A stretch of 32,474 nt of DNA from Methylosinus sporium (GTDB lineage Bacteria > Pseudomonadota > Alphaproteobacteria > Rhizobiales > Beijerinckiaceae): the NCBI RefSeq assembly GCF_003113265.1, contig NZ_PUIV01000038.1, positions 1 to 32,474 on the forward strand, in the 5' to 3' direction. Shown piece by piece: positions 1 to 32,474 of this stretch. The notes under the pieces are model-generated. The model saw only the letters and a program-made list of their open reading frames with translations, did no database searches and had not been told where the DNA came from. Position 1 is the first letter of the stretch. Every line of letters begins with the position of its first letter. The position numbers were made by a program, and so were the translations under genes.

Positions 1-249
1 TCCACCGCCATGGCCTCCGCCCCAGTGACCGCCGCCGTGACCGCCCCCGTGCCAACCTCCACCGCCATGGCCTCCGCCATGGCCGCCGCCCCAGTGGCCG
101 CCGCCGCCATGGCCGCCTCCGTGACCTCCGCCCCAGTGGCCGCCGCCATGGCCGCCCCCGTGGCCGCCGCCGTAATGCTGAGCGAGCGCCTCGGCCGGCA
201 GCGCCAGAGCGGCGCCCAGCGCGAGAACGAGCGACAATTTCTTCGACAT
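1..249 (-). CDS. Gly/His/Trp-rich secreted protein (3' end beyond window)
   Basis: The reverse strand encodes 83 codons and stays open to the window edge, so the C-terminus is missing. The start is the ATG at 249-247, chosen because a GAGGAG ribosome-binding site lies just upstream of it on the reverse strand. Residues 1-23 form a clear signal peptide: a Lys-Lys n-region, a Leu/Ala-rich core and a cleavage site after Ala-Leu-Ala before Gln. The visible mature part is almost entirely repeats of GGGH, GGGHW and GGGGHW units. Such sequences are low-complexity and possibly metal-binding through His. I cannot assign a function, and no catalytic domain is visible. The apparent plus-strand reading frame here (Ala/Met/Val-rich) is only the antisense of this repeat. 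The gene is divergent from yajC. Confidence 0.7.
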   Translation of the reverse strand, partial: MSKKLSLVLALGAALALPAEALAQHYGGGHGGGHGGGHWGGGHGGGHGGGGHWGGGHGGGHGGGGWHGGGHGGGHWGGGHGGG

Positions 250-506
250 CGGTATCTCCTCAACCTTCGCTGCGAAGCGCGCGGAGCCTCTCCGCCCCGA
301 TGCTTCCATGAAGCGACATATCCCCCGCCGAGGCCGCCGACTGTGAGTTGTCGCACAGAGCTCGCCGAAATCATAACCGGGAGCGGCGTTGCGCCGCGGC
401 GCCGGCCGCCATTGATTTCGAGATAAGGCCGGCTATAGTCCGCGCCCGTTGCAAGGCGGCATCCTGCCGGCACGAAGGCGCGCGCGCCGCTTCCAAGAGA
501 TCGAAC

Positions 507-977
507 ATGAAATTGATCCAGACCGCCCAAGCTCAGACCGACGCCCCGGCGGCGACGCCCCCCGCTCCGCTCGCCCCCACGGCGCCGCCCGTTCCGGCGC
601 CTCCCGCGGCGCCGCCGGTTCCGCCGAGCGCGACGGTGCAGACCACGCCGGACGCCGCCGCTCCGCCCGCGCCTCCGGCGCCCGACATGATCTCACAGAT
701 CGTCCCGCTGCTGTTCGTCACGCTGATCGTCTATTTCATCGTGCTGCGCCCGCAGGCGCGCCGCACGAAGGAACAGAAGGAATCGCTCAAGAACGTGCGG
801 CGCGGCGACACCGTCGTCACCAGCGGCGGGCTCATCGGCAAAGTGACGAAGGTCGTCGACGACGCTGAAGTGGAGGTCGAGCTCGCCCAGAATATTCGCG
901 TGCGCGCGCTGCGCTCCGCCATCGCCGAGGTGCGCGCCAAGGGCGAGCCGGTGAAGGATCAAGCGGCCTCGCGCTAG
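507..977 (+). CDS. yajC: YajC, preprotein translocase accessory subunit
   Basis: This is YajC, the small inner-membrane partner of SecDF in the Sec translocase. From the ATG at 507 it has 156 residues. Residues 1-60 are Pro/Ala-rich and begin with a short AQAQT segment. Residues about 63-80 form one transmembrane helix, followed directly by the family motif RPQ with a basic stretch (81-91). A small soluble domain follows, with GDTVVTSGGLIGKV at 100-113. Family members are usually near 100-115 residues, so the Pro-rich N-terminal part is long. An internal ATG at 687 would give about 96 residues. I keep 507 because Ala/Pro-rich leaders before the helix are usual in alphaproteobacterial YajC. 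The frame stays open further upstream, but that part is Arg-rich and unlike coding sequence. secD follows 89 bases downstream. Confidence 0.9.
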   Translation: MKLIQTAQAQTDAPAATPPAPLAPTAPPVPAPPAAPPVPPSATVQTTPDAAAPPAPPAPDMISQIVPLLFVTLIVYFIVLRPQARRTKEQKESLKNVRRGDTVVTSGGLIGKVTKVVDDAEVEVELAQNIRVRALRSAIAEVRAKGEPVKDQAASR

Positions 978-1066
978 CCTCTCGAAGAATGCGCCGCCCC
1001 GTCCCGGCCCGCCCCTCCGGCGCCGAGACAAATCCCTCAGGACCGCCTCTCAAGGACCGATGATCC

Positions 1067-2659
1067 ATGCTGCGCTTCGCCACCTGGAAGATCATCGCCA
1101 TACTGGCGCTGACGCTCGCCGCCGTTCTCGTCATCCTCCCGAGCACGCTCGCGCCGGCGAGCTTCAAGGCGCTCGAACACGCCCTGCCTTCCTGGGCGCA
1201 GCCGCGCACCATCGTGCTCGGCCTCGATCTGCAAGGCGGCTCCTATGTGATGCTGGAGGTGGACAAGGCCTCGGTCCTGCACACGCAGGTGACCAATCTG
1301 CGCGACGACGTCCGCCGCATCCTGCGCGAGGAGAAGGTCGCCATCACCGGCGGCATCGGAACCCAGGCCCGCGGCGTGCAACTTCGCATTCCCGACGCCG
1401 CCGACCGCGCCAAAGTGCTGCCAAAGTTCCGCAATCTGGCGAACAGCTTCGCCGGCGCGAAAATCGGCGGCGCGCCGCCGATCGAAGTGCGCGATTCGGG
1501 CGACGGACTGGTCCAGATCACGGTCACCGAGGCTGGCGTGACGGACAAGGTCCGCCACGCCGTCGACCAATCGATCGAAGTGATCCGCAAGCGCGTCGAT
1601 GCGCTCGGCACACGCGAGGCCAGCATTCAGCGCGAGGGCGACGACCGTATCAACGTCCAGGTGCCGGGCCTCCAGGACCCCAAGCAGCTGAAGATCGTTC
1701 TCGGCGAGACCGCCAAGCTCGAATTCCGCCTCGTCGCCGAGCCGGGCCAAAGCCCGTCCGAGCTGGAAGAGCTCGAGCAATCCGATCAATCCGGCAAGAT
1801 CGCCATCGAGAAGCAGGTCATGGTGCAGGGCGAGGATCTGACCGACGCTCAGCCCGGCTTCGACCAGCAGCGCGGCGGCGAGCCGGTGGTGAATTTCCGC
1901 TTCAACATTCGCGGCGCGCAGAAATTCGGCGAGGTGACCTCAAAAAACGTCGGCCGGCTCTTCGCCATCGTGCTCGACAACAAGGTGATTTCCGCGCCGC
2001 GCATTCTGCAGCCGATCACCGGCGGGTCCGGCCAGATCTCGGGCCATTTCACAGTCGAGCAGGCCAACAACCTCTCGATCCTACTGCGCGCCGGCGCGCT
2101 GCCCGCCAAGCTGAACATCATCGAGGAGCGCACCGTCGGTCCCGGCCTAGGCCAGGACTCGATCGACGCCGGCAAGCGCGCGGCTTACGTCGGCGCCGGC
2201 CTCGTCGTCGTCTATATGCTCATCACCTATGGCGTGTTCGGAATCTTCGCCAATCTGGCGCTGTTCGTCCATATCGCCTTCATCTTCGCCGGCCTGGTGC
2301 TGCTCGGCTCGACGCTGACCTTGCCGGGCATCGCCGGAATCGTGCTGACGATCGGCATGGCGGTCGACTCCAATGTGCTGATCTATGAGCGCATCCGCGA
2401 GGAGCAGCACGGCGGGCGCTCGATCCTCGCCTCGCTCGACGCCGGCTTCAACCGCGCCTTCGCGACCATCGTCGACTCCAATGTGACGATGTTCGTCGCC
2501 GCGGCGATCCTCTATTTCTTAGGGTCCGGCCCGGTGCGCGGCTTCGCCGTGTCGCTCGCGCTCGGCATTCTGACGACCATCGTCACCGCCGTCACCATGA
2601 CGCGGATGATGATCGCGATCTGGTATCATTACGCGCGCCCGACGCGCCTGCCGATCTGA
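1067..2659 (+). CDS. secD: SecD, protein translocase subunit
   Basis: SecD is an RND-superfamily membrane protein that works with SecF, using the proton gradient to pull proteins out of the SecYEG channel on the periplasmic side. The 530-residue product has a first transmembrane helix at about 8-26, then the conserved GLDLQGG motif (52-58) and a large periplasmic region. A C-terminal block of helices carries the signature AVDSNVLIYERIREE (432-446). Length and motif order match a complete SecD. The start ATG at 1067 has an AAGGA sequence about 10 bases upstream. secF begins 14 bases after the stop, so the genes are surely co-transcribed. Confidence 0.97.
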   Translation: MLRFATWKIIAILALTLAAVLVILPSTLAPASFKALEHALPSWAQPRTIVLGLDLQGGSYVMLEVDKASVLHTQVTNLRDDVRRILREEKVAITGGIGTQARGVQLRIPDAADRAKVLPKFRNLANSFAGAKIGGAPPIEVRDSGDGLVQITVTEAGVTDKVRHAVDQSIEVIRKRVDALGTREASIQREGDDRINVQVPGLQDPKQLKIVLGETAKLEFRLVAEPGQSPSELEELEQSDQSGKIAIEKQVMVQGEDLTDAQPGFDQQRGGEPVVNFRFNIRGAQKFGEVTSKNVGRLFAIVLDNKVISAPRILQPITGGSGQISGHFTVEQANNLSILLRAGALPAKLNIIEERTVGPGLGQDSIDAGKRAAYVGAGLVVVYMLITYGVFGIFANLALFVHIAFIFAGLVLLGSTLTLPGIAGIVLTIGMAVDSNVLIYERIREEQHGGRSILASLDAGFNRAFATIVDSNVTMFVAAAILYFLGSGPVRGFAVSLALGILTTIVTAVTMTRMMIAIWYHYARPTRLPI

Positions 2660-2672
2660 GGGTGAAACCGAC

Positions 2673-3644
2673 ATGAAGCTGCTGCGTCTCGCCCCGGAGA
2701 ACACCAAGTTCCCTTTCATGCGGTTCCGCCGCGTGAGCTATCCGTTCTCGGCCTTTCTCTCCATTTGCTCACTGCTGCTGTTCTTTCTCAGCGGCATGAA
2801 TTTCGGCATCGACTTCGCCGGCGGCACGGTCATCGAATTGCGCGCCAAGACCGGCGAGGCCGAGATCGCGACGCTGCGCTCGACCATGGAGAAGCTCGAG
2901 CTCGGCGACGTCGAGGTGCAGGCCTTCGGCAATCAATCGGATGCGACGATCCGCTTCGGACCGCAGAAGGGCGGCGACGTCGCCCAGCAGGCGGCGGTCG
3001 AAAAGGTCCGCGGCTCGGTCGGCTCCGACTATGAGCTGCGCCGCGTCGAGGTGGTCGGCCCGCGCGTCTCCGGGGAGCTGGTGCAGTCCGGCACGCTCGG
3101 CGTCGTGCTCTCCATCGTCGCCGTGCTCACCTATTTGTGGTTCCGCTTCGAATGGCAATTCGCCGTCGGCGCGGTCATCGCCACAATGCACGATCTTCTG
3201 CTCACCGTCGGCTTCTTCTCGCTCACCCATCTCGAATTCAACACGACGTCGATCGCGGCCATCCTGACCATCGTCGGCTATTCGCTGAACGAGACCGTCG
3301 TCGTGCTCGACCGTATTCGCGAGATGATGCGCAAATACAAGAAAATGCCGACCGATCAGATGATCGACCTCTCCATCAACGCCGTGCTGCCGCGCACGAT
3401 CATGACGGCGACGACGGTGTTTCTGGCGCTGCTGTCGCTGGCGATCTTCGGGGGCCATGTGATCCGCTCCTTCTCGCTCGCCATGATCTGGGGCATTTTC
3501 GTCGCCACCTATTCCTCCGTCTTCATCTGCTCGCCCATGCTGATCTATCTCGGCCTGCGCAACGAGGACACCGACAAGGCGCCGGAGACGGCGCCGAGCA
3601 AGGCCGCCAAAGCGACGACGCGCGCCAAGCCCAAAGCGGCCTGA
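2673..3644 (+). CDS. secF: SecF, protein translocase subunit
   Basis: SecF pairs with SecD to form the SecDF complex that assists protein export. The 323-residue protein has a first helix at about 24-42, then FGIDFAGG (44-51), which is the SecF version of the SecD/F periplasmic motif. A helix bundle containing NETVVVLDRIRE (206-217) follows. The last 25 residues are a Lys/Ala/Thr-rich cytoplasmic tail. The ribosome-binding site GAGGGTG precedes the ATG. The stop codon overlaps the start of the next gene (TGATG at 3642-3646), which implies translational coupling. A separate secF next to a separate secD is the common bacterial arrangement. Confidence 0.97.
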   Translation: MKLLRLAPENTKFPFMRFRRVSYPFSAFLSICSLLLFFLSGMNFGIDFAGGTVIELRAKTGEAEIATLRSTMEKLELGDVEVQAFGNQSDATIRFGPQKGGDVAQQAAVEKVRGSVGSDYELRRVEVVGPRVSGELVQSGTLGVVLSIVAVLTYLWFRFEWQFAVGAVIATMHDLLLTVGFFSLTHLEFNTTSIAAILTIVGYSLNETVVVLDRIREMMRKYKKMPTDQMIDLSINAVLPRTIMTATTVFLALLSLAIFGGHVIRSFSLAMIWGIFVATYSSVFICSPMLIYLGLRNEDTDKAPETAPSKAAKATTRAKPKAA

Positions 3645-4024
3645 TGGCCGAGCAGGGTCGAGGCTTCGTTCCGGGCCGCCATAAGATCGAGTCCTATGGC
3701 GGCGGCGGCTTTCGCTTCGCGGAAATGTCGCATCGCGGCTCGCTGCTCGCGCTGCCCTCGGGAATTCATGCGCTGGAAGCGGTCGCCACGGCGGAAATCG
3801 ACGAGGCGGCGCTCGCTCCTCTCTTCGCCGAGGGCGAAGGGACGATCGAACTGCTGATCTTCGGCTCCGGCGAAAATTTGCGGCCGCCCTCGGCCGCCTT
3901 GCGCGCGCGGCTGAAGCAGGCGGGAATCATGGTCGAAGCCATGGCCACCGGCGCCGCCGTTCGCACATATAATATGCTGCTCGACGAAGACCGCCGCGTC
4001 GCCGCCGTGCTGATCGTGGTGTGA
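3644..4024 (+). CDS. Mth938-like domain protein (DUF498 family)
   Basis: This 126-residue protein belongs to the Mth938/DUF498 family (human relative AAMDC), small single-domain alpha/beta proteins of uncertain biochemical role. Recognisable parts are a Tyr-Gly-Gly-Gly-Gly-Phe-Arg-Phe segment near residue 18, a central LLIFGSGENLRPP, then GIMVEAMATGAAVRTYNMLLDEDRRVAAVLI, the most conserved part of the family. Residue order and length fit a complete copy. The ATG overlaps the secF stop. Placement behind secF and before a squalene-synthase-like gene is common in Hyphomicrobiales, from general knowledge. No signal peptide or membrane helix is visible, so it should be cytosolic. Confidence 0.85.
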   Translation: MAEQGRGFVPGRHKIESYGGGGFRFAEMSHRGSLLALPSGIHALEAVATAEIDEAALAPLFAEGEGTIELLIFGSGENLRPPSAALRARLKQAGIMVEAMATGAAVRTYNMLLDEDRRVAAVLIVV

Positions 4025-4040
4025 GCCGAGGTTTTCGCCC

Positions 4041-4919
4041 ATGGATGAGGCCGCGACGACCGAGCGCGAGACGGAGCTCGCCGAGCACTACCGCCATTGC
4101 GAGGCGGCGCTGCGCGAGCAGGACCTCGACCTTTGGCTCGCCTGCCTGTTCGCGCCGGCGCAGGCGCGTCCGCATCTCCATGCGATCGGCGCTTTCGCGG
4201 CCGAGATTTCCAGCGTGCGCGCCCGTGTCTCGCAGCCGATTCTCGGCGAGATGCGGCTGCGCTGGTGGTACGATGCGCTGGAGGCGGCGGAAGACAACGA
4301 GGGCGCCCGCGCCCATCCGATCGCCGACGCTCTTTTCGATACGCTGAACCGCTGCGCCATCCCGCGCGAAGAGGTCTCCGAGCTGCTCGAAACGCATAGT
4401 TTCGATCTCTATGACGATCCGATGGAGAGCCTCGAGGCGCTCGAGACCTATTGCGACCGCGTTTTCGGCGCGCCCATGCGCTGGCGCGCGCGCATCATCG
4501 ACGCTGCGGACGCCGCGCGGCAGGAGGAGGCGCTGCGCCTCGCCGGGCGCGCCTATGGCCTCACGGCGATTTTGCGCGCCCTGCCCCGCCATCTGGCGCA
4601 GGGTCAACGATTCGCGCCCGCCGATCTTCTCGCGCGCCATCGCGCCGCGGAGGATTTCGCCGAAGCGAAAGCGACGCCGGCGGTCGCCGACGCTCTGGCG
4701 GAACTGCGCGGCGCGGCCCGCGACGCTTTCGAGAGAGCGCGCAAATCTGTGCGCGGCGATGGCGCGGCGCGCGCCGCGCTGCTGCCCGCCGCCTTGATTC
4801 CACTCTATCTCGGCGAGATGGAGCGCAAAGGCTTCGATCCCTTCCGCTCCATCGCCGAGCCCGCGCAATGGCGACGACAATGGCGGCTGTGGCGCGCGGC
4901 GAGGGGGCGCGGCATATAG
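4041..4919 (+). CDS. Squalene/phytoene synthase-like protein, probably non-catalytic
   Basis: The 292-residue product has the all-helical trans-isoprenyl diphosphate synthase (SQS_PSY) fold signature. Examples are HAIGAFAAEISSVRA (48-61), GEMRLRWWYDAL (69-80) and RAYGLTAILRALPRHL (170-185). True squalene and phytoene synthases need two Asp-rich metal motifs. Here the first is replaced by AAEISSVRA (53-61) and the second by AILRALPRHLAQG, with no DxxxD in either place. This resembles the NDUFAF6 branch, whose mitochondrial member is a complex I assembly factor. I infer a non-catalytic or altered role and would not call it a carotenoid or hopanoid enzyme. It starts 16 bases after the preceding gene and ends the sec-linked gene string. 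Confidence 0.8.
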   Translation: MDEAATTERETELAEHYRHCEAALREQDLDLWLACLFAPAQARPHLHAIGAFAAEISSVRARVSQPILGEMRLRWWYDALEAAEDNEGARAHPIADALFDTLNRCAIPREEVSELLETHSFDLYDDPMESLEALETYCDRVFGAPMRWRARIIDAADAARQEEALRLAGRAYGLTAILRALPRHLAQGQRFAPADLLARHRAAEDFAEAKATPAVADALAELRGAARDAFERARKSVRGDGAARAALLPAALIPLYLGEMERKGFDPFRSIAEPAQWRRQWRLWRAARGRGI

Positions 4920-5016
4920 TCCTACGGAAAATCGCTGCCGAGCACAGGCGAAACGCGCTACAAATCACAGAGCCGCGCGTCTCGCGCTGCTGCAATTTTC
5001 GAGACAACGCCGCCTC

Positions 5017-6417
5017 ATGACCAATACCGCCGACGCCGATTTCGGCCATCAGGCCCGCCAGCTTCGCGTCGACACGCTCATCATCCTGCGCTGGCTGGCG
5101 ATCGCAGGCCAGACCTTCGCGACGCTCGTCACCTTCTTCTATTTTCAGTTCGATTTCCCGATCGGTCTGAGCTTCATCGCGATTGCGACCTCGGCCTGCC
5201 TCAACGCCGCGCTGCGGCTCGCCACGACGCGCACATTCCGTCTCGACGACGGCGAGGCGGCGCTGCTCTTGGCCTATGACATATTGCAGCTCTCCGCCCT
5301 GCTCTATCTCACCGGCGGCGTCGCCAATCCTTTCGCCATGCTGTTTCTGGCGCCGGTGATGATCTCGGCCGTGTCGCTGCCGCGCAAGCTCACCATTCTG
5401 CTCGGCGTGCTGATGATCGCCGCGGCGACGATATTGACCGTCGAATTTCAGCCCTTGCCCTGGTACGAGGGCGTGGAGCTGCATTTTCCGCTGCTCTATC
5501 GGACGGGCGTGTGGACTGCGCTGGTGCTGAGCGCGGCCTTCATCGGCCTCTACGCCGCCCGCGTCTCCGACGAGGCGCGCCAATTGTCGACCGCGCTGGC
5601 GGCGACCGAGCTGGTGCTGGAGCGCGAGCAGCATCTCTCGCAATTGGACGGCCTCGCCGCCGCGGCCGCGCATGAGCTCGGCACGCCGCTCGCGACCATC
5701 GCCGTGGTGACGAAGGAGCTGCAAAAATCCGCGCTGGCCTCGGCGCCGGCGCTCGCCGACGATCTCGCTCTGCTCGCGCAGGAGGCGCGGCGCTGTCGCG
5801 AGATTTTACGCAAGCTCGTCTCGCTCGGCCAGGCCGACACCGGCAGCCTGCTCGACATGCAGACGCTCGAGACTTTGCTCGAGGAGGTGGTCGACCCGCA
5901 TCGCGCCTTCGGCGTGGACATAGAATTGACGCGGCGCGGTCCGCCCGAGGAGCCGAGCTTCTCGCGCAATCCCGGCATCGTCTACGGCCTCGGCAATCTC
6001 GTCGAGAACGCCGTCGATTTCGCCAGCTCGCGCGTGCGCATAGAAGCGCTGTGGTCGAAGGAGCTCGTCGTCATCGTCATAGAGGACGACGGGCCGGGAT
6101 TTTCGCAGGCGATTCTCAATCGCCTGGGCGACCCTTACGTCAGCGGACGCCCCACCGACCGGCGCACCAAGAACGAGCCGGGCTCGGGCCTCGGCCTCGG
6201 CCTCTTCATCGCCAAGACGCTGCTCGAGCGTTCCGGCGCCACTGTGACGACGGCCAATGTGCAGGCGCCCAGCACAGGCGCCAAGGTGACGATCACCTGG
6301 CCACGCGCCGCGCTCGAGCGCTCGTCGGGCAATAGCGACAGCGGACGCGAGCGGGAGTTGGAACGGGGCTCGAAGCGAGACTTGGACCAACAAACGCCTT
6401 CGTCCGACGCGGTGTGA
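5017..6417 (+). CDS. regB: RegB/ActS/PrrB redox-sensing histidine kinase
   Basis: This is the membrane sensor kinase of the global redox system that switches photosynthesis, respiration, carbon and nitrogen fixation genes in alphaproteobacteria. The 466-residue protein has six likely N-terminal helices (about 22-180). Between them lies the quinone-binding signature GGVANPF (100-106). The phosphoacceptor is His219 in AAAAHELGTPL. Cys260 in ARRCREIL matches the redox-active cysteine of RegB. The kinase domain shows an N-box (NLVENAVDFA, 327-336), DDGPGF (357-362) and GSGLGLG (389-395). The last ~35 residues are charged and low-complexity. regA follows after 37 bases, so the cognate pair is intact. 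The neighbours do not reveal which genes it controls. Confidence 0.95.
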   Translation: MTNTADADFGHQARQLRVDTLIILRWLAIAGQTFATLVTFFYFQFDFPIGLSFIAIATSACLNAALRLATTRTFRLDDGEAALLLAYDILQLSALLYLTGGVANPFAMLFLAPVMISAVSLPRKLTILLGVLMIAAATILTVEFQPLPWYEGVELHFPLLYRTGVWTALVLSAAFIGLYAARVSDEARQLSTALAATELVLEREQHLSQLDGLAAAAAHELGTPLATIAVVTKELQKSALASAPALADDLALLAQEARRCREILRKLVSLGQADTGSLLDMQTLETLLEEVVDPHRAFGVDIELTRRGPPEEPSFSRNPGIVYGLGNLVENAVDFASSRVRIEALWSKELVVIVIEDDGPGFSQAILNRLGDPYVSGRPTDRRTKNEPGSGLGLGLFIAKTLLERSGATVTTANVQAPSTGAKVTITWPRAALERSSGNSDSGRERELERGSKRDLDQQTPSSDAV

Positions 6418-6454
6418 TGCTATATTGAATCATCCCAAAGCAGGACGACGACGC

Positions 6455-7054
6455 ATGATCGACGATGCTGGCGCAGCCGAACACAATGATTTCGATGCGG
6501 CCGTGGAGGCCGCGATCGGGGAGATTCCGCAAGAGCTCACGCTGCTGATCGTGGAGGACGACAAGCCCTTCCTCGGCCGGCTCACCCGCGCCATGGAGGC
6601 GCGCGGCTTTCTCGTCACCGCGGTCGAGAGCGTCGCGGAAGGATTGGCGGCGGTCGAGGCGGCCCCGCCGGCCTTCGCCATCATCGACATGCGGCTCGGC
6701 GACGGCAATGGAATCGACGTCATCTCGTCGCTCAAGGTGAAGCGTCCGGATGCGCGCGGCATCATCCTCACCGGCTATGGCAATATCGCCACGGCGGTGA
6801 CGGCGGTGAAGCTCGGCGCCTTCGACTATCTGGCCAAGCCTGCCGACGCCGACGAAATCTATCATGCGCTAATGGCGACGAAGATCGACAAGCCCGACGC
6901 GGTCGACAATCCCATGTCGGCCGATCGCGTGCGCTGGGAGCATATTCAGCGCGTCTATGAGAGCTGCGACCGCAATGTGTCGGAGACGGCGCGCCGGCTC
7001 AACATGCATCGCCGCACGCTGCAGCGCATATTGGCCAAGCGCGCGCCGCGATGA
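6455..7054 (+). CDS. regA: RegA/ActR/PrrA response regulator
   Basis: This is the DNA-binding partner of RegB. The 199-residue protein has a receiver domain with the acidic pair Asp35-Asp36, the phosphoacceptor Asp78 in AIIDMRLGDGNG, Thr106 and Lys128. A short linker follows, then a Fis-type helix-turn-helix (NVSETARRLNMHRRTLQRIL, 174-193). The C-terminal block from the HTH to RAPR is nearly invariant in this family. I place the start at the ATG at 6455, which has an AGGA 8 bases upstream. A TTG at 6425 is in frame but the ten extra residues are not conserved in kind. The gene converges on mmcB 24 bases downstream. Confidence 0.95.
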   Translation: MIDDAGAAEHNDFDAAVEAAIGEIPQELTLLIVEDDKPFLGRLTRAMEARGFLVTAVESVAEGLAAVEAAPPAFAIIDMRLGDGNGIDVISSLKVKRPDARGIILTGYGNIATAVTAVKLGAFDYLAKPADADEIYHALMATKIDKPDAVDNPMSADRVRWEHIQRVYESCDRNVSETARRLNMHRRTLQRILAKRAPR

Positions 7055-7058
7055 GCGT

Positions 7059-7076
7059 GCCGCGATGACACGCGGC
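7059..7076. terminator. Possible bidirectional hairpin between regA and mmcB
   Basis: GCCGCG (7059-7064) and CGCGGC (7071-7076) form a 6-bp GC stem around a 6-base loop inside the 24-base gap between the convergent regA and mmcB stops. There is no T-run, so terminator function is only inferred from its position. Confidence 0.35.
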
Positions 7077-7078
7077 GG

Positions 7079-7576
7079 TCAGAATTCGTCGCGATGCAGG
7101 GCGTGGTGAAGCCGCTCCGCCGCGGCGCCGGCGAAACGCAGCAGCATGGCCTTGCGACTCGCGGGCGCGAGCTTGTGAGCCGGCGCCTCCCGCGCCAGCA
7201 TGGCGCCATGCGCGTCGGCGACGATGAGGCCGGCGTCCGCTGGAAAAGCCTCCTCGGAAAGATCGCAGGGAATGGCGAAGTAGAAGCGGTCACAATGGAG
7301 GCGATAGTCCATCCATATGCGATCGGCCCGGAAGTCCGCGAGCGAGCTCTTCACCTCGACGATGCGCAGAGCGCCGTCGGCCGCGAGCGCGACGAGATCG
7401 GCTCGCCGCCCGCCCGGCAACGGCAGCTCCGCGAGCACGGAAAAACCCGCCGCGCGCAAATAGCGCCGCGCGCTGCGCGTCACGAGACGGGCGTTTTGCT
7501 CGCGCAGACTTTCGAGGCGCAGAGACGGGCTCCATCGCATAATCTCGGAATGGCGGGAGAGCGAGAGGACAGCCAT
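7079..7576 (-). CDS. mmcB: MmcB family DNA repair protein
   Basis: The 165-residue protein matches the MmcB family, a PD-(D/E)xK nuclease-like fold linked in Caulobacter to damage-induced mutagenesis. The fold's catalytic pattern is visible: Asp60 in GGRRADLVAL, then Glu74 and Lys76 in RIVEVKSS, followed by DFRADRIWMDYRLHCDRFYFAIP, a strongly family-like stretch. Starts at 7576 or 7585 are both possible. I use 7576 because a GGGGA precedes it on the reverse strand. No imuA/imuB/dnaE2 genes lie nearby, so any link to the mutasome comes from family knowledge alone. I did not detect a clear LexA-type GTTC-N7-GTTC box upstream. Confidence 0.85.
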   Translation of the reverse strand: MAVLSLSRHSEIMRWSPSLRLESLREQNARLVTRSARRYLRAAGFSVLAELPLPGGRRADLVALAADGALRIVEVKSSLADFRADRIWMDYRLHCDRFYFAIPCDLSEEAFPADAGLIVADAHGAMLAREAPAHKLAPASRKAMLLRFAGAAAERLHHALHRDEF

Positions 7577-7675
7577 TGTCCCCATGGGGCGGCGCGGCGC
7601 GCAAGCCGTGAAGCAATATGCGGCGAAACAATTCGCGGCGAACGAATCGCCCGACGCTGAGGGAGAGCAGGTCGA

Positions 7676-8758
7676 ATGAGAATTCTCGCCGCATGTCTGT
7701 TGCTGCTCGGCGGCGCCATGGGAGCGCGGGGCGCGGAGCGGGTCGTCAACATCTTCAATTGGAGCGACTATATCGACCCGCGCGCGCTCGAGGACTTCAC
7801 CCGCGAGACGGGCGTCAAGGTCGTCTACGACACCTATGATTCCAACGAGATTTTGGAGACGCGCCTGCTCGCCGGCTCCGCCGGCTACGATGTCGTCGTC
7901 CCCTCCGCCACCTTTCTGCAACGGCAGATCAAGGCCGGCGTCTATCGGCCGCTCGACAAGAGCAAGCTCAAGAATATCGACAATGTCTGGCCGGAGATCG
8001 CGCAGCGCCTCGCGCGCTATGATCCCTCCAACGCCCATGCGGCGCCCTATATGTGGTTCACCACCGGCGTCGCCTATAATGTCGCCAAGATCAAAGAACG
8101 CATCGGCGACAAGCCGATCGCCTCTTGGGAGCAGGTGCTGAAGCCCGAAAATCTGCGCAAATTCGCCGATTGCGGCGTCTATGTGCTCGACAGTCCCGAA
8201 GATATGTTCTCGATCGCGCTCAATTATCTGAAGCTCGATCCCAATTCCAAGGAGCCGGGCGACATTCGCCGCGCCGCCGATCTTCTCTCCGGCCTGCGGC
8301 GGCACATAAAGAAATTCCACTCCTCCGAATATATAAATGCGCTCGCCAATGGCGATATTTGCCTCGCCATCGGCTGGGCCGGCGACAGCTTCCAGGCGCG
8401 CAATCGCGCGCGCGAGGCGGCCAATGGCGTCGAAATCAATTATGTGATCCCGCAGGAAGGGACGCTGATGTCGATCGACAGCCTCGCCATTCCCAAGGAC
8501 GCGCCGCATCCCGACGAGGCGCATCTCTTCATCGATTATCTGCTGCGGCCGGAGGTCGCCGCCCGCAACACCAAAATCGCCAATTTCGCCAATGGCGTCG
8601 CCGCCTCGCGGCCGCTGGTCGACAAGGAGATCGCCGAAAATCCGGCCATTTATCCCGATGCGGCGACAATGAAGCGCCTCTTCACCGTCACGGCCCCGGA
8701 TCAGCCGCTCCAGAAGGTCGTCACCCGCGAATGGACCAGGGTGAAGACCGGCCGCTGA
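7676..8758 (+). CDS. PotF-like polyamine ABC transporter substrate-binding protein
   Basis: This is a periplasmic binding protein of the spermidine/putrescine (PotD/PotF) family, 360 residues long. Residues 1-20 are a signal peptide ending Ala-Arg-Gly-Ala. The mature protein begins with VVNIFNWSDYIDP, the hallmark start of PotF/PotD. It continues with GYDVVVPSATFLQRQI, APYMWFTTGVAYN and GDICLAIGWAGD, all typical of the putrescine-binding branch. Length matches PotF. The ATG at 7676 has a GAGGGAGAG ribosome-binding site. No permease or ATPase genes (potGHI) are adjacent, so this is an orphan receptor whose transporter must be elsewhere, or it may signal rather than transport. Polyamine binding is a family inference. 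Confidence 0.92.
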   Translation: MRILAACLLLLGGAMGARGAERVVNIFNWSDYIDPRALEDFTRETGVKVVYDTYDSNEILETRLLAGSAGYDVVVPSATFLQRQIKAGVYRPLDKSKLKNIDNVWPEIAQRLARYDPSNAHAAPYMWFTTGVAYNVAKIKERIGDKPIASWEQVLKPENLRKFADCGVYVLDSPEDMFSIALNYLKLDPNSKEPGDIRRAADLLSGLRRHIKKFHSSEYINALANGDICLAIGWAGDSFQARNRAREAANGVEINYVIPQEGTLMSIDSLAIPKDAPHPDEAHLFIDYLLRPEVAARNTKIANFANGVAASRPLVDKEIAENPAIYPDAATMKRLFTVTAPDQPLQKVVTREWTRVKTGR

Positions 8759-8965
8759 GCGAAACGGTTCGCCTCTTTCCGAGTGGGATGGCGGCAATCG
8801 GACTCGCGCTGGATGTCGCGGCGAAGCTGCACGAAGCCGGCCGCCGGTTCTCCGCCTCTTCATCGGCGGGCATCATCGATGGCTTCGATCGCGTCGAAGA
8901 GGATTTCCGCGCCGAGACTGAGGCGCTCGGCCTCTCCGAGCAGAGCCTCTCCCCGCCGAGTGAAG

Positions 8966-8986
8966 AGGTCCGCCTCAGGCGGACCT
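8966..8986. terminator. Perfect palindrome spanning the stop codon of the exopolysaccharide gene
   Basis: AGGTCCGCCT (8966-8975) and AGGCGGACCT (8977-8986) are exact inverted repeats around one base. The palindrome is centred on the TGA stop of the reverse-strand gene ending at 8975. It may fold as a strong stem with a small loop and end transcription, but no T-run follows on either strand. A protein-binding site is the alternative. Confidence 0.4.
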
Positions 8987-11140
8987 GCGCGCCTGCGAGC
9001 GGCGGCGCGCATCGCGGCGCGGCAGCCAGGGGTCGCTGTGATCGACCCGCAAAATCACGGCGATCTTCGCGCGTAGCGCCTGCGGAAGCTCGGCGATCGC
9101 GGTCTCCTCGTCCTGATCGCGGCCGAGCACCGGCGCAACACAGTCGAGCCGCTCGAACATGCTCTCGTCCGAGCCGACGCCGTCGCAAAGCACAATGTCG
9201 ACCTCGGCCGGACAGCCGTCACGGAAATCATCCACGATCCGCTCGACCGCGCCGGCCGAGCGCGAGCGCCGATCGATGGCGGGCAACGCCAGCAGCACGC
9301 TGTCATCCGTGCGCACGAAAGGATCCTCGGCGTCGCCGAAAGCCTCGAGGCCATCCTCGATGAGAACGGTGAGCGCCGCATGATCGCGGTCGGCGTCGAT
9401 GAGCGCGACCTCGAAATGCTGCATACGCAACGCCAGAGCGATATTGACCGCCATCACGGTGCGGATCGAGCCCGGCGCGTCGCCGACGATTCCGACGACG
9501 AGCGGGCGATGCGCGCTCTCCTCGACCAGCGCGCTGAAGCGCGACACCACCGCCTCGAGCTCGCGGCGATCGGCGAAGGGCCGCACGAAGGGAATTCCGA
9601 GCCGCGTCAATTCGAGCCGGTCCGGCTCCGCCGCTGGACCGCGAACAGTGAATTTCGTCGCATCGGTCACGGCGATGCGCAGCGGCTGGGCTTCGGCGTC
9701 GCGACGGGGCGCAGCTTCCGGGGCCGCGCCGCTGAAGCCGCGCTCGCGCAGAAACACCAGGCCGAGCCCCAGAGTGAGACCCGCTACGAAGCCCGCGCTC
9801 GTCATCAGACCGGCGCCGGGCGGAAAGCTGCGCGCGATCGGCGGCGTCGCCATTGTGATGATATGCGTGCTGGCGGCGTCGAGCTGACGCGCCTCGCCGG
9901 TCTGACGCGAGCGCGTCAGGAAGGATTCGTAAATGCTGCGGCTGACCTCGACCTCACGTTCGAGATCGCGCAGCTTGACGGAGGCTTGCGCCGAGAGGAC
10001 AGCCTTGCTCTCGAGCTTCTGCATCTCGCGGTTCAGCGCCTCTTCCGTGCCGCGCGCCCGCTCATAATCCTTGCGCAGCGAGGCCGCGACGCGCGCGAGC
10101 TCCGCGCTGACGAGACGCCGCGTTTCCGCGAGCCGCGCCGTGACGTTTTTGACGACCGGATGCTGCGGCCCGAGCTCGGCGGAGAGATCGGCGAGCTTTT
10201 GCGCCGCCTCCGCCTGCTGCCCGCGCAGAGCGTTCAAGGTCGTGAGATTCATATTAGCGGCGATAGCGGCGAGCTCGGTATCGGACCGCGCCGCGCGCTG
10301 CGCCTGTTCGAAACGCGAGCGCGTGTCCTCGAGCCGCGTACGGGCGAAAGTGAGCTGCTGATTGAGCTCTTTCAGCCGCTGCTCGTCGATATAAGAGTCC
10401 CGCGTGCCGACGAAGCCGTTTTCGGCCTTATAGGCCTCGACCGATTTTTCGGCGGCGAGCAGGCGCTCGCGCAGCCCGTCGAGACGTCCTGTGAAGGATG
10501 TCGCCGCCTGATTCGCGGCGTCCTTATGCATGGCCGAGCGCACATCGATATAGGCCTGCGCCACCGCATTGGCGATGCGCGCCGACTTCTGGGCATTGTC
10601 GCTCGAGGCGGCGATGTCGATGATGAAGGTGCGCTCGGGACGCCGAACCATGATCTTCGTGCCGAGAACGCGCACGGCGCCGGCGACGATCTCCTCCTTG
10701 GTCGGCGTGCGGCCGAAATGGCCGAACAGCTTGCCGAACAACGACGTCGACGCGCCGAACTCGGGATCGTCGGTCAGTTTCTCGGCTTCGACGACGCGCT
10801 CGAGCACGACCTGCGAGGTCAAAATGCGCGTCTGCGTCTCGACGAAATTGATGAAGCCGGTGGAATCCTGCCCCTGATTGGCGTCGCCCTCGAGGCCGGG
10901 CAGACCGCGCGGATCGAGATAGATTTGCGCGGCGGCGACATAGCGCGGCGTCAGCAGCTTGGTCAGCGCATAGCCCCCGGCCGCACAGGCGAGCGCCACC
11001 GACACGATGAACAGCTTGTTGCGAAGCGCGAGCGCGATCAGCCGTCCCGGCGTCAGCGAGGAACGGGCGCGCCTCGGCTCCGCGGCCGCAGGACGTTCAC
11101 GCTCCGCCACGCCTTTCGACCCGGATTCATAATCCAACAT
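8975..11140 (-). CDS. Exopolysaccharide chain-length/export protein (Wzz-GumC type with degenerate BY-kinase domain)
   Basis: The 721-residue protein is a polysaccharide co-polymerase that would set chain length or help export of a surface glycan. It has a first transmembrane helix (43-60) followed by the Wzz segment PRYVAAAQIYLDPRG. A long periplasmic coiled-coil region follows, then a second helix (about 443-464) and a cytoplasmic P-loop-like domain. In bacterial tyrosine kinases this domain carries a Walker A Gly-Lys-Ser/Thr. Here the corresponding segment is GDAPGSIRT (553-561) without the Lys. The Walker A' motif ALIDAD (579-584) is kept, and no Tyr cluster ends the protein. I infer a kinase-dead domain. 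The start is the ATG at 11140; an in-frame ATG at 11188 would add 16 residues, and neither has a strong ribosome-binding site. No glycosyltransferase or polymerase genes are adjacent. Confidence 0.88.
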   Translation of the reverse strand: MLDYESGSKGVAERERPAAAEPRRARSSLTPGRLIALALRNKLFIVSVALACAAGGYALTKLLTPRYVAAAQIYLDPRGLPGLEGDANQGQDSTGFINFVETQTRILTSQVVLERVVEAEKLTDDPEFGASTSLFGKLFGHFGRTPTKEEIVAGAVRVLGTKIMVRRPERTFIIDIAASSDNAQKSARIANAVAQAYIDVRSAMHKDAANQAATSFTGRLDGLRERLLAAEKSVEAYKAENGFVGTRDSYIDEQRLKELNQQLTFARTRLEDTRSRFEQAQRAARSDTELAAIAANMNLTTLNALRGQQAEAAQKLADLSAELGPQHPVVKNVTARLAETRRLVSAELARVAASLRKDYERARGTEEALNREMQKLESKAVLSAQASVKLRDLEREVEVSRSIYESFLTRSRQTGEARQLDAASTHIITMATPPIARSFPPGAGLMTSAGFVAGLTLGLGLVFLRERGFSGAAPEAAPRRDAEAQPLRIAVTDATKFTVRGPAAEPDRLELTRLGIPFVRPFADRRELEAVVSRFSALVEESAHRPLVVGIVGDAPGSIRTVMAVNIALALRMQHFEVALIDADRDHAALTVLIEDGLEAFGDAEDPFVRTDDSVLLALPAIDRRSRSAGAVERIVDDFRDGCPAEVDIVLCDGVGSDESMFERLDCVAPVLGRDQDEETAIAELPQALRAKIAVILRVDHSDPWLPRRDARRRSQARRSA

Positions 11141-11565
11141 CACGCGAGTTCCGTTTCGACGTCGAACAAGCGAGCGCAGCCCCCACATTCACGTTGAAGA
11201 CGAATGTTCCATTTCATGGTTAACTTTTCTTGAACCCCTCTTCTCTCATTCATCTTCTTCATGTCGAAATTAGGGTCCCGCGGCGCGAAATAGCCAGACG
11301 GCTCCGTTGTGACAGAAATCGGGACGCCTCGAGTGTCTCGCTCATGTCCAGCGCAGCATAGCCACGTGCCATTTTCACTCAGATCGGCGCGAAACCCTCG
11401 CCGGAACGCGTCGAATTTTATGGAATGGATTTGGCAACGGCCAAAACTGGATTTGGCGACGGTCAAATCCGCAAACTGTTCACCAACTGGCTGCAAATTA
11501 GCTGAAAATAATGCGCAACGGCGTATGGTGACGATGGAACTAGAGCTTGGTCGATGGAGATGAGG
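11141..11565. promoter_or_regulatory. Divergent intergenic region between the exopolysaccharide gene and the carrier-protein operon
   Basis: About 425 bases, more AT-rich than the flanks, hold no convincing gene. The region must contain promoters for both directions. It holds the tandem repeats at 11427-11470 (separate entry). Near 11219-11235 is a TTAA-N7-TGAA arrangement, a near match to a CtrA-type site that I would not call without a position matrix. I could not identify a definite -35/-10 pair. Confidence 0.6.
11427..11470 (+). promoter_or_regulatory. Two tandem 22-bp imperfect repeats, probable operator
   Basis: Two direct copies start at 11427 and 11449. Both begin GGATTTGGC, share ACGG and CAAA, and agree at 18 of 22 positions. 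Each also has internal dyad symmetry: TTTGGC-N4-GCCAAA in the first copy and GGATTTG-N8-CAAATCC in the second. The spacing of exactly 22 bp places both copies on the same face of the helix. They lie about 95-140 bases before the carrier-protein gene, a suitable place for a dimeric regulator. The regulator is unknown. Confidence 0.55.
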
Positions 11566-11814
11566 ATGCTCGATACGATTAGACGACTCGTCGATGAACA
11601 AGGACGTTTGTCGAAAGCGGCCACGGCGATCGGCGACGACGCGGATCTCTACGCGGCGGGCCTCACATCCTTCGCCGCTGTCCAGCTCATGCTGGCGCTC
11701 GAAGAGACCTTCGACGTCGAATTCCCCGATCATATGCTCAATCGTCGCAGCTTCTCCTCGATCTCGGCGATCGCCGGCTGCCTGCATGAGCTCAAGGGTG
11801 AGGAAGCCGCCTGA
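11566..11814 (+). CDS. Acyl carrier protein, partner of the amino acid:[carrier protein] ligase
   Basis: This 82-residue protein is a phosphopantetheine carrier. The attachment site is Ser35 in DLYAAGLTSFAAVQLM, where Thr replaces the Asp of the usual Asp-Ser pair. The rest shows the four-helix pattern of acyl carrier proteins, with LALEETFDVEFPDHML after the Ser and a closing helix SISAIAGCLHEL. ATGs occur at 11554, 11560 and 11566. I use 11566 because GGAG lies 6 bases upstream of it. The stop overlaps the next start (TGATG at 11812-11816). The gene lies two positions before a class II synthetase-like ligase, so I infer that it carries an amino acid thioester rather than a fatty acid. A phosphopantetheinyl transferase must act from elsewhere. 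Confidence 0.88.
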   Translation: MLDTIRRLVDEQGRLSKAATAIGDDADLYAAGLTSFAAVQLMLALEETFDVEFPDHMLNRRSFSSISAIAGCLHELKGEEAA

Positions 11815-12971
11815 TGAATGCGCCGCTCGATCGCGGAGCCGATGTCGTCACGACAGCCGCCCGCCACGCCGACGATGTCGACCGCAATGGCCGCTTTCCC
11901 ATCGAAGCGGTCCGGGCGCTCAAGGACGCGCGACTTCTGTCGCTGCTGATCCCGGTCGAATTCGGCGGCGGCGGAGCTTCGCTCTTCGACGTCGCGGAGA
12001 TCTGCACCTCGCTCGGCCAGCGATGCGCCTCGACGGCGATGATCTTCGCCATGCATCAGATCAAAGTGTCGAGCCTCGTCGCGCATGGCCGCGGCAGCGC
12101 CTGGCACGAGGACTTCATGCGCCGCCTCTGCGACGAGCAGCTGCTGCTCGGCTCCGCGACGACCGAAGGCGGCATCGGCGGCAATATGCGCAACAGCATT
12201 TGCGCCTTCGAGCGCGATGGCGCGACATTCCGCATCGCCAAGGAAGGCGCGCTCATTTCCTATGGCGCCTATTCCGACGCGATCCTCGTCACCGCGCGCC
12301 GCGCCGCCGACGCGCCGCCCTCCGATCAGCAAATGGCCGTGCTCGAGAAGAGCCAATATCGTCTCGAGCGCACCGGCGGCTGGGACGCGCTCGGAATGCG
12401 CGGCACTTGCAGCGAAGGATTCACCTTCAGCGGCGAGGCGCCGGTCGAGCAGATCTTCACTCATGATTTCGCCGAGATCGCCTCCGAGTCCATGCTCGCG
12501 ACAGCGCATCTCCTGTGGAGCGCCGTATGGTTCGGCGTCGCCTCCGACGCGCTCTCGCGCGCGCAATCCTTCGTGCGCAAGGATGCGCGCCGCCATCCGA
12601 ATGGCCCGGCTCCCGGCGCACTGCGCCTCGCGGAAGCGACAGCAAAGCTACAGCTCATGCGCTCCAATATCGTCGAAGGCCTCAAGCGCTTCGCCAAGGC
12701 GCAGCAGAATGAGGACGACCTCAATTCGATGAGCTTCGCCGTCGCGATGAACAACATCAAGATCGGCTCGTCGCAACTCTCGATCGAGATCATCAATCAT
12801 GCGCTGCTGATCGCCGGCATCGCGGGCTACAAGAACGACACGCCCTTCAGCGTCGGACGCCACATGCGCGACGCGCTCTCGGCGCAGGTGATGATCTCGA
12901 ACGATCGCATCTTCACCAATCTATCCAACATGCTGCTCGCGCAGCGCATCGACCAGCGGCTGGGAGAGTGA
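11814..12971 (+). CDS. Acyl-CoA dehydrogenase-like flavoprotein
   Basis: The 385-residue product has the acyl-CoA dehydrogenase fold. It shows an N-terminal helical part (ALKDARLLSLLIPVEFGG), a middle beta domain (LLLGSATTEGGIGG) and a C-terminal helical part with IAGYKNDTPFSVGRHMRDAL. In typical members the catalytic Glu lies nine residues after the conserved Arg of the Arg-Asp pair, in the motif Glu-Gly-Thr. Here that stretch, from Arg352, reads AQVMISNDRIF and contains no Glu. This suggests a changed reaction (oxidase, monooxygenase or another carrier-bound oxidation), although some family members place the base in another helix. The start overlaps the carrier-protein stop, and the ligase follows after 3 bases. 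I infer that it acts on the aminoacyl group on the carrier protein. Confidence 0.85.
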   Translation: MNAPLDRGADVVTTAARHADDVDRNGRFPIEAVRALKDARLLSLLIPVEFGGGGASLFDVAEICTSLGQRCASTAMIFAMHQIKVSSLVAHGRGSAWHEDFMRRLCDEQLLLGSATTEGGIGGNMRNSICAFERDGATFRIAKEGALISYGAYSDAILVTARRAADAPPSDQQMAVLEKSQYRLERTGGWDALGMRGTCSEGFTFSGEAPVEQIFTHDFAEIASESMLATAHLLWSAVWFGVASDALSRAQSFVRKDARRHPNGPAPGALRLAEATAKLQLMRSNIVEGLKRFAKAQQNEDDLNSMSFAVAMNNIKIGSSQLSIEIINHALLIAGIAGYKNDTPFSVGRHMRDALSAQVMISNDRIFTNLSNMLLAQRIDQRLGE

Positions 12972-12974
12972 CCC

Positions 12975-13886
12975 ATGTGCCAGGCCTGCGACAGCTTCCT
13001 AGACCGCCTCTTCGCCAAAGGCGTTCTGCATGAGACCGGCGTCGACGGACTCTATGGCCGGGGGCAGGCCTTCGAGGCGGTCATAGAGGGAATGGATCGG
13101 CTGATCACGCGCACCGCAGCGAATGATCATGCCGAGGTCATCCGCTTTCCGCCCGGCATGAATCGCGCGCTCTTCGAGAAGAGCGGCTACATGAAGAATT
13201 TTCCGCAGCTCGCCGGCACGGTTCACAGCTTCGCCGGCAGCGAGAGGGATCATCTCGCCCTTCTCGACAATATTCACAATGGCGGCGACTGGACCGGCGG
13301 ACAGGGCGCGACCGACATCGTACTGACTCCCGCCGCCTGCTATCCGCTCTATCCGATCGTCGCGCGGCGCGGGCCGCTCGCGCCGGAAGGCGGTCTCTTC
13401 GACATCCAATCCTATTGCTTCCGCCACGAGCCGTCGAAAGATCCCGCGCGTATGCAAATGTTCCGTATGCGCGAATTCGTGCGCATCGGCCTTCCGGAGC
13501 AGGCTGCGAGCTTCCGCGAATCCTGGCTGGAGCGCGCGCGCGACTTCGCAGAGACGCTGCAGCTTCCGCATCACATTGATGTCGCGAATGATCCTTTTTT
13601 CGGCCGCGCCGGGCGCATGATGGCCTCGAGCCAGCGCGAGCAGGCGCTGAAATTCGAGCTGCTAGTGCCGATCGAGAGCACGGAAAATCCGACCGCCTGC
13701 CAGAGCTTCAACTATCATCAGGACCATTTCGGCGAGCTCTGGGGCATCACGACCGCTTCGGGCGAGACGGCGCACACCGCTTGCGTCGGCTTCGGCATGG
13801 AGCGTCTCGCCCTCGCCTTGTTCAAACATCATGGGATCGACACCAATGGCTGGCCGAACTCAGTCCGCGCTGCTCTCTCGCTCTGA
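12975..13886 (+). CDS. Amino acid:[carrier protein] ligase (class II aminoacyl-tRNA synthetase homologue)
   Basis: The 303-residue protein is related to the catalytic core of atypical seryl-tRNA synthetases but has no tRNA-binding domain. The studied Bradyrhizobium homologues activate Gly or Ala with ATP and load it onto the phosphopantetheine arm of a small carrier protein. Class II motif 2 is [20 protein letters not shown] (148-167) and motif 3 is GFGMER (272-277). Candidate zinc ligands are Cys122, Glu167 and Cys270. They sit at a constant offset of nine from the Cys131/Glu176/Cys279 set I recall for the Bradyrhizobium enzyme. This supports an intact, metal-dependent amino acid pocket. The carrier gene two positions upstream is the obvious partner. 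Which amino acid is used cannot be read from the sequence. Confidence 0.93.
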
Positions 13887-14853
13887 CGCGGAGCTTACGC
13901 CGCCGAAGCCGGCGAAACCGCATTTCCGTCATGCGCTGCATCATGCAGAACGCGATTGGCCGCAGACCAACTGCTATGTCGACCTCATGATCGAGCTCGT
14001 GGCCATGCGCGGCTTCGAGCCCGAGGCCATGCTCGGCTTCACGCTGGCGCAGGATTGCGAAGAAGACCATTTCACCTTCTTCAAGCCGCGACTCGCCGAT
14101 CTCGAGCGCCTCTACGGCCTTCGCGTCGAGGAGCTCGCGCTCTACGATCGGCTGGACGACCATATCGAGCGCCAGACCGCGCGCGGCCGCGTGGTGATGG
14201 TGGAAGTGGACGGCTATCATCTGCCGGACACGCGCGGCGTCACCTACCGCATCGATCATTCCAAGACGACGATCGGCGTCACGGAAATCGACATGCGCGC
14301 GCGACGGATCGACTATTTCCACAATGACGGCTATTTCGCGCTGGATGGCGAAGATTTCGACGCCATCTTCGGCCGCGCCGGCGAGGCGCGCGATCCGTCG
14401 AGCCTGTTCCCTTACGCCGAATTCGTGCGCTTCGACCGCGAGCGCCCGCATAGAGATTTGCGCGCATTGGCGGAAGCGCTGGCGAGCGAGCATTTCGCGC
14501 GCCGCCCGAGCGACAATCCGATCCGCGCCTTCGCCGCGCGCTTCCCGGCGCTGTGGAATGTGCTGGAGGCGCGTCCGCCCTGCTTCTTCCACAGCCTCGC
14601 CTTCAACACGTTTCGCCAGCTCGGCGCCAATTTCGAGCTGCTCGGCAGCCATCTCGATTGGCTGCGGCCGGATGGCGATCTCGCCGCCGAAGCGGACGCC
14701 TGCCGGCGGATTTCCGCCGGCGCCAAGGCGATGCAGTTCCAGGCGGCGCGCGCCTCCGCGCGCAAGCGCGTCTATGATCCGCGCGAGACGCTGGATGAGC
14801 TCGCCGCCGTCTATGACGGCTTGTTCGCAGGTCTCTCGGCCAAGCTGCGCTGA
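13846..14853 (+). CDS. DUF1839 family protein
   Basis: The 335-residue protein belongs to DUF1839, a family without an assigned reaction that regularly accompanies amino acid:[carrier protein] ligases. Visible conserved-looking blocks are [19 protein letters not shown] near the start, [23 protein letters not shown] and [15 protein letters not shown]. The presence of Cys, His and Asp in these blocks would fit a catalytic role such as a transferase that takes the amino acid from the carrier, but this is inference. The start is uncertain: ATGs at 13831 and 13846 both lie inside the end of the ligase gene, giving a 41-56 base overlap. There is no signal peptide or membrane helix. It is followed after 8 bases by the GH2-like gene. 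Confidence 0.85.
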
Positions 14854-14861
14854 GGTCGCCG

Positions 14862-17312
14862 ATGCGTGCGCGCGTCGAAGGAGAAAAGCGCCAGCGTCTC
14901 GACGCCGGTTGGACTTTTGTGATCGACGAAGCGGGCGAATGGACGCAGCCCTCCGACATCCCCGCCGCCGCGCGCTGGCGCGCCGCGCGCGTTCCGGGCA
15001 CGCTGGCGCAGGCGCTGATCGCGGAAGGCGCGAGCTTCGACGATCTGCCGCCGCTGGATTCGATCGACGTCTGGTACAAGACCGCCTTCGTCAATTCGGC
15101 GCGGGCGGAATTGCAGCTGCACGGCCTCGCCACTCTCGCGGATGTCTATCTCGACGGCCAACTCGCGCTGCGCTCGGACAATATGTTTCATGCGCATCGA
15201 ATAGAGATCGAGACGCCTGGCGCGCATGATCTCCACATTCGCTTTCGCTCCGTCGAGCGCGAGATCGCGACGAAGAGCGGACGCGCGCGCTGGCGGCCGC
15301 GGATGATCGCTCCGGCGGGGCTACGCCACATTCGCACGACGGCGCTCGGCCGCCTGCCCGGCTTCGCGCCGCCGACGCCGCCGCTCGGACCGTGGCGTGA
15401 AGTCGAGCTGATCGAGCATGGCGCGCTGCGTCTGCGCGCTATCGATATGCGCCCACTCGTCCACGAAGGTCGCGCCAGCCTGCACGTCGCGCTCGAGATT
15501 TCCGGCGCCGCAGACGCTCCTGCTCGGCTCTTCTGCGGCGAGGCGGAAACGCGTTTCGAGCGCGTCGCCGACAATCGCATCGAGGCGACGCTCGCTCTGC
15601 CGGATGCACAACTGTGGACGCCGCATACGCATGGCGAGCCGCATCTCTACGCTGTCGCGGCGACGATCGGCGATCTTAGCGTCGATCTCGGCCGTACCGG
15701 CTTTCGCGACATCGACGTCGATCGCGGCGCGGATGGCGCCGGCTTCGCGCTTCGCGTGAACGGCATTGCTCTCTTCTGCCGCGGCGCCTGCTGGACGACG
15801 GCCGACGCAGTTTCACTCGCTGGCGAGCGCGAGGATTGCGCGCCGCTGTTGCGCGCCATGCGCGACGCCGGCATGAACATGGTCCGCATCCCCGGCGTCA
15901 CTCTCTATGAGAGCGATGATTTCTACGCGCTCTGCGACGAGCTCGGGATTTTGGTCTGGCAGGATTTCGCCTTCGCCAATTTCGATTATCCGTTTCAGGA
16001 CGCCGCCTTTCGCGCCAGCGTCGAAAGAGAAGCGACGGAGTTTTTGGCGCGCACACGATCTTCGCCTTCGCTCGCCGTGCTCTGTGGCGGCAGCGAGGTC
16101 TATCAGCAAGCCTCCATGCTCGGCCTCGCCGAAGCGAAATGGCGCTCGCCGCTGTTCGACGAAACGCTTCCGCGGCTCGTCCATGCGCAGCGGCCGGATG
16201 CGATTTACGTCGAGAATTCACCTTCCGGCGGACCCCTGCCCTTTCATTCGGACACGAGCGTGTCGCATTACTACGGAGTGGGCGCCTATCGTCGCGGCCT
16301 CGAGGATGCGCGCCGCGCCAATGTGCGCTTCGCCTCCGAATGTCTCGGCTTCGCCAATATCGCCGATGACGCCGCGTTGCGCCGCGACTTCGGCGACGCC
16401 CCGCTCGCATCGCCTCTCTTCGCCGGACGCATCGCGCGCGACATGGGCGCGACGCAGACTTTCGGCGACGTCACCGAACATTACATGCGCCTGCTCTATG
16501 GCTGCGATCCGGCGACGTTGCGCGAGAGCGATCCGCAACTCTATCTCGACATAGCGCGCGCCGCAGTGGCCGAGACGATGGAGGCGACGATCGGCGAATG
16601 GCGACGCGGCGGCTCTACGACTCATGGCGCCATCGTCTGGTTCCTCGAGGATATGTGGCCCGGCGCCGGCTGGGGCGTTCTCGATGCGCGTGGCGAGCCG
16701 AAATCCGCCTATCACGCTTTGGCGCGCGCCTTTCGTCCGCTGTCGCTCATGCTCACGGACGAAGGCGTCAACGGGCTCTTCGCGCATCTGCGCAACGACG
16801 GACCGCAGCGCATAGAAGGCGAGATTTCGCTCGCCTGCTATCGCGATGGCCATGTGCCGGTGATGAAAGCGAGCCGCAGAGTCGCCGTCGAGCCGCATGG
16901 CGTCACCACATTGCGCGACGCGGAATTCTGGGGCGGCTTCTTCGATACGGCGCTCGCCTATAATTTCGGCCCGCCGTCGCATGATTTGACAGTGGCGCGC
17001 TTCACAGTCGCGCAAAGCGGCGCCGAGATCGACGCCTTTCATTTTCCGCTCGGGCGCAACGCGATCAAATCGCAGCTCGGGCTACGCGCGGAGATCGCGG
17101 AAGACGGCGACGGATTCGTTCTCGCTCTGTCGACGAACCTCGCCGCGCAATCGGTGGCGATCGACGACGAATTTTTTCTTCCTCGCGACAATTGGCTGCA
17201 TCTCGCGCCGGGCGCGACGAAATGCATTCGCCTCGTCGCACGATCGGCCGACGCGAAGCGACCGAAGGGAATGGCGAGAGCGCTGAACGGGGAAGCGGTC
17301 CGCTACGGTTGA
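14862..17312 (+). CDS. GH2 family beta-mannosidase-like protein
   Basis: The 816-residue protein has the glycoside hydrolase family 2 order. A jelly-roll sugar-binding domain comes first (about 1-180, with LHGLATLADVYLDGQLA). An immunoglobulin-like domain follows, then a TIM barrel from about 295 containing LGILVWQDFAFANFDYPF (361-378), as in beta-mannosidases, and a C-terminal beta domain. The nucleophile is Glu493 in RFASECLGF. The acid/base is Glu412, but the preceding residues are CGGSE where mannosidases have CGNNE. The Asn that binds the sugar 2-hydroxyl in this clan is therefore Ser. No signal peptide is present, so it should be cytosolic. It ends the carrier-protein operon, 8 bases after the DUF1839 gene. 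The true substrate is unknown and may be an aminoacylated or otherwise modified sugar. Confidence 0.87.
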   Translation: MRARVEGEKRQRLDAGWTFVIDEAGEWTQPSDIPAAARWRAARVPGTLAQALIAEGASFDDLPPLDSIDVWYKTAFVNSARAELQLHGLATLADVYLDGQLALRSDNMFHAHRIEIETPGAHDLHIRFRSVEREIATKSGRARWRPRMIAPAGLRHIRTTALGRLPGFAPPTPPLGPWREVELIEHGALRLRAIDMRPLVHEGRASLHVALEISGAADAPARLFCGEAETRFERVADNRIEATLALPDAQLWTPHTHGEPHLYAVAATIGDLSVDLGRTGFRDIDVDRGADGAGFALRVNGIALFCRGACWTTADAVSLAGEREDCAPLLRAMRDAGMNMVRIPGVTLYESDDFYALCDELGILVWQDFAFANFDYPFQDAAFRASVEREATEFLARTRSSPSLAVLCGGSEVYQQASMLGLAEAKWRSPLFDETLPRLVHAQRPDAIYVENSPSGGPLPFHSDTSVSHYYGVGAYRRGLEDARRANVRFASECLGFANIADDAALRRDFGDAPLASPLFAGRIARDMGATQTFGDVTEHYMRLLYGCDPATLRESDPQLYLDIARAAVAETMEATIGEWRRGGSTTHGAIVWFLEDMWPGAGWGVLDARGEPKSAYHALARAFRPLSLMLTDEGVNGLFAHLRNDGPQRIEGEISLACYRDGHVPVMKASRRVAVEPHGVTTLRDAEFWGGFFDTALAYNFGPPSHDLTVARFTVAQSGAEIDAFHFPLGRNAIKSQLGLRAEIAEDGDGFVLALSTNLAAQSVAIDDEFFLPRDNWLHLAPGATKCIRLVARSADAKRPKGMARALNGEAVRYG

Positions 17313-17359
17313 AGACGACCTGCTTCATCGGAACCGAAGAGCGCGGCTCGCGGCCCAGA

Positions 17360-18043
17360 TTATGCCGCGACATATTCCGGGAAATCGAGCCGCACCAATG
17401 CGCCCTGTGGAAGCCGCTCGAAGAAGACTTGGCCCTTCAATTGACGCGCGAGCCCCCGCATCAGCTGAAGCCCGTCGCCCTTCGCGACCTTGGCCGGATC
17501 GAAGCCGCAGCCATTGTCTGCGACCGTCAGCTCGAGCCTGTCGCCGATGCGGCTCAGACGCGCCTGCACCTCGCCATGCGCTCCGTCGGGAAAGGCGTGC
17601 TTCATCGCATTGGCGACGGCCTCGACATAGACGAGGCCGACACATTGCGCGCGTCGATAATGGAGAAAAATGTCATCGTCCGCGATCGTCTCGCCGACGA
17701 TGCGATCGTCGAAAGCCTTGCGGCGCGCTTCGGACAGCGCCCAGAGATAGGAGGACATGCAGATGTCCGCATCATTGTCCTCGTCCAGCGCATTGTGGAG
17801 TTCCACGGCGCTGCGAAGACGCATGGCGCAATTGCTGCAGCCTTCGGGCTTCTCGAGACGCCGCGATTGGGCGGAGATCAATGTCGCCAGCGCCTGCAGA
17901 TCGTTGCGGACGCGGTGGCGCAGCTCGCGATAGCGATCTCTCTGGGCGCATAGTTCGGCTCGCACGCTCGCGAGCTCCGCCTCGAGCTCGGCGATCCGGT
18001 TCTTACCCTCGACTGCCGAGGATACGCCCACGACGTCACTCAT
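17360..18043 (-). CDS. Cytosolic histidine kinase (HisKA_2/HWE-like), no sensor domain
   Basis: This 227-residue protein has a short coiled coil (about 15-40). The phosphoacceptor segment RELRHRVRNDLQALATLI follows with His43, as in the HisKA_2 group. It then has an ATP-binding domain with EAVANAMKHAFP (Asn145), DNGCGF (176-181) and GDGLQL. No PAS, GAF or membrane segment precedes it, so it must receive its signal through another protein. HisKA_2/HWE kinases in alphaproteobacteria often act in the general stress response, but no PhyR, NepR or EcfG gene is close. The start is the ATG at 18043 with a GGAGGGG 10 bases upstream. It converges on the GH2 gene and runs the same way as the permease gene upstream of it (107-base gap). 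Confidence 0.82.
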   Translation of the reverse strand: MSDVVGVSSAVEGKNRIAELEAELASVRAELCAQRDRYRELRHRVRNDLQALATLISAQSRRLEKPEGCSNCAMRLRSAVELHNALDEDNDADICMSSYLWALSEARRKAFDDRIVGETIADDDIFLHYRRAQCVGLVYVEAVANAMKHAFPDGAHGEVQARLSRIGDRLELTVADNGCGFDPAKVAKGDGLQLMRGLARQLKGQVFFERLPQGALVRLDFPEYVAA

Positions 18044-18150
18044 TCAATTCGATCCCCTCCGAGCGGCGCGCCGGAGACGACAATCGCGGTCGCACGGACC
18101 TGCTTTCATCTATCTGAAGCGGGTCCCCCGGATTTTCAAGCTACTCGGGC

Positions 18151-19575
18151 CTATTCCGCGCTCGCTCGCGCCGCGCGCGCCAGCTTGCTGCGCTCGCGGC
18201 CGTAGGAAAAGTAGAAGATCAGCCCGATCGTCATCCATATTGCGAAACGCTCCCAGGCGGCGGGCGGCAGCTTGGAGAGAAGCCAGAGCGAGAAGCCGAC
18301 GCCGACGAGCGGCACGAGTGGCACGAGCGGCGTGCGAAAGCTGCGCGGCGCATCGGGACGCGTGCGCCGCATCACGATGATGGAAATGCAAATGACGACA
18401 AAAGCGGACAGCGTTCCGATATTGACGAGCTCGGCGACCTCGCGGATCGGATAGAGACCGGCGACGATGGCGGTGAGCGCGCCGATGACCAACGTCGGGC
18501 GATGCGGCGTATGAAAGCGCGGATGCGCATGGGAGAACCACGCCGGCAGCAGCCCGTCGCGGCTCATGGCGAAGCAGATGCGCGCGCAGCCGAGCAAAAA
18601 CGCCAGCATGACGCTGACGATGCCGGCGACGGCGGCGACGGAGACGACGAAGGTCGCCCAGGGCAGACCGACCGCGGTGAAGGCCGCGGCGACAGGCGCG
18701 GGATTGTTCAGCGTGTCGTAGCGCACCATTCCGGTGAGCACGAGCGACATCACCACATAGAGCGTGAGCGCGACGGCGAGCGACAGCAGCACCGCGCGAG
18801 GCAATTGGCGCTGCGGGTCTTTCGCCTCCTCGGCCGCGGTGGTCAGCGTGTCATAGCCGAAGACGGCGAAGAACACGACCGCCGCGCCTTCGACGACGCC
18901 GCCGAAGCCGTAAGGCATGAAAGGCATCCAATTCTCGAGACGCACATGCGGCAGGCCCACGGCGACGACGAGCAAAACCGCCGCCGTCTTCACGATCACC
19001 ATCACGGCGTTGAATCGCGCGCCCCATTCGATGCGCAGCACCAGCACGCCCGCCACGAAGAGCGCGCCCAATATGGCCGCGAGATCGACAATGCGCCCCT
19101 CGCCCGTCCCGGCGGCGCCCGAGGCCCAGATCGGCAGGGCGAGGCCGAGCTGGCCGAGCAGCGCCTGCAGATAGCCGGACCAGCCGATGGAGACCACGGC
19201 GACGACGAGCGCATATTCGAGCAGCAGATCCCAGCCGATGATCCAGGCCGCGAGCTCGCCGAGCACGGCATAGGCGTAAGTATAGGCGCTGCCCGCCGCC
19301 GGGATCATGCCGGCGAACTCCGCATAGCAGAGCGCCGCGGCCGCGCTGGCGACGCCGGCGATGAGGAAGGACAGCGAGACCGCCGGCCCCGCCTGCGTCG
19401 CCGCCACCACGCCCGTGAGCACGAAAATGCCGACGCCGATCAGCCCGCCGAGGCCGATGCTGGTCAATTGCCACAGGCCGAGCACGCGGCGCAGCTCGCT
19501 ATGCCGACCGGACTCCGACTGCAGCGATTCGATCGACTTCACCCGCAAGAGGTCGCGCAGCGCATTGTTCCGCAC
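18151..19575 (-). CDS. APC family amino acid permease (cationic amino acid transporter type)
   Basis: The 474-residue product has about twelve transmembrane helices and the APC-superfamily start LTSIGLGGLIGVGIFVLTG. The first helices are followed by GPAVSLSFLIAG and YAEFAGMIPAAGSAYTYAY, typical of the CAT (YfnA/YhdG-like) subgroup. Another marker is VFFAVFGYDTLTTAAEEAKDPQRQLPRA in the sixth-helix region. I place the start at the GTG at 19575, since GAGGAGGGG lies just upstream of it on the reverse strand. An in-frame ATG at 19626 would add 17 residues and has no such site. The substrate cannot be read from the sequence; basic amino acids are the usual guess. The histidine kinase gene lies downstream on the same strand. 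Confidence 0.9.
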   Translation of the reverse strand: MRNNALRDLLRVKSIESLQSESGRHSELRRVLGLWQLTSIGLGGLIGVGIFVLTGVVAATQAGPAVSLSFLIAGVASAAAALCYAEFAGMIPAAGSAYTYAYAVLGELAAWIIGWDLLLEYALVVAVVSIGWSGYLQALLGQLGLALPIWASGAAGTGEGRIVDLAAILGALFVAGVLVLRIEWGARFNAVMVIVKTAAVLLVVAVGLPHVRLENWMPFMPYGFGGVVEGAAVVFFAVFGYDTLTTAAEEAKDPQRQLPRAVLLSLAVALTLYVVMSLVLTGMVRYDTLNNPAPVAAAFTAVGLPWATFVVSVAAVAGIVSVMLAFLLGCARICFAMSRDGLLPAWFSHAHPRFHTPHRPTLVIGALTAIVAGLYPIREVAELVNIGTLSAFVVICISIIVMRRTRPDAPRSFRTPLVPLVPLVGVGFSLWLLSKLPPAAWERFAIWMTIGLIFYFSYGRERSKLARAARASAE

Positions 19576-19718
19576 GCTCAATCCCCCTCCTCGATCCGCC
19601 CCGAAAGAAGCGGCCAACGCTATCATGTCGGAACGACGGTCGAAATCTCAGCGTGGCGGGAACGGCGGCTTCTCGAGATCGTTTATTCACGGCGCCGTCA
19701 CGCCGGAGCGAGACGCTC

Positions 19719-20090
19719 ATGACCGTCACATTGAACCACACGATCGTTCCCGCCCATGAGAAGGGCTCGGCGGCCGACTGGTTCGCTCGCGTCCTCGGCC
19801 TCGAATACGAGCCCTCGTCCGACGGACATTTTGCCCCGGTCCATGTCAATGCCGCGCTGACCTTTCTCTTCTCCGACGACGAAACCTTCCCGGCGAGCCA
19901 TTACGCCTTCCATGTCTCCGACGCCGAATTCGACGCCATACTCGAGCGCGTGCGCGCTTCCGGGCGGCCCTATGGCAGCGCGCCCTGGAGCCGGGACGAT
20001 AAGAAGCTCAATGATTGGAACGGCGGCCGCGGCGTCTATTTCGAGACGCCCGACGGCCATCTTCTGGAGCTGATGACCGCACCTCAGTGA
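19719..20090 (+). CDS. VOC/glyoxalase-fold protein
   Basis: The 123-residue protein has the vicinal-oxygen-chelate fold, with two beta-alpha-beta-beta-beta modules. His7 in TLNHTIVP, the His residues in ASHYAFHVSD and the Glu near the end in GHLLELMT are in the usual positions for a metal site. GVYFETPDGHLLELMT is the family's closing signature. The likely start is the ATG at 19719. The reaction is unknown: glyoxalase, dioxygenase and resistance enzymes share this fold. The gene is alone on its strand. It is divergent from the permease and converges on tonB, whose stop is 6 bases away. Confidence 0.82.
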   Translation: MTVTLNHTIVPAHEKGSAADWFARVLGLEYEPSSDGHFAPVHVNAALTFLFSDDETFPASHYAFHVSDAEFDAILERVRASGRPYGSAPWSRDDKKLNDWNGGRGVYFETPDGHLLELMTAPQ

Positions 20091-20096
20091 GTCTCT

Positions 20097-20885
20097 TCAG
20101 CGCACTTCGGGGCCGAACTTCACCGGAATGTCGAATGAGAGACGCTCGTCGGCGACGGCGGGCGGGGGCGCGATAACCGGATCTGCACGCTTCAGCATCG
20201 CGAGGGCCGCCTCGTCGAAGGCGGAATCGCCGGAGGAGCGATAGACGCTCGAGGCGACCACATGTCCGAGCCGATCCAATGTGAAGCTGACGCCGACTTC
20301 CACGGAGCGCCGAGGAACGCCGCGCGGGTAACGCAGGTGCCGGTGCAGATGCGCCACCAGCCGCTTCTGCCAAGAGAGCACTGCCGCGCGGGCCGCCTTG
20401 TCCATGCCCTGAGCGGGCGCGACGGCCCGGGGCGCCTCCCGCTCCACATCCGACTTCGGCGGCGCGGCCGCCTCGGAGGCCGCGGACTCTGCGGAGATCA
20501 CCGGCGTCGCCTCGCGCTTGGTCGGCTCATCGACCGGCTTCTCGTGCTTTTCGGCGGTCGCATAATCGGCGTCGTCGGCCTCGACGCGCGCGATTTTGGG
20601 ATCGTCATTGTCCTTGGTCTGGGAGGCGGCGACGGCCGGCGCGGCGGCGGCTGCTTCATCGGCCTGCGGGCCGGGAGGCGCGTCGGGAGCGTCCTCGACA
20701 TGCGGCGCGGCGGGCGCGAGGCCGATCTCGATCGCCGGGGCGCCGCTCGAATCATCGTCGGTCTCGACCTCGAAGACGACGAAAATAGCGGCGAGCGCCA
20801 GAAGATGCGCGATCAGCGCGGCTAGCGCCGCGCCGGTCCAGATACGATTGTTCCGGCCCGTGTCGAGATCGGCGGCGACGCTCAT
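20097..20885 (-). CDS. tonB: TonB energy-transducing protein
   Basis: TonB links the ExbB-ExbD proton motor to outer-membrane receptors. The 262-residue protein has an N-terminal transmembrane anchor (about 18-39) that includes His27, at the place of the essential TonB His. A Pro/Ala/Glu-rich periplasmic spacer of about 120 residues follows. The C-terminal domain contains LVAHLHRHLRYPRGVPRRSV, with the YP motif, and VSFTLDRLGHVV. The start overlaps the exbD stop (ATGA at 20882-20885), implying coupling. It is the last gene of the iron-uptake operon that begins with the receptor at 26100. Confidence 0.92.
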   Translation of the reverse strand: MSVAADLDTGRNNRIWTGAALAALIAHLLALAAIFVVFEVETDDDSSGAPAIEIGLAPAAPHVEDAPDAPPGPQADEAAAAAPAVAASQTKDNDDPKIARVEADDADYATAEKHEKPVDEPTKREATPVISAESAASEAAAPPKSDVEREAPRAVAPAQGMDKAARAAVLSWQKRLVAHLHRHLRYPRGVPRRSVEVGVSFTLDRLGHVVASSVYRSSGDSAFDEAALAMLKRADPVIAPPPAVADERLSFDIPVKFGPEVR

Positions 20886-21328
20886 TTCGTGGCTCCGCCC
20901 GTCGCCGCGCCGCCGGCGTCGAGCGCGACGAGCGAAATCTTGGCGTAGCCGCCGGAGCGCAGGCGCTCGAGAATGGCCATCATCTCACCATAAGGCACCG
21001 CCGTGTCGGCGCGCAGGAAGACGCGCTTGTCCTTATCGCCGCCGGCGAGCGAGTCCAGCGAGGCGATGAGATCATTGCGCTTCACCGGCGTCTCGCCCAG
21101 AGCGAGCGCCAGATCGGCCTGAATGGTGAGATAGATCGGCTTGTCGGGCTTTGTGTGCGTCGCCGCGCTCGCGGCCGGCAGATCGACGGGAAGATCGACA
21201 GTGGCGAGCGGCGCCGCCACCATGAAGATGATCAGCAGCACGAGCATCACGTCGATGAAGGGCGTGACATTGATCTCGTGCGTCTCTTCGAGCGCGCCGC
21301 GCGACGATCCTCCGATATTGCCGGCCAT
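20882..21328 (-). CDS. exbD: ExbD, TonB-system proton channel subunit
   Basis: The 148-residue ExbD has one transmembrane helix (about 24-41). It contains the essential proton-handling Asp26 within EINVTPFIDVMLVLLIIFMV, the family hallmark. A periplasmic domain follows, with PIYLTIQADLALALGE and VFLRADTAVPYGEMMAILERL. Length is normal. It begins 5 bases after the exbB stop and its own stop overlaps tonB. Its neighbours make a TonB role more likely than TolR. Confidence 0.93.
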   Translation of the reverse strand: MAGNIGGSSRGALEETHEINVTPFIDVMLVLLIIFMVAAPLATVDLPVDLPAASAATHTKPDKPIYLTIQADLALALGETPVKRNDLIASLDSLAGGDKDKRVFLRADTAVPYGEMMAILERLRSGGYAKISLVALDAGGAATGGATK

Positions 21329-21333
21329 GAGCG

Positions 21334-22128
21334 TTACTCCGCCGCGCGCAGAGCCGCGGGCGCCTGCTGGACGCCGCGATCGAGATCACGCGAGACGATG
21401 CGCAGCAGCTCGCCGGAGAGATTGGAGACGAGCTCGAGATAGGCGCTCGTCTGCCGCGCGAGATGATTATAAATCAGCACCGCCGGAATGGCGGCGATGA
21501 GGCCGATGGCCGTGGCGAGCAGAGCCTCGGCGATGCCCGGCGCGACGACGGCGAGATTGGTCGTCTGCGCTTTCGATATGCCGATGAAGCTGTTCATAAT
21601 GCCCCATACCGTGCCGAACAGGCCGATGAAGGGGCCGGTGGAGCCGACCGAAGCGAGCAGCCCCGTGCCGCGACGAATGGAGAGGCTCTCGGCGCGCTCG
21701 ATCTCGGCGAAGCTCGAAGCGACGCGCTCCTTCAATCCGCCGGCGGAGGAAAGATCGGAAGAGAGGCGGAACTCGCGCAGCGCCTCGGCGATCAGAGCGC
21801 TCGCCAGAGGATCGTCGCCGCCGAGCGCGAGACGCGCTTCCGCGAGGCCGCGCGCCTCCTGCAGACGCTCGATCGAGCTGCGAATGCGCGCGCGCGCGCG
21901 CCGCAATTCGATCGTCTTGGCGATGAGCACCGTCCATGTGCCGATGGAGGCGCTGACGAGGCCCAGCATGACGATCTTCACGACGATGTCGGCGTTGAGG
22001 AACATGCTCGACACAGAAAGATCATGCGGACGATTGATGATGTCCGCGCGCCCTTCGGCCAGACAGAGAGACGTCGAGAGGAGGAGAGACGAGGCCGCGA
22101 TCGCTAGCGTCTGATATGATCGTTTCAT
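21334..22128 (-). CDS. exbB: ExbB, TonB-system proton channel subunit
   Basis: The 264-residue ExbB starts with a cleavable-looking signal segment (1-25, ending Cys-Leu-Ala-Glu) and has three membrane helices at about 49-70, 160-182 and 197-222. The second carries [20 protein letters not shown] and the third [22 protein letters not shown], both diagnostic of the ExbB/TolQ/MotA family. I place the start at the ATG at 22128. It overlaps the stop of the upstream dioxygenase gene (ATGA), and GGCGGAAG lies just before it. The extra N-terminal signal region is common in ExbB of the TonB branch. It forms a complete motor with the next two genes. Confidence 0.93.
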
Positions 22129-22808
22129 GCTTCCGCCCATATGCGAATGAGATTGTGATAGACGCCTGTCAGCTTGACGCAGGCCGGATCGCCCGCGCCG
22201 AGCCGCTCCGCGAGACCTTGAATCGTCTGGTCCAAATCAAAAAGCAACGAACGTACCACGTTGTCGCGAATCATGCTTTGAAGCCAGAAGAAGGATGCGA
22301 CGCGTTCGCCGCGCGTCACTTCTCGCACGAGATGCAGGCTGGTCGATGGATAGAGCACGAGATGACCGGCGGGCAGCTTCACTTCCTGCGCGCCATAATG
22401 ATCCTCGATGACCAATTCGCCGCCGTCGTATTCGTCGGGATCGGCGAGAAACAGAGTGACGGAGAGATCGGTGCGAATGCGCACCGAAGTGCGCGGCACG
22501 CCGCGAATGGCGTTGTCGACATGCAGCCCGAAATCATGGCCCGCGCCATAGCGATTGAACAGCGGCGGGAAAATCCGCAGCGGCAGAGCGGCGGAGACGA
22601 AAGTCGGACAGGCTGCGAGCGCATCGAGCACGAGATCGCCCAATTCGCGGGCGACGGCGCCGTCTTGCGGCAGCTGCAGATTATTCTTCACCAGGCTCGA
22701 TTGCGAGCCTGCGGTCGTGCGGCCGTCTTCCCACACGGTCTGCGACATCACGTCGCGAAAATAGGCGACCTGCCGCGCATCGAGCACATCGGGTATGCAG
22801 ATCAGCAT
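22125..22808 (-). CDS. PiuC-like Fe(II)/2-oxoglutarate dioxygenase (copy 1)
   Basis: This 227-residue protein belongs to the PKHD-type hydroxylase/PiuC family, which often sits beside TonB-dependent siderophore receptors. The iron ligands are His96 and Asp98 in [10 protein letters not shown] and His159 in TSLHLV. Arg169 in GERVASFFW should bind 2-oxoglutarate. The start is the ATG at 22808, beginning MLICIPDVL, the standard PiuC start. It aligns without gaps, over its full 227 residues, to the neighbouring copy, and the two genes are 10 bases apart, a tandem duplication. Its stop overlaps the exbB start. The substrate of PiuC proteins is not settled; modification of a siderophore or of the receptor route is the usual suggestion. 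Confidence 0.9.
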
Positions 22809-22818
22809 GGCGCGACCC

Positions 22819-23502
22819 TCATACCTCGCTCCAATGGCGTATGAGATTGTGATAGACGCCGCCGAGCTTCATCACATCCTCGTCGTCGCCGCCGAGGCGT
22901 GGCGCGAGCTGCTGGATCGCCGTGTCGAGATCATAGATCACATCGCGCACGCTCTCCTGGCGGATCATGCTCTGCACCCAGAAGAAGGAGGCGACGCGCG
23001 CGCCGCGCGTGACGGGCGACACCATATGCAGATCGCTCGCCGGATAGACCGCGAGCGCGCCGGCCGGAAGCTTGACCTGATGCGAGTCATAGGCGTCATC
23101 GACGACGAGCTCGCCGCCTTCATATTCCTCCGGCTGGGAGAGAAAGACCGTGACGGCGAGATCGGCGCGAATGCGCACGCCGGTCAGAGGATCGCCGCGA
23201 ACGGCATTGTCGACATGCACGCCGAAACGATGCCCGACGCGATAGCGATTGAACATGGGCGGATAGATGCGCAGCGGAATCGCCGCGGCGACAAAGCCCG
23301 GATGCGAGACGATCGCCTGCAATAGGCGCTCGCCGAGGCGCCGCGACAATTCGCCATTGGGCGGCAGCTGCTCATTGCTCTTCACCGAGGACGGCTGCGC
23401 GCCGGCGGTGGAAGCGCCGTCCTCCCATTCCGCCGCGTCCATGACGCTGCGGAATTGGGCGACCGTCTCCTTGCTCAGAACGTCCGGCACGCAGATCAGC
23501 AT
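22819..23502 (-). CDS. PiuC-like Fe(II)/2-oxoglutarate dioxygenase (copy 2)
   Basis: This is a second 227-residue PKHD-type hydroxylase. His96, Asp98 ([10 protein letters not shown]), His159 (SDLHMV) and Arg169 (GARVASFFW) occupy the same positions as in the neighbouring copy, so both active sites look complete. I place the start at the ATG at 23502 (MLICVPDVL), by comparison with the paralogue and the family. The frame stays open to 23589, but the extra 29 residues are not family-like. It follows the receptor gene by about 90 bases. That gap holds a short hairpin-like element, GGCTCC and GGAGCC around 23547-23578. Sequence divergence from copy 1 is spread along the whole length, which argues against a recent duplication. 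Confidence 0.9.
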
Positions 23503-23595
23503 TTCCGCACATTCCATTTTTTGCGACGCAATGAAAAGGCGCCGGCTCCTTGTTTGAAACTTTTCCAAGGGAGCCGGAGCCTGCGACAATACATC

Positions 23596-26100
23596 TCAGA
23601 ATTTGGCGCGCGCCTCGAACAGCACGGTGCGGCCGGGCGCCACCTGGGTGAAAGGCGTCGCCGTCTGATAGAAGGCGTCATAATAGGTGCGGTCGAACAT
23701 ATTCATGACCGAGACCTTGAGCGTGATATTTTCGGTGACCTTGCCTTCGAGGAAAGCGTCGAAGCGCCAGTAGGAGGGCAGCACGGTCGGCACATTCACG
23801 AAGGGATTGGCCGCCGTCGGCGCCGGCCAACCGGTCGTTCCGTTCACCGCTGTCGCGCCATTGGCGACGATATTGTTGCCGCCGTATATCTTCGAGCGAT
23901 AGACCGCCTGGCCGCCGAACTCAAGCCGATCCGCCTCGAAGCCGAAGAGATCGCCGAACTGATATTTGCTCAGCAGGCTGAAGGATTCATGCGCGATATT
24001 GGCGAGCGGCAGGCCGACATTGGTGACGATCTGCGATTGCTTGACCTTCGACTCCATGATGACGACGCCGCCGGTCACGCTCCATTTGTCGTTGATATTG
24101 CCGGCGATCTCTATATCCGCGCCTTGCACATAATATTCGGCGTTGCCCGTCGTCACCGAGCCGTTCACCTCGCGCGCGCCGGTCACATCGGTGCGGAACA
24201 GCGCCGCCGTGGCGAGCAGATGGCGATCGAAAAGCTCCCATTTCACGCCGATTTCCTTGGCGTAATTGCGCTGCGGCGGGAAGATCTGCACCGCCGTGGT
24301 GAGACCGCCGTAATTGGCCGCGCCGCCGTCGAGCTCCGCGCCGACCGGATTGGCCGAGGTCGCATAGGCCGCATAGAGGCTCACTTCCGGCAGCGGCTTC
24401 AGCACCAAGCCGAAATTGTAATTGACGAGGCTGGTGTGATTGGCGGCGAAGGTCGTATAGGCCTCGTTGCGGTTGGTGATGGTATAATCGTCGAAGCGCA
24501 CGCCGGCGTTGGCGATGACGATGTCTTCGTAATTGGCCGTCTCGATGAGATAGCCGGCCTTGGTGTCCACGGCGACGCGCGTCACATTCTGATTGCGCGT
24601 CGGCGTGTTGAGAAACGGCAGAGAGTTGCACGGCAGATAGAGATTGCACACGAGCGCGCCGCCGACGGCGCCTCCGTTCAGCTCCGACGAGAGATTGGTG
24701 TAATTGGTTCGCGTCAGCCCTTCCCGGCTATATTCGGCGCCGAGGACGACCTCATGCTTCATCGGGCCGGTGACGAATTTGTAATTTATGTCGGTCTGGC
24801 TCGCGAGCGTATTGGTCACTTGGTAGCGGCTCTGCGCGCCTATGTTCACCGTGCCGGCGGCCCAATTGGCGCTCTGCGTCAGCGTGCCGATGTAATCGAC
24901 CACCGAGCGGCTCTGGCGCAGCCGGCTGGTGATTTTCAGATCGTCATTGACGCGATACTCGCCGGTGAAAGTGCCGAAGTCCTGGCGATATTTCTGGAAG
25001 TCGCGATTGAGCAGCCCATACCAGGTGTTGCGCGAGGTGACGCCTTCCGCGTAAGGCCGATTGGTGGTGCGATTATAGGGAATGCCGAAATCCGGCAGGC
25101 CGCTCTGATAGGAGTGCGTGTAATTGGCCGTCAGAGTAAAATTCTCGATCGGCTTGAAGACGACAGAGCCCGAGACGCCGTCGCGATCATCGACGACATA
25201 ATTGCGTCCCGCGACATTGGCGTCCTGGAACAGGCCATTCACGCGCACGGCGAGAATCGGGCTGATCGCCTTGTTGACGTCGATCTGCACGCGCTTGGAG
25301 TTGTCTGACGGGCCGCCGGTGAACTTCATATCGTAGAAGTCCTGCTCCTTAGCCGTCTTGGTGACGATGTTCAACGCGCCGCCGGCGGTGCCGCGGCCGG
25401 CGAAGCTGGAGCCCGGACCGCGCAGGATTTCCACCTGCTCCGTGTAGAAATTCTCGCGCAAGCTGACGCCCGGATCGCGCACGCCGTCGACGAATATGTC
25501 GTTGCGGGCGTCGAAGCCGCGGATGAAGAAGCGATCGCCGAAGGCGTTGCCGCCCTCGCCCGAGCCGAGCGTGACGCCGGCCGTGCTGCGCGCGATTTCC
25601 TTCAGCGTGAAGGCGTTCTTGTCCTCGAGCACTTCCTTGGTGAGCACGGTCACGGTGCGCGGCGTGTTCAGCAGCGGCTGGGTGAATTTGTTGGACGACA
25701 GCCGATCGGCCTTATAGGGCGCCTTAGGATCGGCATAGGGATTGGCGTCGGCCGGCGCGGCGCCGCCCCCTGCCCCCGCCTGCGCGCTCTGGGCGCCTTG
25801 CGCGCCGGCTTGCGGAGCGGCGGACTGCGTCGAGGGAGCGCGCGTCGCACGGCGCGGCTTGGCGGCCTGATGGGCGGCGGGCGCCGCATGAACCACCGGC
25901 TTCGGCTTCTCCTTCGGCGCGTCGACGCGCACCGCCGGCAGAGACTGACTGGCTTCCTGCGCTGTCGCGACGCCGACGCCCGCGGCCAGCAGAGCCGCTA
26001 CTCCCAACAGTTTCGCCGACGGGCCGTCGATGCGCGAGACCGACGCGGATGATCCGCGCCGCAGGCTGCGCAGAGAAAACGGCGCTTTGATGTTGTTCAT
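23596..26100 (-). CDS. TonB-dependent siderophore receptor
   Basis: This is an outer-membrane receptor of about 834 residues. It has a long basic leader and a signal segment ending ATAQ near residue 48. An Ala/Pro/Gln-rich linker follows (about 50-125), then the plug domain with TVTVLTKEVLEDKNAFTLKE, FFIRGFDARNDIFVDGVRD and EILRGPGSSFAGRGTAGGALN. The 22-strand barrel ends in Phe, as required for assembly by BAM. These plug motifs are those of ferric-siderophore receptors (FhuA/FiuA-like). The start is the ATG at 26100 with AGGA seven bases upstream. It heads the operon with the PiuC pair, exbB, exbD and tonB. Which siderophore it takes is not visible, and no siderophore biosynthesis genes are present, so a xenosiderophore is possible. 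Confidence 0.93.
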   Translation of the reverse strand: MNNIKAPFSLRSLRRGSSASVSRIDGPSAKLLGVAALLAAGVGVATAQEASQSLPAVRVDAPKEKPKPVVHAAPAAHQAAKPRRATRAPSTQSAAPQAGAQGAQSAQAGAGGGAAPADANPYADPKAPYKADRLSSNKFTQPLLNTPRTVTVLTKEVLEDKNAFTLKEIARSTAGVTLGSGEGGNAFGDRFFIRGFDARNDIFVDGVRDPGVSLRENFYTEQVEILRGPGSSFAGRGTAGGALNIVTKTAKEQDFYDMKFTGGPSDNSKRVQIDVNKAISPILAVRVNGLFQDANVAGRNYVVDDRDGVSGSVVFKPIENFTLTANYTHSYQSGLPDFGIPYNRTTNRPYAEGVTSRNTWYGLLNRDFQKYRQDFGTFTGEYRVNDDLKITSRLRQSRSVVDYIGTLTQSANWAAGTVNIGAQSRYQVTNTLASQTDINYKFVTGPMKHEVVLGAEYSREGLTRTNYTNLSSELNGGAVGGALVCNLYLPCNSLPFLNTPTRNQNVTRVAVDTKAGYLIETANYEDIVIANAGVRFDDYTITNRNEAYTTFAANHTSLVNYNFGLVLKPLPEVSLYAAYATSANPVGAELDGGAANYGGLTTAVQIFPPQRNYAKEIGVKWELFDRHLLATAALFRTDVTGAREVNGSVTTGNAEYYVQGADIEIAGNINDKWSVTGGVVIMESKVKQSQIVTNVGLPLANIAHESFSLLSKYQFGDLFGFEADRLEFGGQAVYRSKIYGGNNIVANGATAVNGTTGWPAPTAANPFVNVPTVLPSYWRFDAFLEGKVTENITLKVSVMNMFDRTYYDAFYQTATPFTQVAPGRTVLFEARAKF

Positions 26101-26409
26101 TCTGTCCTGCCCCCGTGGAATCAAATCCGGCAAAGCCGGTAAGGTCTTCCACTATGAGTATTTTTGGCTAGGGACAGGGTCAATCGAGAGATGCGTAGCT
26201 TGGAAATCTTGCAAGAACGCTATTCTTGGAATGCTAGAGACAAATCCTCTGTCACCTTTCGAACATTGTTCGAAAGGTGCTTATTGGAATATTTCCATTT
26301 TGGAATTGGATGAGCTTATCTCGCTCGTCTCACGCCGATGTCGCGCGTCGCGAGCCTATTGTCGCGCTCGCGGGCGGCGCGCCACGGCGCCGCCTATTTT
26401 CGTGAGCGC
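26101..26409. promoter_or_regulatory. AT-richer upstream region of the siderophore receptor operon
   Basis: This gap of about 310 bases holds no gene and is lower in GC than its flanks. On the reverse strand, TTGACC (26183-26178) and TACTCA (26160-26155) are separated by 17 bases and could be -35/-10 elements for the receptor operon; the -10 match is poor. CCGGC-AAA-GCCGG (26127-26139) is a small hairpin in the presumed leader. The heptamer TTGGAAT occurs near 26226, 26284 and 26300. TGGAA-TAT-TTCCA is a short dyad at 26285-26297. The perfect palindrome at 26253-26279 is listed separately. Confidence 0.5.
26253..26279. promoter_or_regulatory. Perfect 27-bp palindrome, probable operator
   Basis: CACCTTTCGAACA (26253-26265) and TGTTCGAAAGGTG (26267-26279) are exact inverted repeats around a single T. 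No T-run follows on either strand, and the site lies about 150 bases before the receptor start, so an operator is more likely than a terminator. The core TTTCGAA-N5-TTCGAAA is reminiscent of, but not equal to, the Irr-type iron box (TTTAGAA-N3-TTCTAAA). It also contains GAAC-N3-GTTC. Confidence 0.6.
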
Positions 26410-27909
26410 CTATTTGCCTTCGATCGTCTTGCGCGCCTCGTCACGCAGCAAACGGCGGGAATCGTCGCGGATATAGGACATGTGCCCGCCGGGCACGGTC
26501 ACGAGCCGCACGCGAGTCGTCTCGCCGAAAGCGGGCAGCTGATCGATGAGCAGCTTGCTCGCATAATAGGGCGTCACCAGATCTGCGAGCCCATGGGCGA
26601 CGAGCACTTTCAAGCGGGCGTCGAGCGCGAGCTCGTCGCGCAAGGTCGAGACGGCCTCCGCATTGGCGCGGCCGCCGCGGCCGAAGTCCCAATCATGCGC
26701 GACCTTGTGATTGAGAATCTCATAGCGCGCATCGCCGATCGGCCATTGCAATTTCTCGATCGTCAGGCGCGTCATGGCGGCGCCGAGCGGCGCGGCGAGC
26801 GCGTCGAGCACCGGATCAGCCCAATTGCTCTCGCGCGAGAAGGGCCGCGGATCGAAGCCCGTGATCTCGCCGTCATAGGCGCTGGAGACGCGATGCGAGG
26901 CGCGCAGACGATCGCGCAGAAACGTCTTCAGCGCGACGCGGCCGCCCTCCTCCGTCACGATCCGCGATTCCAGCCCGGTGAAGCGCGTGACATTGGCGTC
27001 GAGCCGCTCCAGAGCCTCCTTGTCGCGCGGGCCTTTGAGCAGATCGACGAGAAACTCGCCCGAGGCGTAGGCCTCGACATCGGCGAGCTCGGCGCGCTGC
27101 TTGGCGTCGCGGGCCACCGCCGCATAGGACGGCAGGCGGCCCGCCAGCGACAGGAGATTGCGCGGGCTGTCCAGCCAGGCGAAATCCAGCGCCGGCGAGA
27201 TCAGCACCAGACCTTCGACGCCTATGCTCTCGCGCTCGCGCAGCGCATGGGCGAGCTCGACGGCGCGAAAACCGCCATAGCTCTCGCCGACCAGAAACTT
27301 CGGCGAAGCGATGCGCCGATGCGTCGCCAGCCATTTGCGCACCACGACCGCGAGCGCCTCGGCGTCTCCCTGCGCCGAGAGGAAGTGCTTTCGCATCTCC
27401 TCATTGTCGGTGAGGAATTTGCTGTAGCCCGTGCCCGGCGGATCGATGAAGACGAGATCGACGAAAGGCAGCCAGCTTTCGGCATTGTCGACGAGGATGG
27501 GCGGCGCCGAAGGCGACAGCGGTCCGGAGCCGAGCGACAGCCGCCAGGGCGAGACGCCGCCGAGTCCGAGCCAGGCGGAAGCGGCGCCCGGCCCGCCATT
27601 GAAGACGAAGGCGATGGGCCGGGCCAGCGCATCGACGTCGGAGCGCTCATAAGAGACATAGGCGACGTCGACCCTCGGCGCGCCGCTTTGCGCGTCACGC
27701 AGCCGCACCGCGCCGGCGCGCGCGAGAAAGGATAGTTTCTCGCCGCGGATCGACATGGAATGCGTGGTCGTGACCTCTGTCGGAAGGCCTTGCGATTGGT
27801 CCGCGGCCTCCTCGCTCTCCTTTTTCTGCGCCGCGGGCGGCGCCGCGAGGCTCGACGAGCCCGCGAGCACAAGAGCGAGAGCGAGCGCAATCCAGGCTTT
27901 GGAAATCAT
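26410..27909 (-). CDS. S10 family serine carboxypeptidase-like peptidase
   Basis: The 499-residue protein is an alpha/beta-hydrolase of peptidase family S10. The start is the ATG at 27909, with AGG 8 bases upstream. Residues 1-23 are a signal peptide ending Leu-Ala-Ala, so the protein is exported. FVFNGGPGAASAWLGLGG (101-118) supplies the oxyanion-hole region. The catalytic triad is Ser210 in GESYGG, Asp443 in HGLADLVTPY and His476 in GGHMSY. All three residues are present, so it is likely active. Bacterial S10 members of this size are poorly studied, and the substrate is unknown. It lies upstream of the receptor operon on the same strand, but the 309-base gap with its own regulatory features suggests separate transcription. 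It is divergent from csbD. Confidence 0.9.
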   Translation of the reverse strand: MISKAWIALALALVLAGSSSLAAPPAAQKKESEEAADQSQGLPTEVTTTHSMSIRGEKLSFLARAGAVRLRDAQSGAPRVDVAYVSYERSDVDALARPIAFVFNGGPGAASAWLGLGGVSPWRLSLGSGPLSPSAPPILVDNAESWLPFVDLVFIDPPGTGYSKFLTDNEEMRKHFLSAQGDAEALAVVVRKWLATHRRIASPKFLVGESYGGFRAVELAHALRERESIGVEGLVLISPALDFAWLDSPRNLLSLAGRLPSYAAVARDAKQRAELADVEAYASGEFLVDLLKGPRDKEALERLDANVTRFTGLESRIVTEEGGRVALKTFLRDRLRASHRVSSAYDGEITGFDPRPFSRESNWADPVLDALAAPLGAAMTRLTIEKLQWPIGDARYEILNHKVAHDWDFGRGGRANAEAVSTLRDELALDARLKVLVAHGLADLVTPYYASKLLIDQLPAFGETTRVRLVTVPGGHMSYIRDDSRRLLRDEARKTIEGK

Positions 27910-28056
27910 GACACGACCTTTCATTCCACGATGTGAGAACAGATAGCGCCGCGCTCGAGCGTGGCGAAGGGCGATGGAACCATATCCATCGGCAAGAATT
28001 GTCATCCGATCCTGCGGCGCTCGAAAATAGACGCGCCCGAGTAGAGGAGAAGAACG

Positions 28057-28257
28057 ATGGAGTGGAACCAGATCGAAGGCAATTGGAAACAGGCCAAAGG
28101 CAAGATCAAAGAAAAATGGGGCGACTTGACCGACGACGACCTGACCAGAATCCAGGGCAAGCGCGACCAATTCGAAGGCGAATTGCAGAAACGCTACGGA
28201 AAAAGCAAGGAAGCCGTTCAAAAAGATGTCGATGAATGGCTGAAAACGCTCCATTGA
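28057..28257 (+). CDS. CsbD family stress-associated protein
   Basis: The 66-residue protein is a CsbD family member: small, very hydrophilic, and typically induced by general stress. It shows the family core WNQIEGNWKQAKGKIKEKWG at 3-22, followed by LTDDDLTRIQGKRDQFEG and LQKRYGKSKEAVQKDVDEWL. The start ATG has a strong GAGGAGA site. A GGAAC sequence lies about 80 bases upstream, but I see no matching CGTT at the spacing of an EcfG promoter. A strong GC hairpin follows the gene. Its molecular role is not established in the family. Confidence 0.92.
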   Translation: MEWNQIEGNWKQAKGKIKEKWGDLTDDDLTRIQGKRDQFEGELQKRYGKSKEAVQKDVDEWLKTLH

Positions 28258-28295
28258 GCGACGCCTCTCCACTGCACTCCCAGGGGAGAGACAAA

Positions 28296-28321
28296 GCGGC
28301 GGCCGGTTCTCCGGCCGCCGC
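28296..28321. terminator. Bidirectional terminator between csbD and the MaoC hydratase gene
   Basis: GCGGCGGCCGG (28296-28306) and CCGGCCGCCGC (28311-28321) form an 11-bp perfect stem with a TTCT loop, preceded by AAA and followed by GGCTTT. It lies between the convergent csbD and MaoC genes, so it can end both transcripts. Confidence 0.75.
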
Positions 28322-28329
28322 GGCTTTCG

Positions 28330-29382
28330 TCAGCGCGGCATCACCGCCCAATAGTCGAGGTCGAGCAGCACGTCGGGATGCGGCTTACCCTCGGCCGTCG
28401 TCAGCGGGAAATCCGCCGGCGGGTGGTCCTTCGTGGCGACGAGCCGCAGGCGCAGCGCGCCAATGTCCGAGCGGCCGGGAATCTCGGCCTTGTCCAGCAC
28501 TTCCGACCAAGCGAAGACAGTGCCGCCGGCGAACAGCGGATTGACATGACGCCCGCCATTCACCGCGGCGATGTGGAAGGCGTTCTCGACACCGTTGAAA
28601 GAAAGCGCGCGGGCGAGCGAGATCACATGCCCGCCATAGATGATGCGCTTCCCGAAACGCCCCTGCGCCTCATAGTATTGATTGAAATGGACCTTGGAAT
28701 TGTTCTGATAGAGGCGCGTGGCGATCTGATGCTCGGCCTCCTCCACGGTCATTCCGTCGATATGGTCGATCTTCTCGCCCACCTCGTAATCGCCCCAGAA
28801 ATAGGGAGAGCCGGCCAAATCCTTGTCGTAGGCGGCGACGTTGATCGCCGGCACGGCCTTGCCGAGATCGGCGGGGGCGACGGATTTGGGCAGCGTCGGC
28901 ACGACTTCCGGCCCGACGGGGGCGTCCTTGTCGCGCTTCTTCACCATCACCCAGCGGGCATAGTCGAGCACGGTCTCGCCGCGCTGATTCTTGCCGGTGG
29001 AGCGCACATAGACGACGCCAGTCTCCTTATTGGAGTTCTCCTTGAGGCCGATGACCTCGGAGCTCGCCGTCAGCGTGTCGCCCGGATAGACGGGCGCGAG
29101 AAATTTGAAATCCGCATAGCCGAGATTGGCGATGGCGTTCAGCGAGACGTCCGGCACGGTCTTGCCGAGCACGAAATGGAAAACGAGAATATCGTCGATC
29201 GGCGCTTCTCTATAGCCGATCGCCTGGGCGAAGGCCGCCGAGGATTGGACGGCGAAGCGCGGCAGATAGAGCGCCGTGTAGAGCGCGACGTCGCCCACCG
29301 TCACCGTGCGCGGCGCGGCGTGGCGGATCACCTGACCCAGCGAGAAATCCTCGAAAAAATTTCCGACCTTCGACTTGCTCAT
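28330..29382 (-). CDS. MaoC family dehydratase, probable mesaconyl-CoA hydratase
   Basis: The 350-residue protein is a double hotdog-fold hydratase. It has FFEDFSLGQVIRHAAPRTVTVGDVALYTALY at the start. A first hotdog half contains FHFVLGKTVPDVSLNAIANLGYADFKFLAPVYPGDT. A second half from about 180 contains FWGDYEVGEKIDHIDGMTVEEAEH and ends with GGTVFAWSEVLDK. Length and motifs fit the mesaconyl-(C1)-CoA hydratase (Mch/MeaC) of the ethylmalonyl-CoA pathway, which regenerates glyoxylate in serine-cycle methylotrophs. Other MaoC hydratases are possible. It is the third gene of a unit with yggT and a DUF167 gene; the ATG lies 3 bases after the DUF167 stop. No other ethylmalonyl-CoA pathway gene is in the window. 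Confidence 0.8.
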   Translation of the reverse strand: MSKSKVGNFFEDFSLGQVIRHAAPRTVTVGDVALYTALYLPRFAVQSSAAFAQAIGYREAPIDDILVFHFVLGKTVPDVSLNAIANLGYADFKFLAPVYPGDTLTASSEVIGLKENSNKETGVVYVRSTGKNQRGETVLDYARWVMVKKRDKDAPVGPEVVPTLPKSVAPADLGKAVPAINVAAYDKDLAGSPYFWGDYEVGEKIDHIDGMTVEEAEHQIATRLYQNNSKVHFNQYYEAQGRFGKRIIYGGHVISLARALSFNGVENAFHIAAVNGGRHVNPLFAGGTVFAWSEVLDKAEIPGRSDIGALRLRLVATKDHPPADFPLTTAEGKPHPDVLLDLDYWAVMPR

Positions 29383-29385
29383 GCC

Positions 29386-29715
29386 TCAACCATTTTTTGT
29401 CGCGCCGGTCTTCTCCAGCGCTGCGAGGAGCCGTGCGGGATCGCCCGCGATGAAGAGCTTTTTCAGCCGCGCCGTGTGACCGGAGACGATCGACACGGTT
29501 CTGCGCGGCGCGCCGATCGTCTCGGCGACAAGTTCGACCAGCGAGTCATTGGCGCGCCCATCCTCCGGCGCCGCCCGCACCCTGGCCTTGAGCACCGGCC
29601 GGCCGTCGGCGAGACGCTCGACGCCTTCGACCGCGTCGCGGCCGCCCTTGGGCGTCAGCCGAACCCAGAGAGCGACGCCTTCGCCCTCCGCGCTCCAGGC
29701 GGCGGCCTCCGTCAT
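29386..29715 (-). CDS. DUF167 (YggU) family protein
   Basis: The 109-residue protein belongs to DUF167/YggU, small alpha/beta proteins of unknown function. It shows LWVRLTPKGGRDAVEG near residue 16, LKARVRAAPEDGRANDSLVELVAE in the middle and VSIVSGHTARLKKLFIAGD, all recognisable family segments. It starts 1 base after the yggT stop, matching the well-known yggT-yggU gene pairing. The ATG at 29715 gives a normal length. It contains no membrane or export signal. Confidence 0.88.
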   Translation of the reverse strand: MTEAAAWSAEGEGVALWVRLTPKGGRDAVEGVERLADGRPVLKARVRAAPEDGRANDSLVELVAETIGAPRRTVSIVSGHTARLKKLFIAGDPARLLAALEKTGATKNG

Positions 29716-29716
29716 G

Positions 29717-30007
29717 TCAGCCTATGCCGCCGAGCTGGCCGGCGACCAGATTGCGCAGGAATTGCAGCGCGAGCAGCAGGATTATGGGCGAGATGTCCAT
29801 TCCGCCCAAGCTCGGCAGCACGCTGCGGATCGGCCGCAGCACCGGCTCGGTCAGCGCGTTCAGCGCATTCCACAGCGAATAGACTGCGCGCGATCTGGTG
29901 TTCACCACATCGAAGGCGATGAGCCATGACATGACCGCCATGGCGATGACGACCCACCAATAGAGGTCGATGATCGTGAAGATGAGATTGGCCACAGCAT
30001 ATTGCAT
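29717..30007 (-). CDS. YggT family integral membrane protein
   Basis: The 96-residue protein has two hydrophobic regions (about 5-30 and 68-88). Between them is the YggT signature NALNALTEPVLRPIRSVLPSLGGMDISPII. Family members are small inner-membrane proteins; roles in osmotic response or cell division have been proposed but are not settled. The start ATG at 30007 has GGAAAG just upstream. It leads a three-gene unit with the DUF167 and MaoC genes, so its promoter should lie between 30008 and the tRNA gene. Confidence 0.9.
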   Translation of the reverse strand: MQYAVANLIFTIIDLYWWVVIAMAVMSWLIAFDVVNTRSRAVYSLWNALNALTEPVLRPIRSVLPSLGGMDISPIILLLALQFLRNLVAGQLGGIG

Positions 30008-30187
30008 GATGTGCTTTCCACCGGTCGAAGTCGAAAAATGTCTCTATCCCTCCTGCACCGCCGCCGCAATCCCTGGCCCCGGCTTCGGCGCGGCCATTCG
30101 GCGGAGACCGTCTCGGAAAAGAGGAACGATTTCGACGCAGGGCGGATTGACAGGCGGATAGGCGCCGAGTATCCAGCGCCTCGGAGC

Positions 30188-30263
30188 GGGGCTGTAGCTC
30201 AGATGGGAGAGCGCTGCAATCGCACTGCAGAGGTCGGGGGTTCGAATCCCCCCAGCTCCACCA
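30188..30263 (+). tRNA. tRNA-Ala (anticodon CGC)
   Basis: The 76-base sequence folds into a full cloverleaf. The acceptor GGGGCTG pairs with CAGCTCC and includes the G3:U70 pair that defines alanine tRNA. The D arm is GCTC/GAGC, the anticodon stem CTGCA/TGCAG, and the T arm GGGGG-TTCGAAT-CCCCC. The discriminator is A, and CCA is encoded. The seven-base anticodon loop reads ATCGCAC, so the anticodon is CGC, reading GCG codons. These codons are frequent here, consistent with the GC-rich code use. Confidence 0.95.
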
Positions 30264-30410
30264 ATCAATTCCGGCGATCGGACTTCCAGAAATCGCGGAT
30301 CGACTGTCGGGCGCGCGTCACGCGCGCGACGCCGGCCACGAATCTATAGCGGCGCGCCGCTCGCGTCGTCGACTTCACGACATGATCTTCGCTCGCAGCG
30401 CTTACCGCCC

Positions 30411-30650
30411 TCACGCCCTCGGCGTCGGGACATGCTCGTCGAAGCGCCGCCGCGGAAAGGCCGCTCTGAACAGCATGATGACGAGATTGATCAGAACGAG
30501 ACCAACGAGCAGCGTCAGCCCCCAATCGCCTATGCTCGCCGTGGAGGGCGCCTGCAACACCGAATTCACGGCCGTTTCGCCCTTGGCCCATACGCAGCTC
30601 ACCGCCTCGCAAAATGTCATCGACGCGAGCGGTTGTTCGCAGGACTCCAT
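30411..30650 (-). CDS. Small single-pass membrane protein, unknown function
   Basis: This is a 79-residue reading frame whose ATG at 30650 has GGGAG 9 bases upstream. It has one clear membrane helix near 44-66 (LTLLVGLVLINLVIMLFRAAF), followed by a basic RRRF segment that would stay in the cytoplasm. The N-terminal half is weakly Cys-containing (three Cys before residue 25). I do not recognise the family. The ribosome-binding site and the helix with its positive flank favour a real gene. Confidence 0.5.
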   Translation of the reverse strand: MESCEQPLASMTFCEAVSCVWAKGETAVNSVLQAPSTASIGDWGLTLLVGLVLINLVIMLFRAAFPRRRFDEHVPTPRA

Positions 30651-30997
30651 GATCGGCTCCCGAGTTCTCGTCTATTCGCACGCATTTAGAGGCGCTGCGA
30701 GCGACTTCAATCCCGCCCGCGTTGCGCCGCAGCATAGACGGCGGCGCAACGACGCACGCGGGAAACGATGCGCACGATAAAGTAGAGTTGCGCCGAAAAG
30801 CGTCTATCGTCGCGTGCGACCGAGCGACATTTCTGTTGCTGTGCTCTTATTTTCTCTCGACAACGGCTAAGTATTCGCCCACTCTATCGGCGTTCGGAAT
30901 TTCCGTTCATCCTGGGAAAACTCGGAGCCGACGTAACCGATTTGGACGAAAGATCGTCCAACGGAAGTCGTTCTGCCCCCTTCGACGCCGGAGACCC
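30651..30997. other. Intergenic stretch with a stem-loop and a repeated 9-mer
   Basis: No convincing gene lies in these 347 bases. CGTTGCGCCG (30720-30729) and CGGCGCAACG (30742-30751) form a perfect 10-bp stem with a 12-base loop, and TCCCGC/GCGGGA (30711-30716, 30758-30763) can extend it. GTTGCGCCG recurs as a third, direct copy at 30788-30796. The part from about 30830 to 30960 is AT-richer and probably carries the promoter of the gene at 30998. A plus-strand frame runs through most of the stretch into that gene, but its codon use is unlike the neighbours. Confidence 0.45.
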
Positions 30998-31645
30998 ATG
31001 CGCCGCATCGTTCGCCCCTTCGTGAAGGAATTCAAATCGCGCTCCGCCAAGGCCGCGTCGAGCCGTATCGTTCCGCTCGACGAAGCGGCCGCCGAGCAAA
31101 AGCCCGCCTTTCTCGACCTCGCGGCCTTCGCGCCGCGCGTCGTGGAACGTGAGACGCCGCATGACGACGGCTATGAAGCGGCGATGAAAGCGGCCGATCT
31201 CGTTTTCGGCAAGAAGGCCGAAGCGATAAAGGCGGAGGCCGTGTCCGCGCAGCCGGCGAGCACCGGCCGTGTGCTGCCGAGCCTCATCGAGCCCATCGCG
31301 CCGCCGCCCGAGCCGGAGGCGCCTGTCCGCCGTGGCCCCGGCCGTCCGCGCGGCGTGAAGAAAGCCGTCGAGCCGAAGATCGTCGACGCCGAGAGCGACG
31401 CGCCGATTCGCGCCGCGCGCCGCCCCAAAGCGCCGAAAGCCGCGCCCGCGCCGCGGCCCGCTCCGGAGCCGATCGTCACTGTCGCGCGCCAGCCGCCGGC
31501 TCCGGCGCCGATCGCCGTCGCCAGGGTCGAGAGCGAGACAACGAGCCGCAGGATTCGCCGCGCCATTCAGCTGCGCTGGGTTCTCGGAACGGAGCTGCGG
31601 GCCGGCGAAAAGTGGAAGCGTCGCCTTCCCGAGGCCGCCCGCTGA
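30998..31645 (+). CDS. Hypothetical basic protein with an AT-hook-like motif
   Basis: The 215-residue protein has no recognised enzyme domain. Residues about 110-120 read RRGPGRPRGVKK, which contains the Gly-Arg-Pro core of an AT-hook flanked by Arg and Lys. The surrounding region (90-175) is Pro/Ala/Arg-rich and probably unstructured. The C-terminus RRIRRAIQLRWVLGTELRAGEKWKRRLP is strongly basic and may be helical. This composition suggests DNA or nucleic-acid binding, but that is inference. The start is the ATG at 30998, with GGAG 7 bases before it. The frame is open further upstream, but that stretch is AT-rich and unlike coding sequence. Confidence 0.6.
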   Translation: MRRIVRPFVKEFKSRSAKAASSRIVPLDEAAAEQKPAFLDLAAFAPRVVERETPHDDGYEAAMKAADLVFGKKAEAIKAEAVSAQPASTGRVLPSLIEPIAPPPEPEAPVRRGPGRPRGVKKAVEPKIVDAESDAPIRAARRPKAPKAAPAPRPAPEPIVTVARQPPAPAPIAVARVESETTSRRIRRAIQLRWVLGTELRAGEKWKRRLPEAAR

Positions 31646-31749
31646 ATGAAAGAGGCCGCGTCGGGATGCGAGACGACGCTAACCTTTGCCGGCGCCATTC
31701 GTTCAAAATCCTTGCTCCTCGGCTCGATCGGCGTCATATACGGAGAGCG

Positions 31750-32028
31750 ATGACGGACTCTCAAGAAACCACGCTGATCGAGGCCTTGAAGAAGGTCGAT
31801 GCGCATGGCGACATCGCGCCGCCGCATGTGCAGGATCCGATGACCATGGCGTTGCGCCAGCGCGCCATTGCGGCCGATCTCATGCGTTGGGACGACAGCC
31901 GCGGCCGTTATGTGCTCACCGGCACCGGCCGCAGCCGCATCAGCGCCCGCAATCGCGCCCCCGGCGCGGTGCTGCGCTTCCGCCGCAGAGACGAGCGCGA
32001 AGGCGATTCTCAGCGCAAGGTCGACTGA
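31750..32028 (+). CDS. Hypothetical protein, small
   Basis: The 92-residue protein starts at an ATG with GGAG 5 bases upstream. It contains IEALKKVDAHGDIAPPH and MALRQRAIAADLMRWDDSRGRYVLTGTGRSRI. The latter has the look of a winged-helix end, with a strand-turn-strand GRYVLTGTGR after a helix. The tail is Arg-rich. I do not recognise the family with confidence. It converges with the truncated ATPase gene and overlaps its 3' end by 19 bases. Confidence 0.55.
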   Translation: MTDSQETTLIEALKKVDAHGDIAPPHVQDPMTMALRQRAIAADLMRWDDSRGRYVLTGTGRSRISARNRAPGAVLRFRRRDEREGDSQRKVD

Positions 32029-32393
32029 TCGGAAATTTCCAACCTATTCAGCACGAAGTCGGCGCGCTCGGCGACGCTCGCCCGCGGCAAGACATCCAGC
32101 CGATAGCCGAGCAATGGATAAGCTTCCGCGAGCCGCTCATATTCGGCGACGGCGGCGTCGAAGCCCTGGCGGCGCTCCGCATCCCCGACATAGATTTCTC
32201 GCCACGGCGGCGTCATGAACACGCGAGAATCATAGCGCGGCTGCGCGCGCAAGGTCGCCTGCGCCGGCTCTCCGGTCGCATGTTGTAGCGCGACGGCGGC
32301 GTCGACCAGCGTATCCCTCCGGCGGCGGCCGCCTGGCGGTGACCTCGGTTTTTGAGATAGCTGCCTGATGGGTGACGCGATGATCATGTCCAC
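32010..32393 (-). pseudogene. 5'-truncated AAA-family ATPase gene
   Basis: The reverse strand encodes the C-terminal half of a predicted ATPase of the AAA_28 type. From about 32309 down it reads LVDAAVALQ, then YDSRVFMTPPWREIYVGDAE, ERRQGFDAAVAEYERLAEAYPLLGYRLDVLPRASVAER, a pattern I associate with that family. The upstream half, which should carry the Walker A P-loop, is missing. The 28 codons before 32309 (IIASPIRQLSQKPRSPPGG) look unrelated to the family. I infer that an insertion near 32310 removed or displaced the 5' part, making this a gene remnant. An ATG at 32393 happens to keep the frame open. A shorter true protein is less likely. Confidence 0.6.
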
Positions 32394-32474
32394 TTCAGTT
32401 ACAAGCGGACACTATCGCCTATGTCGCGCAACGATGATGGTCCTCCGGCTCCCGAGCGCAAGCGTCGCTCATGG
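32310..32474. mobile_element. Probable edge of an insertion sequence
   Basis: The reading frame of the ATPase loses homology near 32310, and the remaining 165 bases to the window end fit no neighbouring gene. TGTCCACTT (32386-32394) and AAGCGGACA (32402-32410) form an imperfect inverted repeat (8 of 9 pairs), which could be an element end or operator. A possible transposase-accessory start lies at 32421. The other end is outside the window, so the element type is unproven. Confidence 0.35.
32421..32474 (+). CDS. Possible IS66-type TnpA start (partial)
   Basis: An ATG at 32421 opens 18 codons to the window edge: MSRNDDGPPAPERKRRSW. The Glu-Arg-Lys-Arg-Arg-Ser-Trp ending resembles the start of IS66 accessory protein TnpA, where a basic stretch and Trp lead into the helix-turn-helix. 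Too little is visible to be sure. A second frame from 32369 is also open to the edge. Confidence 0.3.
   Translation, partial: MSRNDDGPPAPERKRRSW

Follow-up and report, generated by a model that had tools for sequence, protein, structure and literature searches.

A carrier-protein operon and its likely product

What do the clustered carrier-protein genes of Methylosinus sporium make? We analysed a window of 32,474 nucleotides, positions 1 to 32,474 of contig NZ_PUIV01000038.1, and propose that these genes probably specify a carrier-dependent pathway by which an amino acid is coupled to an amino sugar within a glycan destined for export. The window contains a single apparent operon at 11554–17312, with all five ORFs on the + strand (Table 1). 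The initial annotation described five overlapping or near-touching genes of named families, and the ORF positions and family matches bear this out. The carrier protein (ACP) and flavoprotein ORFs overlap by 1 nt, a 3-nt gap separates the flavoprotein from the ligase, the ligase and DUF1839 ORFs overlap by 56 nt if the first ATG of DUF1839 is used, and an 8-nt gap precedes the GH2 gene. The Pfam match of DUF1839 begins at residue 33 of its ORF. The ACP start had been placed at 11566, which is an in-frame ATG but lies four codons inside the ORF. Promoter and terminator scans gave matches at about the level of shuffled sequence, and a tRNA was the only match in an Rfam search.

Table 1. Features of the operon and its divergent neighbour in the window
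Feature	Coordinates	Strand	Evidence
Carrier protein (ACP), phosphopantetheine site Ser39	11554..11814	+	PF00550, NF005480 above cut-off
Acyl-CoA-dehydrogenase-fold flavoprotein	11814..12971	+	PF02771, AlphaFold model
Amino acid--[acyl-carrier-protein] ligase, truncated seryl-tRNA-synthetase-like	12975..13886	+	NF005479, 4h2w, 3mey
DUF1839, papain-like, proposed carrier-protein-dependent amide synthase; Cys48, Thr146/147, His164	13831..14853	+	PF08893, model
GH2 beta-mannosidase-like protein; Glu412 acid/base, Glu493 nucleophile, Ser411	14862..17312	+	5n6u match
Wzz/GNVR exopolysaccharide chain-length/export protein, divergent from operon	8975..11188	-	PF02706, TIGR01005

The five genes are co-inherited with a sixth

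Gene presence was counted by tblastn, because the gene caller sometimes chose antisense ORFs over DUF1839. DUF1839 occurs in 26 of 199 genomes of the order. The check for co-conservation on which the initial annotation had staked its reading found the other four genes beside DUF1839 in every one of these 26, and all five collinear in 77 of 80 named loci. The order is kept in the named loci of Hyphomicrobiales, in Azospirillum and on two Burkholderiales plasmids, so the arrangement is not due to chance.

The five-gene set is therefore real, yet it is incomplete, as an equally conserved sixth gene lies outside the window. This gene encodes a tandem α/β hydrolase with a Cys nucleophile and is present in exactly the 26 DUF1839 genomes, each of which thus carries all six genes; adding three genomes from a class sample, the set is complete in 29 of 29 distinct genomes. 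Ten genomes have a ligase over the cut-off and no DUF1839. None of the ten has the tandem hydrolase or this GH2 protein, and only relatives of 29–32% identity to the latter are found, in two of them. Caballeronia speaks against the pathway proposed here: among its plasmid records, DUF1839 is present in seven and the tandem hydrolase in two, and the 25 kb read from Caballeronia M1242 contain no copy of the hydrolase.

In many Rhizobium-type loci, EpmA and a lysine-2,3-aminomutase-like gene lie upstream of the ACP (clusters of 32 and 33 loci). We set them aside as pathway parts because the ORFs scanned in the window include neither, the annotations of Azospirillum, Mycetohabitans and Caballeronia show neither, and EpmA belongs to EF-P modification.

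Residue counts below for the ACP, flavoprotein, ligase and GH2 protein are taken over alignment rows within set length limits and above 60 bits. All residue counts include close relatives; only alignments A3, A4 and A5 were thinned.

The carrier protein and its ligase

The ACP matches the PP-binding family (E 1.7e-9) and NF005480 (108.8 bits; cut-off 72), and its Ser39 is present in 82 of 82 aligned rows. Its closest solved relatives are Agrobacterium Atu2571 (2jq4; E 2.6e-22) and the carrier chain of the 4h2w complex. The ligase scores 497 bits against NF005479 (curated cut-off 357) and matches 4h2w (E 7e-101) and bll0957 (3mey; E 2e-99), which belong to the same family over its full length. 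It comprises 303 amino acids, of which residues 115–297 align with residues 312–505 of the seryl-tRNA synthetase 3w3s, and thus corresponds to the catalytic core without the tRNA-binding domain. C122, E167 and C270, which we take to be the Cys, Glu and Cys Zn ligands, are each conserved in at least 95% of 94 rows.

Knowledge of amino acid:[carrier protein] ligases goes back to about 2010, and the Bradyrhizobium homologues reportedly load Gly or Ala onto a carrier protein. The initial annotation extended this activity to the present locus. The ligase family fits the analogy, but the Bradyrhizobium carrier (4h2s chain C) matches the window's ACP weakly (E 0.002). Loci L028, L032 and L033 encode ligase and flavoprotein and lack DUF1839 and GH2; such loci, unlike the five-gene set of the window, may be of the Bradyrhizobium type. 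Considered with the weak carrier match, they suggest that the loading data from Bradyrhizobium may pertain to a different subtype. The DUF1839-linked ligases group together in a ligase tree, to which we give no weight because its support is weak (62/39; 63% of bootstrap trees). In Bradyrhizobium, bll0957 adjoins bll0958, an acyl-CoA dehydrogenase, according to a passage of PMC10888616.

A flavoprotein without the expected catalytic base

The flavoprotein was initially annotated as dehydrogenase-like. Its fold family fits this description (Acyl-CoA_dh_N, PF02771, E 5e-11), but the usual dehydrogenase base is absent: Ile361 occupies the column that we take to be that of the MCAD-type catalytic base, a Glu that 8i4p has there. 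Of 85 rows, 84 have Ile or Val at this column and the other has a gap. His232 is conserved in at least 95% of rows. The AlphaFold model (pLDDT 89.1) matches the TdsC/DszC monooxygenases, acyl-CoA dehydrogenases and KijD3 at similar scores, so that the fold comparison singles out neither monooxygenase nor dehydrogenase.

The enzyme has about an even chance of being an N-oxygenase of the KijD3/nitrososynthase or DszC kind, using O2 and reduced flavin to convert the aminoacyl-ACP into an N-hydroxy or oxime form, and not an α,β-dehydrogenase. The replaced base argues for this, as do sequence matches to KijD3 and DnmZ and the place of TdsC as first match in the fold search; monooxygenation was already proposed in the 2010 text considered below (PMC2922099). 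Against it, NCBIfam gives its best match to a dehydrogenase, FadE16 (104.8 bits; cut-off 600), the best PDB sequence match is the acyl-CoA dehydrogenase 7p98, and most of the 50 fold matches listed are acyl-CoA dehydrogenases. An N-oxygenase would bear on the flavoprotein step only and is compatible with a glycan product.

The sugar side of the proposed pathway

The GH2-like protein matches Glyco_hydro_2_N2 (E 1.1e-13), and its best solved relative is the β-mannosidase 5n6u (E 6.5e-48). Both 5n6u and the GH2 β-mannosidase 2je8 match it over most of its length, with both catalytic glutamates kept; Glu412 and Glu493 are present in 81 of 81 rows. A hallmark of GH2 is an Asn directly before the acid/base Glu, as seen in 2je8. 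In contrast to the solved relatives, the window's protein has Ser at this position (Ser411; 80 of 81 rows, with Asn in one). It also differs from 5n6u and 2je8 in its place in an apparent biosynthetic operon and in its N terminus, where a simple hydrophobicity measure found no obvious signal peptide. The measure was applied to loci other than L125 (a duplicate of a stretch in L126) and L127, and without two ORFs shorter than 500 amino acids.

The tandem hydrolase gene of Methylosinus sporium is found on a different contig, next to GT2 and Wzy (Wzy_C) genes. The second half of the protein has a Cys-Asp-His triad. Its two halves match exosortase A-associated hydrolases 2 and 1, respectively (families TIGR03100/TIGR03101), but here both are in one protein, and all copies scanned fall below the curated cut-offs. 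This likeness led us to consider an exosortase link, which we set aside on those scores (for the copy of this genome, 111.6 against 168.45 bits and 103.6 against 202.75 bits).

The Wzz/GNVR protein divergent from the operon (PF02706, E 1.1e-9; TIGR01005, 152 bits, below the cut-off of 411.7) is probably part of the pathway context. In 21 of 26 genomes, no more than 20 kb separates a Wzz gene from DUF1839 or from the tandem hydrolase, whereas the other five have no Wzz gene that close to either site; Polysacc_synt_3 lies near one of the two sites in 11 genomes. About 1.0 and 0.6 genomes, respectively, are expected from a rough estimate that assumes random placement and simple factors for two sites. 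Four of the 26 genomes have no Polysacc_synt_3 protein at E ≤ 1e-5.

The same enzymes could instead make a small secreted conjugate of amino acid and amino sugar, a signal or antibiotic akin to lincosamides or butirosin, rather than decorate a polysaccharide. Exporter genes near the cluster vary (MFS in Phyllobacterium; ABC in Agrobacterium and in Azospirillum, some 4 kb off), which would fit a small exported molecule too. DUF1839 is found in 59 records of a plasmid collection, some of which are megabase replicons, and CcbD, among the nearest folds to DUF1839, works in an antibiotic pathway according to part of a review (PMC12945683). We nevertheless regard such a product as unlikely, because genes for Wzz, Wzx, Wzy and glycosyltransferases close to the cluster or the hydrolase far exceed the rough expectation, and because one Rhizobium tandem hydrolase is fused to a Polysacc_synt_3 (Wzx-type) flippase domain.

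DUF1839 resembles carrier-dependent amide synthases

The initial annotation held that DUF1839 moves the amino acid to an acceptor. The protein matches PF08893 at 377.7 bits (cut-off 22.5); this is its only Pfam family above cut-off, with BtrH_N below it (13.9 against 29.7 bits; E 0.063), and NCBIfam gave no match at E ≤ 0.1. The structure model (pLDDT 86.5) is more informative. All 18 of its PDB matches at E ≤ 0.001 are AziU3/U2, CtaG or CcbD chains, with moderate TM-scores of 0.51–0.59; BtrH itself is not among the matches listed. The fold is common to DUF1839, the CcbD/LmbD condensing enzymes, CtaG, AziU3/U2 and BtrH over nearly the whole length, and both CcbD-type enzymes and DUF1839 have a conserved Cys at a helix start.

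Cys48 and His164 are present in 75 of 75 rows, as is Thr or Ser at both positions 146 and 147, so that the canonical Cys-His-Asp/Glu triad order is absent: where CcbD-type enzymes have the catalytic His, DUF1839 has Thr/Ser, and its own His comes third. This shift of the His counts against the proposed reading, as does the BtrH_N score. The spacing of C48, T147 and H164 parallels that of the CtaG residues named as mutated in PDB titles (C11, H128 and D144), and the order agrees with the C(T/S)H triad given for DUF1839 in a passage of PMC10318531. According to the review, CcbD takes carrier-bound proline onto its own Cys, from where it passes to a thiooctose at the amino group (PMC12945683). 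Its donor is thus a carrier-bound amino acid, as proposed for DUF1839, but the DUF1839 donor would be loaded by a tRNA-synthetase relative and the setting is that of a glycan. This predicted similarity supports the role initially assigned, and DUF1839 is likely the transfer (amide synthase) enzyme of the pathway.

That DUF1839 is a papain-like hydrolase acting on cell-wall glycans in an acyl-CoA-dependent setting, as proposed from genome context in 2023 (in the passage of PMC10318531), is highly improbable. In its favour, the weaker fold matches (E 0.036 and above, including phytochelatin synthase) reach cysteine peptidases at E 0.23 and above. Against it, every significant match is to the three families named, the aminoacyl-ACP ligase adjoins DUF1839 in all 26 genomes, and the N terminus lacks the hydrophobic stretch typical of export by the simple measure.

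A model for the pathway

Our best reading is that a carrier-bound, flavin-modified amino acid ends up in amide linkage with an amino sugar that belongs to an exported glycan; the particular amino acid and sugar, the chemistry of the flavoprotein and the role of GH2 are what we infer. The ligase, by its family, would adenylate a small amino acid, by analogy Gly or Ala, and load it onto the phosphopantetheine of the ACP. The flavoprotein may then oxidize the bound aminoacyl group at N or across Cα and N, which is likelier than ordinary Cα/Cβ dehydrogenation, given the absence of the customary catalytic Glu and the lack of a Cβ in Gly. From the ACP, the acyl group would pass to Cys48 of DUF1839 and on to the amino group of the sugar, as with CcbD in lincosamide synthesis, a step suggested by the similar fold and conserved Cys. 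On the cytoplasmic side, ahead of the flippase step, GH2 and the tandem hydrolase could process the sugar or acylate it further, and the Wzx/Wzy/Wzz-type machinery encoded nearby would export or polymerize the glycan.

More tentatively, all six proteins may form a complete route by which a lipid-linked repeat unit receives an oxidized amino acid, a modification of glycans chemically undescribed so far. This route would combine a synthetase-derived loader and its carrier, a base-less flavoprotein, a DUF1839 with a rearranged triad, a cytoplasmic Ser-for-Asn GH2 whose substrate is an unusual or amino-acylated sugar, and a tandem hydrolase with a Cys nucleophile, which is tethered to the flippase in some genomes.

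Relation to an earlier prediction

A 2010 note added in proof in Biology Direct describes the Agrobacterium StRS/ACP/Atu2574 gene neighbourhood and predicts that an amino acid is placed on the amino group of a cell-surface sugar, with the ORF Atu2574 as amide ligase (PMC2922099); from gene order, Atu2574 is presumably DUF1839. Its ACP, redox enzyme, ligase, conserved ORF, glycosidase and liposaccharide genes are all matched here, and its chemistry, likewise a prediction, is the one proposed here. The note is silent on how the transfer enzyme folds and on the altered GH2 motif, and it names neither the tandem hydrolase nor its fusion to a flippase domain (PMC2922099). The initial annotation knew of no published end product, and the open-licence literature searched yielded none, but this near-identical prediction exists. 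The amino-acid-to-carrier route, DUF1839 as likely transferase and the sugar side that it outlined are supported, though not new; its proposal that the flavoprotein changes the bound amino acid keeps the standing of a prediction, and it missed the sixth gene. The core idea was predicted in 2010; what we add is that gene and the likely mechanism of the coupling step.

Six co-inherited genes, a likely amide-synthase mechanism for DUF1839 and the fusion to a flippase domain narrow down the search for the product: in rhizobia, Azospirillum and methanotrophs, the fraction of exported glycans is the first place to look. The nearly invariant active-site departures in the enzymes of the set suggest that the chemistry is unusual.

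Conservation of the Apparent Five-Gene Operon

The five genes read by the initial annotation as a carrier-protein amino acid pathway are present in the 3.79 Mb host genome as closely packed ORFs, all on the plus strand. Family assignments are firm for the carrier protein (ACP), the ligase (NF005479), the DUF1839 protein (PF08893), and the GH2 protein, and the flavoprotein is a distant relative of named acyl-CoA dehydrogenases. A gene for a Wzz-type exopolysaccharide protein lies 365 bp upstream and diverges from the operon. The closest of the named matches listed belong to Methylosinus sp. Ce-a6 (82–93% protein identity over the six genes compared), making a related methanotroph the likely source. 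Elsewhere in the window, a 620-aa ORF adjoining a TonB receptor gene matches serine carboxypeptidases and alpha/beta-hydrolases.

A DUF1839 scan of named genomes gave at least 569 relatives among at least 594 candidate stretches. The best 80 were retained, and because these are skewed to near relatives, even samples of the window's order (199 genomes) and of Alphaproteobacteria (385 genomes) were also searched. All five genes matched, collinear and on a single strand, at 77 of the best 80 loci. Two exceptions (L047 and L104) are interrupted by contig ends. The third, L056, is a partial copy running from ligase residue 141 to GH2 residue 160, with no ACP or flavoprotein in 4 kb of upstream DNA; a similar copy (L124), with transposase genes annotated nearby, is plasmid-borne in another strain of this species. 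Both look like decayed second copies.

The proposed co-conservation also holds in the order sample, in all 26 genomes with DUF1839. The ligase match lies 32–209 bp from DUF1839 and the GH2 match starts within 5 kb in each (43–49% identity; the window's own, 100%), and ACP and flavoprotein matches lie upstream of the ligase in all 24 of these genomes that were fetched, as they do in the window's genome and in G283. The ligase scored above cut-off in 36 order genomes, with a match of any strength in 40. In the class sample it did so in 10 genomes, and DUF1839 was found in five, two of which also belong to the order sample; in all five DUF1839 adjoins the ligase, with ACP and flavoprotein also present. 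The gene order is kept in Azospirillum lipoferum and, outside Alphaproteobacteria, in Mycetohabitans rhizoxinica and Caballeronia. The five-gene set is thus real and strongly conserved, and no artefact.

A distant ligase subfamily (25–32% identity) occurs at six loci in other genomes of the class (L035, L036, L037, L038, L039, and L040), where no other query protein gave a match within the stretches fetched; the members included in a tree have very long branches. Plasmid records hold further ligase relatives outside Proteobacteria, in Streptomyces, Apilactobacillus, and Priestia.

Coordinates of features in the window and at related loci
Feature	Location	Strand	Remarks
Apparent five-gene operon	window 11554-17312	+	ACP, flavoprotein, ligase, DUF1839, GH2
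620-aa ORF	window 26410-28272	-	
Partial copy, Rhizobium leguminosarum	L124:9432-11429		second half of ligase, complete DUF1839, first fifth of GH2
Partial copy, second R. leguminosarum strain	L056:4081-6065		same content
EpmA / lysine-2,3-aminomutase-like examples	L118:5307-6365, L074:6272-7321		clusters of 32 and 33 loci

A Co-inherited Tandem Hydrolase

Clustering of neighboring genes revealed an ∼600-aa protein built of two alpha/beta-hydrolase halves, within the flank of 65 of the best 80 of at least 569 DUF1839 loci. By profile search (E ≤ 1e-30), it occurs in 26 of the 199 order genomes, the identical set to the 26 with DUF1839. For unrelated draws the chance of this is ∼10^-32, a figure that exaggerates the evidence, since the genomes (14 genera) are related by descent. 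The link is more than proximity, since the hydrolase lies more than 20 kb from DUF1839 or on a different contig in 6 of the 26, including the window's genome, where it is followed on contig C7 by a GT2 glycosyltransferase and a Wzy_C protein. In plasmid records, DUF1839 and hydrolase counts agree for Azospirillum (11/11), Mycetohabitans (9/9), Burkholderia (4/4), and Cupriavidus (4/4), whereas in Caballeronia (7 versus 2) the hydrolase does not track DUF1839.

All five class-sample genomes with DUF1839 carry the full-length hydrolase, and four others have a match. In G147 and G306 a single half matched. In G131 the full-length protein adjoins ligase and ACP, and in G316 a partial one adjoins the ligase, with a weak, partial ACP match; neither genome has DUF1839 or a GH2 of this type. 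These two loci (L029 and L034, respectively) resemble a reduced version of the system, also lacking the flavoprotein, and suggest that the hydrolase may act directly with aminoacyl-ACP. In G186, GH2 is missing in place and found on another contig; the GH2 match there directly adjoins that of the hydrolase, the two forming a pair of their own.

The first hydrolase half has no nucleophile at its elbow (Gly in 52 and Arg in 19 of 71 aligned homologs). The second retains Cys401 (71/71), Asp527 (69/71), and His560 (71/71). The first half is similar to exosortase A-associated hydrolase 2 and the second to hydrolase 1, with scores below the cut-offs. The hydrolase ORF exceeds 900 aa in 28 of 73 cases; the one such ORF scanned, from R. 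johnstonii 3841, begins with a Polysacc_synt_3 flippase domain.

Glycan-Export Genes in the Neighborhood

Rough expected neighbor counts for the 26 order-sample genomes were taken from random placement. In 21 of them a Wzz protein is encoded no more than 20 kb from DUF1839 or from the hydrolase (∼1.0 expected), and 11 have a Polysacc_synt_3 protein at such a distance (∼0.58 expected); near DUF1839 alone, the counts are 17 (0.65 expected) and 8 (0.36 expected). No Wzz was found within 20 kb of either site in G283, G554, G394, G407, and G440, and four of the 26 have no Polysacc_synt_3 match anywhere. In G407, a flippase domain adjoins the hydrolase. GT4-type glycosyltransferases recur in Rhizobium-type loci. 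Many of these also carry EpmA (EF-P lysine aminoacylase) and a lysine-2,3-aminomutase-like gene directly upstream of ACP, bringing two tRNA-synthetase relatives close together; this proximity is probably one of shared chromosomal location.

Active Sites of the Operon Proteins

The carrier serine is kept in 82 of 82 homologs, and the ligase retains the core of the solved ligases. At E ≤ 0.001, the DUF1839 model (pLDDT 86.5) matches 18 PDB chains, every one from AziU3/U2, CtaG, or CcbD; phytochelatin synthase and cysteine peptidases appear at E 0.036 and worse. CcbD is described as using a Cys thioester to couple an amino acid loaded on a carrier protein with an amino sugar (PMC12945683). Cys48 and His164 are present in 75 of 75 DUF1839 homologs, with T/S at 146–147, in agreement with the C(T/S)H triad given for this family in an earlier study (PMC10318531). 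Given these fold matches and residues, DUF1839 probably works like CcbD. It departs from the CcbD/BtrH type in triad order and BtrH_N score, and is left outside the BtrH_N family here.

At the position of the dehydrogenase base Glu, the flavoprotein carries Ile or Val in 84 of 85 homologs (a gap in the other), and His232 is invariant in a thinned set of 28. The segment at the base-Glu position is common to the flavoproteins of three loci without DUF1839. In GH2, both catalytic Glu residues are kept (81/81), and Ser replaces the Asn before the acid/base Glu in 80 of 81. No signal-peptide-like start was detected by a simple hydrophobicity measure. The altered Asn motif and this N terminus suggest that GH2 may act in the cytoplasm on an unusual sugar, a role that is a guess.

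Relation to Earlier Predictions

A 2010 note added in proof tied the ligase to ACP, a redox enzyme, a glycosidase, liposaccharide genes, and the conserved ORF Atu2574, and predicted that an amino acid would be amide-linked to a sugar of the cell surface (PMC2922099). The idea in the initial annotation is thus essentially this published prediction, and the kind of system is already predicted. No published product of the gene set was found in the open-licence literature. Within the scope of our searches, the new elements are the tandem hydrolase co-inherited with the set, the fusion of this hydrolase to a flippase domain, the modeled CcbD-like fold of DUF1839, the absence of the base Glu from the flavoprotein, and the change in the GH2 motif.
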